Assembly: GCF_026802175.1 (NCBI RefSeq)
Contig: NZ_CP113797.1
Coordinates: forward strand, 4,689,026 to 4,753,025
Length of the DNA: 64,000 nt
Direction of reading: 5' to 3'
Source: Thermocoleostomius sinensis A174
GTDB lineage: Bacteria; Cyanobacteriota; Cyanobacteriia; Elainellales; Elainellaceae
Shown: positions 1-64,000 of the stretch, piece after piece
How positions within the stretch are numbered: position 1 is the stretch's first letter
Layout of the letters: each line of letters begins with the position of its first letter
Made by a program: the position numbers and the translations under genes
The notes under the pieces: generated by a model
Database searches by the model: none
The model's input: only the letters and a program-made list of their open reading frames with translations
What the model was told of the DNA's origin: nothing

Positions 1-488
1 ATTCCTAAATTATTGAGAGCAGCCATTTCACCTCGGCGATCGTTGGCGGCGCGGGCCAACGCTAGGCTTTTCTGTTTATAGTCAATGGCTCTGGAATGAT
101 CGTTGAGGTGACGGTACGCATTTCCCAAGTTGGCAAGGGACTGGCGCTCCAGCCCCTGATCATTGAAGCGTTGAGCAATATCTAAGCTTTGACGCGAACA
201 GGCAATTGCATCGGGATAGTTGCCTAAGGCATAAAATATTAACCCTAATGCACCCAATGCTTTGCCCTTACCAGAAAAATCTTGGATAGATCTGTAAAGT
301 TCTAGCGATCGCTGCAATGTGGCAAGAGCGGCAGCGAAATTGCGGATTTGGTACTGTTCAATGCCTTGTTCCAGTAAACAGTCTGCCTCTTCCTTACAAC
401 TATCCGAGAGCACGATCCCTAGTTGCTGCCAATGTCGGTCTGGCAAAGGGACAAACGTACCGTGTTGATCGTCAAATGAGCGGCTCAT
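1..488 (-). CDS. TPR-repeat protein, N-terminal part (runs off window)
   Basis: The complement of bases 488 to 1 is open for 162 codons from an ATG and continues beyond the window edge. A GGAG ribosome site lies ten bases upstream of that ATG. After about 35 residues the protein becomes helical repeats of 34-40 residues with the tetratricopeptide pattern, for example LANLGNAYRHLNDHSRAIDY, followed by another repeat beginning LALARAANDRRGEMAALNNLG. This subtype, with long TPRs, is typical of proteins carrying CHAT or NB-ARC domains elsewhere, but no such domain is visible here. TPRs mediate protein contacts; the partner is unknown. It is divergent from the radical SAM gene at 728. Confidence 0.8.
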   Translation of the reverse strand, partial: MSRSFDDQHGTFVPLPDRHWQQLGIVLSDSCKEEADCLLEQGIEQYQIRNFAAALATLQRSLELYRSIQDFSGKGKALGALGLIFYALGNYPDAIACSRQSLDIAQRFNDQGLERQSLANLGNAYRHLNDHSRAIDYKQKSLALARAANDRRGEMAALNNLG

Positions 489-646
489 ACGTGAATGGCT
501 CCGATTTGGAAGGGTATGCCTGGAACAGGACACATACCTGAACAACCCGCAGTCTTATATCAGGTTTATGATGGAAAGCAGATCAACTCCCACAGTGGAT
601 GTCCCGAATTCTGCCTGACTATTTCACCTGTGTTTGCAACAGACTG

Positions 647-702
647 TCCGCGAAAGCGCGGATAGGAAGGATAAGGGGCATCGCACCCTGTCTATTTTTT
701 TA
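647..702 (+). promoter_or_regulatory. Hairpin and T-run in the leader of the radical SAM gene
   Basis: A perfect 6-bp hairpin (TCCGCG at 647-652, loop AAAG, CGCGGA at 657-662) is followed by a weaker G/C-rich stem near 675-690. A run of seven T ends at about 702, 26 bases before the ATG at 728. The shape resembles an intrinsic terminator or attenuator inside the leader. No known riboswitch consensus was recognised. It could also be the end of an unseen small transcript. Confidence 0.35.
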
Positions 703-727
703 GTCATTTCATTCCCACTCATCTCCA

Positions 728-2332
728 ATGTCTGTTTTTGCTGCCGAACGTCTCCTGTTTACACCTGCTATACCGCAACCAGATGCGGTTCCAGTCATTT
801 TTGCATTCCCAAATGAGTACACGGTAGGAATCACAAGCTTGGGCTATCAGGTGGTGTGGGCTAAGCTGGCATCACGATCGGATGTGCAGGTGAGTCGTTT
901 GTTTACCGATGTCCACGAGCCGCTGCCGTCTCAACCTGAATTATTAGGATTCTCGGTTTCTTGGGAATTAGATTATGTCAACATTTTGCAACTGTTGGAG
1001 TCGTTAGACATTCCGATTTGGGCAACCGATCGATCAATCAATAATCCGCTGATATTTGGTGGTGGCCCGGTATTAACCGCCAATCCTGAACCGTTTGCGG
1101 AGTTCTTTGATGTGATTTTGCTGGGCGATGGGGAACTGCTGTTGGATGAGTTGATTGACGTATATCAATCCGTGCGGCAGGCCGATCGCTCTACCCAGTT
1201 GCAGCGCTTAGCGCAAGTACCCGGATTGTACATTCCCTGCTTGTATAGTGTCACCTATGAGGATGCCGAGGGAATGATTCAATCAATTCAGCCGATCGAA
1301 TCAGACATTCCAGCCCAAGTACAAAAACAAACCTATCGCGGTAATACCCTGTCTGCGTCTACAGTAGTCACAGAGAAAGCCGCTTGGGAAAATATTTACA
1401 TGGTGGAAGTAGTGCGCAGTTGTCCGGAAATGTGCCGCTTTTGTCTGGCTAGTTACCTAACACTGCCGTTTCGCACAGCTAGCTTGGAAGAGTCGCTGAT
1501 TCCAGCGATCGATCGGGGATTGAAAGTAACCAATCGCTTAGGATTACTGGGTGCTTCGGTGACTCAGCATCCAGAGTTTGAAGCGCTGCTGGACTATCTC
1601 AATCGTCCTCAGTACGATGATGTGCGATTGAGTTTGGCATCTGTGCGAACCAATACTGTTACCGAAAAGCTAGCGCGCATTTTAACCAAACACGATACTC
1701 GATCGATTACCATTGCTGTGGAAAGTGGCAGCGAGCGACTACGACACATTATTAACAAAAAATTGGAACAGGACGATATTGTGCAAGCAGCGGTAAATGC
1801 GAAAGCAGGCGGACTCAGTAGCTTGAAACTATACGGTATGGTGGGTATTCCTGGTGAAGCGATCGAGGATTTAGACCAAACGGTTGCGATGATGCAAGCT
1901 TTGAAAAAAGCGGCTCCAGGATTGCGTTTAACGCTGGGATGCAGCACGTTTGTGCCCAAGGCTCATACACCGTTTCAGTGGTATGGTGTTAACTCTGATG
2001 CCGAAAAACGACTCAAGTATTTGCAAAAACACTTGTGTCCTCAGGGCATTGATTTCCGTCCAGAGAGCTACAACTGGTCGGTGATTCAGGCATTAATTTC
2101 AAGGGGCGATCGACGCCTTGCTCGCTTACTAGAACGAGTGCGACATTACGGAGATTCGCTGGGCAGTTATCGTCGAGCCTTCAAAGACCTGCGTGGACAA
2201 GTCCCCCATCTCAACGTTTATGTACATGACGATTGGGAGATCGATCGGCTGTTGCCGTGGAACCACATTCAAGGGCCACTGCCAATTGCAACGTTGGTGA
2301 AGCATCGGGAAATGGCCATCGCCGCAGGATAA
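728..2332 (+). CDS. B12-binding-type radical SAM protein
   Basis: A 534-residue predicted radical SAM enzyme. The N-terminal ~190 residues resemble a cobalamin-binding-like Rossmann domain (FGGGPVLTANPEPFAEFFD near 109-127; LLGDGELLLDEL near 131-142). The radical SAM core carries the 4Fe-4S motif CxxxCxxC as C232, C236 and C239 (SCPEMCRFCLAS). A GMVGIPGE strand near residue 375 fits the SAM-binding barrel. The family is common in cyanobacteria; reaction and substrate are unknown. No strong Shine-Dalgarno precedes the ATG, but its leader holds a hairpin. It is not in an obvious operon: the next gene starts more than 200 bases downstream. Confidence 0.85.
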   Translation: MSVFAAERLLFTPAIPQPDAVPVIFAFPNEYTVGITSLGYQVVWAKLASRSDVQVSRLFTDVHEPLPSQPELLGFSVSWELDYVNILQLLESLDIPIWATDRSINNPLIFGGGPVLTANPEPFAEFFDVILLGDGELLLDELIDVYQSVRQADRSTQLQRLAQVPGLYIPCLYSVTYEDAEGMIQSIQPIESDIPAQVQKQTYRGNTLSASTVVTEKAAWENIYMVEVVRSCPEMCRFCLASYLTLPFRTASLEESLIPAIDRGLKVTNRLGLLGASVTQHPEFEALLDYLNRPQYDDVRLSLASVRTNTVTEKLARILTKHDTRSITIAVESGSERLRHIINKKLEQDDIVQAAVNAKAGGLSSLKLYGMVGIPGEAIEDLDQTVAMMQALKKAAPGLRLTLGCSTFVPKAHTPFQWYGVNSDAEKRLKYLQKHLCPQGIDFRPESYNWSVIQALISRGDRRLARLLERVRHYGDSLGSYRRAFKDLRGQVPHLNVYVHDDWEIDRLLPWNHIQGPLPIATLVKHREMAIAAG

Positions 2333-2549
2333 GCAGACTTAGATAAGCAGACCCAGTGCCAATCTTGATGAACATTTCGCTACAAGTGCGAGTTGCAAGC
2401 GACTTTGGTCGAGGCACTGACAAATTTGACTGACAAGTTCAACTAACACATTTGATTGAAGAGCAACAGTTGTATTGCACGATCGCTATGCGTTTTAGGC
2501 AGGGTTGCATCGATAATTAATTACAAACCCATTGTTTTAGGATTTTGTG

Positions 2550-3887
2550 ATGCAACAACTGACTGAATTCACCTCTACACTGACGCGATCGGATCTGGAG
2601 GCCTTTTGGATGCCGTTTACTGCCAATCGGCAGTTTAAAGATCATCCGCGTTTGTTTGTATCCGCTAAAGATATGCACTACACCACCCATGATGGACGAC
2701 AAGTGTTGGATGGAACGGCTGGGCTGTGGTGTGTCAATGCGGGGCATTGCCGATCGCAAATTGTGGAAGCGGTGCAGACCCAAGTTGCGACATTGGACTT
2801 TGGACCCACGTTTCAAATGGGACATCCAGGAGCCTTTCAATTAGCCCAACGGTTAACCGAGATGGCACCGGGCTATGATCATGTCTTCTTTGCCAACTCT
2901 GGCTCGGAAGCGGTAGATTCAGCCTTAAAAATTGCGATCGCCTATCATCGAGCGCGGGGAGAGGGCACGCGGCAACGGCTGATCGGACGAGAGCGGGGCT
3001 ATCACGGTGTTGGCTTTGGCGGAATTTCCGTCGGCGGCATTGGCACAAATCGAAAATTCTTTGGCAGCCTGCTGACCGGAGTGGATCACCTGCCGCATAC
3101 GCACAATCTGGAGCACAATGCTTTTAGCAAAGGGCAGCCAGAATGGGGTGCGCATTTGGCCGATGAATTGGAACGCCTGGTGCTGCTGCACGATGCCTCG
3201 AACATTGCCGCTGTAATTGTAGAACCCGTGGCCGGCTCTACAGGCGTACTGATTCCTCCCAAGGGGTATCTAGAACGACTGCGATCGATTTGCGATAAGT
3301 ATGGCATTTTGCTGATTTTTGATGAAGTAATCACCGGATTTGGGCGATTGGGAGCCAGCTTTGCCGCCGACTATTTTGATGTCAAGCCCGACCTAATTAC
3401 CGTCGCCAAAGGCATCACCAACGGCACAATTCCAATGGGGGCTGTGTTGGTGCGGCAGGGGATTTACGATGCGTTCATGCACGGGCCCGAACATGCGATC
3501 GAACTGTTCCACGGCTATACCTACTCTGGGCATCCGGTGGCCTGTGCGGCAGGGTTGGCGACTTTGAAGCTCTATCAGCAAGAGGGATTATTTCAACGCG
3601 CTCACGAATTGTCAGACTACTGGGAAGAGGCAGTACATTCTCTGAAGGGTCTGCCCCATGTGATTGATACGCGCAATTTGGGCTTAGTCGCAGGCATTGA
3701 ACTAGAACCAATCGCCGGTAAGCCAGCCGCCCGCGCCTTTGACTGCTTCTTGCGTTGCTATGAGCGAGGCTTGTTGATTCGCACTACGGGAGACATTATT
3801 GCGCTGTCGCCACCGCTGATTATTGAGAAATCTCATATCGATGAACTGTTTGGGTTGTTGGCGGAGGTGCTGAAGGAATTGCCGTAG
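2550..3887 (+). CDS. Class III omega-aminotransferase (beta-alanine:pyruvate type)
   Basis: PLP-dependent class III transaminase of 445 residues. It shows the family features: LDGTAGLWCVNAGH near the N-terminus, the cofactor phosphate loop NSGSEAVDSALK, the active-site Asp in LLIFDEVITGFGRLG, and the Schiff-base Lys in TVAKGITNGTIPMGAV. The overall pattern fits omega-amino acid:pyruvate transaminases, which act on beta-alanine or similar amines; the exact donor cannot be read from sequence. An AGGA ribosome site at 2539-2542 lies seven bases before the ATG at 2550. A GTG at 2547 is an unlikely alternative. It appears monocistronic. Beta-alanine is also the substrate of PanC at 47.8 kb, but the genes are not linked. 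Confidence 0.85.
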   Translation: MQQLTEFTSTLTRSDLEAFWMPFTANRQFKDHPRLFVSAKDMHYTTHDGRQVLDGTAGLWCVNAGHCRSQIVEAVQTQVATLDFGPTFQMGHPGAFQLAQRLTEMAPGYDHVFFANSGSEAVDSALKIAIAYHRARGEGTRQRLIGRERGYHGVGFGGISVGGIGTNRKFFGSLLTGVDHLPHTHNLEHNAFSKGQPEWGAHLADELERLVLLHDASNIAAVIVEPVAGSTGVLIPPKGYLERLRSICDKYGILLIFDEVITGFGRLGASFAADYFDVKPDLITVAKGITNGTIPMGAVLVRQGIYDAFMHGPEHAIELFHGYTYSGHPVACAAGLATLKLYQQEGLFQRAHELSDYWEEAVHSLKGLPHVIDTRNLGLVAGIELEPIAGKPAARAFDCFLRCYERGLLIRTTGDIIALSPPLIIEKSHIDELFGLLAEVLKELP

Positions 3888-3921
3888 ATGTAGATGGGGA
3901 ATGGGGGATGGAGCAGTGGTT

Positions 3922-4456
3922 CTACTGAAGAATGGCGACTAGGATTCGCATCAACTCCTCGAAATCGGCGGGCATTCGGTAGAGGTTAATGTCCTGCACA
4001 ATGCGTTTTTCTAAACGGTGAAGTTGTTCAAATTTCCAAATATCGCCAGTGGTCACGGCTCCACAGAGAATGGATTGCTCCGAATTTGACCATTGCTCCA
4101 AGGCAATTAAGCTCTGCCCCCAATTGCCTAAAGCCGCGCGCTAAGTCGTCATTTTTTGCCTCCACAACTAATACTAATAGTGTCGTGTCTGCCCGCACAA
4201 AATAGTCTAAGTTGCCTTTGAGCCAGTCGTTTACCACGATCGGATATTCAATTCGCAGTTGGGAACGGGTATAATAGCACACATCGGCAATGATCGGGGC
4301 TACCAATAACTCCCGGCGGGCTTGTTCACTCGTAAGACTGGCGTAGACTATAGCCACTCAAAGGCTCGGTAAGCCAAAATTTGGTTGGTTATTAGACCAA
4401 CTTCTAGCCAGAACCGTCCTTTCACCTTACGGAATTCTTCGTAGGTCAAGCTACAT
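3922..4456 (-). pseudogene. Frame-disrupted PD-(D/E)XK-like hypothetical protein
   Basis: Read across frames, the minus strand encodes one cyanobacterial hypothetical protein of about 170 residues: LTYEEFRKVKGRFWLEVG..., then YASLTSEQARRELLVAPIIA, LKGNLDYFVRADTTLL, VVEAKNDDLARGFRQLGAEL, and finally IALEQWSNSEQ and FEELMRILVAIL. The D...EAK arrangement looks like a PD-(D/E)XK nuclease core. Three breaks separate these blocks: an extra base just after the ATG at 4456, a TAG with frame change at 4346-4353, and a one-base gain at 4108-4111. A 6-bp tandem ACTAAT duplication at 4167-4178 adds two residues beside the EAK motif. The 109-codon open frame inside it is only the middle piece. Sequencing error is possible, but three separate breaks make decay more likely. 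Confidence 0.75.
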
Positions 4457-4614
4457 CAACCTTTGCTCCAATCACTATCACCAACAAATATCATTGCCAG
4501 AGTCTCTGCGATCGTCAATCAATGAAACAATGAAGAGGATTGCCTGTTGCCTGACGGCGATTTGCAAGTACGATTGGTCTAGCAACCCTTAGCACCCACT
4601 GACTATCTTCACGA

Positions 4615-5265
4615 ATGACTCTGCAACTGCGTGTTTACGTTCCACCCCATCCTCTAATCAAACACTGGCTAGCGGTTGCCCGTGATGCCACGACCCCGTC
4701 TGTGTTGTTTCGCAGTGCTATGACGGAATTGGGACGCTGGTTAACCTATGAGGCAATTCGTGAGTGGTTGCCCACAATGGACACTGAAGTGAACACGCCG
4801 TTGTCCACCTGTCCTGCAACGTTCATTAATCCGGAAATTCCGATCGCCGTCATTCCAATTCTGCGGGCTGGGCTGTCTTTGCTAGAGGGAGCGCAAACTC
4901 TTTTACCTCTCTCGTCGGTGTATCACATTGGTGTAGTGCGCAATGAGGAAACCCTAGAGCCAAGCATCTATCTCAATAAATTTCCGTCTCAATTTCATTC
5001 AGAAACGCGAGTGGTCATTACAGAGCCAATGCTGGCTACAGGTGGCACGATCGTGACGGTGATGGAAGAGTTAACCAAACGTGGCATCGACCCAGCCTTT
5101 GTGCGAATCATTTCAGTGGTGGCATCACCGGTAGCACTGCAAAAACTTAATGTTGCCTATCCAGGTCTGGTGATTTTTACTGCCGCGATCGATGAAGTCC
5201 TAAATGATAAAGGCTATATCGTACCGGGGTTAGGCGATGCAGGCGATCGCACCTTTGGTACTTAA
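4615..5265 (+). CDS. upp: Uracil phosphoribosyltransferase
   Basis: Pyrimidine salvage enzyme: uracil + PRPP gives UMP + PPi in the cytoplasm. It has 216 residues, the usual Upp length. It shows the N-terminal HPLIKHWL segment, the TYEAIREWLP helix, the uracil/PRPP pocket strand PILRAGLSLLEG, and the PRPP loop ITEPMLATGGTI (normally DPMLATGGS; here E replaces the usual D). The C-terminal GLGDAGDRTFGT is the uracil-binding segment. It stands alone, with the pseudogene upstream on the opposite strand and a small membrane protein gene downstream. Confidence 0.93.
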   Translation: MTLQLRVYVPPHPLIKHWLAVARDATTPSVLFRSAMTELGRWLTYEAIREWLPTMDTEVNTPLSTCPATFINPEIPIAVIPILRAGLSLLEGAQTLLPLSSVYHIGVVRNEETLEPSIYLNKFPSQFHSETRVVITEPMLATGGTIVTVMEELTKRGIDPAFVRIISVVASPVALQKLNVAYPGLVIFTAAIDEVLNDKGYIVPGLGDAGDRTFGT

Positions 5266-5381
5266 CTCACAAGTTGTGACAACAAGTCCAAGCATGGTGG
5301 TCAAGTGTTAGAACCAGCAAGTAAGCTATGAACAAGGAATCGCACCTTTAATCGAACTAGATAAACACAAATGCAATTGAT

Positions 5382-5723
5382 ATGAGTCAGCAAGGAAATT
5401 TTGTGGGTGGTTTTTTGCTAGGAACCGTAGTTGGCGGCATCGTCGGCGGTATTACTGGAGTCGTTGTGGCGTCACGTTTATCGCAACCTGGAGCAGCTAA
5501 TGAAGAAGGAACGGTGACTAAAATTGACAACAAAAGCGAAGGAAAGGTGACTAAAAAACGCCAACTTCGAGCCGCTACCGAGCAAAACATGGAAGTGGCC
5601 CGGCGTGGACTCGAAGATAAAATTGCTCAATTGAATGAAGCGATCGATGATGTGCGCCAACAGTTGGGAGCCGTCAACGGTAATGGTGACAGCGGAGAGC
5701 AATCAGTCCCTCGAAAAGGATGA
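5382..5723 (+). CDS. Small membrane-anchored YtxH-like protein
   Basis: A 113-residue protein with an N-terminal glycine-zipper membrane segment (residues ~5-32, including GTVVGGIVGGITGVVVASRL). It is followed by a charged, probably coiled-coil tail with TEQNMEVARRGLEDKIAQLN. This pattern matches YtxH/gas-vesicle-like small proteins conserved in cyanobacteria, some of which respond to stress. No enzyme motif is present. Its function is unknown. It lies 117 bases after upp on the same strand, too loosely to claim an operon. Confidence 0.65.
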   Translation: MSQQGNFVGGFLLGTVVGGIVGGITGVVVASRLSQPGAANEEGTVTKIDNKSEGKVTKKRQLRAATEQNMEVARRGLEDKIAQLNEAIDDVRQQLGAVNGNGDSGEQSVPRKG

Positions 5724-5835
5724 GCAAGGGGCAGAGAAAATGGGTGGGGAAACGATCGAGAATAGGTAATTAAATTCTGCCATCCCCCACTCCCGATTCC
5801 CTTACCGGCTTCCAACCTCCCATGCCTGATTCTCT

Positions 5836-6996
5836 TCAGTGAGGGTGACCATGGGAGTGATCATGCGCATGATGGTGATGGTGATGGTGATGCTGTGCTT
5901 GTGCGATCGCCAATGCCGGATTCACTGAAAGCGCTTGCTCAGACAACAGGGCCGCAATCTGATCATCTGCCCAATCTGCTGCCATCTGCAAGAACTTGGG
6001 ATTATCGTTGACACAAGGCATTTGTACATAGGTGACATCAGGACGCTTGCGCCGCAGTCCATGAATAATGTGATCTACGTCTAGTAAGGTTTCGTGGTTT
6101 TCAGTAGCAAACCCGATCGGCATAAACACTAGCGCCTTTGCACCTAAGTCCATCAGGTTTTTGGCAGCTAGTTCGGCGTTGGGCTGAGTCCACTCAATTA
6201 ACGGTGTTTGGTGATTCAACCAGCCCACAGAAATCAGAGGATAGCGATAGATCAGCTTTTCGCGTACCGATTCATACAAGGCTTGGCTTTCATCGATACC
6301 AGAAGTAAAGCCCTTGGCTTTGTGCGGACAGCCATGATTCATCAATACGATGCCAATCTGGGACGGAAGATAGGCTTCAGCTAAGTCCTGTGCAACCTTC
6401 TCCTCTACCATTTGGGCCATTAAATCAATATAGGCAGGCTGATTGTAGAACGAAGGAATGTAACGAATCCCTTTCACCCAATGCGCATTGGCATCCGTCA
6501 AGTTAGCAAGGGCTTTGTTGACTTGCTCTACAGCAATGCCACTGGTGAAGATTGAATCAACCACCAACAGCGGGTAAATTAAAAGCTTGTCAAATCCTTG
6601 AGATTTAATGTCGGTTAAAACTTGTTCAGGAAGGAAAGGGGCACAGAAGTTAAAGGCTTTAAACACCTGTACCCGATCGCCCCATTTTTCCCGTAAGCGG
6701 GTTTCAATTCCTGCTCGCTGCTGCTCGAAGATGGCGTTGTGAGGCGAAATAAAGTGATCATGTTGATGTTGCCACTCGTGCAAATCAAAGATGGCCAGCA
6801 GTTTAGCCAATGGTGGATAAATCCAAGTTGGCACGGGAGCAAATTTGGCTGTCAGTAGGTTTAAGGCTTGCTCGTTGTAGTTAGCAAAGTCTTCGTAGCT
6901 CTCAACTTCGCCATAGCCCATCAGCAGAACGGCAACCCGATCGGCCGATTCAGCATCTGCCATAGACTGTTGCGATTTTTCAGGAGTAGCGACCAC
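5836..6996 (-). CDS. Ferrochelatase-like protein with poly-His tail
   Basis: A 386-residue chelatase-fold protein related to ferrochelatase (HemH). It has AVLLMGYGEVESYEDFANY near the N-terminus, IGIVLMNHGCPHKAKGF in the middle and MPIGFATENHETLLD near the C-terminus, like the ferrochelatase GFxxDxxETL-type region. It lacks the chlorophyll-binding C-terminal CAB domain of the usual cyanobacterial HemH. It ends in eight consecutive His followed by HDHSHGHPH, probably a metal-holding tail. It may be a second, divergent chelatase rather than the housekeeping enzyme. The GTG at 6996, with a GAGG upstream, is preferred over an internal ATG at 6963. Confidence 0.7.
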   Translation of the reverse strand: MVATPEKSQQSMADAESADRVAVLLMGYGEVESYEDFANYNEQALNLLTAKFAPVPTWIYPPLAKLLAIFDLHEWQHQHDHFISPHNAIFEQQRAGIETRLREKWGDRVQVFKAFNFCAPFLPEQVLTDIKSQGFDKLLIYPLLVVDSIFTSGIAVEQVNKALANLTDANAHWVKGIRYIPSFYNQPAYIDLMAQMVEEKVAQDLAEAYLPSQIGIVLMNHGCPHKAKGFTSGIDESQALYESVREKLIYRYPLISVGWLNHQTPLIEWTQPNAELAAKNLMDLGAKALVFMPIGFATENHETLLDVDHIIHGLRRKRPDVTYVQMPCVNDNPKFLQMAADWADDQIAALLSEQALSVNPALAIAQAQHHHHHHHHAHDHSHGHPH

Positions 6997-7129
6997 GCTT
7001 GCACCTCAGCTTCTGCAAATACAAATGAGTAATTTGGTTGAACACTGCCCTGTGAAACTCGTCAGAAGGCCACGGCAATGTACGATGGACGAAGCGGATC
7101 GATCGCTTTGCCCATTCCTTTAGGGTAAC

Positions 7130-7146
7130 ATCCCCCATGGGGGGAT
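7130..7146. promoter_or_regulatory. Inverted repeat between divergent genes
   Basis: ATCCCCC (7130-7136), three bases, then GGGGGAT (7140-7146) form a perfect 7-bp inverted repeat. It lies in the 270-base region between the ferrochelatase-like gene (minus) and the small membrane protein gene (plus). TAGTAT at 7147-7152 directly after it could serve as a -10 element. It could be an operator or a transcript hairpin; no regulator is assigned. Confidence 0.35.
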
Positions 7147-7269
7147 AGTATAAACGAAAATTGAAATCTCCTATTCGATGGATTTTTCCCGTCGTGATCA
7201 GGTGATAAAGGTAGCGATTGAAAACCGGGAACTAGTGATTGGCACTATAAACCTGACAGTTTTTGAAAT

Positions 7270-7695
7270 ATGGCAAGAGGTCTCGTTTGGCTACCCCTGC
7301 TGGTTCTGTTCATTTGGCTCACGTGGGCAGGTTGGAATGAATATCAGAAGTTAGAAGCCTACAACGCTTGGGCCAAGCAGTTCGATCGCGCTAAATACGA
7401 TATCTATTCGGTATTGGGACAGAAGGGTGACAAGTTAACCTGGGGCAAACCCACGCGCAAAGGACCGATTGAGCTACAAACCGTTTCGCTGCAACAGGTA
7501 AAGGATATTCAACTTCTAGTCAATGATCAAAAAACTGACCTAGAGAATCTACCGCCCAAAAGTCAAGCGGTTGCGATCGAGTTGCAGTTGCAGGATATAG
7601 ACCCAGTGCGTATTCCGTTTACCGAGGTTGAGCTAGCTGCTAAGTGGACAACAGTTCTGCGGCAAGATTGGCAGTCATTACAGGCTCAAGGGTAG
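7270..7695 (+). CDS. Conserved cyanobacterial membrane-anchored protein
   Basis: A 141-residue protein with one N-terminal membrane helix (residues ~4-24, GLVWLPLLVLFIWLTWAGWN). The soluble remainder is rich in charged and Gln residues, e.g. GDKLTWGKPTRKGPIELQT. The overall pattern resembles conserved cyanobacterial hypothetical proteins; no catalytic motif is seen. The ATG at 7270 places the hydrophobic segment right at the N-terminus, as expected for a signal anchor. Topology is probably N-in with the body outside the cytoplasm. Function unknown. Confidence 0.7.
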   Translation: MARGLVWLPLLVLFIWLTWAGWNEYQKLEAYNAWAKQFDRAKYDIYSVLGQKGDKLTWGKPTRKGPIELQTVSLQQVKDIQLLVNDQKTDLENLPPKSQAVAIELQLQDIDPVRIPFTEVELAAKWTTVLRQDWQSLQAQG

Positions 7696-7884
7696 AGAAA
7701 ACTGATTACATCGTTGAAATGTTCAAAACCACCGCCGCACAGCCAGCAGGATTAACGACGCGATCGTGGAGTTGGCACGATATTGCTACCTATCCCACAT
7801 TAATTTAATGCACTACCTAAAAATTCTGATAAGGTTATGTGTCTCCAGATTTGTACCAATTACTGCCCGACTTTGCTGTAGTGC

Positions 7885-9612
7885 ATGATTAAATCTCAAC
7901 ACCTCTATCAACGGCTTTTAGATCTTGATCAGTGCAGTTACAAAGCTTACAAGGACATTCAGGGTTGCTACAGCTTTGCTAATTTCACCTTGGTCATTGA
8001 TCATGTGCAAAGCGATCCGTTTGCAACTCCCAGTCGGTTACGAGCATTGGTTCCACAACTGAAAGCGCAGTTTCCCAAGTTACTCTATGCGACCCACAGT
8101 CGAGAAATTGCCCTGCGCGATTATCTCAATCGCCAGTTCGATCGCATTGCCAGTCGCCTTTCCGACAAACGGGGTAGTGGCAAAAGCGGGTTAATTGCGA
8201 TCGCTCGCCCCGGTCAGCAAGTTTTGGAACGCACTGCGATTTTTGTCGATGATCAACAAATAGAAGCACGGTTTGTAGTAGGGTTGCCCGCTCGTGGCCG
8301 CACCATTTTAGGACGCCAAGCTGCCGAATTGTTGTGTGAAGATTTGCCAGAGATTGTGTCTCGGTCGCTCTTCTATGCGGCTTTGGATGCCAGTACAGTT
8401 CAGCAGCATGTAGAAGTAGTGGAAGACGCTGAGTGGCTACGGTCACAACTGCGCGCTCGAGGATTGGTGGCGTTTGTGCCCGATGGCGCGATATTGCCAC
8501 GCCGCAGTGGAGTGGACGATCGCCCCTTATCCAGCCAAGCATCAAGCCAAGAACAGGCGATCGCATTTCGATCGCCTCCATCACTGCGGGTTGAGTTCGC
8601 TCGCCCCAATCAGGGTAACATCACAGGCATGGGGGTTCCTCAAGGCATTACTTTGGTCGTAGGCGGTGGTTATCACGGCAAATCAACCCTGCTTAGGGCG
8701 ATCGCACTGGGCATCTACAACCACATTCCAGGGGATGGGCGCGAACAGGTCGTGACCGATCCGGCGGCTGTCAAAATTCGGGCAGAGGATGGGCGTAGCA
8801 TTACAAAAGTCAACCTTTCGCCGTTCATCAATCACTTGCCCCAGGGACGATCGACCACTCAGTTTTCGACCGAAAATGCCAGCGGCAGTACCTCTCAAGC
8901 AGCCACCATCATAGAAGCATTGGAAGCTGGAGCAACGGTGTTGCTAGTAGACGAGGATACATCAGCCACCAACTTTATGATTCGCGATCGGCGAATGCAA
9001 GCCTTGATTGCTAAACATCAAGAGCCAATTACACCGTTTATCGACAAAATTCGCCAGCTATATCAAGAGTATGGCGTGTCTACAGTGCTGGTGATGGGGG
9101 GCAGCGGTGATTACTTTGACGTAGCCGACACAGTCATCGCCATGACTGAGTTTTCTCCGCAAGATGTCACAGAACAAGCCAAAACCATTGCTCACACCTA
9201 CACCACCGATCGTGCTTCGGAAGGTGGCGATCGGTTTGGAGCAATCTGTAATCGGGTACTAGTGCCTAAACGGCTAGATTCTCCCCGTTCAAGCGATGGC
9301 CGTAATCCAAAGCTCAAAGTTCGAGATGGAGATGACCTGGTATTTGGCACAGAGTCTATTGATGTCACCGCTGTTGAACAACTCGTCGATGTCGGACAAC
9401 TTCGATCGATCGGAGCGGCGATTCACTATTTGCAAGCACATTATGTGAACGGTCGTCGATCGCTGTCAGACAGCATTGCTGCGGTAATGGCAGACGTGAA
9501 TGCAGATGGGTTGGACTGCTTAACCCCCTACCCACAAGGCGATCTGGTCGCGTTTCGATCGCTGGAATTAGCCGCCGTCATCAACCGCCTGCGATCGCTA
9601 GAAGTACGTTAA
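7885..9612 (+). CDS. ABC-class P-loop ATPase (COG3044/MRB1590 family)
   Basis: A 575-residue soluble protein matching the predicted ATPases of the ABC class. It has a long N-terminal region (RLLDLDQCSYKAYKDIQGCY), a Walker A loop VVGGGYHGKSTLLRAIALGI, an ABC-signature-like FSTENASGSTSQA and a Walker B VLLVDEDTSATNFMIRD. A later GGSGDYFDVADTVIAM segment is also characteristic. A homologue is MRB1590, a trypanosome mitochondrial RNA-editing factor. No membrane segments are present, so it is not a transporter. Its cellular role in bacteria is unsettled; nucleic-acid handling is inferred only from the eukaryotic relative. Confidence 0.85.
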   Translation: MIKSQHLYQRLLDLDQCSYKAYKDIQGCYSFANFTLVIDHVQSDPFATPSRLRALVPQLKAQFPKLLYATHSREIALRDYLNRQFDRIASRLSDKRGSGKSGLIAIARPGQQVLERTAIFVDDQQIEARFVVGLPARGRTILGRQAAELLCEDLPEIVSRSLFYAALDASTVQQHVEVVEDAEWLRSQLRARGLVAFVPDGAILPRRSGVDDRPLSSQASSQEQAIAFRSPPSLRVEFARPNQGNITGMGVPQGITLVVGGGYHGKSTLLRAIALGIYNHIPGDGREQVVTDPAAVKIRAEDGRSITKVNLSPFINHLPQGRSTTQFSTENASGSTSQAATIIEALEAGATVLLVDEDTSATNFMIRDRRMQALIAKHQEPITPFIDKIRQLYQEYGVSTVLVMGGSGDYFDVADTVIAMTEFSPQDVTEQAKTIAHTYTTDRASEGGDRFGAICNRVLVPKRLDSPRSSDGRNPKLKVRDGDDLVFGTESIDVTAVEQLVDVGQLRSIGAAIHYLQAHYVNGRRSLSDSIAAVMADVNADGLDCLTPYPQGDLVAFRSLELAAVINRLRSLEVR

Positions 9613-9827
9613 CACTGTTCTTATTGGGTTGCTCATTCTTTGACCAATTAGGTATTGTCAGACATAACGATATCCTTTTTGAAGGCTTTAATTAAATCGT
9701 GATTCGAGTCATACAATCTTTAGAATTTGATTAGGAGTAGAAGTGCGATAGTGATTCACTCGCTTGTGCTCCTCTTTATTCAGAAGATTAATCCAATAAT
9801 TTGAGAAAATTGTGAGGAGCCACGTCA

Positions 9828-10130
9828 ATGCATTTAATTCTTTACAGCAAACCTGGTTGTCATCTGTGCGAAGGGCTTCAGGAAAAACTGGAGCAAATTC
9901 AAGTCCCTACGATCGAACTAGAGATTCGCGATATTACCAGTCGCGATGATTGGTTTCAAGCCTATCAATACGAAATACCCGTGCTGATCTGGCAGCGTCC
10001 GGTTGATGCAGCAGATCACAAAAAAATAGGACAAGCAGAGATGATTTCCATCCCTCGCCCGTCCCCCCGTGCATCTGTACAGCAATTGTCTCGACAATTA
10101 GTTCAGTTATACGAGCAGTATGTCGGATAG
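9828..10130 (+). CDS. Glutaredoxin/thioredoxin-fold protein (DUF836 type)
   Basis: A 100-residue protein starting MHLILYSKPGCHLCEGLQEK. The N-terminal beta strand leads straight into a CxxC redox motif (C11-H-L-C14), then a helix. The cis-Pro strand appears as YEIPVLIW near residue 48. This is the glutaredoxin-like DUF836 family, expected to act as a small cytoplasmic thiol-disulfide protein. A GAGGAG site lies nine bases before the ATG. Its partner is unknown; nothing nearby suggests one. Confidence 0.82.
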   Translation: MHLILYSKPGCHLCEGLQEKLEQIQVPTIELEIRDITSRDDWFQAYQYEIPVLIWQRPVDAADHKKIGQAEMISIPRPSPRASVQQLSRQLVQLYEQYVG

Positions 10131-10178
10131 CTGGTTCGATCGCCCGCTCCATCATCGAAACGGAATCATGAGTTTGGG

Positions 10179-10454
10179 TTAGTAGGTGCGACGACGCGCA
10201 ACAAACGTTTCCCAAATCCAAATAGCGATCATGGCACCGATAATTGCCACAATCAAGCCAGGAATACTTAAGCCAGCCGCTGTTAACTGTAGTGTGCCTG
10301 TTTGAATGATTGACAGTAGGCTGCCGCCAATGAACGCACCAATGATACCTAGTAGCATTGTGGTGAGAATGCCTCCCCCTTGGCGTCCAGGATAAATAGC
10401 CTTGGCGATCGCGCCCGCCAGCAACCCTAAAATGATCCAAGCAATAACGTTCAT
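10179..10454 (-). CDS. GlsB/YeaQ/YmgE stress-response membrane protein, copy 1
   Basis: A 91-residue integral membrane protein of the transglycosylase-associated (GlsB/YeaQ) family. It contains WIILGLLAGAIAKAIYPGRQ, the GGGILTTMLLGIIGAFIGG block and a final helix LIVAIIGAMIAIWIWE: three predicted helices. It is closely similar to the second copy at 20678. The ATG at 10454 matches that paralogue's MN(V/I)xAW start, with GGGAG eight bases away; an ATG at 10457 is also possible. The family is induced by stress in several bacteria, but its molecular role is not established. Confidence 0.85.
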   Translation of the reverse strand: MNVIAWIILGLLAGAIAKAIYPGRQGGGILTTMLLGIIGAFIGGSLLSIIQTGTLQLTAAGLSIPGLIVAIIGAMIAIWIWETFVARRRTY

Positions 10455-10614
10455 CATGGTTTCTCCCAAATAAACTCCGGGTGTAAAACAGCCCGCAGAC
10501 AAAACCTAGGCGACTGCGATAGCTAAGTTCTTGTTACTGTAGAAAATGAATGTGATTCAAAAGTGATGGACAAACGAAGAGTATTGTGACTTCCTGATTG
10601 CCTCGTCAATTCCC

Positions 10615-13371
10615 TTAGTCCGGCGGATCAAGATAGTTCACGGCGGTTGCGACCACAATCATTGGCAAAGCGGGAATCAAGCAGATTAACCATTGATTCC
10701 ACGTTAGAGGTGCCGTACTGAAGAGAATGTTCATCAGGTTCCACTGGCTAAACACAATCTGCAACGCGATCGTGCCGGCAAGACCAAGCACCATCGCTGT
10801 CATATCCTTCATGCCCTGGCCCCGGCCAACTAGCCGCGACACAATCGATCGCCCTAGCTGACTGATACTGAGCAAATACACCACTCGGGCCGCCACCAGT
10901 GCCTGAATGGCCATCGTGCGAGCAAGCGCCAGATCCCCGGTAGTCTGACGAATCCATTCAAACATACCAAAAATCAAGACCCAGTTAAAGGCAGAGACCG
11001 CCAGAATGCGCTGTAGTAGCTTACCCGATAGCAACGGTTCATTGGGGTGGCGGGGTGGCCGTTGCATGACTCGGCTAGATTTGGGCTCAAACGCCAGCGG
11101 CACTGTCATGGTGACGGAGTTCACCATATTTAGCCACAGTACTTGCAGTGACAGAATGGGTAGGTCTCTAGCTAACAGAGCGCTGATTAAAATCGTCATC
11201 GATTCGCCCCCATTCACAGGCAAAATAAAGGCGATCGCTTTCCGCAAGTTGCGATAAACGGTTCGCCCCTCTTCCACCGCTGCCTCAATTGAGGCAAAGT
11301 TATCATTCGTGAGCAGCATATCTGCGGCTTCTTTTGCCACATCTGTACCAGCCCCACCCATCGCGACACCAATGTCGGCTTGTTTCAATGCTGGAGCATC
11401 GTTGACACCGTCCCCGGTCATAGCCACAATTTCGCCCTTCGACTGCAACGCCTCAACCAAGCGCAATTTTTGAGCAGGGGCGACTCTGGCAAATACCACT
11501 CCATCTTCGATCGCTTGGGCTAAGTTACGATCGTCCATCTGCGCTAGATCCTGTCCTGAAAAGGCCAGGACTTGTCCCTGTTTCTCTAACCCCATACGTT
11601 CAGCAATAGCGCGGGCTGTGGAAACATGATCGCCCGTGATCATTTTCACCTGAATTCCCGCCGACCGGCAGGCTTTTACTGCCGCGATCGCTTCTGCCCG
11701 GGGTGGATCAATCATGCCCTGTAGCCCCAAAAAAATCAGCCCATCCGCAATATCTTCATGTTGCAACGACGGCTTTCGAGAGAATTCACTGGCTGTAACG
11801 GGTTTCTTGGCAAAGGCGAGAACCCGCAAGCCTTGATTTGCCATAGCTTCCACCTCAGCCTCTATCCGCGCTTGCTGCATTGGAACTGGCGTGCCTTGAT
11901 TGTCTAACATCTGCTGACAGCGTTGCAGAATGGACTCCACTGAGCCTTTAACATAAATCACTTGGGCAGTAGACGCTCGATCGGAACCTGAGCGCATTAG
12001 TTCGTGTAGAGTGGCCATATATTGAAACTCCGACTCGAAGGGAATCGAGTCAAGTCGGGGCTGAGATTGGGATACAGAAACCGGATCAAGTCCAGCTTTC
12101 CGCGCTGCGGTAATTAACGCTCCCTCCGTTGGATCGCCCACCACTGTCCAGCGCCCATCGGTGGTTTCCAAGTGGGAATCATTACAAAGCAGCCCCGCAA
12201 TTAGGCATTCCTCTAGCACGGGGGCATGAGCCAGATCAATCGGCTGCTGATCGACCCGAATCTCGCCGTCAGGACTATAGCCTTCTCCACTGACTGTGTA
12301 CACCCGATCGCCAGCATAGATGGCTTGCACCGTCATCTGGTTTTCTGTCAACGTGCCAGTTTTATCGGAACAAATTACAGTCGCGCTACCCAACGTTTCC
12401 ACCGCCGGCAATTTGCGCACAATAGCGTGACGCCGAGCCATACGATTGACCCCGATCGCCAAGGTGACTGTCACCACCGCCGGCAACCCTTCTGGAATGG
12501 CGCTCACAGCCAACGCAACGGCCGCTTCAAACATGCCTGCCAAGGATTGTCCCTGACTAACCCCCACCGCAAAGGTAACAGTAGCTAAAGCCAAAATGAC
12601 ATACAGCAATGTGCGGCTAAATTTATCGAACTTGCGGGTCAACGGTGTACTGAGGTTGGTGCGCTGTTCGATCGATTGGGAAATTTGCCCGACTTCCGTA
12701 GCACTGCCAGTTGCCACCACCAATCCACTACCTTGTCCAAAGGTGACAAAGCTGCCCGCGTAGGCCATATTGACACGCTCTGCCAATGGTGTTCCTTCGG
12801 GTACGGGACGATCTTGCTTTTCAACAGGTACCGACTCCCCGGTTAAGGCCGATTCATCTACTTGTAAGTTGCGCACGCTAACCAATCGTAAATCGGCTGG
12901 AACTTTATCGCCGGATGTCAACAGCACCAGATCACCAGGAACCAATTCGCGAGATGGTAGCCGCAGTTTTTGTCCATCGCGTACTACCGTTGTTTCAGTA
13001 GAAACCGCTTTAGCCAACGCTGCGATTGCTCCCTCTGCCTTCGATTCCTGAATAAAGCCAATGATGGCATTGATCACCGTGACGCCCCAGATCACGATCG
13101 CGTTAGTCCAAGAGCCTAAGAAGGCCTTAATGGCTCCAGCAATAAGCAAAATATAAAGGAGCGGCTGATTAAATTGCAGCAGAAACCGCAACCATGCTGG
13201 CTTTCCTGGTTTTGATGCCAATTCATTGAAGCCAAATTGGTCAAGTCGCTGAGCGGCTTCGGCAGCCGTTAAGCCTTGATCAGGATGACTGTTAATAGCC
13301 TGGACAACCTCTGAAACGGAGCATTCATAATAGGAACGCAAAGATTGAGAGGATTTGACCGGAACGCCCAT
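10615..13371 (-). CDS. P-type cation-transporting ATPase, type II
   Basis: A 918-residue P-type pump with an N-terminal cation-ATPase domain and about ten helices. Catalytic motifs are TGES (177-180), the phosphorylated D336 in CSDKTGTLTENQMTV, the hinge MTGDGVNDAPALKQADIGVA, and M4 PEGLPA (293-298) as in Ca2+-ATPases. M6 reads LWLNMVNSVTMTVPLAFEP. The Asp of the SERCA-type NLVTDG site is missing, so the transported ion is uncertain (Ca2+, Na+ or another cation). It sits beside a Na+/H+ antiporter and other stress genes on the same strand. Its leader contains a hairpin. Confidence 0.88.
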   Translation of the reverse strand: MGVPVKSSQSLRSYYECSVSEVVQAINSHPDQGLTAAEAAQRLDQFGFNELASKPGKPAWLRFLLQFNQPLLYILLIAGAIKAFLGSWTNAIVIWGVTVINAIIGFIQESKAEGAIAALAKAVSTETTVVRDGQKLRLPSRELVPGDLVLLTSGDKVPADLRLVSVRNLQVDESALTGESVPVEKQDRPVPEGTPLAERVNMAYAGSFVTFGQGSGLVVATGSATEVGQISQSIEQRTNLSTPLTRKFDKFSRTLLYVILALATVTFAVGVSQGQSLAGMFEAAVALAVSAIPEGLPAVVTVTLAIGVNRMARRHAIVRKLPAVETLGSATVICSDKTGTLTENQMTVQAIYAGDRVYTVSGEGYSPDGEIRVDQQPIDLAHAPVLEECLIAGLLCNDSHLETTDGRWTVVGDPTEGALITAARKAGLDPVSVSQSQPRLDSIPFESEFQYMATLHELMRSGSDRASTAQVIYVKGSVESILQRCQQMLDNQGTPVPMQQARIEAEVEAMANQGLRVLAFAKKPVTASEFSRKPSLQHEDIADGLIFLGLQGMIDPPRAEAIAAVKACRSAGIQVKMITGDHVSTARAIAERMGLEKQGQVLAFSGQDLAQMDDRNLAQAIEDGVVFARVAPAQKLRLVEALQSKGEIVAMTGDGVNDAPALKQADIGVAMGGAGTDVAKEAADMLLTNDNFASIEAAVEEGRTVYRNLRKAIAFILPVNGGESMTILISALLARDLPILSLQVLWLNMVNSVTMTVPLAFEPKSSRVMQRPPRHPNEPLLSGKLLQRILAVSAFNWVLIFGMFEWIRQTTGDLALARTMAIQALVAARVVYLLSISQLGRSIVSRLVGRGQGMKDMTAMVLGLAGTIALQIVFSQWNLMNILFSTAPLTWNQWLICLIPALPMIVVATAVNYLDPPD

Positions 13372-13386
13372 AACTTTTACATCAAT

Positions 13387-13409
13387 ACACTAGCTAGCTC
13401 CTCTAGTGT
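13387..13409 (-). promoter_or_regulatory. Hairpin enclosing AGGAG in the P-type ATPase leader
   Basis: ACACTAG and CTAGTGT form a perfect 7-bp stem around a 9-base loop. Read on the minus strand, the loop contains AGGAG. It lies 16 bases before the ATPase ATG at 13371. The AGGAG is about 30 bases from that ATG, too far for a normal ribosome site. The hairpin may therefore shape the leader rather than directly block initiation. A weaker CCCTCC/GGAGGG pairing lies further upstream at 13433-13461. No known riboswitch class was recognised. Confidence 0.35.
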
Positions 13410-13567
13410 GAAATGAAAGAAACTCCCGAGCGCCCTCCATAAGGGTGAAGATTTGGGAGGGTTTCAGGAGATTTTACATCTACTCTGAGACTCAATGTTT
13501 CAGTGGCTGAAAAATGCTTTACAAAGTTCGCTAATTACAAGCAAAAATTGATGCAGTCTATAGATAT

Positions 13568-14068
13568 TTAGCGACAGCCCAATGAGTCGCGGGTATCCAC
13601 TCCAGTCAGTGGATTAACGCCGCTGGCTGTCTGGCACAAGGCCAACACTTGGTCGCGATCGAGCAAGGCATCGCTGAAGTCGGCCCCTGTGACATTCGCA
13701 CCGCGAAATCTGGACTTTAACAGCATGGCTGAAGTTAGGATGGCATCGCTGAGATCGGCTCCAGACAAGTCACTTAAGTAAGCAATGCTGTCACTGAGGT
13801 CGGCTGCGTGAAAATTAGCGTTGGTTAATAGCACACCATTAAAGACCGCCCCTCGCAAGTTGGCGTTGCTGAAGTTGGCGTTAGCAAGTTTGGCATTGCT
13901 AAATTCAGCTTGCAGCAGGGTCTGACCAGAAAAGTCTTTAGTTGCGGCCTTCACATCATCATAGGCGCGAATTGCCGCAGAACTGGCTGCCTGCACTGAT
14001 GACGGCCAACTCAACACCACGACAAGTACAATTGCAATCACTCCCAATAGACGCTGGATTGAACGCAT
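13568..14068 (-). CDS. Lumenal/periplasmic pentapeptide-repeat protein, copy 1
   Basis: A 166-residue secreted protein. An N-terminal signal peptide (LLGVIAIVLVVVLSWPSSVQA) ends at an AxA-like site. It is followed by pentapeptide repeats of the A(D/N)Lxx type (ANANFSNANLRGAVF, LSGADLSDAIL). The C-terminus, ALCQTASGVNPLTGVDTRDS then LGC, has two Cys that could form a disulfide. The same end occurs in the two paralogues at 50485 and 56100 and resembles plant thylakoid-lumen pentapeptide proteins. A right-handed beta helix in the thylakoid lumen or periplasm is inferred; function unknown. The ATG at 14068 is preferred to the upstream TTG. Confidence 0.83.
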   Translation of the reverse strand: MRSIQRLLGVIAIVLVVVLSWPSSVQAASSAAIRAYDDVKAATKDFSGQTLLQAEFSNAKLANANFSNANLRGAVFNGVLLTNANFHAADLSDSIAYLSDLSGADLSDAILTSAMLLKSRFRGANVTGADFSDALLDRDQVLALCQTASGVNPLTGVDTRDSLGCR

Positions 14069-14152
14069 GATTTCCAATAACTTAATTCACTCAACCACTT
14101 CCTTTCAAAATTTAACATTTTTTAATGTCAAAGGGATGATGCAAGCATAGCG

Positions 14153-15718
14153 TTATTCACCCCCCTCTTCAAACGCCACCTGAAGCATCGGAGACAGTTC
14201 ATGGTTCAAGCGCCCGGCGCGCACGAATTCTGCATAGGTGTCCGCTTCAATGGCTAGTAACTCCGATCGCAATTGTTCGGCGGTGAAGCTGCGCAAATTG
14301 GGATGTTCATCCATCAACTGATCGATATCGAACTCTATCCGCTCCAGTTCTCCTTTAACAAGGGATTTTTGCAAACCATAAAATTCAGAATCAATTTCCG
14401 GGCGTCCTTCCAATGTTCCTAGATATTCCAGTACCCGGCTTAGAGCGGCTCGCCGGGCAATCAACTCCGAATAGGCTTGACGAATCGGTTGATCGCCCAA
14501 AAGATTTAACCAGTTCAGCAACGGCTGGATCGTTAGTCCCTGCACCAATAATGTGAACAATACGACGCCAAAGACTGTTGCAATCAATTCTTCTCGTTCT
14601 GATAACACTTCTGGAAGGCTTAGGGCCAGGGCGATCGACACAGAGCCGCGCAACCCACCCCACCAGAGTACTGTTTGTTTCCGAATCGAAATATCAGAGT
14701 CTGTAATACGATTGCTGATCAGGGTTAATCCATACATCGCGACTGCCCGCATCAAAATCATGGCAACGACGGTAACGGCAATCGTCAGAAGATTTTCTCT
14801 GAGGGCAGCAAACTGTACCTGATCGCCAATTAGCAAAAAGACGATCGAATTGACAAAAAACGCAATGAATTCCCAAAATTCGCTGACAATGATGCGCGTG
14901 CGGGGATTCATGCCAATGCGGGAGCCAAAATTCCCTAAGATTAACCCAGTTGTTACCACCGCAATGACGCCCGATCCTCCCAATTCCTCGGTGATAATGT
15001 AGCAGCCGTAAGCCGAAACCAGCGTCAGAGATTGCTCCACTAGTGGCAAATCAAAGCGTTGGGTGAGGTAAGAAACGCCAAATCCAATTAAGCCACCGAT
15101 GCCAAGACCAATTCCCACCACTACAATTAGCTCGATGACAACGGGCTGAATCCCGAGTTTGCTTGTTCCCAGCGACCACGCCACTAAAAAGCTGAACGCC
15201 ACCACCGCCATGCCATCATTGAACAAGCTTTCGCCCTCCATCAGGATTGAAAGCCGTTTATCTACCCCCAATTCTCGAAACAACGCCGTCACCGATACTG
15301 GATCTGTGGCAGAGAGGCTGGCCCCAATCAGCAGTGCTGTTGGTAACGTCAGTCCCAGAATTTGATTTAGCCCGATCGCCACACCAGCAATAGAAATCAC
15401 TACGCCAACGATCGCATAGAGACAAATCGGGACGAGATCCCGCTTCAGATCTGACCATTTGATGTTCCAGGCCGCTTCAAACAGCAGGGGTGGTAAGAAG
15501 ATAAAGAGAATTAATCCTGGAAAGAGATTGATCAAGCGGACGTTCGCAAAGGCTAGCCCCAGTCCTACGATGACCAACAGTAGCGTGTAGGGAATTCGGC
15601 GAAACCAACCAAAAATTTGCGGTAGGGTAGCTACTCCTAACGAAACTGATAGAACGAGAAGAAACCGTTCCAAGTTTTGTTCGATCGCCACCTCGGCCGC
15701 CATTGCCTCGAATTCCAT
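14153..15718 (-). CDS. Na+/H+ antiporter, CPA1/NhaP family
   Basis: A 521-residue membrane protein with about twelve helices, exchanging Na+ (or K+) for H+ across the cytoplasmic or thylakoid membrane. It shows the CPA1 features FLPPLLFEAAWNIKW, ASLSATDPVSVTALFRELGV (the ion-binding Asp lies in ATDP), EGESLFNDGMAVVAF and WGGLRGSVSIALALSLP. A charged C-terminal tail of ~110 residues (from about 410) is cytoplasmic and probably regulatory. It is similar in length and layout to cyanobacterial NhaS1/NhaP proteins. It is followed on the same strand by the pentapeptide gene 85 bases downstream. Confidence 0.9.
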   Translation of the reverse strand: MEFEAMAAEVAIEQNLERFLLVLSVSLGVATLPQIFGWFRRIPYTLLLVIVGLGLAFANVRLINLFPGLILFIFLPPLLFEAAWNIKWSDLKRDLVPICLYAIVGVVISIAGVAIGLNQILGLTLPTALLIGASLSATDPVSVTALFRELGVDKRLSILMEGESLFNDGMAVVAFSFLVAWSLGTSKLGIQPVVIELIVVVGIGLGIGGLIGFGVSYLTQRFDLPLVEQSLTLVSAYGCYIITEELGGSGVIAVVTTGLILGNFGSRIGMNPRTRIIVSEFWEFIAFFVNSIVFLLIGDQVQFAALRENLLTIAVTVVAMILMRAVAMYGLTLISNRITDSDISIRKQTVLWWGGLRGSVSIALALSLPEVLSEREELIATVFGVVLFTLLVQGLTIQPLLNWLNLLGDQPIRQAYSELIARRAALSRVLEYLGTLEGRPEIDSEFYGLQKSLVKGELERIEFDIDQLMDEHPNLRSFTAEQLRSELLAIEADTYAEFVRAGRLNHELSPMLQVAFEEGGE

Positions 15719-15948
15719 CTCACTTCCTCACTCTGTAATAGATCCAGACATTGCTCAAGATCATAGTTCAAGCAATCATCATTGCATTGTATCGACGGAA
15801 GCTGATGATGATGGCGATGAATGAGTTGCTTATGATTATCCAGATCTTTGTCTAGTACAAAATAACCGATGATTGGGGTCGTACACTATCATCCCTTGCA
15901 TGGCTGTTGCCATATCAAATTATGCTGTCACGCTCGAACCAGTCCAAC
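15719..15948. other. Intergenic region upstream of the antiporter gene
   Basis: This stretch separates the antiporter start (15718, minus) from the CsbD terminator. It contains no open frame with coding features and no recognised RNA element. It presumably carries the antiporter promoter. Confidence 0.5.
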
Positions 15949-15978
15949 AAAAAACCGGGTAGATTGCCCACTACCCGG
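15949..15978 (-). terminator. Intrinsic terminator (minus strand) downstream of csbD-like gene
   Basis: CCGGGTAG (15955-15962), an 8-base loop and CTACCCGG (15971-15978) form a perfect 8-bp stem. On the minus strand the stem is followed by TTTTTT (complement of 15949-15954). It lies 140 bases past the stop of the CsbD-like gene and upstream of the antiporter gene, so it probably ends the CsbD transcript. A second hairpin, GTTCTGA/TCAGAAC (16093-16112), sits between them. Confidence 0.8.
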
Positions 15979-16117
15979 CCTTTACTAAGGATTAAGTACG
16001 CTTAGAATCAGCCAAACTAATGCAGTACCTCGTATCAAGTTTCAAAGTGACTACGAGCAATAGTGCATTTAGAGAATGTGATTCATGGCAGAGTTCTGAC
16101 ACCTATCAGAACTGAAC

Positions 16118-16300
16118 TTAGTCAACAGCCTTTTTAACGTCGTCTTTTACGTCTTCTTTAGCGTGACGAGCTTGTCCTTCCACTTGCTTGGCTTGTCCGG
16201 CTGCTTTATCTTTTGGATCACCCGTCACTTCACCCCAAGCTTCCTGAGCTTTTCCTTCAATGTTCTTGCCCGTTGCTTTGGCTCTTTCTTCGAGGCTCAT
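16118..16300 (-). CDS. CsbD-family stress protein
   Basis: A 60-residue hydrophilic, Lys/Glu/Ala-rich protein: MSLEERAKATGKNIEGKAQE, then AWGEVTGDPKDKAAGQAKQV. This is the CsbD pattern, with GKAQEAxGxxTGDxxxxxxG. CsbD proteins are general-stress induced in several bacteria; their mechanism is unknown. An AGGAG site lies nine bases before the ATG. The A/T-rich stretch from 16301 to 16645 upstream presumably holds its promoter and that of the divergent MscS gene. Confidence 0.88.
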   Translation of the reverse strand: MSLEERAKATGKNIEGKAQEAWGEVTGDPKDKAAGQAKQVEGQARHAKEDVKDDVKKAVD

Positions 16301-16645
16301 AATTTAAATCTCCTAAATGGATTTAATACTAGTAATTTACTTGAATCAGAGATGGTTTGCTTCTATCTATGGAAGGATTAGATAGCTCTTTCAAATGCAG
16401 TAGATCGAGTTGAGCCATAGGAGTGGAGCACTGCATGATTTAAGTTTGTCTACTTATTAATTGAAATTTAATTAAAAGCTTGCGCAAAGTTTTATTCATT
16501 CTTAGATTAGATTTTGCAATTGATTGCCTGATCAGTTAACAATATTTCCCAGGGCAGAGTCGATTGGTCGATCGAACAGACTAACGTTGGTAGGATTTTG
16601 CCCCCGCACCAGACAGAACCTTTGAAGTCAGGATGAGGAGTCAGG
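16301..16645. other. Divergent intergenic region csbD / mscS
   Basis: This A/T-rich spacer of 345 bases lies between two divergent stress-related genes. A GAGGAG near 16635 serves the mscS-like ATG. Short open frames in it overlap the mscS start and show no protein features. No repeat or RNA structure stands out; promoters for both directions are inferred. Confidence 0.5.
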
Positions 16646-18442
16646 ATGACTAGACTACAATCGCGTAGGCGAGTACCCTTCTGGAGTTGGCAGTCGATCA
16701 AGCGTTCGTTTGTCATACTAGGGGCGATCGTTGTTGGCAGTATACTCCTGGTTTCCGCCCCCATCGCTCGCGGACAAGCACCAGAATCTCCAGTCGAATC
16801 TTCCACAGTCGAAGTGCCAACCATCCTGGAGTTTGACCAGTTGCAATTTCCAGAAGTTAATGAGTTTCTATTACCCGTTGGCAACTACATCAATTCTGCG
16901 CCTGTTCATTTAGATGGCCGAGTTCTGTTCCGAGTTGCTCCTACCGAGAATTTTACGGCAGACATCCGAGCCGCTGAAATTGAACAGCGCTTGAGTCGAT
17001 TAGCCAGCGATACAGCCGATCCAGAGGCGCTGACGGTTGACTGGGCGTTAGCTGGAAATCAACCAGTTATCCAAGTCAACGGCGATCTGTTGTTTACTGT
17101 CACTAGTCAAGACGCTCAGTTAAGCGGTCTTTCCGATCCCACTGTACGAGCAGAACAACTCAGCCAAGTGATCGAAGACGCCTTGGAACGCTATCAAGAG
17201 GAACGACAGCCACAGTATTTGCAACAACAGCTAAGAATTGCTGGTGTTATTTTGCTGATAATGTTGGTCTTAAGCTGGATCTTTGCCTTGATACAACGGC
17301 GAATACGACGGCGAAAAGAGCGGGCCACACAGGTTCAACCTGTCTCTATTGAAGACCTGGCAGATACATCTTCGTCACAGCAGGTAGTTACGGCCTTGCG
17401 CCACAAGGTTACGCGACAACAAAAGCTGGGTTTTCTTGATTTTCAGCGCTGGTTGTGCCAGTTGGGACAGATCTTAGTGTGGGGAGGCGGTAGCTTTGTG
17501 ATCTTGGGGCTATTTCCCTATACTCGCGTTCTGCAAACCTTAGCTCTGACCCTGTTGAAAATTCCATTTCGGATCGCTCTAGCGGTTTTGCTGACCTATG
17601 GAGCTATTCGCTTGAGCAATGTCTTAATCGATCGCGTCGGCCTAACTTTGCAAGAGCGGGCCACGTTGGCCTCAATGCAATCACAACGGCTCGTGTTACG
17701 GTTTTCCACTTTCTCGCAGGTAATCAAAAGCATTGCTGCTTTTCTGCTGATCAGCATTGGAGTACTTTCCTCTCTATCCGGCTTTGGCATTGATTTAGCG
17801 CCCCTCCTTGCTGGTGCTGGTATTGTCGGTTTAGCTCTTTCACTGGCGTCTCAAAACCTGCTGCGCGACGTGATCAACGGATTTTTGATCTTGATGGAAG
17901 ATCAGTATGGTGTTGGAGATGTGATTGTTATTGGCAATGTATCGGGGTTTGTTGAAACGATGAATTTGCGAATTACTCAACTACGTAACGAAGAAGGAGG
18001 GTTAATTACTATTCCCAATAGCCAAATTACAGTTGTGCAAAACCTTTCTAAAGAATGGTCGCGGGTTGATCTGCGAATTCCTGTTGATCCAGCGGCTGAC
18101 ATCAATTATGCTTTGGAAATCATTGAGCGCGTCGCCCAAGACATGAGAGATGATCCAACCTGGAAAGCGATAATTCTAGAACCGCCTCTGCTGCTAGGCG
18201 TTGATAATCTAGACCACATCGGTGCAACAGTCCGAATTTGGATTAAAACTCAGCCATTGAAACAATGGGATGTAGCTCGTGAATATCGCCGACGCTTGAA
18301 ATTGGCATTCGATAAAGCTGGCATCAATATTGGCGTTCCTCAACAGACGCTGCATGTGCAATCCGCCTTGCCAGTCGTTACCGTCTCAGACGATCGTCAA
18401 GACCGAGCAAAGCGCGACAATGGTACCAGCAGTCATTCCTAG
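16646..18442 (+). CDS. MscS-family mechanosensitive ion channel
   Basis: A 598-residue membrane protein. A signal peptide (residues ~20-43, ending PIARGQA) precedes a periplasmic domain of ~170 residues, then five or so helices. The pore-lining TM3 is GAGIVGLALSLASQNLLRDV with the small-residue packing of MscS, followed by the beta domain with DVIVIGNVSGFVETMNLRIT and EEGGLITIPNSQI. MscS channels open under membrane tension and release solutes during hypo-osmotic shock. A GAGGAG ribosome site precedes the ATG. It is followed 58 bases later by the GH15 gene and may be co-transcribed with it. Confidence 0.9.
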   Translation: MTRLQSRRRVPFWSWQSIKRSFVILGAIVVGSILLVSAPIARGQAPESPVESSTVEVPTILEFDQLQFPEVNEFLLPVGNYINSAPVHLDGRVLFRVAPTENFTADIRAAEIEQRLSRLASDTADPEALTVDWALAGNQPVIQVNGDLLFTVTSQDAQLSGLSDPTVRAEQLSQVIEDALERYQEERQPQYLQQQLRIAGVILLIMLVLSWIFALIQRRIRRRKERATQVQPVSIEDLADTSSSQQVVTALRHKVTRQQKLGFLDFQRWLCQLGQILVWGGGSFVILGLFPYTRVLQTLALTLLKIPFRIALAVLLTYGAIRLSNVLIDRVGLTLQERATLASMQSQRLVLRFSTFSQVIKSIAAFLLISIGVLSSLSGFGIDLAPLLAGAGIVGLALSLASQNLLRDVINGFLILMEDQYGVGDVIVIGNVSGFVETMNLRITQLRNEEGGLITIPNSQITVVQNLSKEWSRVDLRIPVDPAADINYALEIIERVAQDMRDDPTWKAIILEPPLLLGVDNLDHIGATVRIWIKTQPLKQWDVAREYRRRLKLAFDKAGINIGVPQQTLHVQSALPVVTVSDDRQDRAKRDNGTSSHS

Positions 18443-18500
18443 TTTGCAATTTTTTGATTTCCTCTTTGTTTCCCACTGATTCTCTTCCCACTGATCCTTT

Positions 18501-20357
18501 ATGAGTTACCAGCCAATCGAGAACTATGGCATTATTGGCAATCTCTACACCACTGCTTTAGTGGGCTTAAACGGGTCGATCGACTGGTTTTGCTTTCCCC
18601 ATCACGATTCTCCCAGTGTGTTTGCTGCCATCTTGGATCAACACAAAGGCGGACGGTTTCAAATTCATCCCCTGTTATCAGAGGTGCACCACAATCAGTT
18701 GTCCTGTAAGCAGCAGTACTGGCCAAGCACAAATGTTCTAATTACCCGCTTCTTGACCCCAGATGGCATTGGAGAATTGATAGACTTCATGCCGATCGTA
18801 TCGACTCGCGATCCCAACTATCATGGCTTGGTACGGCAAGTGCGGGTGGAACGGGGAACCATGGCCTTCAACGTTGCCTGTTTTCCTGCGTTTAATTATG
18901 CTCGCGATGCTCATGATGTGGTGTTAACAGAATCAGGTGCTGCGTTTCACTCCAATCATCTCAAACTGGGACTTGCGACGGATATTCCGTTGCAGCAAAA
19001 AGGCAGCGGCGTCTGTGCGGAAGTCAGTCTTAGCGAAGGCCAAATCGCCACGTTTGTCTTACGTCAACTCGACGATGGAGCCTGTGGACTGCCGTTAAGC
19101 GCTTTAGAAACCACCGATTTGTTTGAGAGTACGGTGAACTATTGGCACCGCTGGCTGTCCCAATGTACCTATCGAGGGCGTTGGCGAGAAATGGTAGAAC
19201 GATCGGCGCTGGTGTTGAAATTGCTCACATTTGAACCAACTGGTGCAATTGTTGCCGCCGCCACGACGAGTTTGCCAGAACAAGTAGGTGGTGAACGCAA
19301 TTGGGATTATCGTTATACCTGGATTCGGGATGCGGCCTTTACGCTCTATGCGTTGTTGCGAATCGGGTTTACTGAAGAAGCAGCGCAATTCATGAATTGG
19401 ATCGAGCAACGTTGCCGCGACTGTAGCACTGGGCAATGTGACGAAAACGGCCCGCTACAAATTGTCTACAGTATTGACGGAAAACCTGTTCGTGAAGAAA
19501 CCTTGCTATCGCACCTAGAAGGCTATCAAGGTTCTCAACCTGTCCGCCTTGGTAACGCTGCCTATGGTCAATTTCAGCTTGATATTTATGGAGAATTAAT
19601 GGATTCGGTATACCTGTACAACAAGTACGGGGTTCCGATTTCCTATGACCTCTGGACACATTTACGCAGCTTATTGAATTGGTTGTGCAACAACTGGCAA
19701 AGACCCGATCGCAGCATTTGGGAAGTGCGTAGCCAAGCCCGACCATTTGTATACTCAAAATTGATGTGTTGGGTGGCGCTCGATCGAGGATTACGGTTGG
19801 CCGACAAACGTTCTTTCCCATCAGAACGACAGCAATGGATAGAGGTGCGCAACCAAATCTACGAAGAAATTATGGAGAAGGGGTGGAATGCAACGCACAA
19901 TGCTTTTATCCAGTCCTACGATTGCGCTGCGCTGGATGCCAGCAGCTTACTGATGCCACTGGTATTCTTTGTCTCACCCAATGATCCACGCATGCTTAAA
20001 ACGTTAGCCGCCATCAACCGATCGCCTCAGCAGGGCGGTTTGGTGTCTGGCGGGCAGGTCTATCGCTATCAAGTAGAACAAGCTGCCGACGGGTTGCAGG
20101 GGGGAGAGGGCACGTTTAATATTTGCACATTTTGGTTGGTAGAAGCCATGACGCGGGCGGGACGGGTCGATCGCCAACAACTGAAGCAGGCTCGTCTACT
20201 GTTTGAAAAGATGCTGAGTTATGCTAATCATCTAGGGCTTTACAGTGAGGAAATTGGGCCAAGCGGCGAAGCGTTAGGCAATTATCCGCAAGCTTTCACG
20301 CATTTGTCCTTAATTAGTGCGGCCTGGAATCTAGATAGGGCATTGGATCAGCAATAG
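18501..20357 (+). CDS. Glycoside hydrolase family 15 protein (glucoamylase/trehalase-like)
   Basis: A 618-residue GH15 protein with a complete family layout. The N-terminal beta-sandwich begins [20 protein letters not shown]. The (alpha/alpha)6 catalytic domain starts around residue 230 with [20 protein letters not shown], which carries the general-acid region. The second catalytic segment is [17 protein letters not shown] near residue 535. This type hydrolyses alpha-glucosidic bonds in glucans or trehalose; substrate cannot be read. No signal peptide is visible, so it is cytoplasmic. Its place after a mechanosensitive channel suggests a role in compatible-solute or glycogen turnover (inference). 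Confidence 0.88.
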
Positions 20358-20367
20358 TTTGGTTTCG

Positions 20368-20391
20368 TTTTATTATGTAAACATAATAAAA
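20368..20391. promoter_or_regulatory. A/T-only inverted repeat after the GH15 gene
   Basis: TTTTATTATG (20368-20377), TAAA and CATAATAAAA (20382-20391) form perfect 10-bp arms just after the GH15 stop. The stem lacks G/C strength and a downstream T-run, so it may be a weak terminator or mRNA 3' end. The rest of the spacer to 20677 has another small repeat, GGGAAG-TAC-CTTCCC (20550-20564), and no gene. Confidence 0.4.
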
Positions 20392-20677
20392 AAACTGAAC
20401 TGAATCTTTTACGATCAAATACGATCAAAGTATTCGGGTATATGGAAGAACATCAATAATTTCATTTGTCCGATACGCTGTAGCTTAGCAATTAGTCAAA
20501 GACTGTCCTTGAGTTGCCCAGCTAATTACTGTTGGAAAGGTGGGTTGTCGGGAAGTACCTTCCCAAACAGTACACCTAATCTCAAAAGGATAGATAGTCA
20601 CAATACTGAATTATCATCGTTCCACCTCACACATTATTACCGTTATTCACAGATTAGAGTTATTGGATAGAAGACCT

Positions 20678-20944
20678 ATGAACATTCTTGCTTGGATCAT
20701 CTTAGGACTACTGGCCGGTGCAATCGCTAAAGCAATCTATCCTGGAAATCAAGGCGGTGGCATTCTCGCCACAATGTTACTGGGTATCATTGGCGCCTTT
20801 ATTGGTGGTTCGCTTTACACCCTCCTGACAACAGGGCAACTAGCGATCACAGCGGCTGGATTTAGTATTGGCGGACTGATTGTGGCAATTATTGGTGCCT
20901 TGATTGCCATTTGGCTTTGGGGGTTATTGGCTCGCCGTGCCTGA
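20678..20944 (+). CDS. GlsB/YeaQ/YmgE stress-response membrane protein, copy 2
   Basis: An 88-residue three-helix membrane protein nearly matching the copy at 10179-10454: WIILGLLAGAIAKAIYPGNQ, GGGILATMLLGIIGAFIGGS and LIVAIIGALIAIWLWGLLAR. The ATG at 20678 is chosen because the homologous core starts there; the open frame extends five codons further. The two copies lie about 10 kb apart in opposite orientation, on either side of the pump, antiporter, CsbD, channel and GH15 genes. Function is unknown beyond stress association in the family. Confidence 0.87.
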   Translation: MNILAWIILGLLAGAIAKAIYPGNQGGGILATMLLGIIGAFIGGSLYTLLTTGQLAITAAGFSIGGLIVAIIGALIAIWLWGLLARRA

Positions 20945-20987
20945 TGACGTTTAACCTCCTTCGTCATTCCTGTCTAGCTCATAGCTG

Positions 20988-21021
20988 AAAAGTTCCCCCT
21001 TGCATGGAGGGGGAATCTTTT
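20988..21021. terminator. Bidirectional intrinsic terminator between glsB-like copy 2 and chlB
   Basis: TTCCCCCT (20993-21000), a 7-base loop and AGGGGGAA (21008-21015) form a perfect 8-bp stem. It is followed on the plus strand by TCTTTT and preceded by AAAA. The T-tracts on both strands allow it to stop the plus-strand glsB-like transcript and the minus-strand chlB transcript that converge here. Confidence 0.8.
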
Positions 21022-21053
21022 ACTTGGGTGATTTGGGTAAGCGTCGGTTTAAG

Positions 21054-22580
21054 CTAGGCACCTACGGCTTCTTTAGCCGCATACATCACTTCTAGCGAAA
21101 TCTCTGTCAAGCCTCGATCGCGAGCAAATTTCTCGGTATTGCGTTTTACCTTACCGCGCACAAAGCCGGGTACTTTGTTGAGTTCCGCTTGGGCTTCCTT
21201 TGTCCAGTTGAGATCCGATTCCGCCGAAACGCCTTTGGTGATCACTTCCTTCGTGTCGTGACCGCCGAAAATTTCCAGTAGATGATCTTCCATGCCCAGC
21301 GTGAAGGAGTTGTAGATTAAGTCTACGACTTGATTCGTGCCTTCGTAGCCCACGAAGGGTCTGTAGCCGATCGGGAAATTTTGAATGTGAATCGGAGCCG
21401 CAATTACGCCACAGGGGATATTCAGCCGCTTACCGACGTGGCGTTCCATTTGCGTGCCAAAAATCGCCGCTGGTTCTAAACGAGCGATCGCATCGGCAAT
21501 GGCTCCGTGATCATCGCTGATCAACACATCATCGCAATATTCACTAACTTGTTCCCGAAACCATTCCGCATCATATTTACAGTAGGTTCCTGACAGGACG
21601 ACGTGAATACCCATTTCTCGCGTCAATATTTTGGTAATTGCAGCGGCATGGGTATTATCTCCAAATACTACCGCTTTCTTTCCAGTTAAGTTCTGGCAAT
21701 CAATCGATCGCGAGAACCAAGCAGCTTGTGAAACGAAGCGAGTTTGTTCATCAATGAATGGTTCATAATCTACAGTTGCGCCTTGCTCATTCAGCAATTT
21801 CTGAATCATGCGGATGCAACGGGCTGTTTCTACAACACCAATCGGCGTGATATCTACAAACGGTGTACCGAATTGCTCATGCAGGTATTTGGCCGTTGAC
21901 AACCCAATTTCCCGATAGGGAATTAAGTTAAACCAAGCCTGCGATAGATGTTTCAGGTCATGTACCGATGCACCTTCTGGAATTACCGCATTGACTGTAA
22001 TACCCAGATCTCGCATCAACTTCTTCAATTCCATACAATCGTGCTGGTTGTGGAAGCCAAGGGTTGTCACGCCGATGATATTCACCGAGGGCGTTGCCGT
22101 TTTACCGTCCGGTAGTTCTCCTTTTTTGCGGGCTTTTTCCGTGTAAAACTGCACAATTTGTTGTAAGGTGCGATCGGCCGCTTGTAGCTCGTTGACACGA
22201 TAGTGATTCACATCCGCCAGCAGTACATCACCCTTTGCCTCCAATTGGGCCCGATCGACAAAGTTCTGCAAATCTTCTTGCAAAATGCTGGAAGTACAAG
22301 TAGGCGTTAAAACAATCAGATCTGGTCGTTCTTCCTGATCTTTGCGGGTGATGTTATCGACAACTTTTTCTTGCGAGCCACGCGCCAACACGTTGCGATC
22401 GACAATGCTAGCAGTGACAGGCGTGAAGTCCCGCTCCCGTTCCAGCATTGATCGCATGACATTAAAATAATCGTCCCCTAGTGGGGCATGCATGATGGCA
22501 TGAACGTTCTTAAACGAACTGGCGATGCGCAGTGTGCCAATGTGCGCCGGACCAGCATACATCCAGTAAGCCAATTTCAT
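21054..22580 (-). CDS. chlB: Light-independent protochlorophyllide reductase subunit B
   Basis: The 508-residue catalytic subunit of DPOR, which reduces protochlorophyllide to chlorophyllide without light, with ChlN and the ChlL reductase. It starts [15 protein letters not shown], as the family does. Asp36 (HAPLGDDYF) is the unusual Asp ligand of the 4Fe-4S NB-cluster, and C96 lies in TPTCTSSI. The C-terminal ~70 residues ([20 protein letters not shown]) are the PCP_red-type domain. It is transcribed away from chlL/chlN, about 4.5 kb off. The enzyme is oxygen-sensitive and matters in darkness. Confidence 0.97.
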
Positions 22581-22744
22581 AGAGTCAAATCTCCCTTGAT
22601 GATGGGTGCGGCGAGGCTTGAGTTGGCTCTAGGCTTGCTCTGGGGCTTTCCTGGACTTTGAGGTTAATTGAGTTGAGGTCAATCGAGTTGGTTGAGGTTA
22701 TAAGGCTATTTTTCGATTGTCGCAGAAATGGGGAGATCTGGGGA

Positions 22745-22776
22745 GTGGATGGGTGGATGGGTGGATAGGTAGATGA
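22745..22776. repeat. Tandem 8-bp repeat in the chlB leader region
   Basis: Four head-to-tail copies of an 8-mer: GTGGATGG twice exact, then GTGGATAG and GTAGATGA. They lie in the 379-base spacer between chlB (minus) and the DUF4926 gene (plus). The rest of this spacer holds GAGTTGAGGTCAATCGAGTT-like short repeats and presumably both promoters. It is simple-sequence DNA prone to slippage. Confidence 0.75.
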
Positions 22777-22959
22777 GCGATTGTGTAAATCAGCTTCTAG
22801 TCTGGGTTTGAGGAGATTTGATTGGGTTTTGCAGGGGCAATTGTTGTAATCATTCTTGATGGTTTGTCATGTTCCGTAAAACCTTAGTGTTGAGTGTACT
22901 TAGCAAATTTAGTCCGTTTTGTGACTCTTTATCCTGATAGGTCGTAGGAGAGTTAAACA

Positions 22960-23151
22960 ATGGCCACTGTAGATTTATTTCAATGGATAGTTGTAGACCA
23001 AGATGTTCCCAATATTTTGGTGAAAGCGGGCGATCGAGGTATTGTGGTAGATTGTTTGCCTAGTAATGAAACTCAGCCAGAACTGGGATATGTGCTGGAA
23101 GTCTTTAAAGATGGCGAAACCTTAGATGTGGCGTCTGTTCCTGTTTCTTAG
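22960..23151 (+). CDS. DUF4926 domain protein
   Basis: A 63-residue protein matching the DUF4926 pattern: an N-terminal VVDQDVP, a turn KAGDRGIVVD, and the C-terminal GYVLEVFKDGETLDVASVPV. The small beta-barrel-like domain is widespread in cyanobacteria. In other genomes it is often found beside toxin-antitoxin or nuclease genes. An AGGAG-like GTAGGAGAG precedes the ATG. It begins the accessory stretch that separates chlB from chlL. Function unknown. Confidence 0.8.
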   Translation: MATVDLFQWIVVDQDVPNILVKAGDRGIVVDCLPSNETQPELGYVLEVFKDGETLDVASVPVS

Positions 23152-23239
23152 GTCACGCCATTACCTAAAGTATGGGGAAAATCAAGCGATGCAACTTTTC
23201 GTGATTCTTCTCACAAAGCCTCATAGCTGAAGAAGTTAT

Positions 23240-24424
23240 TTAGATATGTTTTGAAGCTTCTGCTTCATAACATTTAAGAATAAGCGGAGTAAGTTTATCC
23301 AAATCCTCAATGGAAGAGATAATTACTCTTGATGTTGCATCACCAAGAGAAGCCGTCATTTCTTGAACTTCAAAATCAGAGGCAAGAGATTTAACTGTTT
23401 CAATAGGTAGCCGCGTAACAAAGCTTTTCTTCTTCTGAGACAGATACAGCCTTAAAAACCACCAAGTTACTTTTCCAACGTTAATACCAAAATAAGAAAC
23501 AACGTCCTTGTATTTAATCTCTAAATGATAATCTTTGGAGGCTGCCACAATTTCTTTAACTTTCTCAAAAGCTGCTAGCTCTTCTTCTGTAGTTTCTACT
23601 TTCGCATCTACCATCGTTTCCTGTTCACCAACAGCATCAATGATTTCATCTGATGTATTGGTATTTTGCTCTTCGCCTGATTTTCCTATTTCTTGACTAA
23701 TAGAACGGGTCATCAGGTCAACCAAGCTAATTTGAATTGCTTTTTTAATAATTGGTTGAAATCGCTGAATTTTCCTGTCGTTGATTTTTCCTTCAATTTC
23801 ATAACTTGGAGAAAGCTTGCCAAGTTCTTTGAGAAGGAAACTCATAAAGTCCTTTGAAGGAGAACGCAATAAATTTCCTACGAGTTCGGTCAAACCTTTT
23901 ACATAAACCAATTCTTCAGCATGAACTTTAATAAGGTTTATATCAAAATTGTCTTTGTGAAAGAATTTAAGATTTTCTAAGTCTTTTGAATCGTAATCAA
24001 GAACATCAAAAGCAAAGAAAGGCTCATCGTCCATGATATTTTCATGGCGAAGATCTGTAAAGAAGCGATATTCGACTCCATTAGTAACGATAGAAACTTT
24101 TGTGGATATAAGTGCGTTGAAATATTTTTTCAATTGCCCATCATGTGCTTCTGGCTTTTTATCACGGGCTTTAGCCTCAACAATCATAACAATAGTTCCA
24201 TTAATGGCTATTGCATAATCTACTTTCTCAAATTGACCTGCTTTTTTAGTGGCAAAATCAGCCACATATTCAGGAATAACTTCGGACGGATCAAACACAT
24301 CGTAGCCAAGTGCACTGAAGAAAGGTGCAATTAAAGACATTTTTGTAGCTTGCTCTCCAACAACCCTGTCGGCATTTTTTTGGACTTGTTCAGCCAGTCT
24401 TGTAATATCCTCAGTGAACCCCAT
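23240..24424 (-). CDS. HsdR N-terminal-domain nuclease, stand-alone
   Basis: A 394-residue protein with the N-terminal nuclease domain of type I restriction HsdR, but no helicase, methylase or specificity genes nearby. The PD-(D/E)XK core is FEKVDYAIAINGTIVMIVEAK, with D69, E83 and K85. The region after about residue 140 is charged, and the C-terminus (SYFGINVGKVTWWFLRLYLS) is unassigned. The gene is clearly AT-rich and has no CGATCG site over 1.2 kb, unlike its surroundings, which suggests recent transfer. It may be an orphan defence or phage-derived nuclease. DNA cleavage is inferred. Confidence 0.82.
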   Translation of the reverse strand: MGFTEDITRLAEQVQKNADRVVGEQATKMSLIAPFFSALGYDVFDPSEVIPEYVADFATKKAGQFEKVDYAIAINGTIVMIVEAKARDKKPEAHDGQLKKYFNALISTKVSIVTNGVEYRFFTDLRHENIMDDEPFFAFDVLDYDSKDLENLKFFHKDNFDINLIKVHAEELVYVKGLTELVGNLLRSPSKDFMSFLLKELGKLSPSYEIEGKINDRKIQRFQPIIKKAIQISLVDLMTRSISQEIGKSGEEQNTNTSDEIIDAVGEQETMVDAKVETTEEELAAFEKVKEIVAASKDYHLEIKYKDVVSYFGINVGKVTWWFLRLYLSQKKKSFVTRLPIETVKSLASDFEVQEMTASLGDATSRVIISSIEDLDKLTPLILKCYEAEASKHI

Positions 24425-24593
24425 TCTGCTTCCTCATTAATGCACATAAACAGAATGTACAAAGGATTCATGCAAACAACCGGACAGTATAGGAAAATTC
24501 GCAAGTTTTTCAAGATTCTCGAAGTTTTAGGCAGAGTGAGCAATGCCTACCTACGAGAGTTTTTTCGACAGACTCTTAGTCAGACGATTTATC

Positions 24594-24658
24594 GATCGAT
24601 AAAGACATAACCTCACCAACTTTTCAGCCGCCACTAGATTCAATCGCTCAAGTGTATC
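24594..24658 (-). pseudogene. Remnant of an XRE regulator 3' end
   Basis: The 65 bases match 25325-25389 of the XRE gene at 56 of 65 positions by hand alignment. On the minus strand they read DTLERLNLVAAEKLVRLCLY then RSINR, against DTLERLNPAAAEEFVMLYLY and RSSQN in the intact gene. The upstream helix-turn-helix part is absent. The fragment lies 731 bases from the intact copy, with a Uma2 gene between, so it is a decayed duplicate. Confidence 0.8.
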
Positions 24659-24670
24659 GTATCTACTGTT

Positions 24671-25234
24671 TTACTCTAGCAACCAACCAAAGACCAAACC
24701 TACCCTCAAATTCAACTCATTGGCAAAGGAGGGAACTGGAAGTATTTGTTCTGGTTGATCAAACACTCCTGGTTGCTGCTTCGGAAGATAGACAAAAACA
24801 GTTTGCTCATCAGGGTCAATTAACCAACCCATCTGAGTTCCATGATTCAGACAATGCAGAATGTTTTTGGTGACTTTTGTTTGACTTTGATCAGGCGACA
24901 GGATTTCAATCGCCCAGTCAGGAGCGATCGAAAAAGTATTAGCAACCTCGCCATTTTGGTCACGGGGAATTCTTTGCCAAGTAAATACAGACACATCTGG
25001 AACAATTGAGCGCCCACCAAATGTACAACGCAGTTCCGAAAACGCTCGTGCAATTTGTCGAGCTTTAAGCATCACGTTGATAATGGTAGAGCATTCAGTT
25101 TGGATAGTGCTGTGCTTCCCCTGGGGCATTGGCTTTTGAATGATCTGCCCATCAATATACTCATTGGCAGGCTTAGTTTCTGGCAGCATCAGAAACTCCT
25201 CCAGAGTAATGGGTTTAGATGGAGACTGTACCAT
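24671..25234 (-). CDS. Uma2-family (DUF820) PD-(D/E)XK nuclease, copy 1
   Basis: A 187-residue Uma2/DUF820 protein. It has TLEEFLMLPETKPANEYIDG with the N-terminal Glu region, VPDVSVF, and DWAIEILSPDQSQTK carrying the E...K part of a PD-(D/E)XK-like core. The C-terminus has the usual WLIDPDEQTVFVYLP strand. Uma2 genes are abundant in cyanobacterial chromosomes and are often considered mobile; their biological role is unclear. The gene is flanked by an XRE gene and its decayed copy on the same strand. A second Uma2 gene lies at 25945. Confidence 0.87.
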   Translation of the reverse strand: MVQSPSKPITLEEFLMLPETKPANEYIDGQIIQKPMPQGKHSTIQTECSTIINVMLKARQIARAFSELRCTFGGRSIVPDVSVFTWQRIPRDQNGEVANTFSIAPDWAIEILSPDQSQTKVTKNILHCLNHGTQMGWLIDPDEQTVFVYLPKQQPGVFDQPEQILPVPSFANELNLRVGLVFGWLLE

Positions 25235-25302
25235 TTGAACTCTCTTATGACAGGAGTTGGATAGGCGTGTATTAATTTTAGAAGATACGCACGTTTAATG
25301 CT

Positions 25303-25545
25303 TTAATCAAAATTATTTTGGCTCGATCGATAAAGATATAACATCACAAACTCTTCAGCCGCAGCCGGATTCAACCGCTCAAGTGTATCCTTAATTTCCG
25401 CCACAGCCTCAGCCGATGGATCGCGACTTTCATTGACCCATCGGTTCACATTGGAAGGAGGAACCTTCATCTCGATCGCCAGTTGAGTCTGACTAATCCC
25501 ATACGTTTCTAGGACACGCCTTAGCGCTTTGCCCGCTCTACCCAT
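25303..25545 (-). CDS. XRE-type helix-turn-helix protein
   Basis: An 80-residue one-domain DNA-binding protein. The helix-turn-helix reads YGISQTQLAIEMKVPPSNVN and then RWVNESRDPS, a Cro/C1 pattern with the recognition helix at about residues 28-40. The C-terminal extension ends LERLNPAAAEEFVMLYLYRS. It lies 68 bases before the Uma2 gene on the same strand, so the two may be co-transcribed like a two-gene module. A 65-base remnant of a second copy lies beyond that Uma2 gene. Confidence 0.83.
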   Translation of the reverse strand: MGRAGKALRRVLETYGISQTQLAIEMKVPPSNVNRWVNESRDPSAEAVAEIKDTLERLNPAAAEEFVMLYLYRSSQNNFD

Positions 25546-25726
25546 ACTTCAAGTTTTGCAAGAAGCTTTTGCAGAATTGCCAATTGGTATTGCCATTTGT
25601 CATAGATGGTGTAGAATAAATTTTGCGATCGGCGGTTAGATCGCTAATAAGTCAAAGCCAGTGCGTCGTAGCTACCAACTTCTCTGCACTGGCCGATGTT
25701 CCATTTGCATGGAGAACAACTGAATT

Positions 25727-25909
25727 ATGACATATCGGGAGCGTATTACTCCTTGGGTTGTCGTGCGCCTATTACCCAACATGCAGCGAGTGGTAATTGG
25801 GCGATTTCACCGACGATCGGACGCGGAAGGACATTTACGATTTCTTCGACAGCAAATTCCAGATGAAACGTTCGCGATTATCTTCGATTGTCCACCTTCA
25901 AATTTATGA
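25727..25909 (+). CDS. Small conserved cyanobacterial protein
   Basis: A 60-residue basic protein: MTYRERITPWVVVRLLPNMQ, then RFHRRSDAEGHLRFLRQQIP and TFAIIFD. Similar short proteins with a PWVVxRLLPNMQR start and an RRSDAEGH core are familiar from cyanobacterial genomes, where they are annotated only as hypothetical. A GGAG-like GCATGGAGAAC lies upstream of the ATG. It is convergent with the second Uma2 gene. Function unknown. Confidence 0.68.
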   Translation: MTYRERITPWVVVRLLPNMQRVVIGRFHRRSDAEGHLRFLRQQIPDETFAIIFDCPPSNL

Positions 25910-25944
25910 GTGGTGTCTTTAAATATATGAAGATGAGTGGAGGG

Positions 25945-26565
25945 TTATGCTTCTGCCTCTACCTCAAACTCAACTTTGTCATAAATATCTGGAAAACCGA
26001 TCGCAAATTCAAACGAGTGGAGGGTCAGCGTCGCGTTCGCTTCATCGTATTCGTTAAATTGCCACTGTTTATCGGCTGTTTTGTGGAAGTGCCCCACATA
26101 CATCTCGGTTTGATCGATCACAACATATTCTTGTAACGTGGGAAGCGATCGATAATAACGAAATTTGTTTCCCCAATCATAATCTTCGGTTGATTCAGAT
26201 AATACTTCGATCATCACCTGCGGATTGACGATCGTATCTCTGCGGTTGTTGTGATATTCCGGTCGTCCAGCAATCACCATGACATCAGGGTAAACATAGC
26301 GGCGCTTGCGGGGAATCCACAACCGCACATCGCCCATGTACACCCGATAGTCTTGTCGTCGTAGGGCAAGATTTAGAGCAGCGTAAAGGTTTCCGGCAAT
26401 TTGATTGTGGTTCGTTGTGCCACCTGTCATCGGAATAATCAGTCCATCGTGATATTCGCTCTTGGTCTCCGCAATTTCCTCTAGCGCCAAATACTGTTCA
26501 GGCGTGTGGAGTGCGTCTTTTGGAGCTTCGGGTTGAGCCTGCCGTGGTTTTTCCTGAAGTTGCAT
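25945..26565 (-). CDS. Uma2-family (DUF820) PD-(D/E)XK nuclease, copy 2
   Basis: A 206-residue Uma2 protein with HTPEQYLALEEIAETKSEYH and DGLIIPMTGGTTNHNQIAGN at the N-terminus. It also has the VRLWIPRKRRYVYPDVMVIA strand and QVMIEVLSESTEDYDWGNKF, containing the catalytic Glu and downstream Lys region. This is the classical cyanobacterial Uma2 form, more typical than copy 1. It lies just before the chlL upstream region on the opposite strand. Role unknown. Confidence 0.88.
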   Translation of the reverse strand: MQLQEKPRQAQPEAPKDALHTPEQYLALEEIAETKSEYHDGLIIPMTGGTTNHNQIAGNLYAALNLALRRQDYRVYMGDVRLWIPRKRRYVYPDVMVIAGRPEYHNNRRDTIVNPQVMIEVLSESTEDYDWGNKFRYYRSLPTLQEYVVIDQTEMYVGHFHKTADKQWQFNEYDEANATLTLHSFEFAIGFPDIYDKVEFEVEAEA

Positions 26566-27019
26566 AGGTTTAGCGAGAGCAACGTGCTTTTAGTTTATCG
26601 CTGCCTCAGTCTTCATTACTTTTAATAAAAAAGTTGAAATCACTCTCGAAAGCGATCGATCGAGTCTAGTTCTCAGGGCTTCTTGGCAGATTGGTTGATG
26701 CCTGAGTGCCTCACGGGTGGTTATCTCATCCAATTTCAGGGGGCGATCGGCACAGCTTGCCGAAAGAAATGCACCCATATTTGTTTTGCTTTTGTTCTGA
26801 TTTATTGAAATAAATACTATAAAATCCTCCATTTTGGCTTTATAGAACGTAAAGTGATTTTGAGGCCATCAGAAACTACTAATTAATTTTAGAGCCGTAA
26901 ATACTCTAATTCTCTACTCTGTTCGTTTTCCTCACTGCTTCCAATTCATTCAAAATTCGTCAATAATGCAGTCAGAACGCGAGGCTTGAGGTTGAGGCTG
27001 AGGGGCATTACCGTACAGC

Positions 27020-27042
27020 GGAACAGTTCCATAACAGTTCCA
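27020..27042. promoter_or_regulatory. Phased repeats upstream of chlL
   Basis: AACAGTTCCA occurs twice (27022-27031 and 27033-27042), eleven bases apart, about one helical turn. The first copy lies within the palindrome GGAACAGTTCC (27020-27030). The pair sits 97 bases before chlL, in a 573-base spacer (26566-27138) that has no convincing gene. A looser AAACGGTT...AACCCGTTT pairing follows at 27058-27091. This is a candidate operator; its regulator is unknown. Confidence 0.5.
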
Positions 27043-27138
27043 CAACTTATAAAGATAAAAACGGTTGAACGGAATTGACTTGAACCCGTTTAACTAGTTG
27101 CTCATTGTTTGACAGTAAATTCTTAGGAGACACAGAAC

Positions 27139-28002
27139 GTGAAATTAGCAGTTTACGGCAAAGGTGGAATCGGCAAATCGACGACAAGCTGTAATATTTC
27201 CGTTGCCTTGGCTCGACGCGGAAAGAAGGTGCTGCAAATCGGTTGTGACCCCAAGCACGACAGTACCTTTACCCTGACAGGCTTTTTGATTCCTACTATT
27301 ATTGACACGCTCCAAGAGAAAAACTTTCACTATGAGGACATTTGGCCCGAAGATGTCATCTACAAAGGCTATGGTGGAGTCGATTGTGTGGAAGCAGGGG
27401 GGCCACCCGCCGGTGCAGGCTGTGGCGGTTATGTGGTAGGTGAAACGGTGAAGCTGTTGAAAGAACTCAATGCCTTTGATGAGTACGATGTAATTCTGTT
27501 TGATGTGCTAGGTGACGTGGTGTGCGGTGGCTTTGCGGCTCCATTGAACTATGCCGACTACTGTTTGATCGTTACAGATAATGGCTTCGATGCTCTGTTT
27601 GCTGCCAATCGGATTGCGGCGTCGGTGCGGGAGAAAGCCCGAACCCATCCCCTGCGTTTGGCTGGATTGATCGGTAACCGTACCGCTAAGCGCGATCTAA
27701 TCAACAAGTACGTTGAATCTGTACCCATGCCAGTGTTGGAAGTACTGCCGCTGATTGAAGATATTCGCGTTTCTCGCGTTAAGGGCAAGACGTTGTTTGA
27801 GATGGCTGAAAGCGATCCATCCCTCAACTATGTCTGCGATTATTACCTCAACATTGCTGACCAGATCTTGGCACGTCCGGAAGGGGTTGTGCCTAATGAT
27901 GCGCAAGATCGAGAACTATTCAGCCTTTTGTCTGATTTCTATCTCAATCCCACCAAACCCCAACCCACGGCTGAGGAAGAACTAGATTTGATGATGGTTT
28001 GA
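27139..28002 (+). CDS. chlL: Light-independent protochlorophyllide reductase iron-sulfur ATP-binding protein L
   Basis: The 287-residue NifH-like reductase component of DPOR, passing electrons to ChlN-ChlB with ATP hydrolysis. It has the P-loop [13 protein letters not shown] (from G7), the [11 protein letters not shown] switch region, and the two 4Fe-4S ligands C95 ([11 protein letters not shown]) and C129 ([11 protein letters not shown]) shared by the homodimer. It starts with GTG, preceded by TTAGGAGACACAGAAC. It is first in the plus-strand run chlL-DUF5331-chlN, with 77 bases to the next start. Length and motifs are fully standard. Confidence 0.97.
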
Positions 28003-28079
28003 TGAGGTTTACGTGTTGAGTTTTGGGTCTTCAGCCCTTAAAATTCAACCTTCAACCCCTTAAAACTTTCAGGTGTATT

Positions 28080-28826
28080 GTGAACATTCAGCAGCTTCGG
28101 CAATCTCTAAAAATTCAGTGGCTTAACTACTATCGTGATAATCGCGACTGGTTAACGCGGGTAGGAGTTTGGGTGACGTGTGAGGGCGAACGACGCCCAT
28201 CGTCTAGCTTTATTTTGGCCACCCTCTCGGTTCTAGAACCTCAGTTGACCCAACTTTTACCTCTGATTGTCGATCTCAGCAGCAATCCCGATCGGATTGT
28301 GATTGCGCTGGGGTTAAACTTCAATCCGGATGAGGAGTGGAAAACATTAGAGACCAGTGCGCCATCCACCACCATGAATGGACAAGTCAAAATGCTGCCG
28401 AGTGGCTCACGTCGATCGATCGCACCGAAGGACGTTCGATCCCAAAAGCCTCCAATCGTTGAATCATCAGTGATTACAGAACCATCAAAAGCAACAACTG
28501 TCAAACCGCCAGAGCCAATCAACACGGTTGCTGAGGCAGCATTGCATTCCCCCTCAAACAGTCCTATCTCATCGACAACTTCTCCGTTTGAAGCGCCGAT
28601 CGAATTGGTGGAAACCGCTGCTAATCACCCACATGAGGGTCTAGTTAATGATTGTTCTTCTAAAACAGTCCCAACCATATTATCGACTAATGAAACGATC
28701 GTTAGACCAGTGCTGGATACGGCTGAGTTAGGGGCTGGAGAACTACCGAAACGCGAACAGGTGAATGCTGTTGATGAAGCTTGCGAAGGACGACAGAAAT
28801 CGCTACTGAGAACTCGTCATGACTAA
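28080..28826 (+). CDS. DUF5331 protein between chlL and chlN
   Basis: A 248-residue protein. The N-terminal ~90 residues (NIQQLRQSLKIQWLNYYRDN, ILATLSVLEPQLTQLLPLIV) match DUF5331, a cyanobacterial family that, as recalled, also lies between chlL and chlN in other cyanobacteria. The rest is a Ser/Pro/Thr-rich, probably disordered tail. The GTG at 28080 with AGG six bases before it is preferred over an upstream TTG at 28023 whose extra residues have no family support. Placement suggests a role in DPOR assembly or protection, but this is inference. Confidence 0.75.
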   Translation: MNIQQLRQSLKIQWLNYYRDNRDWLTRVGVWVTCEGERRPSSSFILATLSVLEPQLTQLLPLIVDLSSNPDRIVIALGLNFNPDEEWKTLETSAPSTTMNGQVKMLPSGSRRSIAPKDVRSQKPPIVESSVITEPSKATTVKPPEPINTVAEAALHSPSNSPISSTTSPFEAPIELVETAANHPHEGLVNDCSSKTVPTILSTNETIVRPVLDTAELGAGELPKREQVNAVDEACEGRQKSLLRTRHD

Positions 28827-28925
28827 TTTAGGGCTCAAAGATCAGGAATAAAAGGATTAAAACGAACGTCGTTCTTCGCTCGTTCGATCGAACCTAATCG
28901 TTATCTCCTTGAGCCTTCTATTTGA

Positions 28926-30350
<1,425 letters not shown>

Positions 30351-30400
30351 CCACGATCGATGGCTGACTTCGATCATCTACACTCTCGTCTACACTACAG

Positions 30401-30431
30401 GTAGAGTGCGTAATAACCACTCTACTTTTTT
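30401..30431 (+). terminator. Intrinsic terminator after chlN
   Basis: GTAGAGTG (30401-30408), a 9-base loop and CACTCTAC (30418-30425) form a perfect 8-bp stem. A run of six T (30426-30431) follows at once. It lies 51 bases past the chlN stop. Confidence 0.88.
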
Positions 30432-30569
30432 GTGTTTTTTGTACCACGGTGATTCATAGCAGACAAATAGACTTGGAAGATTAAATTAAGCGAAATTCTG
30501 CTAGAAGTAGCACCTTGAAACCACACTTCCCCTGACAATTTTTCTAACTGTTATACCCCTTCGATCCTA

Positions 30570-30593
30570 AAAATATGCAGCAAAATATGCAGC
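30570..30593. repeat. Perfect tandem 12-bp duplication
   Basis: AAAATATGCAGC occurs twice head to tail. It is one of two tandem duplications in the A/T-rich 640-base spacer between the chlN terminator and the hybrid kinase gene. No gene is seen in that spacer. Confidence 0.85.
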
Positions 30594-30635
30594 GTCCAAG
30601 CAGGAGTTATGTGAATTCTTAATCTACAAAAATAT

Positions 30636-30661
30636 AAAAATTAAATGTAAAAATTAAATGT
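30636..30661. repeat. Perfect tandem 13-bp duplication
   Basis: AAAAATTAAATGT occurs twice head to tail, 43 bases after the 12-bp duplication. The remainder of the spacer to 31073 shows only A/T-rich DNA, with AGAAGGAGCAC as the likely ribosome site of the kinase. Confidence 0.85.
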
Positions 30662-31073
30662 TATGTCTATTCTCCATTAAGTTGCACAGTCTACCAAATT
30701 AGATTCACAGTGTATCAGGTTCTCCCTAACCCCTCCTTATCATAGAGAGAAGCCGCAGGCAGTAGGGTGAATTCTATGCAACATGACAAAGCATTGATAT
30801 TGCATTGGTATTGCAAGTATCGCTATTTGATCGGAAACCTTTCTACAGATAGATTTATCTCAACACAATAAAAGCTGTAGAATTCGCTCAAAAGTAGATA
30901 ATACTTAATTTAATCGTTTCAAGATTAGCATTCCTGCCGTTGCTCTTGATATTTGCTCCCTAAAACAAGTGAAAAACGCTCTGGGGTAATTGATTAGTCC
31001 TGATGAAAGCATTGCAGCGAGGAAGCAAGAACGCCTCTAAAAGAAGATAAGAAGGAGCACAGGTAGCCAGCTT

Positions 31074-34000
31074 ATGACTCCTGCGACGACAGATCCTGAG
31101 CACACCATTCTAATGATTGCTAGTACAGATGACAGCATCGACATCTATCAACAGTTGCTGGCGCAAGATGCCGAGGTCTCGTATCGAGTTTTGACAAAGC
31201 GCTATGATGACGAAATTCTAGCCCTTTGCCAGTCCCGACCCATCGACAGCATTCTTCTGGACTTCCACAGTTTAGATGGGCGCTGCTTTGAGATATTAGC
31301 TCAACTGAATGCTCAACTAGCCGATCGCTGTCCGCCCATGATTGTGATTAATGGCAATGACGCTGAAATGGCAGTCCGATCGCTCAAGTCTGGAGCAGTA
31401 AATTACTTAGTGAAGGAGCAACTGACCGCCGACAAACTTTGCCAAGCATTACGTAACGCCATTAGCCTGGGTGGCGTTTCTACAACCGAGAACATCCCTA
31501 TAACCCAATCAGCATCAGCGCTACAACACATCGAAAGCGCTGCTAGTTTTCGCATGATAGCGAACATAGTGCCTGACCTACTGTGGTGTAATGATCCTCA
31601 AGGCGTGACGCTTTGGTATAACCAACGCTGGCTCGACTACACTGGGCAAACCTTTGAGCAAGCCTGTGGCTATGGCTGGTTGGATGCCATTCATCCTGAC
31701 GATCGGACTCAGTCTTTGGCTAATTTTCAGGCGGCTGTTGAACAGGGGCATGCTCTACAACAAGAACACCGCATTCGCAGTGCAGCGGGCAAGTATCGCT
31801 GGTTTTTAATTCGAGCCGAACCGCAGCACGATCGGCACAACCAGATCATATGTTGGTTTGGTTCGGCAACCGATGTTCACGATCAGCGGGCAGTGCTTGA
31901 GTCTTTACGCCAATCGGAGGGTCGGTTGCAGGCTTTGATTGCAAATTTGCCGGGGGGAGCCGTGTTTGTGGTCGATCGCCATCTCCGCTACTTGATAGCC
32001 GAGGGAGAAGCCCTGTCAATGGCTGGATTTAAGCCTGAGGATTTCGTTGGACGCACCATTTTCGAGGCGCTGCCACCCGAATTAGCAACTAGCTATGAAA
32101 AGCTTTACCGCCAAGGGCTGGCGGGTGAACCGTTTGAGCATGAGCATCATGTCCACAATCGTTCATTCATTTCACGGGGAACCCCGCTGCGGTCTCCAGA
32201 TGGCGAAATTTATGCGGTGCTTGCTGTTTCCTATGATGTCACCGATCGCAAACGCGCTGAAGTTGCCCTGCGCGAGTCGGAAGAAAAATATCGCACGCTG
32301 GTCGATTCGATCGAGGCAGGCTTCAACCTAATTGAATTGCTCTATGACCAAGCGGGCAATGTAGTCGATTACCGCTTTTTAGCGGTCAATCAAGTCTTTG
32401 AGCAGCGAACTGGGCTCAAAGATGTGGTTGGCAAATTGGGCAGCGAGATTGCCCCAAATACAGAATCTCACTGGCTCGAAGCTTATGACAGCGTGGTGCA
32501 GACAGGCGAACCAATCCGCATCGAAAACTACAACGAAGATACGGGACGGTGGTATCTGGCTTACTCTTCACGATTTGGTGATGTGGGCAGTCGGCAGGTT
32601 GCAACCATCTTCGACGACATTACCGATCGCAAACGCCACGAAGCCAATCTTGCTTTCTTAGCCGAAATTAGTCAAGACCTCGCGCATCTGACGAGCATTG
32701 ACGAAACCATGGATGCTCTGGGCGAGAAAATCGCCGCGCATCTCGGTTTGTCTGCATGCGCCTTTGCCGAACTTAATGAGACGGCTGAAATCGCGGTCAT
32801 CAACCACGGTTGGCATCGCAGCGACGTACCGAGTCTGGTTGGCACCTATCGCATGGAGGAGTTCGTAACACCCGAAATTCTGCAACGTTGTCGTGCCGGC
32901 GCAGCCGTCGTCATCCGCAACGTATTTGACGACCCCATGACTGACAGCGAGCAGTATGCGGCTCTAAATATCGGTTCCTTCGTCAGCATTCCGCTCGTGC
33001 GCAATGGCGAGTGGCGTTTTCTGCTCGTCATCTACCACAGCGAACCCCATGACTGGCGCGACGATGAAATCGAATTGACCCACGAACTCGCCAACCGCAT
33101 CTGGACGCGGCTCGAACGTGCCCGTGCCGAAGTATCACTAGCTGCCTCGGAAGAAAAATATCGCCTGCTGTTTGCCTCAATTAACGAAGGCTATGCTCTT
33201 TGCGAACTGCTCTATGACGCCCCTGACACACCGATCGACTGGAAGATTTTGCAGGTGAATCCAGCCTTTGAGACCTTGACCGGACTCACTAACGCCGCAG
33301 GCAAATGGGGCAGTGAACTGAATCAACCGCTGAATGGGAACTGGCTGCAAACCTTAGGCACGGTAGCTCGAACGGGTGAAGCTACTCGCTTTGAACAGTA
33401 CATTGGCAGCCTGGACTACTGGTTCGAGATTCTGGTGTCGCGCCTTGATGAAGATAAACATCACATTATCGTTGTTTTCAACAACATCACCGATCGCAAG
33501 CGTGCCGAAGCAGCCTTGCGCAAGAGCGAAGAACGGCAGTCCTTTTTGCTGAAGCTCAGCGATGCACTGCGGTCACTTGCTGATCCGGTGGACATTCAGC
33601 AAACGGTTACTCACACCGCCATGAATTACTTTGAAGCGGATCGGTGTTACTACTGTGAAATTAAAGACGGTGATGCCATCATCTTACGTGACGCTTCCCG
33701 TGAAGATTTGCCGTCGGTGGCAGGAACGTATCCGCTGAGCAGCTTTGCCATTTTTCAAGCGGTGGTGGATGCAGGTCGTCCTTTTGTTGTTCAGGATGCG
33801 CAAACAACCGATCTGCTAGACGAAGATCTTAGACAGCTTTGCATCCAATTGCAGGTGATTTCTTTTGTTGATGTGCCTGTAATTAAAAATGGCAAACCCG
33901 TAGGCATCTTTTGTTTGGTTCAACGCACCCCAAGAGACTGGACAGATCTGGAAGTAGAACTAGCCGTAGAAACCGCCGATCGCACTTGGGCAGCAGTTGA

Positions 34001-35759
34001 ACGTGCCCGTGCCGAGCAAGCTGTTGCAGCAGACTTGAGATGCACAACGCTCCTGCACGATTTGGCCACACGGCTGATCAGCGAAACCGATATTCAGGTG
34101 CTCCACAACGAAATCGTGACCGCGGCGATCGAACTGATGGAAGCGGAGGCCGGCTCACTGCAAGTTTTCGACGAAACCACCCAAGAACTGGTGCTGCTGG
34201 CGGCGCAAGGATCTACTGAAGCGATGAATGAGCATTTTCGTCGGGTAGCTGCTAGTTCAGGCACGTCTTGTGGTGTTGCTTTAAGGAATGGCATCCGCAG
34301 CTTTGTTAATTTCGATGTGCCAGAAAGCGACGACCCAGACGGTTCGCTGCGCATTCATCTCACGGCTGGACTACTCTCGGCCCAGTCAACCCCACTGATT
34401 ACTCGATCGGGCAAAGCAATCGGTATGGTTTCAACGCACTGGCGCTGTCATTACCGCCCAACCGATCGCCAGCTACGCTTTTTAGATCTGCTGGCTCGTC
34501 AGGCGGCCGACCTGATTGAGCAGCGACAAGCCGAAGCCGAACGCAGTCTCCTTCTAGCACGAGAACAGGTGGCCCGAGCCGAAGCTGAACGCGCCAACCG
34601 CATCAAAGACGAATTTCTCTCCATCCTTTCGCACGAATTGCGATCGCCCCTCAACCCCATTTTAGGGTGGTCTAGGCTGCTACAAACCAAAAGTCTTGGT
34701 CAGGACAAAATTACTCAAGCCTTATCCACCATTGAGCGCAATGTGAGACTACAAACGCAATTGGTTGATGACCTGCTGGATGTCGCTAGAGTCTTGCGGG
34801 GTAAGCTCAGCCTCAATGAAGCCGCCGTGAATCTTGTGCCTGTCATTGAAGCGGCGCTGGAAGTCGTCAGAACGGCCGCCGAGGCCAAGTCCATTATGCT
34901 GCACGCCGAATTAATAGACGTTGGCTACCTCCGAGGCGATACTGTGCGCCTTCAGCAGATTGTCTGGAACTTGTTATCCAACGCCATTAAATTTACGCCC
35001 TCTGGCGGACGAGTGGAAATTGGTTTGCGGCAAGTTGTGGGAGATGGAGAAGTAGAATCTTCCTCACCTTCCTCTTACGCCGAAATTACCGTAACGGATA
35101 CTGGTAAAGGCATTAGTCGTGAATTTTTGCCTCACATTTTTGAATCGTTTCGCCAAGAAGATACCTCAATCACTCGGCAGTATGGCGGGCTGGGCTTGGG
35201 GCTAGCCATTGTGAAGTATTTGGTAGATGCGCATGGCGGCACGATCGCGGCAGATAGCCCAGGGGCAGGGCAGGGCGCAACCTTTACCGTTCGCTTTCCC
35301 TTGCTCCGGCGTGATTCGATGACTCTGGTTGTAGAGCCATCTCTGTCTACCAACATTGACCTCACCGGGATGAAGGTGCTGGCGGTTGATGATAGCGAAG
35401 ATGCCCGTGAATTACTCGTGACGTTGTTGACTCAATATGGAGCCGAGACAAAAGTGGTGACCTCTGGGGAAGACGTATTGGCGCAGCTAACCTCCTTTCA
35501 GCCAATGGTGCTAGTGTGCGACATTGGAATGCCTGACATGGACGGTTATACGCTGATACAACAGGTGCGTAGTTTACATCCCAGACAAGGCGGGCGTGTG
35601 CCTGCGATCGCTCTAACAGCCTACGCTACTGAGGAAGATCGCCAACGTGTTTTAAGGTGTGGCTTTCAAAAACACATAGTGAAGCCACTGGAACCAGACA
35701 CATTGGCGATCGCAATTGCTGAACTGGTAAGACGGAACCTGTCTCGACCTTATGACTAG
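31074..35759 (+). CDS. Hybrid sensor histidine kinase with PAS and GAF domains
   Basis: A 1561-residue soluble sensor kinase. The domains read in order: an N-terminal receiver-like domain (10-130; D63, K114), PAS (155-275), PAS (280-400), PAS-like (405-520), GAF (530-685), PAS-like (690-815), GAF (825-985), GAF (990-1150), HisKA with H1187 (FLSILSHELRSPLNP), HATPase with N1303, DTGKGI (1342-1347) and GGLGLGLAI, and a C-terminal receiver with D1483. There is no transmembrane segment. It would sense small ligands or redox through PAS/GAF domains. No chromophore Cys signature was identified. No dedicated output gene is adjacent. Confidence 0.87.
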   Translation: MTPATTDPEHTILMIASTDDSIDIYQQLLAQDAEVSYRVLTKRYDDEILALCQSRPIDSILLDFHSLDGRCFEILAQLNAQLADRCPPMIVINGNDAEMAVRSLKSGAVNYLVKEQLTADKLCQALRNAISLGGVSTTENIPITQSASALQHIESAASFRMIANIVPDLLWCNDPQGVTLWYNQRWLDYTGQTFEQACGYGWLDAIHPDDRTQSLANFQAAVEQGHALQQEHRIRSAAGKYRWFLIRAEPQHDRHNQIICWFGSATDVHDQRAVLESLRQSEGRLQALIANLPGGAVFVVDRHLRYLIAEGEALSMAGFKPEDFVGRTIFEALPPELATSYEKLYRQGLAGEPFEHEHHVHNRSFISRGTPLRSPDGEIYAVLAVSYDVTDRKRAEVALRESEEKYRTLVDSIEAGFNLIELLYDQAGNVVDYRFLAVNQVFEQRTGLKDVVGKLGSEIAPNTESHWLEAYDSVVQTGEPIRIENYNEDTGRWYLAYSSRFGDVGSRQVATIFDDITDRKRHEANLAFLAEISQDLAHLTSIDETMDALGEKIAAHLGLSACAFAELNETAEIAVINHGWHRSDVPSLVGTYRMEEFVTPEILQRCRAGAAVVIRNVFDDPMTDSEQYAALNIGSFVSIPLVRNGEWRFLLVIYHSEPHDWRDDEIELTHELANRIWTRLERARAEVSLAASEEKYRLLFASINEGYALCELLYDAPDTPIDWKILQVNPAFETLTGLTNAAGKWGSELNQPLNGNWLQTLGTVARTGEATRFEQYIGSLDYWFEILVSRLDEDKHHIIVVFNNITDRKRAEAALRKSEERQSFLLKLSDALRSLADPVDIQQTVTHTAMNYFEADRCYYCEIKDGDAIILRDASREDLPSVAGTYPLSSFAIFQAVVDAGRPFVVQDAQTTDLLDEDLRQLCIQLQVISFVDVPVIKNGKPVGIFCLVQRTPRDWTDLEVELAVETADRTWAAVERARAEQAVAADLRCTTLLHDLATRLISETDIQVLHNEIVTAAIELMEAEAGSLQVFDETTQELVLLAAQGSTEAMNEHFRRVAASSGTSCGVALRNGIRSFVNFDVPESDDPDGSLRIHLTAGLLSAQSTPLITRSGKAIGMVSTHWRCHYRPTDRQLRFLDLLARQAADLIEQRQAEAERSLLLAREQVARAEAERANRIKDEFLSILSHELRSPLNPILGWSRLLQTKSLGQDKITQALSTIERNVRLQTQLVDDLLDVARVLRGKLSLNEAAVNLVPVIEAALEVVRTAAEAKSIMLHAELIDVGYLRGDTVRLQQIVWNLLSNAIKFTPSGGRVEIGLRQVVGDGEVESSSPSSYAEITVTDTGKGISREFLPHIFESFRQEDTSITRQYGGLGLGLAIVKYLVDAHGGTIAADSPGAGQGATFTVRFPLLRRDSMTLVVEPSLSTNIDLTGMKVLAVDDSEDARELLVTLLTQYGAETKVVTSGEDVLAQLTSFQPMVLVCDIGMPDMDGYTLIQQVRSLHPRQGGRVPAIALTAYATEEDRQRVLRCGFQKHIVKPLEPDTLAIAIAELVRRNLSRPYD

Positions 35760-35770
35760 CTTAGTTGTGG

Positions 35771-37534
35771 CTAGCCGTTCATTAACCAAGCGGTTAGCCC
35801 GGCCGGCGCTTGCACCTGAGCCAAAATTGCCTGTAGCCGATCGCCTTCCAGCACTTCGGTTTCCAGCAGCAGGCGGGTTGCCGACTCTAACAAGCCGCGA
35901 TTCAGTTGCAGAATCTCTAGCGCCATATCATGGGCTTTGTCGATGCTCTGCTTCACCTGGCGATCGATTTCCCTTGCCACTTCAGCACTAATGGCCCGAC
36001 GAGTGCTGTTGCCTTCCAAAAATTGAGCGTTGTTTTTCTCAAAGGCAATTGGGCCTAAGGTCGCGCTCATGCCATATTGGGTAATGGCCCGCTCCGCTAA
36101 ATCAGTAGCTTTTTGAATGTCATCACTAGCGCCCGTAGAAACCTTGCCAAAGATAATCTCTTCCGCCGATCGTCCTCCCAGGAGTGTCGCCAATTGTCCT
36201 CGCAATTCATCTTCTAATAGCAAGAAGCGATCGGTTTCTGGAGTTTGCAGCGTGTAGCCCAAGGCTGCCAGTCCGCGCGGCACAATCGAAATTTTCGAGA
36301 CTTTGGTGTTGCCCGGCATCAACGCCCCAACCAGCGCATGACCGATTTCGTGATACGCCACGGTTTGCCGCTCTAGTGGGGTAAGAATCCGCGATCGTTT
36401 CTCCAGTCCGGCAATCACTCGTTCGATCGCCTCTTGGAAATCTGCCATCAGTACCGCCTGCCGATTATTACGAGCCGCCATCAACGCCGCTTCATTCACC
36501 AGATTGGCCAAATCTGCCCCAGCAAACCCAGCCGTTTGCGTAGCGATCGTGTCTAGATCTACATCTTCACCCAAGCGCACCTCTCGCACATGCACCCGCA
36601 GAATTTCGGCTCGACCGCTTTTGTCTGGACGATCGACCACTACTTGGCGATCGAAACGACCGGGACGACGTAAAGCCGGATCAAGAATCTCAGGGCGATT
36701 GGTCGCTGCAATCACAATTACGCCATCGTTGCCATCAAAGCCGTCCATTTCTGTCAGCAATTGATTGAGGGTTTGTTCCCGCTCATCATTGCCGCCATTG
36801 GGTAGCCCGCCGCCGCGTGTTTTGCCGATCGCATCCAGTTCATCAATAAAGATAATGCAAGGAGCTTGGCGTTTAGCGCGGTTAAACAAATCTCGCACCC
36901 GCGACGCACCCACGCCCACAAATACCTCAACAAACTCCGATCCGGACATACTCAAAAAGGGAACGCCTGCTTCGCCAGCTACTGCTTTGGCCAACAGAGT
37001 TTTGCCCGTTCCAGGAGGGCCAACCAACAGCACGCCCTTTGGAATTTTTGCTCCCACATGCCGATACTTGTCCCCATTGGACAGGAAGTCTACCACTTCT
37101 TGCAACTCCTGCTTGGCTTCGTCTACCCCAGCCACATCTGCAAAGGTGATGCCTGTTTTGCCGCGGCTGTAGACCCGTGCGTTGCTTTTACCCACGCCCA
37201 AACCAATACCTACGCCGCCACCAGAGTTGTTGAATTTTAATAACCAAGCAAACGTACCCACCAGCATTCCAAGCGATAGCAGTAACCCAACCATACTGGA
37301 AGGTGTAGCGGTATTATCGGTCAGGTTAATGAATTCAACGGCATGCTGCCGCAGCAACACTGTCAACTCCTCGATCGGTTCCGCTAATTGCGTATAGTAA
37401 CGTTGGCCACCAAGCTTGGGTTTAAGACTATATTCAAGGCGATCGGGTTTGAGGATCACCCGTTGCACCTGTGCGGATTTAACCTGTTCAATAAACTTGC
37501 TGTATGCCGTCTGTGAACGGGTGTCTGTCTTCAT
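35771..37534 (-). CDS. FtsH-like AAA+ zinc metalloprotease
   Basis: A 587-residue membrane protease. It shows one membrane helix (78-100, [20 protein letters not shown]), the AAA+ Walker A GPPGTGKT (172-179), Walker [12 protein letters not shown], the SRH region RPGRFDRQ, and the zinc site HEIGH (395-399; usual form HEAGH) with the later Asp region [14 protein letters not shown]. The first membrane helix normally found at the N-terminus is absent: residues 1-75 resemble the lumenal FtsH-ext domain without a preceding anchor. Upstream the frame stays open for 13 hydrophobic codons back to a TGA. It is probably a divergent FtsH paralogue for membrane-protein quality control. Confidence 0.88.
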
Positions 37535-37681
37535 AGAGCCGATTCCTAATAGAAAGAAGAGAATATTGAGGAGTCAAGTCCTGAATCCCTCCAAATGTGA
37601 GAGGTTTCATTCCTGTTAACTTCCTACAGTGTTAATTCTCCTGTAGTGGCTCTGATTTCAAACAGATGAAATGACCGTTCA

Positions 37682-37704
37682 GACTTTCGGGTTTTCCGAA
37701 AGTC
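37682..37704. promoter_or_regulatory. Perfect 9-bp inverted repeat in the ftsH / response-regulator spacer
   Basis: GACTTTCGG (37682-37690), GTTTT, CCGAAAGTC (37696-37704). It lies 148 bases upstream of the ftsH-like start (minus) and just beyond the end of the DUF4174 remnant. It could be an operator for ftsH or a transcript hairpin for the remnant's former gene; on neither strand is a clear T-run present. Confidence 0.45.
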
Positions 37705-37765
37705 AAGCGCAAATCATGACGGTTGTTACACCCATGTCTTCGGGTATTCCCACCACTGTACAAAA

Positions 37766-37942
37766 TTAGAGTTGATTTCGTTGTTGCATTTCCTGTTGAC
37801 GCATGGGCATGGCATCAATTTGGGTAAACACGGAACTCACCGCTACCGGGCTGGCTTCCGATCGTTTCACCGTGCCATCTTTACCAATTAAGATTATCCT
37901 AAACTCATCCGACTGCACTCCAAACTGTTGGCGCAATCGATT
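37766..37942 (-). pseudogene. C-terminal remnant of a DUF4174 protein
   Basis: On the minus strand, 58 codons read NRLRQQFGVQSDEFRIILIG, then KDGTVKRSEASPVAVSSVFT and QIDAMPMRQQEMQQRNQ before a stop. LIGKDGxxK and the (L/I)IDAMPMRxxEM end are the hallmark C-terminus of DUF4174 proteins (full length about 130-160 residues). The expected N-terminal half would lie across the start of the response-regulator gene but is not there. This is a truncated gene, cut off at about 37942, 17 bases from the regulator ATG. The remnant DNA now forms part of that gene's upstream region. Confidence 0.75.
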
Positions 37943-37958
37943 GGAAGAGGATAGACTC

Positions 37959-40280
37959 ATGCGCATTTTACTAGTAGAAGATGATGAAATTTTAGGAGAC
38001 ATCTTGACGCAAGCCCTCAGTGAACACCGCTATCTAGTAGAAGTGGCAGAGGATGGTCAACTGGGGTGGCAATATGCCCAAAATAGCGTATATGATTTAT
38101 TGATCATCGATGTTGGGTTGCCTCGACTAGATGGTATTACGCTGTGTCAACGGTTGCGCGGAGAAGCTTGCTCAACCCCTATTTTGCTGATGACTGCCAA
38201 AGATGCTCCAGAAGAACGCATTCGGGGGTTAGATGCTGGGGCCGATGATTATTTAACCAAACCGCTGGATATGGGTGAACTTCAGGCCAGAGTGCGGGCC
38301 CTGTTACGACGAGGAGATGTATCACCAACTTCGGTTTTAACGGTAGGGTCGTTGCAATTAGATCCAGTCAGTTGTGAAGTGACGCACGATGGGCGACCGC
38401 TGAAACTGACGCCAAAAGAATATAGCTTGCTGGAATTGTTTTTGCGGAATCCGTCCCGCGTGTTCAGTCGGGGACAAATTGTCGAGCACCTCTGGTCTTT
38501 TGATGATCCACCGCTGGAAGAAAGCGTTAAGGCGCATGTCAAAGGGTTGCGGCGCAAGTTGAAAGAGGTAGGGGCTGCCGATTGGGTTGAAAACGTCTAT
38601 GGACTCGGATATCGGCTCATCCCTAAAGCCCCCCCTATGACCGTGGCAAACGTGCCTGTACCGACTGATACACCAACAAAACCGATTGTCGAGACCCCGA
38701 TCGCTCTGGATTCTCAGTCGCAATCAACCGAAGCGGCTTTCAATCAAGCGATGGCCCAATTATGGCAGCAGTACCAAGGGTTGATGATGGAGCGACTACA
38801 GGTGTTGCAAACAGCGGCCCGTGCCATGTCGATGGGAATGCTCACAGCCGAAACCAGACAAGCCGCAAGCAAGGCCGCTCACAAGCTGGCTGGAGTCTTG
38901 GGCATGTTTGGGCAAGACCAAGGCACGCAACTAGCTCGCGAACTTGAAACCCAACTAGAGTCTGCAAATGTGGAACCATCTACCAACGTGCCAGCGTTAG
39001 TTGAACAGCTTGCGGCTCTGTTGCAGATCGGAGTTTTGTCCTCTCACTTAGACAAAGCATCAGCCCCCAGTGACTTGCCGCCACGGTTACTGTGGGTGGG
39101 GAGCAATCGTCAGCTTGGTTTAGAGTTGCAATCGCTGACGCAATCGGCTGGGTTGGGTTGGCACATCGTCGAGACGATCGCCGCAGGCGCAGATTGGTTA
39201 ACGGCTCACACACCTGACTTGGTTGTGCTACAAGTGGACGAATTCAATTTGTTAGCCGACAGCTTACCGTTGTTAAACCAGTTGTCGGCACGTACTCCGG
39301 CGATTCCGTCCCTAGTGATTACCGACTCCGACGAGTTGAGCGATCGAATTCAGATGGCTGCGGCTGGAATTGCAGGTATCCTCACCGCTCCAGTGACTGC
39401 CACCCACGTATGGGACATGGCCAGCCAAATGTTGCAGCAACACCACACCCACACTGTAAACCTGCTAGCGGTGGATGATGATCCGCTCTTGCTAGAGGCG
39501 CTGCGGGCAATTGTGGAACCGTGGGGGATGCGCCTGTTCACCCTCACTGATCCGACACAGTTTTGGAACGTATTGCACGCCACCAAGCCAGATTTGCTGA
39601 TTCTGGATGTGGAAATGCCCGAATTCAATGGCATTGAACTGTGCCAAGCCGTGCGTACTGATCCACAGTGGCAAGATTTGCCGATCGTGTTTTTGACCGC
39701 TCATCGTGAACCCGAAACTGTGCGGCAGGTTTTCATGGCTGGAGCCGATGATTATGTCACCAAGCCAATTCTGGGGGCTGAACTGTTGACCCGTCTCACC
39801 AATCGACTAGAACGCAACCAACTATTGCAACGGCTCTCTCGTCGCGATTCCAAGACAGGCTTGGCGAACCAACCCCACTCTCAGCAACAGCTAGAGCAAT
39901 TACTGTGCAACGCCGATCGCACTCCTGTTTGCTTGGTGGTGCTTACTCTCACTGATCTGCCCCAGATCAATCATCGCTATGGTCATTGGATGGGACATCA
40001 AATCTTGAAACGCTGGGGCGAGGTGCTACGGGCTTCTCTATATAGCGGGGAAGTGTCGGGCTATTGGGATTATGGACAGTTTGTCATCGGCTTGCCCAGG
40101 CTCAATCAAACGGAAGCGATCGATCGTCTCTCTCCAGTGTTTACTTTGCTGCGTCGCCAAATCTTCACGGCTCAAGGCGATCGATTTCAGGTGAATTATA
40201 CAATTGGGTTGGCTGAGTTTCCGGCGGATGGTGTCAGCGTGCAGACGCTATATCAAATCGCTTGCCAGCCCAACGCCTAG
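37959..40280 (+). CDS. Multidomain response regulator: REC-OmpR-HPt-REC-degenerate GGDEF
   Basis: 773 residues from the ATG at 37959, chosen because the receiver begins there (MRILLVEDDEILGD) with GGAAGAGG upstream. An upstream extension of the frame overlaps a gene remnant. Domains: REC (D51, K101), OmpR-type winged helix (123-223, GLGYRLIPK), HPt (~255-355; H308 in AAHKLAGVLG), a receiver-like domain without clear phosphate residues (375-490), REC (500-615; D550, K602), and a C-terminal GGDEF-like domain. Its signature reads GYWDYGQF instead of GGDEF, so cyclase activity is unlikely. It binds DNA and may act in a phosphorelay. The hybrid kinase at 31 kb is a possible partner by proximity only. 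Confidence 0.85.
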   Translation: MRILLVEDDEILGDILTQALSEHRYLVEVAEDGQLGWQYAQNSVYDLLIIDVGLPRLDGITLCQRLRGEACSTPILLMTAKDAPEERIRGLDAGADDYLTKPLDMGELQARVRALLRRGDVSPTSVLTVGSLQLDPVSCEVTHDGRPLKLTPKEYSLLELFLRNPSRVFSRGQIVEHLWSFDDPPLEESVKAHVKGLRRKLKEVGAADWVENVYGLGYRLIPKAPPMTVANVPVPTDTPTKPIVETPIALDSQSQSTEAAFNQAMAQLWQQYQGLMMERLQVLQTAARAMSMGMLTAETRQAASKAAHKLAGVLGMFGQDQGTQLARELETQLESANVEPSTNVPALVEQLAALLQIGVLSSHLDKASAPSDLPPRLLWVGSNRQLGLELQSLTQSAGLGWHIVETIAAGADWLTAHTPDLVVLQVDEFNLLADSLPLLNQLSARTPAIPSLVITDSDELSDRIQMAAAGIAGILTAPVTATHVWDMASQMLQQHHTHTVNLLAVDDDPLLLEALRAIVEPWGMRLFTLTDPTQFWNVLHATKPDLLILDVEMPEFNGIELCQAVRTDPQWQDLPIVFLTAHREPETVRQVFMAGADDYVTKPILGAELLTRLTNRLERNQLLQRLSRRDSKTGLANQPHSQQQLEQLLCNADRTPVCLVVLTLTDLPQINHRYGHWMGHQILKRWGEVLRASLYSGEVSGYWDYGQFVIGLPRLNQTEAIDRLSPVFTLLRRQIFTAQGDRFQVNYTIGLAEFPADGVSVQTLYQIACQPNA

Positions 40281-40344
40281 TATTCCGACTACGAAAATTC
40301 CATCGAGGGAGATCAAAATTCCCCCGTCCCCGCATACGTTCGTT

Positions 40345-40510
40345 CAGGCAATGGGATAAGATGACAAGGCACACGTGAACAGCAGCGTACGGGAAAGATT
40401 GGTGAAAATCCAACGCTGTGCCGCAACTGTGAAGGGGGAAAGGAAACAGGACAAGGATCAAGAACCTTCATGGCTTCAGCCTTTCTTCCAAGCCAGAACA
40501 CCAGTCCGCT
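40345..40510 (+). ncRNA. Cobalamin riboswitch
   Basis: The conserved blocks appear in the right order: GGCACACGTGAACAGC near 40368, GGGAAAGATTGGTGAAAATC from 40391 (P4/P5), the B12 box GCCGCAACTGT (40420-40430), GGGGGAAAGGAAACAGG, and AAGCCAGAACACC (40490-40502). It leads directly to cbiX, a cobalamin-biosynthesis gene, as expected for feedback control by adenosylcobalamin. The 3' block lies inside the longest possible open frame of cbiX, which shows that the real start is further downstream. Ends are approximate. Confidence 0.9.
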
Positions 40511-40524
40511 GTTTATTCACTCTA

Positions 40525-40548
40525 TGTCCTGCGATGCACAGGACGGAG
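40525..40548 (+). promoter_or_regulatory. Probable expression-platform hairpin at the cbiX ribosome site
   Basis: GTCCTG (40525-40530), loop CGATGCA, CAGGAC (40538-40543) is directly followed by GGAG (40545-40548), eleven bases before the cbiX ATG. In cobalamin riboswitches a hairpin at this place often kisses L5 of the aptamer and hides the ribosome site. The position fits translational control, but the loop contact was not proven by pairing here. Confidence 0.55.
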
Positions 40549-40559
40549 TTCTGAAACGC

Positions 40560-41627
40560 ATGTCTATTTCTATTGAACATTCAGAGTTTTCTACTAGTCT
40601 CATTCAAATTTCTCCATCGGCGATCGATCGCCCTATCCCTCCGCCATCCCTGTCGCCACTACCCCTGCAACGTCCATTACTGCTGGTGGGGCATGGGAGC
40701 CGCGATGCCGACGGTCGTCAAGGCTTGCTAGATTTTGCCAGCGCCTATCAAGCCCTCGATCGATCGCGCCCAGTGATTCCGTGTTTTTTGGAACTGACCG
40801 AACCCTCCATTCAGCAAGGCGTGGATCAGTGTATAGAGATGGGATACACCGACCTGTCAGTATTGCCAATTCTGCTGTTTGCCGCTCGCCACAATAAGTT
40901 TGATGTCACGAATGAACTCGATCGCGCTCGTCAGCGTCATCCCCAACTGACATTCCACTATGGTCGTCATTTTGGTATCACACCTGGCATTTTAGATCTA
41001 TGGCGATTGCGCCTAGCTGAACTCGATCAACCACAATGGAACCCCACTGGAATTTCGCGATCAGACACGGTGTTGCTGTTTGTGGGACGTGGCTCCAGCG
41101 ATCCAGATGCGAATGGCGATGTTTATAAACTGGCGCGGATGTTGTGGGAAGGCAGCGAGTATCATACTGTTGAAACGTGCTTCATTGGCATCACCCATCC
41201 CCGATTGGAAGAAGGGTTCCGACGATCGCGGCTCTATACTCCCAAGCGCATCATTGTTCTGCCGCACTTTTTGTTTACTGGGACACTAGTCAAAAAAATC
41301 TTTCATATCACCGCCCAACAACAAGAACAGTATCCCAATCTGTCCCTTGTTTGCCTACCCGAAATTGGGTTGCATCCTGAACTGTTTCAAATTCTGCGCG
41401 ATCGAGAAATTGAAACCCAACTGGGACAGGTACAGATGAATTGTGAGATGTGTAAATTTCGACTTGCAGCGAAATCATCAGATCGTCACAATCATGGACA
41501 TAATCATGATCATAATCATGGTCATAGCCATGATGATTGTAATGATGATCATGATCACGCGCATGGAGCGATCGATCCCTACGCTGAACCCAATCAGTAT
41601 CATCAGCGCATTTGGCAAGTACCATAG
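40560..41627 (+). CDS. cbiX: Sirohydrochlorin cobaltochelatase, long CbiX form
   Basis: A 355-residue two-half chelatase inserting Co2+ into sirohydrochlorin in the anaerobic-type B12 pathway. It has the N-half metal His in [15 protein letters not shown] (H45), the C-half [16 protein letters not shown], and [14 protein letters not shown] with H236. It also has the MxCxxC iron-sulfur site MNCEMC (C295, C298) and a His/Asp-rich tail ([17 protein letters not shown], then HDHAHG) known from CbiX of other bacteria. The ATG at 40560 is used because the riboswitch covers the earlier start candidate at 40470. Regulation by the riboswitch is expected. Confidence 0.92.
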
Positions 41628-41714
41628 AGGAAAGGCTGAAAGCTGAAGACTTAAAGCTAAAGTACTGCCCGATTCTTTACCTTTCTCTTTTTTATCTTTT
41701 TATCCAGGTCTAAT

Positions 41715-41936
41715 ATGGAAGAATTGGCTGTTGGCGATCGCGTCCGAGTTGTGTCTCTCCCTCCCTATGTCAAAACGGCAGAACCGATGCCGATGCTGCG
41801 ACCACCGAATGTCATTCAAGTGGGTGAAGAAGGGGTAATCGTTGATCGGCGTCCTGGTGGGTGGGGCGTTCGCTTTAGTCGAGGCATGTTTTTGATGGAC
41901 GAACAGTATCTAGAAGTCATTAAAGATGAGGCGTGA
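41715..41936 (+). CDS. DUF3148/CRR42-like NDH-1 assembly family protein
   Basis: A 73-residue protein: VGDRVRVVSLPPYVKTAEPM, PMLRPPNVIQVGEEG, RRPGGWGVRFSRGMFLMDEQ. This is the DUF3148 family conserved in cyanobacteria and plants, where CRR42 helps assemble the chloroplast NAD(P)H dehydrogenase-like complex. It probably has a small SH3-like beta barrel fold. A role in thylakoid NDH-1 assembly is inferred from the plant member. It follows cbiX by 87 bases and could be read through from it. Confidence 0.87.
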   Translation: MEELAVGDRVRVVSLPPYVKTAEPMPMLRPPNVIQVGEEGVIVDRRPGGWGVRFSRGMFLMDEQYLEVIKDEA

Positions 41937-41974
41937 GCCAGAGGGACAGTTCACACTCACCCTTACCCACCCCA

Positions 41975-43243
41975 CTATGCTTCAGTTTCGGTATTCAACA
42001 AGGTTTGCACAAATTCATACAGTTCCAAATCCGATCGTCCATTTAATTGCTGTTCTTTCAGATCAATCAAACCTTGCGCCAAGGGCATAGCCCTTTTTTT
42101 GTAGGTAGCATTAGCTGTGAGCAAGTCCAAAAACACATCTTGTTCAATCTGCAATCGATTGGCATCGTCAGCGACGGGTGAGACAAAGGTGTTCGATTCA
42201 GCGTTGAATTTTAGCAGAAAAATTAGCGCATGACTCAGTTCATGAAGCTGTTGCTGCAACTGTCGCACATCTAGTTCCATTCGATCGAAGCCGACATGTC
42301 CTTCAATGCGCAGTTCAACGATCGGTTGCTGTTGGGTATTAATTACCCCTTGCTGTATGGCTTGTTGCACTCGTTCAATCGCCTGTTGTTCAATTTCTTC
42401 TACACTTTCTTCACCACAGGCTGTCATCATTAAACGCACGATCGCTCGTTGATAATAGTTCTGTTTGAGGTCTGCTTGAATTCCCGATTCCGTGATCTCA
42501 ATCAAGTAAGCTCCACGGGTAAAACTGGCTTCTTCAATGCTGTTAGCCTCGGTAGAACCCGGGTTAAAAATCCATCCCTCAACTTCATAACTTTTGTGAA
42601 TGTGCCCTAGTGCTAAATAATCAACCCCTGCTTGTTTAAGGGGCAACAATTCGCTGTAGCGCAAAGCTCCTTGATAGCGAGCAATTTGTCCTTCCACACC
42701 GTGATGAAACAATAAGATGGTAGGCCCAGCGGCAGGCGGTAAGCTAGGAATAGCGGCTGCAATTTGTTCGATCGCCCTGGGGGCAGACGCCCCGTACCAC
42801 ACCGACCCCAGCACACGCACGCCACACTCGAGATCAATGTAACCGCCCCGTCGATCGACTTCTGACCAAGGAGAATAAAGCGGTTCCCCTTCGGACACAT
42901 TGCCCGGCTCTAAGAGCTTTAGCAACCCCCAATCCGCCAGATAGCGCAGCCAGCTGGTTTTTGTACCATAGGGACGATTATCGTGATTGCCTTCGATCGC
43001 CAACACAGGAATGCCCGCCTCCCGCAGCATATCCAAACATCCTTGAGCCTGATTCAGCGTCGCAGGTTGAATGTTACGGTGCTCAAATAAATCACCGGCA
43101 ATGATGACAAAATCTACCTGTTCGTCGATCGCATACTTGCTCAGGACATCGCGAAAGGCATAGAAAAAGTCCTGGGTGCGTTGCTTATTGTCATAGCGAT
43201 CAAACCCCAAATGCACGTCTGCAATGTGTAAAAACCTCGCCAT
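41975..43243 (-). CDS. SbcD/YhaO-type DNA repair metallophosphoesterase
   Basis: A 422-residue calcineurin-like phosphoesterase of the SbcD/Mre11 nuclease class. Metal-binding motifs are ADVHLG (D8, H10), IIAGDLFEHR, AIEGNHDNRPYG, ILLFHHGVEG and LALGHIHKSYEVEG. The C-terminal ~170 residues (QQAIERVQQAIQQGVINTQQ, VELRIEGHVGFDRME) match the capping region of YhaO-type proteins. No SbcC/Rad50 ATPase partner gene is in the window. A GAGGAAACAACA precedes the ATG. Mn-dependent nuclease activity on DNA ends is inferred from family. Confidence 0.87.
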   Translation of the reverse strand: MARFLHIADVHLGFDRYDNKQRTQDFFYAFRDVLSKYAIDEQVDFVIIAGDLFEHRNIQPATLNQAQGCLDMLREAGIPVLAIEGNHDNRPYGTKTSWLRYLADWGLLKLLEPGNVSEGEPLYSPWSEVDRRGGYIDLECGVRVLGSVWYGASAPRAIEQIAAAIPSLPPAAGPTILLFHHGVEGQIARYQGALRYSELLPLKQAGVDYLALGHIHKSYEVEGWIFNPGSTEANSIEEASFTRGAYLIEITESGIQADLKQNYYQRAIVRLMMTACGEESVEEIEQQAIERVQQAIQQGVINTQQQPIVELRIEGHVGFDRMELDVRQLQQQLHELSHALIFLLKFNAESNTFVSPVADDANRLQIEQDVFLDLLTANATYKKRAMPLAQGLIDLKEQQLNGRSDLELYEFVQTLLNTETEA

Positions 43244-43309
43244 TGTTGTTTCCTCGTGTGGCTATTTACCTCGCCCTGCGATCGCTTATTGTACCCAGAT
43301 TCTCTGCCA

Positions 43310-44377
43310 TTAATAATACACTTGTTCAGCTTGAGTGCGAATCAGCCGTTGTACACTAACCAACGCTCGATTTAGTTCGCGGGGTGGTTCTGGTTGAGTC
43401 AAATAGGCCTGTTGTTCATCCTCTAGCATTTCTACATCCTGGCGCACCAATCCATCGAGCAATCCCTTAGCCGAACCAAACAGCGAATTTTTGACAAAAC
43501 GGCGAAAGGCGATCGGCAATTTGTGGAGATTTGGAAAAGCATGAAGCGAGGTAAAGTGCAGCAGGTAGGCGCGGGTGTGGGTTGGCCCAACCGGACAAAA
43601 TAAACAATAGATTTTGAAATCTTCCCCCAGCGTGGATGTCCAGTGTGGATAGGTATAAGATACTGTCAGCGGTTCTGGATGCAAACGGCGCAGAGCCGGA
43701 AAAAATAGTTGAGACACTGACCAAATTTTGTCAATGCGATAGTAGCTCTGGGCTTGATAATAGGCGTCTATGCGATCGCCATCCTCATGCAGTTCTTGCA
43801 GTTTGGGGTCGGCCCAGGCTTGATAGTTTTGATGCAAATGCCCATGGTACATGTCCATCAGGTTTTCAATCAAAAACGAAAAGTGCGCCTGGCAATCGAT
43901 CGTCGTCACTGAAGCAATGTAATTCAGGTGATCCCACTCTGGTACACCCAATAACGCCACCTGACTCGATCGCGCGGGTTCGCCTGGAAACAGCCAAATG
44001 AACCCATCTTGCTCTTGCACCGGATAGCGCCGCACTCGACAATTGGGAAGCTTTTGCTGAGCCTCTAGATAGGGAATAGCTGCACAGTGACCTTGCGCGT
44101 CTACTTGCCAACCGTGATAGGCACACTCGATCGCATCTCCCACGACTTGCCCTCGGCTCAGCTTAACATAGCGATGTGGACAGCGATCGGCCAGGGCTTG
44201 GATCGTTCCTGCCCGATCGCGATACAGCACAATTGGGTGTTGCCAGAGCATGACCCCCAACGGTTGATTGGTGACTTCGGCACTGCGCGCCACAACATAC
44301 CAATGGTTGGGGTTAATGCCCACCTGCCGCACATCAGCATGGGAACGGGTGGAGGTAGCAACACGAGTATCTGGCAT
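43310..44377 (-). CDS. Rieske non-heme iron oxygenase, alpha subunit type
   Basis: A 355-residue Rieske oxygenase. The 2Fe-2S site is CPHRYVKLSRG (CxH) and CAYHGW (CxxH) in the first ~120 residues. The mononuclear iron site is ENLMDMYHGHLH, with the bridging Asp and two His. Such enzymes mono- or dioxygenate aromatics, demethylate, or act on chlorophyll catabolites. This one lacks the C-terminal membrane helices of the PAO/TIC55 group, so it is cytoplasmic. Substrate and reductase partner are unknown; no neighbouring gene suggests one. It has an AGGAG site before the ATG. Confidence 0.88.
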   Translation of the reverse strand: MPDTRVATSTRSHADVRQVGINPNHWYVVARSAEVTNQPLGVMLWQHPIVLYRDRAGTIQALADRCPHRYVKLSRGQVVGDAIECAYHGWQVDAQGHCAAIPYLEAQQKLPNCRVRRYPVQEQDGFIWLFPGEPARSSQVALLGVPEWDHLNYIASVTTIDCQAHFSFLIENLMDMYHGHLHQNYQAWADPKLQELHEDGDRIDAYYQAQSYYRIDKIWSVSQLFFPALRRLHPEPLTVSYTYPHWTSTLGEDFKIYCLFCPVGPTHTRAYLLHFTSLHAFPNLHKLPIAFRRFVKNSLFGSAKGLLDGLVRQDVEMLEDEQQAYLTQPEPPRELNRALVSVQRLIRTQAEQVYY

Positions 44378-44557
44378 TCTAGGCTCCTTTCGATCGGGTC
44401 TGACGCTGTGTATGTTCTTTAACTGTGTTCCTAGTGTCGCTTATGAAGCCGTTAATGTTGCTGTTCTATCTGTAATTTTTTAAACCTTGCTAGTTCTAGG
44501 TTGCACTCGATTGGTAATTCATTGATGATGGGCGTGGCTAAATTCAAATCGAAGTTG

Positions 44558-44645
44558 CCCTCATTCCTACCCTTTCTCCCGGAGGGAGCAGAGAGCCGGA
44601 ACGCTCGTTCCCTCTTTCAACAGGGCAAGGGGGAAGGGGAGGCAG
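44558..44645. repeat. Pyrimidine/purine-rich dispersed-repeat-like element
   Basis: Within the 338-base spacer 44378-44715, a C/T-rich arm (CCCTTTCTCCCGGAGGGAG) is followed by GAACGCTCGTTCCCTC and a G-rich arm (GGCAAGGGGGAAGGGGAGG). This pattern resembles the non-coding dispersed elements often seen in cyanobacterial spacers. Only one copy is in this window, so its repetitive nature is inferred. The spacer otherwise holds no gene. Confidence 0.4.
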
Positions 44646-44715
44646 TCCAATTCAGATCTCGATTCAGGCGTGATAATGAATCGTGAACGAACCAGGTAAA
44701 GGATGAAGAAGGACG

Positions 44716-45162
44716 ATGTCACAACCGGAGAGGAGTCAAGGTCGATCGAACTTGGTTGGAGTTGGAATGGCGGTGACTGGCTTAATAGGAGTCTGGATAC
44801 TGCCTGGTTTGGCTCAAGTGACAACCCCACAACCTGACCTGAACGGCAACTATAGGCGCAATCAAGCTGCAAGAGTTGGACAGGTAGCAAGCCCGCTGTC
44901 ACCGGGTTCTCTTTGGCAAGTAATATCACCAGGACTGAATTGCCGTCGTGGAGCCGGGTTAGAGTATGACATCGTTCGACAGTTTGAACAGGGACAGCTT
45001 TTGCAAGCCGATGTGGGACGAGGTGGCTCGGATGAAGTTCTGATCAATGCGACCGATCGCCGTGGTAATCCTTGGATGCGGGTAAGAAGCCCGATCGGTG
45101 AAAGCTATGATTGCTATGTCAGGGCCCATCGCCGCTATATTCAACCCTATGCGGGTGAATAA
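44716..45162 (+). CDS. Secreted SH3b-domain protein
   Basis: A 148-residue protein with an N-terminal signal segment (VGVGMAVTGLIGVWILPGLA, ending near residue 34). A linker follows, then a bacterial SH3-like domain with WQVISPGLNCRRGAGLEYDI (the VxxxxLNVRxGPGxxY pattern, here with a Cys) and RGNPWMRVRSPIGESYDCYV. The two Cys, in LNCR and YDCY, may pair. Such SH3b proteins bind cell wall or other proteins outside the membrane. It is the nearest plus-strand gene before the protease-nuclease gene, 265 bases away. Confidence 0.8.
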   Translation: MSQPERSQGRSNLVGVGMAVTGLIGVWILPGLAQVTTPQPDLNGNYRRNQAARVGQVASPLSPGSLWQVISPGLNCRRGAGLEYDIVRQFEQGQLLQADVGRGGSDEVLINATDRRGNPWMRVRSPIGESYDCYVRAHRRYIQPYAGE

Positions 45163-45334
45163 TTGAGTTGAAGGGTTGCGTTTGCATTTAGGCTCGCCAA
45201 TTAACGGATGGATGAAGTGTCCTGAAGAACTTGTCAAACTAAAGAAAGAAGGAACAATGGCACTAGACTCACAAAAATCAAGGTTAGGTTAGACACGTCT
45301 TTTCTTGGTTAACTGTTTTCAGCTTACCGTTTGA

Positions 45335-45369
45335 TTCACATTGATTCCACGTTAATTTCACATTGATTC
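45335..45369 (+). promoter_or_regulatory. Two 13-bp direct repeats upstream of the protease-nuclease gene
   Basis: TTCACATTGATTC occurs exactly at 45335-45347 and 45357-45369. Start-to-start distance is 22 bases, about two helical turns, and the second copy ends 58 bases before the ATG at 45428. A regulator binding one DNA face is a natural reading. The arrangement could also be a chance duplication in A/T-rich DNA. Confidence 0.5.
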
Positions 45370-45427
45370 GTGTTTGTGTCCATGTTGCAACCAACCTTGA
45401 TTCGTTTCCGGCAGCGAAACACTTTCT

Positions 45428-47656
45428 ATGAAAATCGACATGCAGTTGCGCGAAACCATCGCAGAAACGGAAGCTCGCTATGCCAAACGCCAAACCGATC
45501 GCCTGCAACACCAACGAAAACTCAATGCTGGAGAGTTCCTACAGGCTGACGACCCAGAACGAGTGAAGAAACGTTTGCAACGGCTGGGTGTAGAGCGATC
45601 GGCAGCAGCACGATTGGTAGAAGGATTGTCGGTTCCTTTACCGCCTACAGAGATGCCACTGTCTTTAGAACGCATCTTCTTTAAGAATGATTTGATGCGC
45701 ATCAACTATCTAGAGCGAGGAACACGGGCGGCACGAGCCGTTGGGCGGATTTGGATTCAATCTAGTCAGGGACAACTGATAGGATATGCCACAGGGTTCA
45801 TGGTGTCGCCTCAACTATTACTGACGAATCATCATGTGTTGCCTACCCGTGAGTCTGCCTATGGACAGGTCGAATTTAATTATCAAGATGGAATTGACGG
45901 ACAACCGCTGCAATCTGTAAGGCTTAAGCTCAATCCGGATGCATTTTTTCTGGCAGACAAGTCACTCGATTATGCACTGGTTGCCGTTCAAACCGAACCT
46001 CATTGTCCTAGCTTGAAACAGTTTGGCTGGCATCGCTTAATTGAAGACGAAGGTAAGGTCATCATTGGCGAATATGTCAGCATTATTCAGCATCCAGGGG
46101 GCGAACCCAAACAGGTGGCGTTGCGTGAAAATCAATTGGTAGATGTCCTGCCAGAGTTTCTACACTATCAAACAGATACGGCGGTCGGTTCGTCTGGCTC
46201 TCCGGTGTTTAACGATCAGTGGGAAGTTGTGGCTGTCCATCATTCTGGTGTTCCCAAACGCGATCGCCAAGGGCGAATTCTGACAATCAACGGAGACGTT
46301 TGGACGGATGAGCAGGGCGAACAGAAAATTGCTTGGTTAGCAAATGAAGGTACGCGCGTTCGTTGCATTATTCAACATATTAAGCAACAGCGGTTATCAA
46401 GGTTTGCCAAACCATTGCGCGATCAATTGTTTGAAGCCATGCCAGACAGTAGACATTTTGACTCCGATTCTGATTCAGAATCTAATTCTAATTTAATATC
46501 AAAATTAAAATCTGATTTACTCTCTTATTCTATTCCTAACTCTATGTCTATATCTCGATCGATCGATCCAGATGATACTGATTCAGCGAGCGGTTCGGAT
46601 AGATCTACTCCAATGGTATCCAGTGATGGTACTGTTACTTGGACTATTCCCATTCAAGTCAGTATTCGTTTGGGTCAACCCACAATGCAGCTTTCGGGCG
46701 AAACTCCCCTCCCTACTCCATCTACTAGTTTCACTTCTGATATCCAATCTAATCCATCTGTTCATTCATCAGAGACACAATCAGATGAATTAGAAGCCGC
46801 ATTGGCTGAGTTTCAGGAAGCAACCCAGCGCACCTATTATGATGAAGCCCAAGATGCACAGCATTGCGATCGCTATTATGGTCGGCTGCTGCGCCAAATT
46901 GAATCCCTGGAACCGGACGAACTGTACCGAAAGCTCAGCGATCGGCTACGACAAACTCATACCACGTCCCTGGTCTATAAACCCAATAAACAGTTATATC
47001 CCTGGGTGGATTTGCACCCAGACCTGAAACTTCGCAGCATCTATTCTGGGCAGCCGTTTGAACCCGAAGCATTCATTCGAGAAGATTTTCGCATCGACCA
47101 ACTGCGATCGTTACGTACCCAAGAGCTTCAACGGAAGGAATCCACCCTATCCCCCGAGCAGTACCAGCAAGCCCTGGAATTGCTGGAAGCCAGCCTACCT
47201 TACAATTGCGAACATGTGGTGCCACAATCATGGTTTGGCAAAGCCGAGCCAATGCGGGGCGATCTGCATCATTTGTTTGCCTGTGAGGTGACGTGTAACA
47301 GTTTCCGCAGTAACTACCCTTACTTTGATTTTGATCAGTTTCAAGAAAGAGACAGCATCCGAGCCGAATGTGGCAAGCTTTCTAGCGATCGATTTGAGCC
47401 ACGCAGAGGCAAGGGAGCCGTAGCCCGCGCTACGCTCTATTTTCTGTTGCGCTATCCCGGCAAAATTAGCAAAACTAGAAGCGAATACACTCAGGAACGG
47501 CTCGAAACGTTAATTGAATGGCACATGACCTATCCACCAAACGACTATGAAAAGCACCGCAATGCTGCCATTTTTGAGCGACAGGGAAACCGCAACCCCT
47601 TGATCGATTTTCCTGAATGGGCTGAATGCATTGATTTTAGTTTGGGGGTAGAGTGA
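45428..47656 (+). CDS. Trypsin-like protease fused to endonuclease I
   Basis: A 742-residue two-enzyme chain. After a ~90-residue N-terminal region comes a chymotrypsin-fold protease with triad H136 (LLTNHHVLP), D181 (SLDYALVAV) and S256 (VGSSGSPVF). Residues ~340-460 are a Ser/Asp-rich linker containing GTVTWTIPIQVSIRLGQ. Residues ~465-735 form an endonuclease I (EndA/NucM) domain: CEHVVPQSWF with H596, MRGDLHHLFA, and NSFRSNYPYF with N624. Nothing suggests a signal peptide, unlike secreted EndA nucleases, so it appears cytoplasmic. Proteolytic control of a toxic nuclease, perhaps in defence or stress, is inferred. Related protease-nuclease fusions occur in other bacteria. Confidence 0.88.
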   Translation: MKIDMQLRETIAETEARYAKRQTDRLQHQRKLNAGEFLQADDPERVKKRLQRLGVERSAAARLVEGLSVPLPPTEMPLSLERIFFKNDLMRINYLERGTRAARAVGRIWIQSSQGQLIGYATGFMVSPQLLLTNHHVLPTRESAYGQVEFNYQDGIDGQPLQSVRLKLNPDAFFLADKSLDYALVAVQTEPHCPSLKQFGWHRLIEDEGKVIIGEYVSIIQHPGGEPKQVALRENQLVDVLPEFLHYQTDTAVGSSGSPVFNDQWEVVAVHHSGVPKRDRQGRILTINGDVWTDEQGEQKIAWLANEGTRVRCIIQHIKQQRLSRFAKPLRDQLFEAMPDSRHFDSDSDSESNSNLISKLKSDLLSYSIPNSMSISRSIDPDDTDSASGSDRSTPMVSSDGTVTWTIPIQVSIRLGQPTMQLSGETPLPTPSTSFTSDIQSNPSVHSSETQSDELEAALAEFQEATQRTYYDEAQDAQHCDRYYGRLLRQIESLEPDELYRKLSDRLRQTHTTSLVYKPNKQLYPWVDLHPDLKLRSIYSGQPFEPEAFIREDFRIDQLRSLRTQELQRKESTLSPEQYQQALELLEASLPYNCEHVVPQSWFGKAEPMRGDLHHLFACEVTCNSFRSNYPYFDFDQFQERDSIRAECGKLSSDRFEPRRGKGAVARATLYFLLRYPGKISKTRSEYTQERLETLIEWHMTYPPNDYEKHRNAAIFERQGNRNPLIDFPEWAECIDFSLGVE

Positions 47657-47753
47657 GGGTAATAGAGGGGTTGCTTGCATCTCTCCCCTGCTTTCTCACT
47701 GAATTTTGTACACTACTAAGCGGAGAACTGCGTCAAAACTTGGGGGGACGACG

Positions 47754-49481
47754 GTGCGTTTGTTTACCACAATTGTAGGATTGCGTTGTTATCTTGACCT
47801 GGAGCGATCGGGTCAGAAACAGCCCGTTCACCCTACCAAAAGCGACAACTCCGTGGACATTTTCCCCCCGACTGTTGGCTTAGTGCCTACGATGGGCGCG
47901 CTCCACGCCGGACACCTAAGCTTAATCGAGCAAGCCCGGCAAAATAATGATCTAGTCGTGGTCAGTATTTTTGTTAACCCGCTACAGTTTGGCCCCAACG
48001 AAGATTTTCAACACTATCCCCGTTCCTTAGACCACGATCGGCTGCTTTGTCAACAAGCGGGGGTGGATGCAATCTTCGCTCCAACGGCGGCTGAACTGTA
48101 CGGACAGAAAAAGTTTGGTATTCAAGAGTGGGACGTTACCCCTTCTCTGTCAGCATTTTCCTATGCCCCTCATTTAACGGCAGAATCGGTGTCACAAGTA
48201 ATTCCCCCCGCGGCAATGACCACAGAGCTTTGCGGGCGGTTCCGTCCCGGTCATTTTGCTGGTGTTGCCACGGTGGTAACGAAACTATTGACTATTGTGC
48301 AGCCCGATCGCGCTTACTTTGGGCAAAAAGATGCGCAGCAATTAGCCATTTTGAAGCGAGTGGTAGCCGATCTAAATTTGCCAGTTGAGGTGATCGGTTG
48401 CCCAACCGTACGAGAAATGGATGGCTTGGCGATGAGTTCGCGCAATCAATATCTATCAGTGGCTGAACGTCAACAGGCAACGGTTCTATATCGCGGTCTC
48501 AAACAGGCCGAGCAGTTATTCTATCAAGGAAAGCGCCTACGAGAAGATTTAATTGACGCGGTGAAAACCGAGTTAATGACAGCCCCGGAGGTTCGGTTAC
48601 AGTACGTTGATTTAGTACATCCCGATACAATGATGCCGTTAGAGCAAGTCGAAGATTGTGGATTATTAGCTATGGCTGCATTTGTCGGTTCTACTCGTTT
48701 GATTGATAATTTGGTTTTGCGCGATCGACAGCCAATTCTGGCGATCGATGGCCCCGCTGGTGCAGGAAAGTCAACAGTGGCACGGCAAGTGGCGCAGGCT
48801 TTGGGCTTGCTCTACTTGGACACCGGGGCAATGTATCGGGCTGTCACCTGGATGGTATTGCAATCAGGTATCGCAGTGACCGATCAGGCGGCGATTGCCG
48901 AACTGGTGAGTCAGTGTGACATTGTGCTAGAAAGCGGTAATAGCTTAAACCAATCGTCTTTACCAGAAAAGAGTCTAGATGCTAGATCAGACGCTAGATC
49001 ATTGCCCACGCTCAATGTCTGGATTAATGGACATGAAGTGACAGCCGCCATTCGGAGTGTAGAAGTCACGGCTCATGTGTCAACCATTGCTGCCCAGCCG
49101 ATCGTGCGGCAAGAGTTAGTGCGGCGACAACAAGCCTACGGTCGCCGAGGCGGCATTGTCATGGACGGTCGCGATATTGGCACGCATGTCTTCCCAGATG
49201 CAGAACTCAAAATTTTTCTAACCGCCTCGGTAGAGGAACGGGCGCGGCGGCGACAGCAGGAATGGCAGAGCCAAGGACAAATGCACCTATCGGGGGCAGA
49301 CTTAGAACAAGCCATCCGCGATCGCGATCGGATAGATAGCACGCGGCGAGTCTCTCCGTTGCGCAAAGCTGACGATGCCATTGAAATTCAGACAGACAAT
49401 CTTAGCATTGATGAAGTTACGGCTAAAATTGTCGATCTCTATCGACAAACACTGGCACATCTGCATCACCATCGCTTATGA
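47754..49481 (+). CDS. panC/cmk: Bifunctional pantoate--beta-alanine ligase / cytidylate kinase
   Basis: A fused enzyme typical of cyanobacteria, 575 residues from GTG at 47754 with a GGGGGG ribosome site. The PanC half (1-~320) makes pantothenate from pantoate, beta-alanine and ATP: VPTMGALHAGHLSLI, FVNPLQFGPNEDFQHYPR, GVATVVTKLL, FGQKDAQQLAIL. The Cmk half starts near 326 with the P-loop IDGPAGAGKSTVARQV (333-340), GAMYRAVTWMVL and MDGRDIGTHVFPDAELKIFL; it phosphorylates CMP/dCMP. A short insert (LDARSDARSL) comes from a 12-base near-tandem duplication. An upstream TTG at 47706 is a poor start. Confidence 0.93.
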   Translation: MRLFTTIVGLRCYLDLERSGQKQPVHPTKSDNSVDIFPPTVGLVPTMGALHAGHLSLIEQARQNNDLVVVSIFVNPLQFGPNEDFQHYPRSLDHDRLLCQQAGVDAIFAPTAAELYGQKKFGIQEWDVTPSLSAFSYAPHLTAESVSQVIPPAAMTTELCGRFRPGHFAGVATVVTKLLTIVQPDRAYFGQKDAQQLAILKRVVADLNLPVEVIGCPTVREMDGLAMSSRNQYLSVAERQQATVLYRGLKQAEQLFYQGKRLREDLIDAVKTELMTAPEVRLQYVDLVHPDTMMPLEQVEDCGLLAMAAFVGSTRLIDNLVLRDRQPILAIDGPAGAGKSTVARQVAQALGLLYLDTGAMYRAVTWMVLQSGIAVTDQAAIAELVSQCDIVLESGNSLNQSSLPEKSLDARSDARSLPTLNVWINGHEVTAAIRSVEVTAHVSTIAAQPIVRQELVRRQQAYGRRGGIVMDGRDIGTHVFPDAELKIFLTASVEERARRRQQEWQSQGQMHLSGADLEQAIRDRDRIDSTRRVSPLRKADDAIEIQTDNLSIDEVTAKIVDLYRQTLAHLHHHRL

Positions 49482-49732
49482 AGAGATTAGGCCATGGTTC
49501 AGCTTGGGCAGCATGACGCCCCATCAAGCTCATGACAGCTTGTCAGAGTTTAACAGGAGGCTCTGAGCCGCTTAAAAATAAGATAACTGCAACCGATCGG
49601 ACCGTTTTATGTCAAAATTGCTAAGAATTGCAACATAGTTTGAGGAGTGACAGCATCTGTCCAACCCGCTCAGCCACGCTGGCAAGCGGTTAAGCCTGCA
49701 CTTCTGCCCCTAATTTTTCGTTGTGTTTCGCG

Positions 49733-50470
49733 ATGCAAATACTAGCTACGGGTTCTGAACACCTCCAGCCTTCTCAAGACCACCATTTAGCCCCCTTTTC
49801 TAGTGCAGTGGCTCGCCCCCTCCGGATTCTAGCTTTGGGAGACAGTTTGATCTATGGGTTTGGAGATCCGGAAGGCGGCGGATGGGTAGAGCGATTGCGG
49901 CGTAATTGGATGTCACCGGAACAGCATGGGCATGTGTTGTACAACTTAGGAGTCCGTGGCGATCGGGTGCAACAGGTTGCTCAGCGCCTAGAGCACGAAT
50001 TTCGGCATCGAGGTGAACTGCGCCACCAAGTGCCAGACGGCATCATTCTGTCAGTTGGTGTTAACGATTCGGCACGGTTGGGGCGGCTAGAAGGGCGAAA
50101 TTTCACCAGCTTTCCAGATTTTCAGGCTGATCTCGAAACCTTGCTCGATCGAGCACAGCAACTTTGTCAGGTGTTTTTTATTGGCATGACACCTGTTGAT
50201 GAGTCGCGCATGCCCTTTTCCAACTGCCTGTATTACAATCAAGCCGATCAATATCGCTATAAAGAAGCTACTCGCCTTGCTTGTCTTCAACGACAAATTC
50301 CCTATCTTGATATTTTCGAGCAGTGGTTAGCACAAGGCGAACCATGGTGGCGATCGCGCCTTTCTTGTGATGGACTACATCCCAACAGTGTTGGCTATGA
50401 AGCCCTATTACAACATGTGTTGTCGTGGTCGCCGTTACAACAGTGGCTAACGCTACCCACGGCCGCCTAG
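49733..50470 (+). CDS. SGNH/GDSL-type esterase-lipase family protein
   Basis: A 245-residue SGNH hydrolase. Block I is ILALGDSLIYGFGDPEGGGW with the catalytic Ser. Block II Gly lies in LYNLGVRGDRVQQV. Block III is LSVGVNDSARLG (GxND type). Block V is CDGLHPNSVGY, carrying the Asp-His pair. No signal peptide is visible. It likely hydrolyses an acyl or acetyl ester, but the substrate cannot be read. The ATG at 49733 is used rather than the TTG at 49721. An imperfect stem-loop (49663-49691) lies upstream. It converges with the pentapeptide gene, 14 bases apart. Confidence 0.86.
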   Translation: MQILATGSEHLQPSQDHHLAPFSSAVARPLRILALGDSLIYGFGDPEGGGWVERLRRNWMSPEQHGHVLYNLGVRGDRVQQVAQRLEHEFRHRGELRHQVPDGIILSVGVNDSARLGRLEGRNFTSFPDFQADLETLLDRAQQLCQVFFIGMTPVDESRMPFSNCLYYNQADQYRYKEATRLACLQRQIPYLDIFEQWLAQGEPWWRSRLSCDGLHPNSVGYEALLQHVLSWSPLQQWLTLPTAA

Positions 50471-50484
50471 TTTAGCCACCCCAT

Positions 50485-51048
50485 TCAACAGCCAAGGCTG
50501 TCTCGGGTTGAAACTCCCGTGATGGGATTAACCCCCTCAGCCCGCTGACAGAGTTGACGAATTTCATAGCGATCGAGAATCGCTCCGGTGAAATCGGCTC
50601 CAGTGATTGTGACATCTTGAAAGCTGGTTCGCGTGGCAGTGGTGTCTTGCAAAATCGCATTGCTGAGGTCGGCACCTACCCAAAACACCCGATCGGCCAA
50701 AGCGCCCGTTAAATTGGCACCGCGTAAATTAGCATTCAGCAACACTCCCTTGGTCAAAATGGCGTTGCTGAGATCGGCTCCTTCTAAATTTGCGCCGCGC
50801 ATCTCGGCGGATACAAATTCCTTGCCGCTTAAATCTGCACCTGCAAAGTCTTGGTTGTTGAGGTTGGCATTGTTGTAGTTGACAGTATCGAGGGCAGCGA
50901 TCGCGGGTGTTGCACTCAGCAAGACCCAAAGACACGCCAATCCTAGCACCAGCAACACACCTAAACAGCGTCTCACTTGCTTCATCACCCATGCCAGGCG
51001 AGAACACCTAGAAGTTGCAGCAGACGACTGATAAGAAGCGGAATTCAT
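50485..51048 (-). CDS. Lumenal/periplasmic pentapeptide-repeat protein, copy 2
   Basis: A 187-residue secreted protein. A long N-terminus leads to a signal helix ([20 protein letters not shown]) ending PAIAA, then repeats such as [20 protein letters not shown] and [14 protein letters not shown]. The C-terminus, [20 protein letters not shown] then LGC, is almost the same as in copy 1 and copy 3. The ATG at 51048 has AGGA upstream; the preceding TTG is a poorer start. Location in the thylakoid lumen or periplasm is inferred; function is unknown. Confidence 0.84.
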
Positions 51049-51131
51049 ATACAATCCTGTCGATGAGATAAGCTTTCATCCTACAATACCGCTTAAATGG
51101 ATTGCCTTGATTGCGTGCTTCCATCTCGAGC

Positions 51132-52559
51132 CTAGAAAATTTGGTGGCTGTTGGCCCAATCATCCCCTACCCGAATGGTCAAATCGGAATTGATGTCACC
51201 CGTAGAAGCAGGTATGACCTCACCTACTCCTAGCACTGATTCCAGCATCTCGGCCGATCGCAAATCGCCACGTTGAGCAATAATCTGGGTTTGCGATTGC
51301 GGTTCAGGCCAGTCTTCAACCAGGTAAAGATTGTAAAACCCTTGAGATTGTAGGTAAGCAACAACCTGGCTACCCAAATATGGATCAGTTGAAGCGTTCT
51401 GAATCGCAATACTGAGATCATCTAAGCGATTTTGATGACTGAGTACGGCTACAGAGGTGATATCGAAATACTCTTGCATCACCTCATCTCTAGCAACCGT
51501 ATCCATCAACCAGTAGCTAGCTACATATTCTTCAGGAGTACTGAATCGTCCTGGCAGCAAAACCATCCTGAAATTCTCCTGCTCTAGTCCTAAGCCAAAG
51601 TTGGCCAACGCCAACATTTCTTCCATCGACAAATTTGTATCAATGTACTCTTGAAAGATCTGAATTGCTTGGGGAATGCGCGGAATGAGCAGTGGATCGG
51701 TGAGCTTGTCGCGTAGGGCCCGAATGACCTGTTGCTGCCGTTGAACCCTCCCAATATCACCATTCTCGTCGTTGCGGAAACGGGCAAATTGTTCAGCTTG
51801 GGCCCCGTTCAGTCGTTGCTGTCCTGGATATAAATCGATCGTCAGTTGCTGCGTTTGGTCTTCGTATTCCATCCGTTCTGGAACATAGACCTCGATCCCT
51901 CCCATCAGATCAACGAGTTCTCGAAATGCGCCAGTGCTGATGCGGATATAGCGGTCGATCGCTACCCCATTCAAGTTTTGGCTGACTACTTGAGCCGCCA
52001 ACTGAGGTCCACCTACCATGTTTGCGTGATTGATTTTTTCAGGACCTTCTCCTGGAATATCAACATAGGTGTCACGTGGAATCGATAGAACATTCACCGA
52101 TTCTGTCGTTGGATCAATGCGAACCAACATCATGGTGTCGCTGCGCCCTCCAAACACATCGTCTGGAGACTTGTCAGGTGGCAAATCCAACGGCAAATCA
52201 ATCCCCATCACTAGGATATTGACCGGACGGGTAATTTGGTAGTTGAAGTGTTGAGTCCAAAGATCTGTGAGCGACCGTGAAGCCTCGTTTCCCTGCGGAG
52301 CGATCGCCCGTGGCAGCGGCAACATCAACGCCACCGCTGTCCCAATGGTTGCAGACAAAACCGCCGTAATTCCAATGGCTACTCCCCGTAGCAACCACTT
52401 CACAGCACCAGACGTTGACCGAGGAGGCTGTTTGTTGCTATCCAAGCTCTCAGATGTCTCAGACAGGGAGGGTGCATCAACAGCGTCGTCCCCTTCTGGA
52501 CTCACGTTATTCAATTGAGAGGTGGTTTGTACTTCAGGTACTTCAGGCTGTTCGTTCAA
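51132..52559 (-). CDS. LytR-CpsA-Psr (LCP) family protein with LytR_C domain
   Basis: A 475-residue membrane-anchored phosphotransferase type protein that attaches glycopolymers to peptidoglycan or similar acceptors. A cytoplasmic Ser/Pro-rich N-terminus (~60 residues) precedes one helix (GVAIGITAVLSATIGTAVAL). The LCP core has VNILVMGIDLPLD, FGGRSDTMMLVRIDP, VNVLSIPRDTYVDIPG, INHANMVGG and RFRNDENGDIGRVQRQQQV. The C-terminal ~110 residues fit the LytR_C domain. No ATG is available near the N-terminus; TTG at 52559 has GAGGAG eight bases upstream and is preferred over TTG at 52595. Confidence 0.87.
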   Translation of the reverse strand: MNEQPEVPEVQTTSQLNNVSPEGDDAVDAPSLSETSESLDSNKQPPRSTSGAVKWLLRGVAIGITAVLSATIGTAVALMLPLPRAIAPQGNEASRSLTDLWTQHFNYQITRPVNILVMGIDLPLDLPPDKSPDDVFGGRSDTMMLVRIDPTTESVNVLSIPRDTYVDIPGEGPEKINHANMVGGPQLAAQVVSQNLNGVAIDRYIRISTGAFRELVDLMGGIEVYVPERMEYEDQTQQLTIDLYPGQQRLNGAQAEQFARFRNDENGDIGRVQRQQQVIRALRDKLTDPLLIPRIPQAIQIFQEYIDTNLSMEEMLALANFGLGLEQENFRMVLLPGRFSTPEEYVASYWLMDTVARDEVMQEYFDITSVAVLSHQNRLDDLSIAIQNASTDPYLGSQVVAYLQSQGFYNLYLVEDWPEPQSQTQIIAQRGDLRSAEMLESVLGVGEVIPASTGDINSDLTIRVGDDWANSHQIF

Positions 52560-52595
52560 CCGTCTAACTCCTCGACTTCGCTGTATCTTAAACAA

Positions 52596-53172
52596 ACTTA
52601 CGGTATGGCAATTAGGCCGAACCTAGGGCAGTTGAAGTGTTGCTGCACAAGGCTTTAGGTCACACGGTAGAAGTAACCATAAACATCGCTCCGATTCGCT
52701 GATTCCAAAATAAATATGTATTTTTATGTTGCTCTCGGCGATTATAGCCTGAACTTTGACAGAATTCCTTCCATCTCCAGGGCGATCGCCGTTCTGCTGT
52801 CGGTATTGCTTCGGAGACGGTTCAAATTGCCGGATTCTCATCAGGGTAGTTTTCCTTTCTTTGAGAAGTCTTTATAGAAGCCCAGTTATTCGGCTTGGAG
52901 GAGCATACAAGCAAAGCATGACACACAGCGACCGCTACGCCTGTGATCGGCAATGGGTTCAAGCTGGTTGTCAGCCTTGTCATGGGAGCAGGAAGATCAC
53001 GAAGATTCAAGGCGATTCTCTGCACTACAATCGGTATAGCTACTGATCTCAGCAGTAAATAGGCGATAAAGCTGTACTTAAAGATGCAGTAAACACGTAA
53101 TTTCTCGATAGGTAGTTTGAAAAAAACCCTGCTACGATCGGGCGGAATCCAATGCAGTTAGAGAGATAGCTC
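52596..53172. other. Divergent intergenic region LCP / mannose-1-P guanylyltransferase
   Basis: These 577 bases lie between two divergent cell-envelope genes. A 96-codon open frame on the plus strand (52756-53046) lacks protein-like composition and a good ribosome site. No tRNA, riboswitch or strong hairpin was recognised. It presumably contains the promoters for both neighbours. Confidence 0.5.
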
Positions 53173-54222
53173 ATGATCCCTGTCATCCTAGCAGGCGGAA
53201 AAGGAGAACGGTTCTGGCCCCTCAGCCGTCGGCAACGCCCCAAGCAGTTTTTGTGCCTTGATGGGACTGGACAAAGTTTATTGCAGGCAACGGCCGATCG
53301 GCTATTAGATGTCGCTGGTGGCTGGGACGGATTATGGGTCATTACGGCTGCCCATCTGGCAGAGGGTGTGAAAGAGCAACTGCCTAATTTACCACCTGAG
53401 AATTTGTTGGTAGAGGTAGAAGGGCGTGATACAGCCCCAGCCGTGGCGTGGGCGACACTGGAAGTCGCTCGGCGCTATGGGGAAGAGGCGGTGCTGGGGT
53501 TCTTTCCCGCTGATCATTGGATTGGGAGCTTAGAAGCGTTTTATCAAACGTTACAAGCGGCTGAAGAACTGGCCACAAGCCAACAGGCGATCGCTACGCT
53601 GAGTATCACACCCACCTATGCGTCCACAGGCTATGGCTACATTGAACAAGGAGAAAAGGTAGGACTGTTCAACAACTGCGCCTGCTACAAAGTCAATCGC
53701 TTCACCGAAAAACCAGATCTAGCTACGGCAGAAACATTCGTAGCATCGGGACAGTATGGCTGGAATGGCGGCATGTTCATTTTTCCGGCACGGGTCATGC
53801 TAGCAGAATTGCACACCCATGCCCCAGAGTTGATTGAAGCCCTTGAAACCCATGGTCCTGCCTGCTATCCGTCCTTACCAAAGCTCAGCATTGACTATGC
53901 CTTGATGGAAAAAACTGACAAGGCGTATGTGGTGCCCATTAGTTTTAGCTGGGATGATTTGGGCGACTGGAACGCTATCGATCGCCTGCTCAAGAACGGT
54001 GGCCCCAATGTCGAGCTATGCAAACACGTGGGGCTAGATACCAAAGACGCACTGCTTTATTCCAGCAACGATGATGATTTGGTCGTAACGATCGGACTGG
54101 AAGATACCGTAGTTGTTCGGGACGGCAGAGTGACACTCATTGTTAAAAAAGAACGCACTCAAGATATCAAAAAAGTGTTGAAGCTACTGCAATCTGATCC
54201 CGATTTGTCAGAGTTACTTTGA
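53173..54222 (+). CDS. Mannose-1-phosphate guanylyltransferase
   Basis: A 349-residue nucleotidyltransferase making GDP-mannose from mannose-1-phosphate and GTP. It has the N-terminal signature ILAGGKGERFWPLSRRQRPK then QFL, the active-site VEGRDTAPAVAWATLEV, GFFPADHWI, FTEKPD and GYGYIEQGE. It lacks the phosphomannose isomerase domain found in bifunctional ManC proteins. GDP-mannose feeds polysaccharide and glycan synthesis. This agrees with the divergent LCP gene, which acts at the envelope. An AGAGAGATAG site precedes the ATG. Confidence 0.92.
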   Translation: MIPVILAGGKGERFWPLSRRQRPKQFLCLDGTGQSLLQATADRLLDVAGGWDGLWVITAAHLAEGVKEQLPNLPPENLLVEVEGRDTAPAVAWATLEVARRYGEEAVLGFFPADHWIGSLEAFYQTLQAAEELATSQQAIATLSITPTYASTGYGYIEQGEKVGLFNNCACYKVNRFTEKPDLATAETFVASGQYGWNGGMFIFPARVMLAELHTHAPELIEALETHGPACYPSLPKLSIDYALMEKTDKAYVVPISFSWDDLGDWNAIDRLLKNGGPNVELCKHVGLDTKDALLYSSNDDDLVVTIGLEDTVVVRDGRVTLIVKKERTQDIKKVLKLLQSDPDLSELL

Positions 54223-54453
54223 TGGTGTACCCCATCTAGAAACCCAATTGAGACATGTAATTGAGCGGCAAAAAAGTTGCTTCAACTAAAAAAATCAATG
54301 CCTATAGCAATCCTCAATGAGCTGTGAATTTTGGTAGTACTAGCTTCTATCTTTTGCGGATAGGATGCCCGTTCCAGGTTCATTATTCAAATTGGATTGC
54401 TATCGTCGTTGGATTCCCATCAAATTATTTGTAGAGTTAACGTTTACCTGTCA

Positions 54454-55422
54454 ATGCTAACCAGAAAATATCTTCTGATAGCAGCATCTATCATTCTGCT
54501 TTCAGGGTGTAATGATGAAGTCGATCTAATCAATATTGAGGTGAAAGACGATCTTTCAACCAATGTTCAGATTGTTGTTAGTCCAATCGATACAAACTCA
54601 GACTCAGCTTCTAGCCCTGACGTAAATACTCCCACCGTAGATAGAGAAAAGGTAAAAGAAGAATACTTTCAGAAAACTAAAGAAGAGTTTGAGTCTTGCG
54701 GTTTTGACGTTCGAAAAAACCTGAGGTATGACGAGGCTGGAGTCAGCGGCAGTCAAAGTTTCTCTTCTAGGACAAACTTGGAACAAGCCTTTAGCTGCCT
54801 TAGCTACGTTACTGGTCAAAATCCACCGATCGAGTTGAATTATCCTATAAAGAGGGAAAACTTATTTCAAACCAACTATGAACTTCAGATAGGGGTGCAA
54901 AATCCTGACGTTTTTTTTGGTTATGATTTTCTGTTTGACACGAAACCTGTTAAAGAAATTCGAATCACTCTTCCTGGACGAATTATTAATACAAGTACTC
55001 GTAATCAAACATCAAATGTGCTTTTTAATCAAGCCGAAACAGACTCAGGAGTTATTACTTTTAGTGTAGAGGAGGTAAAATCTACAGATAGTAACGACGA
55101 AAGGATGAAAGAGTTTCTTGAACAGTTAGATATTCATATCTCTGGCTTTGACTATAAAAGATTAGTTTCTCAAAATCAGGATGAAGTTAATCAAGCCAAT
55201 CAAGAGCTTGCTCTCCTTATTAAGGAGCAAATTGGAATTGATATCTTCAACAACCCGGAAGCAGCTTCCGAATATGTAAAGACTAAAATCCCACCTTATA
55301 CAACTATCGTGATCAACTCAAGGCAATCTAAGATTGATATCAATATAGTTGTCACAGTGGCTGTAGCAATTTTGCCGTTTTTTATTGGTTTTCTAGTTTT
55401 TCTGTACAAAAAGAAGAAATAA
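54454..55422 (+). CDS. Putative lipoprotein with C-terminal membrane helix
   Basis: A 322-residue protein of unknown family. The ATG at 54454 gives a clean lipoprotein signal: MLTRKYLLIAASIILLSGCN, with lipobox LSGC (Cys19). A hydrophilic body follows, with a Ser/Asp-rich linker (~45-65) and Lys/Glu-rich stretches. The C-terminus is a membrane helix (VVTVAVAILPFFIGFLVFLY) ending KKKK. The chain would thus be anchored at both ends, with the body outside the cytoplasmic membrane, by inference. The gene is visibly AT-rich compared with neighbours, suggesting possible transfer. A related signal-plus-tail layout occurs in cyanobacterial DUF3153/YbbR-like proteins, but no domain was recognised. Confidence 0.72.
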   Translation: MLTRKYLLIAASIILLSGCNDEVDLINIEVKDDLSTNVQIVVSPIDTNSDSASSPDVNTPTVDREKVKEEYFQKTKEEFESCGFDVRKNLRYDEAGVSGSQSFSSRTNLEQAFSCLSYVTGQNPPIELNYPIKRENLFQTNYELQIGVQNPDVFFGYDFLFDTKPVKEIRITLPGRIINTSTRNQTSNVLFNQAETDSGVITFSVEEVKSTDSNDERMKEFLEQLDIHISGFDYKRLVSQNQDEVNQANQELALLIKEQIGIDIFNNPEAASEYVKTKIPPYTTIVINSRQSKIDINIVVTVAVAILPFFIGFLVFLYKKKK

Positions 55423-55453
55423 ATTTTTTGATTGGGATAGGTTGTCTCTTTTT

Positions 55454-56005
55454 CTATTCCAGCAACTCAAATGCGGCTGGAATATAGTGCTGAAGACTGA
55501 GACAACAGCTTGGAAAGCCGATCGGTTGTCCCAGTTGAATGATGATCTCTGAGGGAGAATCTGGAGAAAACCGATCGCAGCGATTTGACTTGGCAAACCG
55601 GGGATGAACTTGAACCAGTGCCACATCAAAGCGGCAGGGAAGATGCATCAGCGGGGGATGCTCTGCCAAAAACAGAGCCGCCGCCTTTCCAAGTTTGGAC
55701 TGCTTTTGCTTTGTAATGGCCGATCGCCCGTTGAGATCCCAACTTTTGCTGCTGCGGGCCTTCACTTCCACAAAGGCGATCGTGGCTTCATTTGCTTGAC
55801 GATGGGGTTGATGGGCCACCAGATCTAACTCTCCCCACCGACAGTGCCAGCGCTGCTGCAAAATTTTCCAACCTTGTTGTTTAAGCCATTGCGCCACAAG
55901 GGCTTCTGCCCATAGTCCTGTCTCACGGGTAGAGGCTTTGGTTGATTGGGTTGAGGATGAGCGCGGCGATCGGGGTTGAGGCGCGGACGGTGGCGGAATA
56001 GTCAC
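55454..56005 (-). CDS. YraN-family (UPF0102) nuclease-like protein
   Basis: A 183-residue UPF0102 protein with a PD-(D/E)XK-type fold. The core reads GLWAEALVAQWLKQQGWKIL, WGELDLVAH, and IAFVEVKARSSKSWD (the E-x-K catalytic pattern), then ITKQKQSKLGKAAALFLAEH. The N-terminal ~25 residues are a Ser/Pro-rich extension. It starts with GTG at 56005. The family is linked with processed or branched DNA, but its function in cells is not established. It lies tail-to-tail with the lipoprotein gene. Confidence 0.87.
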   Translation of the reverse strand: MTIPPPSAPQPRSPRSSSTQSTKASTRETGLWAEALVAQWLKQQGWKILQQRWHCRWGELDLVAHQPHRQANEATIAFVEVKARSSKSWDLNGRSAITKQKQSKLGKAAALFLAEHPPLMHLPCRFDVALVQVHPRFAKSNRCDRFSPDSPSEIIIQLGQPIGFPSCCLSLQHYIPAAFELLE

Positions 56006-56099
56006 AGAAATGCCATCAAAAGACAGTCAAGTAGTAGTATCAGAATAGACATCATTGCGTTGAATCTTATCGTTACGAGTTGCGTTGATTTAGCTCAGT

Positions 56100-56690
56100 A
56101 TGGTTCATCGTCTACCCCTCCTGTTTTGGTACTGGATTGCTGCCCCCGTTGAATTAAGAAGGCATTCCGTTCTGGCGTTCGCGCTCGTTCAGGCTTCCGT
56201 CACAAGTTTTGCAAACTGTCTTATTTGTTTGCTGCTGAGTTTGTCGATCGCAAGTTTGAGCTTTGTGGTAGCTCCGATCGCCCTTGCCGACAATTACAAC
56301 AAAGAATTTTTGGTGGAGGCTGACTTTTCCGGACGAGACCTCACCGACTCTAGCTTCACAAAGGCCAATCTGCGCGGAGCCAATTTGAGTGGTACGAATC
56401 TGCAAGGAGTGAGCTTCTTTGGAGCGAATTTAGAGGCAGCGAATTTGGAAGGGGCAGATCTGCGCAATGCCACGCTAGATGCGGCTCGAATGGTGAATGC
56501 TAATTTGACCAATGCCGTGTTAGAAGGAGCATTTGCGTTCAACACCAAGTTCAACGGTGCCACCATTGATGGTGCAGATTTCACCGATGTACTCTTGCGG
56601 CAAGATATGCAAGATTTGCTCTGTGGTGTGGCTAAGGGGGTAAATCCAGTCACCGGACGGGCAACTCGCGAGACGTTGGAGTGCTATTAA
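56100..56690 (+). CDS. Lumenal/periplasmic pentapeptide-repeat protein, copy 3
   Basis: A 196-residue secreted pentapeptide-repeat protein. The N-terminus is long; the signal helix is LICLLLSLSIASLSFVVAPI ending ALADN. The repeats follow the canonical A(D/N)LxG form ([40 protein letters not shown]). The C-terminus LLCGVAKGVNPVTGRATRET then LEC repeats the paired-Cys end of copies 1 and 2. Regular repeats predict a right-handed quadrilateral beta helix. An ATG without a strong ribosome site begins the frame. Function unknown. Confidence 0.84.
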   Translation: MVHRLPLLFWYWIAAPVELRRHSVLAFALVQASVTSFANCLICLLLSLSIASLSFVVAPIALADNYNKEFLVEADFSGRDLTDSSFTKANLRGANLSGTNLQGVSFFGANLEAANLEGADLRNATLDAARMVNANLTNAVLEGAFAFNTKFNGATIDGADFTDVLLRQDMQDLLCGVAKGVNPVTGRATRETLECY

Positions 56691-56779
56691 GTTGAAATGA
56701 GAAAGCAAGGGCGATCGAATAATCGCCCCTGCGACTAAACCTCGGTCAACTCTAATCAACTCTAATATTTTTCAACAAA

Positions 56780-57430
56780 CTAGCTTCTAGACGTGGAAGC
56801 CGGGATTCCGACCACAGGGCAAGGAAGCGTAAACTTTAGCTTTTGCACCAGTGGATGGCTTGCCGAGTAGCAACCCAGGAATAGCAACGCTGCTCTTTCC
56901 TCAACTACAAAGGCTTCTAGTTCAGTTGCCAGATCGCCAAAGCGCAAGTGCGTTGTAAAAGAGCCACGCCATTCTTCTGCCAAACAGCGGGCCTGCCAGA
57001 GGACACGATCGATTTCTTCAAGGCTGCGACCGGTCGATTGGCAATGTGGTAGGGCCGCAGAACCTCGATCGGCAGTCGTCACGGGGCTAGGTTTTGATTT
57101 TCCACCTAAACGAGCAGAATCTGCGCTGCGCTTCGTCACCCGCCGCTTGTGCGAAGCTTTGGAAGCTGTCAAGCAATCAATCACATAGACAACATGAATC
57201 ATTGCCTGTTGCCGAGTCGCTAGTTGCATTTGATGGGCCACACAGAAGGCCAAGTCAAGCGCGACTTGACTGCGGGGCGAGCCATCATACCCCACCACCA
57301 CCGAGGCAGACGGCAGATCGGTTGTTGGACTAGTGGGTTGTGTCAATCGTGGCAGCAGCAACAGTTGATCCATACGATCGTCGAGATCTAGCGTGCTGTG
57401 TAACCGAGCCAAAGCGGTTTTAACATTCAT
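56780..57430 (-). CDS. Universal stress protein (UspA-type domain)
   Basis: A 216-residue protein starting MNVKTALARLHSTLDLDDRM. The Usp domain starts around residue 43 with ASVVVGYDGSPRSQVALDLA, the usual first strand and helix. The core continues QAMIHVVYVID, and a later EEWRGSFTTHLRFGDLATEL then FVVEERAALLFLGCYS. The ATP-binding GxxGxxxxxxxxG(S/T) motif of nucleotide-binding Usp proteins is not evident: the region reads LFLGCYSASHPLVQKLKF. It may thus be a non-ATP-binding type. The ATG at 57430 is chosen over an upstream start that adds no domain. Function unknown. Confidence 0.78.
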   Translation of the reverse strand: MNVKTALARLHSTLDLDDRMDQLLLLPRLTQPTSPTTDLPSASVVVGYDGSPRSQVALDLAFCVAHQMQLATRQQAMIHVVYVIDCLTASKASHKRRVTKRSADSARLGGKSKPSPVTTADRGSAALPHCQSTGRSLEEIDRVLWQARCLAEEWRGSFTTHLRFGDLATELEAFVVEERAALLFLGCYSASHPLVQKLKFTLPCPVVGIPASTSRS

Positions 57431-57469
57431 AGCTTGAACTCTCTTGTGTGTGTAGGAGCGAAGAAACAA

Positions 57470-57684
57470 ATAGTTGGAAGGTAGGGGTTAGGAATTGGGA
57501 GGTGGTAATGGGTGATGGGTGATGGATAATCGCAAGAGAGCTAACAATGACTCTCTATCACCTATCGCTTGTCTACTTCCTGTTCCCGATTCCTGATTCC
57601 CGACTTCCCATTCCGGATTTCTCATGTCGGACTTGAACACACAGCCCCAACTCTACCGCAGTTCTATGAGAAACCTGTGAGCCA
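57470..57684. other. Intergenic simple-repeat region
   Basis: This spacer contains short head-to-tail copies of GGGTGAT (ATGGGTGATGGGTGATGGAT) and C/T-rich runs such as CCCGATTCCTGATTCCCGAC, a familiar slippage-prone pattern in cyanobacterial spacers. No gene is seen. It separates the Usp gene from the ATPase gene of the ABC operon. Confidence 0.6.
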
Positions 57685-58539
57685 TTAGTCTTCTTGAGCA
57701 AAGTGACGATCGAGAAAATTCAAGGCATGGTTGCGCAGTTCATAGTATTCGGGCAACTCACGCAGTTCTTGAATATTACGAGGGTGAGGAAACGGAACTT
57801 CCAAAATTTCCCCAATGGTTGCAGACGGTCCATTGGTCATGAGAATAATGCGATCGGACATGTACAGCGCCTCATCCACATCATGCGTAATCATCATCAC
57901 GGCTTGACGATGACTTTCCCAAATATCTAGCACTTGTCGTTGCAATTTTCCTCGCGTTAGCGCATCCAATGCTCCGAACGGTTCATCCATCAACAGGAGT
58001 TTCGGACGAGTAGCTAATGCCCTGGCAATGCCCACCCGCTGCTTCATACCACCCGATAGTTCATCAGGATATTTATCGGCAGCCGCCGTGAGATTTACCA
58101 TAGCAATGTGCTCATTGACAATCTGTTTTTTTTCAGCAGCAGAAGCATGATTTAAAACTTCGTCCACTGCCAGGCGAATGTTTTCCCGTACTGTTAACCA
58201 GGGTAGCAGGGCATACTGCTGAAATACCATCATGCGCTCAGATCCTGGTTTATAAATTTCGCGTCCCTCTAGACGCACAGAGCCAGAGGTTGCCTTTTCT
58301 AGGCCGCCAATAATTTTCAGTAAGGTTGACTTCCCGCAACCTGAATGCCCAATCACTGAAATATATTCATCCGGACCGATCGTCAAATCAATACCATCCA
58401 AAACAACTGAGTGCCCACCATCTGGTCGCTTAAACGCTTTGACAAGATTTTCAACTACCAAAAATTCAACCGTCGCCGTCGCCGATTGAGTAGGATAGGG
58501 GCTTTCGTTAGCCGCATAGAAAAACGTTGGTTTAACCAT
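57685..58539 (-). CDS. NitT/TauT-type ABC transporter ATP-binding protein
   Basis: A 284-residue ATPase of the nitrate/bicarbonate/sulfonate class. Motifs are Walker A GHSGCGKSTLLKIIGG, Q-loop MVFQQYALLPWLTVRENI, signature LSGGMKQRVGIARAL, Walker B LLLMDEPFGALDALTR and the switch His in ITHDVDEALYMSDR. The ATG at 58539 follows GGAG closely; the open frame reaches further upstream but overlaps the substrate-binding gene. It is the last gene of a permease-binding protein-ATPase operon on the minus strand. It energises uptake of an anion or small solute. Confidence 0.92.
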   Translation of the reverse strand: MVKPTFFYAANESPYPTQSATATVEFLVVENLVKAFKRPDGGHSVVLDGIDLTIGPDEYISVIGHSGCGKSTLLKIIGGLEKATSGSVRLEGREIYKPGSERMMVFQQYALLPWLTVRENIRLAVDEVLNHASAAEKKQIVNEHIAMVNLTAAADKYPDELSGGMKQRVGIARALATRPKLLLMDEPFGALDALTRGKLQRQVLDIWESHRQAVMMITHDVDEALYMSDRIILMTNGPSATIGEILEVPFPHPRNIQELRELPEYYELRNHALNFLDRHFAQED

Positions 58540-58603
58540 AGTCAACTCCGTTGCTAAAGGATGAGAGGATGAGGGATGACAGGGGAAAGCAAAAGGAAAA
58601 AAT

Positions 58604-60076
58604 TTAAGATGACATGAATAGGCGCGTAGGGGCGTTGGCTCGAATGTTGAAGCTATTGAGGTAACGCACTGGATCGCTGGGGTCAAAGGCATTGCGATCG
58701 ATGAAAGCTTCCGCAGGTTCTACTTTGTAGTCGTCGGCTGGACAGGCAATTCCCATTTCTGTAGCAATTTCGCGATAGAGATCAGTGCGCCAAGCGCGGC
58801 GTGCTTTTTCCTCAGCGTCTTTAGGAAACTCTGAAATTTGCCCCCAGCGAGTCGCCTGCGTCATCAGCCATAGCGATTGCGACTGCCAAAGGAAAGTGGA
58901 ATGATCGCCCGGTATGGTAGCAATGTCCGAGGGCATGTTGAAAAATATCGTAGTATCGTTGGATTGACGTACCCGTGGCTTGTCGTCAAAGCCACCATAG
59001 TTATAGTTGCCAATTAGGGCCGGGCCAGTGAATTTGGTAACGCAGTCGGGCAATGAGCCAATGTTGTCAGGGGTAATTGGGGTGGGTGTTTGGCAGGTTC
59101 TGGGTTTGGCTCCGGTGAACGATCGTGCTGTGATGATTTTGGCCACCTCTTCGCGGTTGGCCGGGTCGCTGCAATATTGACAAGCTTCGATCAGAGCTTT
59201 GACTAGCGATCGATAGGTTTTAGGATTTTGGTCAATAAAATCTTCCATCACCGCCAAAACGCGATCGGGGTGTCCGCGCCAAATCTCCTTGCCTTGAGCA
59301 AAGGTAAAGCCGATCCCTTCGTTGCCCGTGATGGCGCGTGTGTTCCAAGGTTCCGCCACCATATACGCTTGCATATTGCCGATGCGCATATTGCTGACCA
59401 TTTGCGGTGGCGGAAAGATGATGATGCGAAAGGCTTCGATCGGATCAACCCCTACGGCTGCCGCTAGATAACGCACAAAATACTCGTAGATGGCGGAACT
59501 AAGCACCACTGCCCATACCCGGCGCTCTGGCGGCAGTCCTTCAAAGTAGCGGCGAAAATCTTGCCCAAACTGCTCAATGTCGCCATTGTATTCGTACAGC
59601 GGGCGGACTCCCGCTTCCCACATAGCCCGGTTCATGGTCATGGCGTTGCCATGGCGGTGAATGGTCATGGCAGCAGACATTGGCGCATGGCGTGCCCCCT
59701 CGGCTCCAATTCGGGCGTTGGTCACGGCTCCAGATACCACAGGAGAGGCATCGAGGCGACCAAAAATCACACCATCGCGGGACGTAGCCCAACTAGCCTC
59801 ACGGCTCAGCCTGACATTCAAGCCATACTTGCGAAAAAAGCCTTTCTCGTAGGCAATGGCAAACGGAGCACAATCATTCACAGGAACGAAGCCGACAGTC
59901 AAATTCGGTTTTTCCAAAGTGCTGGGATCTATAACGGGTTCGATCGCCAAAGCAGCTTGTGACACGAGTGAATTCTGGGTTTGCCGTCCACCCGTGACGC
60001 CGCACGCTGCCAGCGCAGAGGCCGCTGTAAATCCACCTAACCCATAGAGGAGCGATCGTCGATTGATGAAACTCAT
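58604..60076 (-). CDS. NrtA/CmpA-family ABC substrate-binding protein
   Basis: A 490-residue binding protein. The N-terminus SFINRRSLLYGLGGFTAASA followed by LAACG combines a twin-arginine-like RR motif with a lipobox, so it is probably membrane-tethered outside. The fold is NrtA-like: LTVGFVPVNDCAPFAIAYEK, YGLNVRLSREASWATSRDGV, ASPVVSGAVTN, and VAEPWNTRAITGNEGIGFT. Such proteins bind nitrate, bicarbonate, cyanate or related solutes. This member is longer than classical NrtA/CmpA (about 440 residues), and its ligand is unknown. It sits between the permease and ATPase genes. Confidence 0.9.
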   Translation of the reverse strand: MSFINRRSLLYGLGGFTAASALAACGVTGGRQTQNSLVSQAALAIEPVIDPSTLEKPNLTVGFVPVNDCAPFAIAYEKGFFRKYGLNVRLSREASWATSRDGVIFGRLDASPVVSGAVTNARIGAEGARHAPMSAAMTIHRHGNAMTMNRAMWEAGVRPLYEYNGDIEQFGQDFRRYFEGLPPERRVWAVVLSSAIYEYFVRYLAAAVGVDPIEAFRIIIFPPPQMVSNMRIGNMQAYMVAEPWNTRAITGNEGIGFTFAQGKEIWRGHPDRVLAVMEDFIDQNPKTYRSLVKALIEACQYCSDPANREEVAKIITARSFTGAKPRTCQTPTPITPDNIGSLPDCVTKFTGPALIGNYNYGGFDDKPRVRQSNDTTIFFNMPSDIATIPGDHSTFLWQSQSLWLMTQATRWGQISEFPKDAEEKARRAWRTDLYREIATEMGIACPADDYKVEPAEAFIDRNAFDPSDPVRYLNSFNIRANAPTRLFMSS

Positions 60077-60206
60077 GGATACCTCTTGTAGCGTTGTTGT
60101 GATGCATGAGTAACTGTTTGATGGCGTGAAGGACGCATCAGTCTAGTTATGAAATATTGAAAACTTAGTCAAATTCCTATGCTTTGAACCGCCATAGTGC
60201 AGGACA

Positions 60207-61061
60207 TCAAGCTTGTCTGACCTTGGCCGATCGATGCGTCACCAGTTCTTGCAGCTTGCCGATGAGAAAATCCAGAACCAACCCCGTGCCCCCAATCACC
60301 AAAATGGCTAGGAAGACAGAATTCAAGTTCAAGCGACTCCACTCGTCCCAGACGAAAAATCCAATACCAATTCCCCCCGTCAACATTTCCACCGCTACAA
60401 TCACCAGCCAGGCAATCCCCAAACTGATACGCAGTCCGGTGAAGATATAGGGCAGACTGGCTGGCAAGATAATCTTGGTGATTTGTCGCCACCGGGGCAT
60501 TTCCAACACTCGCGCTACGTCTAAGTAGTCTTTAGAAACACTGGAGACCCCCAATGCGGTATTGATAATTGTGGGCCACAGCGACGTAATGAAAATGACG
60601 AAAATCGCAGACGGGTTTGCCAAGTTAAAAATTGCCAACGCGACTGGCAACCAAGCCACAGGCGATACAGGTCTAAAAATTTGAATAATTGGGTTAATGG
60701 CGAGCATCGCTTTCCTAGACATACCAATGAGTAGCCCGATCGGAATAGCCACCAGTGACCCCAACAGAAACCCCAAAAACACCCGCCGCAAACTTGCCAG
60801 CAGCAACCAACCAATCCCTAAATCCCCCGGCCCACGGCGGTAAAAGGGGTGCAAAATAAAATCTAAATTTGCCGTCAGCGCTTCCCACGGAGTCGGCAGC
60901 AAGTTTGAAAACCATGTGGCAATCCACCAGATGAGAAGTACACCAGCCACTCCCAGTAGCGGAAACAGCACCGCATCTCTAACTAAAGCCGGTTTGAGCG
61001 ATCGACGCCAAACAGCATGTGTCATCAGGACGATCGCCTGAATATTGAATTGCAGCAGCAT
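60207..61061 (-). CDS. NitT/TauT-type ABC transporter permease
   Basis: A 284-residue inner-membrane permease with six helices, similar to NrtB/CmpB/CynB. The EAA-like loop is YLDVARVLEMPRWRQITKII (then LPASLPYI). It also has LLLASLRRVFLGFLLGSLVA and ISLGIAWLVIVAVEMLTGG. The ATG at 61061 has AGGAGG five bases upstream. It is the first gene of the operon: permease, binding protein (130 bases later), ATPase. The riboswitch-like RNA 132 bases upstream probably controls the whole unit. Confidence 0.9.
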   Translation of the reverse strand: MLLQFNIQAIVLMTHAVWRRSLKPALVRDAVLFPLLGVAGVLLIWWIATWFSNLLPTPWEALTANLDFILHPFYRRGPGDLGIGWLLLASLRRVFLGFLLGSLVAIPIGLLIGMSRKAMLAINPIIQIFRPVSPVAWLPVALAIFNLANPSAIFVIFITSLWPTIINTALGVSSVSKDYLDVARVLEMPRWRQITKIILPASLPYIFTGLRISLGIAWLVIVAVEMLTGGIGIGFFVWDEWSRLNLNSVFLAILVIGGTGLVLDFLIGKLQELVTHRSAKVRQA

Positions 61062-61192
61062 CAAGCCCTCCTATGGGTTGAAGTGGTTACGCACAGAGCA
61101 ACACCCCCTGGCAGAACCAGGTGCAAAAAGCGTCACTCTACCAGATCAGAGGACACTGAAGGCCATCAAGCTATAAAAATGCTGTGATATCT

Positions 61193-61431
61193 TCAGTCTC
61201 CTCTCAATGCCGACGGAGTTAGCTGACGGGCTAGGACTGAGAGGTGTCCTTCTGAAGAAGGTTAAAGTATCAAGCCTGAAGGTTAAAGCAGTAAGAGTTA
61301 AACTCAATCTTGCATATCCTTCACCTTTAGCCTTCTCAAGATTCGCCCCAAAAAGAGTGGTTCCTCCGCTCCGGATAGTCTGTTCATTACATCTAGCTTT
61401 GATGACTAGGACTAGTGCCGGATTAGGCTGA
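61193..61431 (-). ncRNA. c-di-AMP (ydaO/yuaA-type) riboswitch
   Basis: On the minus strand the conserved blocks of the ydaO/yuaA aptamer occur in order. TAATCCGG (near 61419-61426) is followed by CCGGAGCGGAGGAACCA (61358-61374), GGGGCGAATC (61340-61349), CCCGTCAGCTAACTCCGT (61213-61230), and GAGAGGAG (61198-61205). TCAG...CTGA closes the ends. The inner variable arm is long and contains CTTTAACCTTC repeats. This class binds cyclic di-AMP and is usually an off-switch. It precedes the ABC operon; a small hairpin (CCTGG/CCAGG, 61107-61121) between them may be part of the expression platform, though no strong T-run follows. Confidence 0.85.
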
Positions 61432-61514
61432 CAAGTTGATTTCTATACACTTTAAACGCTGTAAAACAAGGTTGTCAATCATTCTTATGGCAGACTCATC
61501 AGAGAATACTAATG

Positions 61515-63509
61515 CTATTCATTAGAAGATCTTAATGTAGCATAATACTCTCCGGCCCACGGCAGTTGGGCAATATCTTCTAAAGTAGTCTGGCGCTGTT
61601 GTTGATCTAGTTCAGCAATCCGTTGATTTTCAGCATAGATTTGTTGTTGATAGTACAGAGACAGTTCCGCGTTTTCACGGCAATCGGTCTGTTTCCAAAG
61701 GTCGAGAAAATGTCGCCGCCGTTTTTCGCACATGACCCGTTCGATACTGGCGATCGAGGCTCGAATCACCAATGGGGCCCGCACAATGTCGCGTCTAGTT
61801 TTTTCATCGAGTTGAAATAATTCATAGACGAATGCAGCCTTATCGGGAAACTCGGCACAGTGATCTTGCAGTTGAGAAATTAAATCGAGGGGTTGGGGGC
61901 TAGGGGTTGGGGATTGGGAATTTAGAGCCACTTCTAGTCTCTGATTGCCAATCCTTGACTCCTCAAGGTACAAGATCTGCTGCCACAAAAAGCGGTGGTG
62001 GCTTAAGCTAAAGTCTAGATCACGCTCCTCTAGGGATTCGCGAATTAACAATCGCGTCTCAGGCAGGTGTAAATAGAGCCGCAGCAGTTGCGCTTCTGAT
62101 TCCTCTAACAGCGATCGATCGCCAGGTCGCTGCCATTTTTGCGATCGGCCATGCCATCGCTGTCCGCGTACCTGAGTGCGCAAGTCAGATTCAAGCTGCA
62201 CAGTTAACCGAGCATTGCCCTGACTTAGCAATTCGGCACAGGTGTGAATATAGTGGGTACGCAGAGTGGCGTTCGGTAATTGTCCTAATAGTTGCACAAT
62301 CTCCTGCGTTGCCTGTTGAAACTGATCGGCTTGGCTGAGGTCTGCCTTAAACAAGGTCTGTTGAATTTGCCAATCTAGCCATAGGGGTGCTTGCTCAATC
62401 AGAGCTTGATATTCGTCGGGCGTGTGGATTTTGAGGAACTCGTCGGGGTCTTTACCATCCGGAATATTCAGTACGCGTAGTTGCACTTCACCTTTATAAG
62501 CAAGATCGGCTACTTCACCAATCGCCCGTTCCGCCGCTTTTGTACCGGCTGCATCAGCATCAAAGTTCAGCACCACCTGTTTCGATTCGGTGTAGCGCAA
62601 CAGTTGCCGAACCTGCGCCAAACTGAGAGCGGTTCCCAACGAGGCCACTGCATTAGTAATTCCAGCTGTATGCAGTGCAATGACATCGAAATATCCCTCT
62701 ACCACGATTGCCTGATCTTGCTTAGCGATCGTCGTTCGGGCCTTATCAAGGGCAAACAGGGTTTTGCCCTTATCAAACAATTCAGTTTCGGGCGAGTTGA
62801 GATACTTGGGCTGTTCATCTCCTAGGGCACGACCACCAAACCCAATTACCCGCCCCTGCAAATCGTGAATTGGAATCATCAAGCGATGGCGAAACCGATC
62901 GTAGTAGCCCCGTTCCCCCTGACGCGGAATAATCAGCCCGGCTTGCTCTACTAATTCGACGGGGTAGCGCTTTTGTTCTACCAAATAGCCATACAGCGTT
63001 TGCCAGCCACTCGGAGCATAGCCTAGTTGGAACTGTTGGATGGTTGCGTCAGTCAAATGGCGATCGTTGCGCAAATACAGTAGGGCTTGTTCCCCTTGCG
63101 ATTGGTGCAGCGCATGTTCATAGAAGCGAGCCGTCAGTGCCAGCACTTCGTAAAGCTGTTCGCGTAGCGAAATTTGCCGCTGCAATTCTTGTCGCTGTTG
63201 CGGTTCCAGGGTCTTGACTGGCACTTGATAGCGTTTAGCCAGATCGAGGACAACATCGGCAAACGATCGTTTGTTCAGTTCCATTAAGAATTTAATACCA
63301 TTCCCCCCTGCCCCACAGCTAAAGCAGTAGTAAAACTGTTTGCTGGGGCTGACGCTAAAGCTAGGGGATTTGTCATCATGAAATGGACACAGCCCTACAA
63401 AGTCTTTGCCCTGTTTACGCAACACGATGTGTTCTGAAATTAAATCCACAATATCGACGCGCTGTTTGACGAGATCGATCGTGTCTGGATGAAGGCGAGG
63501 AATGTCCAT
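61515..63509 (-). CDS. dnaG: DNA primase
   Basis: A 664-residue primase that makes RNA primers at the replication fork. The N-terminal CHC2 zinc site is CPFHDDKSPSFSVS with YYCFSCGAGG. The TOPRIM/polymerase core begins FDRFRHRLMIPIHDLQGRVI and includes VVEGYFDVIALHTAG and VLNFDADAAGTKAAERA. The C-terminal ~250 residues form the DnaB-helicase-binding region. A heptamer repeat run inside this last region adds residues reading NSQSPTPSPQPL without breaking the frame. The gene lies alone on the minus strand; 490 bases with little content lie upstream. Confidence 0.95.
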   Translation of the reverse strand: MDIPRLHPDTIDLVKQRVDIVDLISEHIVLRKQGKDFVGLCPFHDDKSPSFSVSPSKQFYYCFSCGAGGNGIKFLMELNKRSFADVVLDLAKRYQVPVKTLEPQQRQELQRQISLREQLYEVLALTARFYEHALHQSQGEQALLYLRNDRHLTDATIQQFQLGYAPSGWQTLYGYLVEQKRYPVELVEQAGLIIPRQGERGYYDRFRHRLMIPIHDLQGRVIGFGGRALGDEQPKYLNSPETELFDKGKTLFALDKARTTIAKQDQAIVVEGYFDVIALHTAGITNAVASLGTALSLAQVRQLLRYTESKQVVLNFDADAAGTKAAERAIGEVADLAYKGEVQLRVLNIPDGKDPDEFLKIHTPDEYQALIEQAPLWLDWQIQQTLFKADLSQADQFQQATQEIVQLLGQLPNATLRTHYIHTCAELLSQGNARLTVQLESDLRTQVRGQRWHGRSQKWQRPGDRSLLEESEAQLLRLYLHLPETRLLIRESLEERDLDFSLSHHRFLWQQILYLEESRIGNQRLEVALNSQSPTPSPQPLDLISQLQDHCAEFPDKAAFVYELFQLDEKTRRDIVRAPLVIRASIASIERVMCEKRRRHFLDLWKQTDCRENAELSLYYQQQIYAENQRIAELDQQQRQTTLEDIAQLPWAGEYYATLRSSNE
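61886..61922 (-). repeat. Heptamer repeat run inside dnaG
   Basis: Read on the minus strand the DNA runs TTCCCAA, TCCCCAA, CCCCTAG, CCCCCAA, CCCCTCG: five degenerate 7-bp units, close to the CCCCAAT-type short tandem repeats common in cyanobacterial spacers. Here the run is within the dnaG coding region, in frame, and codes a Ser/Pro-rich linker. Confidence 0.75.
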
Positions 63510-64000
63510 TGAGCACCAAATCTAACCAGTAGCTTGTTCCTTGAAATGACTCTGTGCAAATATCTGCCAGCCATCAATAAAGGGCAATGAGTTACGCCAA
63601 GTCAGATGAGGCTTTCATTTGCCTTGCTTTGACCCACTGCCCCCCTAGTTATGAAGGTCATCAGTAGCGCGATTTTAGCGTAGATTTTTGAAGATCACCG
63701 CTATATGTAGCGTAATTTATAAAAGTAAGCTACTCTAAGGCGTCAAGTTAGTTATGAACTTGAACATCTGTTACTTGAAGAAGCTAATAGTTCAAATGTA
63801 TCACTACCACAAGAAATTGTAAACTTTTGTCGTTAGACGGACAGCCCGATCGACAGGCGGTAAGTAGAGCTATTGCCTTTTGTTTTCTGACCGTATTTCT
63901 AACCGTAATCGGGCTTATCTCGAAACAACAGGGTGGAGTAAGCCTTTAAACCCATCGAGGAGTGGGCAAAAAGACGATCGAAACATACATACGAGAAATG
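63510..64000. other. Intergenic region with a possible gene tail
   Basis: These 491 bases precede dnaG. On the plus strand at 63729-63836, a short frame without a start reads RRQVSYELEHLLLEEANSSN and VSLPQEIVNFCR before TAG. The composition looks protein-like but the family was not recognised; it may be a leftover 3' end. The final ~160 bases show no feature. Confidence 0.3.

Follow-up and report, generated by a model that had tools for sequence, protein, structure and literature searches.

Within the 64,000-nucleotide stretch of DNA analysed here (the window), positions 45428-47656 of the plus strand hold a complete gene, an uninterrupted open reading frame from ATG to stop, whose 742-aa product joins a trypsin-like protease to a nuclease of the Endonuclease I (EndA) family. 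The two assignments come from Pfam matches to Trypsin_2 (aa 121-270; 77.8 bits against a cut-off of 27.6, E=2e-21) and Endonuclease_1 (PF04231; aa 588-730; 116.4 bits against a cut-off of 25, E=2e-33), and they bear out the view, taken in the preliminary description, that both enzymes lie in one chain. A chance match or an annotation artefact was ruled out by scores so far over the cut-offs and by the conservation in 59 of 59 relatives described below. The gene occurs once in the 5.81-Mb genome and encodes its sole PF04231 protein. The chain starts with a helical N-terminal module (aa 1-80, 45428-45667), followed by a V8/HtrA-like serine protease (aa 81-320, 45668-46387), a disordered Ser/Asp-rich linker delimited by the AlphaFold model and by composition (aa 338-443, 46439-46756), and an Endonuclease I module with an N-terminal helical part of its own (aa 444-742, 46757-47653), all on the plus strand. 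The N-terminal module, drawn from the AlphaFold model and from homologous N-termini, has helices at aa 5-20, 22-33, 43-52 and 57-64; it gave no match in the Pfam search and is a candidate sensing or oligomerisation part. Pfam likewise returned no EAD match and no sensor domain within the chain, and no PF01223 (NucA) match was reported at E up to 1. On the 5' side of the gene, an AT-rich region (window 45331-45405) carries several near-repeats of TTGATTC(A/C)AC, possibly regulatory.

A full-length AlphaFold2 model built on 47 sequences (mean pLDDT 76.8, pTM 0.49) has two folded modules with a disordered linker between them. The pLDDT falls below 50 at aa 343-392 and 408-446, and the Ser/Asp-rich linker noticed earlier is thus real; Asp and Glu make up 15.5% of aa 338-466. 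The packing of the linker motif is unreadable in this model at such low confidence. The protease triad is formed by H136 (45833-45835), D181 (45968-45970) and S256 (46193-46195); the S256 loop has low confidence in the full-length model, a possible but uncertain sign of a zymogen-like state. In a structure search the protease model matched the V8/Esp, HtrA and FAM111A domains at tied Z-scores of about 15-17, the FAM111A protease domain ranking first (Z 17.0) in a tie with the V8 and HtrA families at about 16. FAM111A is dimerisation-dependent (PMC10920703). The residues T251 (46178-46180) and H271 (46238-46240) correspond to chymotrypsin positions 190 and 213, and a Thr190/His213 pair in the S1 site marks Glu/Gln-cutting proteases (PMC5508998), hence a predicted P1 preference for Glu or Gln. 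Fold, triad and S1 residues all resemble those of the V8-type glutamyl endopeptidases (GluV8, Esp) and of HtrA/FAM111A; unlike V8, however, the window protease is intracellular and embedded mid-chain. V8 uses its free N-terminal amino group for Glu binding. Such a group is unavailable to the window protease as it stands, since the domain sits within a longer chain.

For the nuclease, a separate model was made from an alignment without plasmid-derived rows (pLDDT 84.2, pTM 0.85). Its structural matches were Vvn and Vibrio endonuclease I (Z 13.7-14.6), and the fold that came next reached Z 3.0; the alignment with Vvn (1oup) covers 169 residues at Z 14.6. The domain shares with the Endonuclease I/EndA/NucM/Vvn family (PF04231) both the fold and the catalytic E-H...N core, here E595-H596 (47210-47215) and N624 (47297-47299). 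It differs from ordinary EndA in lacking an export signal, in its extra N-terminal helical part, in the attached protease and in four clade-specific cysteines, C594, C619, C623 and C648 (47207-47371), which are identical in all 59 fusions. Only the last of the four aligns with a Vvn cysteine, and the set is absent from the ordinary EndA proteins whose core was read. The four lie around the His-Me core and are a candidate metal site, possibly for zinc, in a cytoplasmic EndA. A low-confidence stretch directly after the catalytic Asn (model residues 175-195, aa 624-644) lies beside the active site and is a candidate gate of the nuclease.

A scan of genome contigs retrieved 263 relatives, and the best 80 of the 263, together with further loci, yielded an alignment of 59 distinct full-length fusions. 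These come from Cyanobacteria, Streptomyces, Azotobacter, Methylobacter, Methylobacterium, Woeseiaceae, Planctomycetota and Chloroflexota, at least five phyla. H136, D181, S256, H596 and N624 are each identical in 59/59 sequences; H271 is equally invariant, while T251 is Thr in 58 and Ser in one. The residue numbers given previously for the triad and nuclease core proved exact, an inactive triad or nuclease was ruled out on sequence, and strict purifying selection on both active sites is supported. Within the class, strong matches to the nuclease clade occur in 8/390 genomes and weak ones in two more, and the distribution is rare and patchy. This patchy spread and the presence of plasmid-borne relatives fit an accessory conflict gene. 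In a quick tree the Cyanobium sequences lie with those of Methylobacter and Azotobacter and away from the other cyanobacteria, consistent with horizontal transfer. A phage origin was considered and rejected: two short nuclease peptide patterns found no match in viral contigs (IMG/VR), and phage records gave only distant nuclease or protease matches.

The fusion gene stands alone in the window among ordinary genes, between an SH3-like gene and panC-cmk, and a defence island at this place was ruled out. The panC-cmk pair and the GDSL gene that follows it are adjacent in several relatives. Just upstream of panC-cmk, no fusion homologue was present in any of 29 other genomes (six of them read to a longer distance), which identifies the fusion as a lineage-specific accessory gene here. 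The neighbours of the relatives are also mostly ordinary and form no defence-island pattern beyond S8 proteases, and the defence-island context suggested at the outset was not borne out. S8 or additional proteases adjoin the fusion in some relatives, but not in the window. No conserved sensor gene is present. A bound inhibitor had also been proposed, yet no conserved small partner gene of the inhibitor or immunity type was seen, a weak negative from a clustering of ORFs of 150 aa and longer.

The linker holds a conserved island, WTIPIQVSIRLG, in a stretch that is otherwise unalignable. We delimited the motif TVTWTIPIQVSIRLG at aa 402-416 (46631-46675, plus strand); it is conserved and strand-like, with the consensus T-x-x-W-T-x-P-L-x-V-x-V-x-L-G (core W-T-x-P-L-x-V-x-V-x-L-G). 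The same motif is found in most EndA fusions and also in proteins with a lipase or an NlpC/C92-like domain, in several with NucA and in some tail-less relatives; in the alpha/beta-hydrolase group it was not seen. Being common to different C-terminal types, it belongs to the protease chassis and not to the nuclease. The patch first singled out as a possible conserved docking or cleavage element does accompany the protease in chains that end in unrelated enzymes, and docking, assembly or processing are its candidate roles. The N-terminal module and protease are joined to NucA in Frankia, Actinocorallia and others as well as on plasmids of Aminobacter, Rhizobium and Paenibacillus, to a class-3 lipase (Lipase_3) in Cyanobium/Synechococcus, to an alpha/beta-hydrolase-like tail in Streptomyces, to S8 in Pirellulales and to an NlpC/C92-like domain in Chloroflexota. 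The protease tree implies that the C-terminal type changed at least 13 times, some of the 'none' labels being contig ends. A constant N-terminal module, protease and linker motif with varied C-terminal enzymes is what would be expected of a delivery and activation chassis. A three-domain homologue on plasmid MesoLjLa2 of Mesorhizobium sp. L-2-11 (L163:9797-12568) combines Trypsin_2, Exo_endo_phos (354-609) and Endonuclease_1 (781-914) in one chain, that is, one protease with two unrelated nucleases.

The protease partner can be exchanged as well. On plasmids of Priestia filamentosa, P. megaterium and Lysinibacillus fusiformis, the nuclease (44-46% identical) has a gene of its own that directly follows an S8 subtilisin gene, and in these three annotated Bacillota cases the two genes overlap or lie no more than about 15 bp apart. 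A plasmid of Lysinibacillus sp. MHQ-1 provides a fourth, disrupted example, again with an S8 gene upstream. The P. megaterium nuclease has Ile in place of the first cysteine. The unfused Bacillota nucleases nest inside the fusion clade; the enclosing set has an SH-aLRT of 95, to be read with caution in a quick tree with long branches. These two-gene units (L164:4689-6831, L165:4973-6744, L166:4866-6774 and L167:4899-6625) are candidates for a system of their own. S8 genes are also found around the fusions themselves, in 6/111 adjacent slots against 1/379 farther away (Fisher p 7e-4, from related genomes that are not independent); the adjacent ones belong to Streptomyces (4) and Cyanobium (2), and the farther one to Azotobacter. 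In Azotobacter chroococcum (L030:7965-13235) the EndA fusion, a Trypsin_2-BTRD1 repeat protein and an S8 subtilisin lie on one strand, and in a Chloroflexi MAG (L059:5780-10261) the EndA fusion is followed on the same strand by two more trypsin-like protease genes. The strongest argument for a coupling of proteolysis and nuclease is that one nuclease clade is associated with two protease folds unrelated to each other, and we consider it quite likely that protease and nuclease are functionally coupled.

Classical Endonuclease I is an exported enzyme, and most of the ordinary EndA proteins encountered in the window's phylum (L013, L016, L121, L122, L123 and L177) have signal or lipoprotein-like N-termini. 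The window protein has no signal peptide, as had first been reported, and no transmembrane segment. Within its first 60 aa the Kyte-Doolittle mean over 19 aa peaks at 0.69, the maximum across the set of 59 does not exceed 0.91, and a hydrophobic N-terminus is found in 0/59 fusions. Export of a Sec- or Tat-like kind was considered and is not supported by the 59 sequences. Since all 59 lack a signal that most ordinary EndA proteins of the phylum possess, the fusion protein is likely cytoplasmic, as previously supposed.

Two published groups of systems offer a comparison. System 3 of Kaur et al. 2020 combines a trypsin-like peptidase with NucA, sometimes also with an S8 subtilisin, and is predicted to act through a proteolytic cascade that deploys the nuclease (eLife 9:e52696, PMC7159879). 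The window protein resembles it in the fusion of a trypsin-like protease to an HNH/His-Me-class nuclease and in the S8 peptidases near some relatives; moreover, the trypsin-NucA fusions of Aminobacter and Rhizobium have the N-terminal module, protease and linker motif in common with it. However, its nuclease is Endonuclease I (PF04231) and not NucA (PF01223), and no EAD1 or STAND partner was seen for the EndA fusion, EAD1 being optional in System 3. As trypsin-NucA is System 3 and uses the same chassis, we regard the window fusion as an EndA version of System 3, a variant rather than a member. The second comparison is with Tuck et al. 2025, where trypsin-like and caspase proteases activate metallo-beta-lactamase (MBL) pro-nucleases in phage defence by cutting blocking loops, and where forced oligomerisation of the protease is toxic; such nuclease-protease pairs occur in Hachiman, AVAST, Lamassu, DRT and the caspase-nuclease canu (PMC12799240). 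Common to both are a trypsin-like protease with a nuclease in the cytoplasm and partner swapping between protease folds, trypsin/caspase in those pairs and trypsin/subtilisin around the EndA clade; the window protease also gives weak PADLOC matches to RT-Protease_XI and LmuA. In those pairs the MBL-fold nuclease has its own gene and a sensor is fused to the protease, whereas the window protein carries an EndA nuclease in the same chain and no attached sensor. The term 'Endonuclease I' is absent from the text of Kaur et al. (PMC7159879), and no paper on a trypsin-EndA fusion was found among the open-licence literature. The trypsin-EndA fusion is real and conserved, and represents an undescribed EndA form of a protease-nuclease conflict system that had been predicted.

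By analogy with System 3 and with the pairs of Tuck et al., the best reading of the protein is a suicide or anti-phage effector, and the main idea of the preliminary description, a nuclease of this kind released by the protease, is strengthened and plausible. Specifically, we lean slightly towards a single-gene, cytoplasmic, latent DNA-destroying effector that would be triggered through its protease. In the resting chain the nuclease would be silent or held off the DNA until a trigger turned the protease on; clustering by way of the N-terminal helical module or of the linker strand may be that trigger. The active protease would cut its own or a neighbouring chain, with Glu or Gln predicted at P1. 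The freed or unlocked nuclease would then degrade DNA, and the cell would be killed or arrested and the infection stopped. That proteolysis activates or releases the nuclease is, in our estimate, a little better than an even bet; the linker is long and flexible, and the full-length model (pTM 0.49) gives no clear picture of a sterically latent nuclease. Counting against the effector reading are also the lack of a conserved sensor gene, neighbourhoods of the relatives that resemble no defence island apart from their S8 proteases, and the absence of matches to the two short peptide patterns in viral contigs. A role in phage defence or programmed death, argued from the known systems, is an evenly balanced proposition. 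More tentatively, and with doubts that outweigh our confidence, the gene might be a one-gene suicide switch, a pro-nuclease with its own protease, which assembly via the N-terminal module, the linker strand or both would trigger and which ends in an interchangeable killer; EndA, NucA, lipase and others would be the killers in question. If true, such a switch would parallel the logic of caspase-activated DNase in a single polypeptide. The latent effector, if real, would extend protease-gated nucleases from the multi-gene MBL systems of 2025 to a single protein and another nuclease fold, in a self-contained form that spans at least five phyla. The common chassis, swappable killers and shared linker strand put activation within direct reach of experiments on a single gene and a handful of point mutants, and the trypsin-like/subtilisin swap around one nuclease clade gives a second, independent handle.

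The protein could instead carry two independent warheads, the protease hitting host or phage proteins and the nuclease hitting nucleic acid, with neither activating the other. The chemical diversity of the C-terminal enzymes (nuclease, lipase, alpha/beta hydrolase, S8 protease) and the two nuclease domains of the Mesorhizobium homologue speak for this, as does the coupling of several effectors in such systems described by Kaur et al. (PMC7159879). We nevertheless consider it unlikely: it leaves unexplained why an unfused Bacillota nuclease adjoins a protease of another fold, and how a cell lacking an inhibitor gene would tolerate a cytoplasmic nuclease that is always active.

Improbable, too, is a secreted or injected toxin or a scavenging enzyme that leaves by a leaderless route such as an extracellular contractile injection system (eCIS) and is active outside or in a target cell. 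The exported nature of classical Endonuclease I agrees with it, eCIS_core proteins are present in 19/31 fusion host taxa, and on a Streptomyces plasmid the fusion and a DUF4157 gene are about 2 kb apart. The window genome itself has an eCIS-like locus with a DUF4157 protein and a baseplate hub, at about 5.417-5.425 Mb of contig C1. In the region read there (L180, C1:5412001-5431000), positions 5376-12600 encode a hub with Phage_GPD and Phage_base_V and a 1538-aa eCIS_core protein. The fusion gene, however, is about 0.69 Mb away from it, eCIS_core occurs in 120/291 genomes of the class regardless and is absent from 12/31 fusion genomes, no eCIS gene appeared among the families listed for the immediate neighbours, and a Sec/Tat-like signal is missing from every one of the 59 sequences; a role as eCIS cargo is disfavoured. 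Housekeeping in stress or DNA-protein quality control, for example the removal of protein-DNA crosslinks by analogy with human FAM111A, whose protease domain was the first, though tied, structure match, is very improbable for a gene found in only 8/390 genomes of its class, spread horizontally across phyla and built on a protease that is elsewhere fused to lipases and other non-DNA enzymes.

Follow-up and report, generated by a model that had tools for sequence, protein, structure and literature searches.

A c-di-AMP-class riboswitch heads a Nrt/Cmp-type ABC transporter operon in many cyanobacteria and probably ties it to ion balance

Work on Gram-positive bacteria links c-di-AMP with potassium and osmolytes; in cyanobacteria the links are with survival at night, salt, and carbon metabolism. 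The usual role of the c-di-AMP riboswitch class is ion and osmotic balance. In the 64,000-nucleotide stretch of Thermocoleostomius sinensis A174 DNA analysed here (the window), a candidate riboswitch of this class precedes genes that resemble nitrate and bicarbonate importers. Does this arrangement connect c-di-AMP to carbon and nitrogen supply, as the initial annotation proposed, or to the balance of ions?

The ydaO/yuaA aptamer suspected in the minus-strand leader was readily confirmed. An Rfam scan of positions 56000–63500 returned one match with E ≤1, a full-length hit to RF00379 (model positions 1–134 of 134) at 61408–61193 on the minus strand, which scored 58.2 bits (E = 7.8e-12) against a gathering score of 38 bits. 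The four conserved blocks quoted for the leader were all found, in their original order. Its variable arm, described as unusually long, is long relative to all 113 RF00379 matches (216 nt versus a median of 152) but not relative to leaders of its own operon type (median 196, n = 41; 8/41 at least 216, the window included). The aptamer is one of three copies in a genome that also encodes a diadenylate cyclase domain (PF02457, 133.7 bits), from which cyclase activity is predicted. Judged by its sequence, the leader belongs to the c-di-AMP riboswitch class, and a response to the ligand is predicted.

A pseudoknot between a loop and the 3' tail is a feature of the RF00379 family. In the window it joins the loop strand CCUCUCA (61244–61238, minus strand) to the tail strand UGAGAGG (61206–61200, minus strand), the latter also being used by an alternative tail hairpin. 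Covariation among 89 distinct sequences demonstrates this helix, with 94.1% of cells paired and all seven pairs changed on both sides. When the adjoining helix was included, 95.5% of 1068 cells were paired and 12/12 pairs had changed on both sides; slid controls reached at most 54.2%, and none of 500 shuffles was equally high on four of five measures (1/500 on the fifth). Upstream of the aptamer sits a weak sigma-70-like promoter match (TTGACA-18-TAAAGT, 61478–61449, minus strand), one such site being found where 1.1 would be expected by chance. With a match this weak, transcription may begin upstream of the aptamer or downstream of 61193, the latter being the case that would speak against the riboswitch reading.

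Permease, NrtA/CmpA-like binding protein, and ATPase genes follow on the same strand, in agreement with the gene order first described. The NrtB/CmpB-like permease gene (61061–60207; PF00528) begins at ATG 61061 within an open reading frame spanning 60207–61064 and scores 230 bits against TIGR01183 (cut-off 209.05). The substrate-binding protein (60076–58604; NMT1_2 family, PF13379, 227 bits) has an N-terminus with RR and a lipobox-like motif. The ATPase (58539–57685; TIGR01184, 360.8 bits, cut-off 291.8) comprises approximately 284 amino acids with no fused regulatory domain; its longest open reading frame is 57685–58692, and 58539 is its likely start. A universal stress protein (USP) gene (PF00582) lies beyond it at 57430–56780, with a likely start at 57430, and the Rfam scan of 56000–63500 revealed no second match that could serve it as a riboswitch of its own. 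Taken together, the RF00379 match and the gene families support the claim that a riboswitch of the c-di-AMP class heads a Nrt/Cmp-type ABC operon.

This pairing is old and has long been kept in many cyanobacteria. We surveyed 292 genomes of the phylum for close relatives of the binding protein. In 38 of the 43 found, a riboswitch stands approximately 1 kb upstream in the same orientation; three of the other five loci are interrupted by contig ends, and two genomes carry the operon without a detectable riboswitch. Seven more distant relatives checked in the same way had none (0/7). Among named relatives, an Rfam match was present upstream in 9/9 loci tested, and of the 80 loci kept, 75 had the aptamer core motif upstream. 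We did not find the pairing described in the literature searched, and it may have been published before.

We propose that the riboswitch acts as an OFF switch. Without ligand, the aptamer 3' tail (61203–61193) would pair with the anti-tail strand UCAGUGUCCUC (61159–61149, minus strand), its predicted partner when the pseudoknot is unformed, and the permease ribosome-binding site would be open. With ligand, the tail would join the pseudoknot with 61244–61238 and free GUCCUCU (61154–61148, minus strand), a predicted anti-Shine-Dalgarno strand. In the aptamer-constrained fold this strand binds the permease Shine-Dalgarno region, AGGAGGGC (61072–61065, minus strand). Translation would fall because the strand covers that region, and at high c-di-AMP a dedicated ABC importer of the anion type would thereby be expressed less. 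The most direct case comes from two genomes, G033 and G045, in which the start codon of the permease gene follows the aptamer by 4 nt and the sole Shine-Dalgarno-like run is the pseudoknot strand itself; their CitMHS leaders show the same arrangement. We consider it likely that the switch is of the OFF type and works on translation.

Folding calculations gave a mixed picture. The window tail hairpin has a duplex energy of -21.7 kcal/mol, whereas shuffling the downstream sequences of the 41 ABC leaders gave -10.0 (sd 2.6), and it is the single ABC leader more than 2 sd beyond the plain letter shuffles used as controls (1/41). For ABC leaders as a group the hairpin is weak (mean -12.1 versus -10.0 kcal/mol), and for CitMHS leaders it is not convincing (-10.4 versus -9.8 kcal/mol; 1/25 beyond 2 sd). 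Leaders of USP genes have a strong one (mean -14.9 versus -8.7 kcal/mol; 13/32 beyond 2 sd). Partition-function folds of 39 ABC leaders with and without a rough aptamer constraint (G145 and G278, whose start codons are uncertain, were left out of the 41) revealed no general drop in Shine-Dalgarno accessibility: the mean change was +0.05, with values below -0.1 in two leaders and above +0.1 in seven, two of these rises being artefacts of pseudoknot masking. Accessibility in the window changed little (from 0.33 to 0.25 at the Shine-Dalgarno region and from 0.30 to 0.06 at the start codon), and its free fold likewise pairs the start region. For 37 leaders, with G033, G045, G145, and G278 left out, RNAalifold recovered next to no shared structure (consensus energy -1.1 kcal/mol). 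Between the constrained and free folds of the 39 leaders there was no consistent shift, and the OFF switch could not be proved in general on thermodynamic grounds. Nostocaceae leaders also have longer alternative pairings, which we inspected by eye and dropped.

Control by transcription termination or RNA turnover is a possible alternative to control of translation, and it is the lesser possibility of the two. The folds do not support a change around the ribosome-binding site that holds across leaders, and the available portions of two reports describe termination by the Bacillus thuringiensis kdp riboswitch and by B. subtilis ydaO (PMC6488665, PMC9960051). Against termination, we detected no terminator-like site on the minus strand between 60950 and 61700, and the G033 and G045 leaders have no room for a terminator ahead of the start codon. 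The translational step, graded apart from the reading as a whole, seems moderately probable to us.

Which genes share this riboswitch? Permease, USP, or CitMHS genes are the first gene after 98 of the 113 riboswitches; a P-type cation ATPase and two Na+/H+ exchangers that carry USP domains are among the other targets. In the 80 named loci, genes for universal stress proteins and for a CitMHS-type transporter recur as operon neighbours, and no assimilation or carbon genes were recognised among them; same-strand USP-type genes in 50 of these loci mark USP as a conserved companion. One riboswitch of the window genome precedes a CitMHS-type gene, while 13 of 55 CitMHS matches lie near no riboswitch. 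The USP and CitMHS neighbours fit the role in ion and osmotic balance that is usual for this riboswitch class, and we read the ABC operon as part of an ion-balance regulon. The companion, placed in the CitMHS family by sequence, is probably the orthologue of Synechocystis slr0753. For slr0753, which is a putative chloride exporter gene, a c-di-AMP riboswitch is reported (PMC10117731). Less favourable to this reading, a Synechocystis salt study did not detect Slr0753 in the proteome and saw only sll1864, among three candidate chloride exporters, rise in salt shock (PMC8670252).

What, then, might the importer carry? Kinship in sequence places the binding protein in the NrtA/CmpA superfamily, and its predicted fold follows from this: it is akin to 2i48 (1.1e-49) and 2g29 (4.6e-47) over the binding domain. 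In our tree it branches apart from both NrtA and CmpA. Pocket residues Arg272 and Tyr197, invariant in 17/17 sequences, occupy the positions of NrtA Lys269 and His196, whose roles are given in the available text of PMC8786288, and of CmpA Glu270 and Gln198 (numbering obtained by counting). The same genome has separate nrtABCD and cmpABCD operons elsewhere, both without an RF00379 riboswitch. With this separate branch, its different pocket residues, and neighbours of the USP and CitMHS types, the suggested link to carbon or nitrogen supply did not hold up; the evidence points to salt and ion balance over nutrient uptake.

That the operon imports an organic osmolyte, for example taurine or a sulfonate, and is repressed by c-di-AMP like the osmolyte importers of Firmicutes appears doubtful. 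Cyanobacterial targets of the riboswitch are given as osmoprotectant transport and synthesis in the accessible passages of two papers citing Nelson 2013 (PMC4284465, PMC5986932), and the binding protein has a weak SsuA-family match (28 bits, cut-off 163.5). However, the same genome's NrtA and CmpA match SsuA somewhat better (38 and 46 bits), and the nearest solved relatives are NrtC/CmpC regulatory domains, CmpA, and NrtA.

An NrtABCD-type nitrate importer under c-di-AMP control is improbable. Both the permease and the ATPase exceed the NCBIfam ntrB and ntrCD cut-offs, and Arg272 is basic, as is the Lys269 of NrtA that it replaces. However, TIGR01183 is also passed by the NrtB (351 bits) and CmpB (334.7 bits) of the same genome, with the window permease the lowest of the three, and therefore cannot separate nitrate from bicarbonate permeases. 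Since these thresholds tag the permease and ATPase as nitrate genes, the operon is probably misnamed in genome records. Further evidence against nitrate is the separate nrtABCD operon, which adjoins a nitrite reductase gene upstream (919 bits) and a molybdenum enzyme of the nitrate reductase type downstream (none of the models shown passed its cut-off), and whose NrtA scores 660 bits against 2g29; the branching of the binding protein, Tyr in place of His196, and an ATPase without an NrtC-type fused domain argue likewise. A CmpABCD-like bicarbonate importer tying c-di-AMP to the carbon-concentrating mechanism is very improbable despite the family resemblance and the rise of CCM genes, including BCT1, in a Synechocystis dacA mutant (excerpt of PMC10117731), given the replacement of both CmpA residues in 17/17 sequences, a cmpABCD operon elsewhere without a riboswitch, and the lack of recognised carbon genes among recurrent neighbours.

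We therefore favour, with moderate confidence, an OFF riboswitch on an anion importer serving ion balance; its direction, translational control, and substrate are inferred. The cargo would be a small anion held directly by the basic pocket residue, and the importer would help to balance ions and turgor together with USP and the CitMHS/Slr0753-like anion transporter. A more specific version is improbable: this third NrtA/CmpA branch would import chloride, or else another small monovalent anion, through an ABC system gated by c-di-AMP. With a CitMHS/Slr0753-like exporter and USP under the same riboswitch, it would set cell chloride and turgor and, by this route, the supply of chloride to photosystem II in cyanobacteria. 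The review passages available to us name few direct c-di-AMP gene targets in cyanobacteria, and the operon is a direct candidate present in many of them. If an inorganic anion proves to be the cargo, c-di-AMP would balance turgor through the supply of anions as well as through potassium, an idea to which the pairing with a putative chloride exporter gives an immediate test handle.

The window switch resembles known ydaO/yuaA riboswitches in its full-length model match above the gathering score, its conserved core, and its covarying loop/3'-tail pseudoknot; it differs in leading a Nrt/Cmp-type ABC operon, with no intrinsic terminator seen and probably translational control. The same switch logic has been proposed for the C. 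glutamicum nlpC riboswitch, for which the available part of the report gives reporter evidence of translational control: an anti-Shine-Dalgarno strand is held in an upstream pairing as long as ligand is absent and covers the ribosome-binding site when ligand is present (PMC9960051). That target is a cell-wall peptidase, in contrast to an ABC importer here, and the likeness drawn is one of logic. The operon shares its permease, ATPase, and binding-protein families with NrtABCD and CmpABCD but has a separate binding-protein branch, riboswitch control, and a single ATPase of one ABC domain. Neither the Lys269/His196 pair of NrtA nor the Gln198/Glu270 pair of CmpA is present in its pocket. With Synechocystis slr0753 it shares both the riboswitch class and a cyanobacterial host.

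The leader of the ABC operon matches RF00379 over its full length at 61408-61193 on the minus strand (58.2 bits, E 7.8e-12; Rfam), which bears out the c-di-AMP riboswitch that the initial annotation had placed ahead of this operon. No other Rfam model matched at E up to 1 within 56000-63500, and within its class the RNA is unremarkable. Its variable arm, previously described as unusually long, is indeed long but typical for leaders of this group. The riboswitch lies between dnaG (61515-63509, same strand) and the permease, binding protein and ATPase genes, which are followed by a universal stress protein (USP) gene. The genome itself (G000; 5.8 Mb, one contig) encodes a diadenylate cyclase domain and has three RF00379 copies. 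The second precedes a CitMHS-type transporter gene, and the third (C1:1460855-1460648, minus strand; locus L086, G000:C1:1456000-1462500) leads a 97-residue NfeD-domain protein. The L086 tail hairpin (-19.5 kcal/mol) is nearly equal to that of the window, as would be expected of a copied leader.

We then examined 292 genomes of the same phylum, a sample of a larger group taken as Cyanobacteria from its named relatives. The riboswitch was detected in 75 of them, with 113 matches listed, two of these under the gathering score (strict filters may miss weak ones). Close relatives of the binding protein, sought in the same 292 genomes, occur in 43 (best segment 68-77% identity, the window's own excluded; next genomes listed at most 46%). 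Of these 43 genomes, 38 carry a same-strand riboswitch at a distance of 943-1262 nt upstream of the binding-protein gene. Contig ends affect three others: in G039 the riboswitch and permease end another contig and the binding protein begins at a contig end; G008 is a similar, less certain case, with no binding-protein start in the 468 nt past its permease; and in G070 the riboswitch is truncated by the contig start (35.9 bits, slightly below the gathering score). For the ABC operons of G048 and G064, from one genus, no riboswitch was found at E 1. Farther upstream, both loci (L081 and L080, respectively) have a palindromic element, probably a small mobile element, whose matches to two microRNA models fall short of the gathering scores; one of these models matches on both strands. 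None of seven more distant binding-protein relatives examined in the same way had an upstream riboswitch.

Among the best 80 of 273 binding-protein relatives in named genomes, at least two of which are metagenome bins with non-cyanobacterial names (Gracilibacteria, Tatlockia), 75 have the riboswitch core motif no more than 2.6 kb upstream; in the other 607 kb of these loci it occurs four times. Rfam confirmed the upstream riboswitch in all nine named loci tested. One locus, L193 of Nodosilinea sp. LEGE 06152, has three same-strand c-di-AMP riboswitches (5662, 9985 and 11736) spanning ~6 kb.

The genes under this control fall largely into three families. Mechanical ORF calling placed a permease gene first behind 41 of the 113 listed riboswitches, a USP gene behind 32 and a CitMHS-type gene behind 25. 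Among the remaining 15 targets are a P-type cation ATPase and two Na+/H+ exchangers that carry USP domains (loci L102 in G014, L106 in G255 and L109 in G066), an ExoD protein and a relative of it, a glycosyltransferase, an NfeD-domain protein and decayed ABC-operon pieces. On the binding protein's strand in the best 80 of 273 named loci, permease (79), ATPase (79), USP-type (50) and CitMHS-type (26) genes recur; no nitrogen, carbon or sulfur assimilation genes were recognised by eye, from partial sequences, among the 16 families present in at least 5 of the 80. A riboswitch lies no more than 1.3 kb upstream of 35 of the 55 CitMHS matches and within 5.5 kb of 4 more; another 3 sit just ahead of a riboswitch, and 13 have none nearby. 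USP relatives (E 1e-15) occur in 40 of the 292 genomes, all 40 belonging to the 75 with riboswitches. Four of 20 loci examined (L064-L067) show the array riboswitch-permease-binding protein-ATPase-riboswitch-USP, with a CitMHS-type gene next in L065 and L067. Remnants were also seen. In L108 (G129), apparently the site of a decayed ABC operon, two riboswitches lie ~0.9 kb apart, the weak one (29.9 bits) followed by a 98-residue binding-protein remnant, the second riboswitch and USP; in L128 (G174), an ATPase remnant stands behind a riboswitch. By eye, a short stretch between riboswitch and CitMHS gene in L089 (G005), L137 (G062) and L166 (G280) resembles a permease N-terminus, as if these leaders derived from loss of ABC genes.

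Reviews ascribe cyanobacterial c-di-AMP riboswitches to osmoprotectant transport and synthesis (PMC4284465, PMC5986932), so earlier tables may already include such genes in that category. The association with a separate Nrt/Cmp branch that holds in many cyanobacteria, together with the three-family regulon, may be new.

The pseudoknot between aptamer loop 61244-61238 and 3' tail 61206-61200, with its adjoining helix, is supported by covariation: 95.5% of cells are paired over 89 distinct sequences, and 12 of 12 pairs show changes on both sides. Shuffles scored as high in 0/500 cases on four measures and 1/500 on a fifth; in slid controls, pairing did not exceed 54.2%. In the window, the tail is predicted to pair alternatively with 61159-61149 (-21.7 kcal/mol, versus -10.0, sd 2.6, for class-wide shuffles). 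When the aptamer is imposed in folding, strand 61154-61148 shifts onto the Shine-Dalgarno region (61072-61065). Other results speak against translational control of this kind: across 39 leaders the aptamer constraint had no general effect in folding calculations, almost no consensus structure emerged from 37 leaders, and the window's was the only ABC leader whose tail hairpin was distinct from shuffles. In two genomes, G033 and G045, 4 nt separate the aptamer from the start codon. Their ribosome-binding run, GAGGGGAG, doubles as the pseudoknot strand and should therefore be masked when ligand binds; the CitMHS leaders of both genomes carry GGAAGGAG at the equivalent place. The scheme proposed for C. 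glutamicum nlpC is of the same kind, with reporter data that point to control at translation (PMC9960051). We consider an OFF switch acting on translation reasonably probable.

The regulon's CitMHS genes are likely orthologues of Synechocystis slr0753, a putative chloride efflux gene for which control by a c-di-AMP riboswitch has been reported (PMC10117731). Mutations of slr0753 relieve the chloride requirement of a psbV mutant (PMC9896922). Counter to a salt role, a later study did not detect Slr0753 in its proteome data and found that, of three candidate chloride exporters, sll1864 alone increased in transcript upon salt shock (PMC8670252).

Separate operons in the window genome encode binding proteins whose best matches are NrtA (660 bits) and CmpA (768 bits) of solved structure. 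A ferredoxin-nitrite reductase gene (919 bits, cut-off 594) precedes the NrtA-type operon, which is followed by a molybdenum enzyme gene that we take for nitrate reductase, the displayed models all scoring under their cut-offs. Since the ntrB model (cut-off 209) accepts NrtB (351), CmpB (334.7) and the window permease (230) alike, that label is no guide to substrate. In a tree of 18 rows, to which a long-branch warning applies, the riboswitch-linked binding proteins form one side of a branch (support 100/100) against NrtA, CmpA, NrtC/CmpC domains and three other NrtA-like proteins. Lys269 of NrtA and Glu270 of CmpA were assigned by counting to the motif HPE[K/E]; we take position 270 of CmpA to be functionally important. 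NrtA Trp102, Gln155, Pro222 and Val239, further pocket positions, align with matching residues. Lys269 and His196 of NrtA balance nitrate, binding by CmpA occurs together with calcium (PMC8786288), and His196 is equivalent to CmpA Gln198 (PMC11349869). With a basic residue and not the acidic one of CmpA, the pocket may, judging from sequence, bind a small anion directly: NrtA has Lys269 and His196 and CmpA has Glu270 and Gln198, whereas the window branch carries Arg272 and Tyr197, invariant in 17 of 17 proteins.
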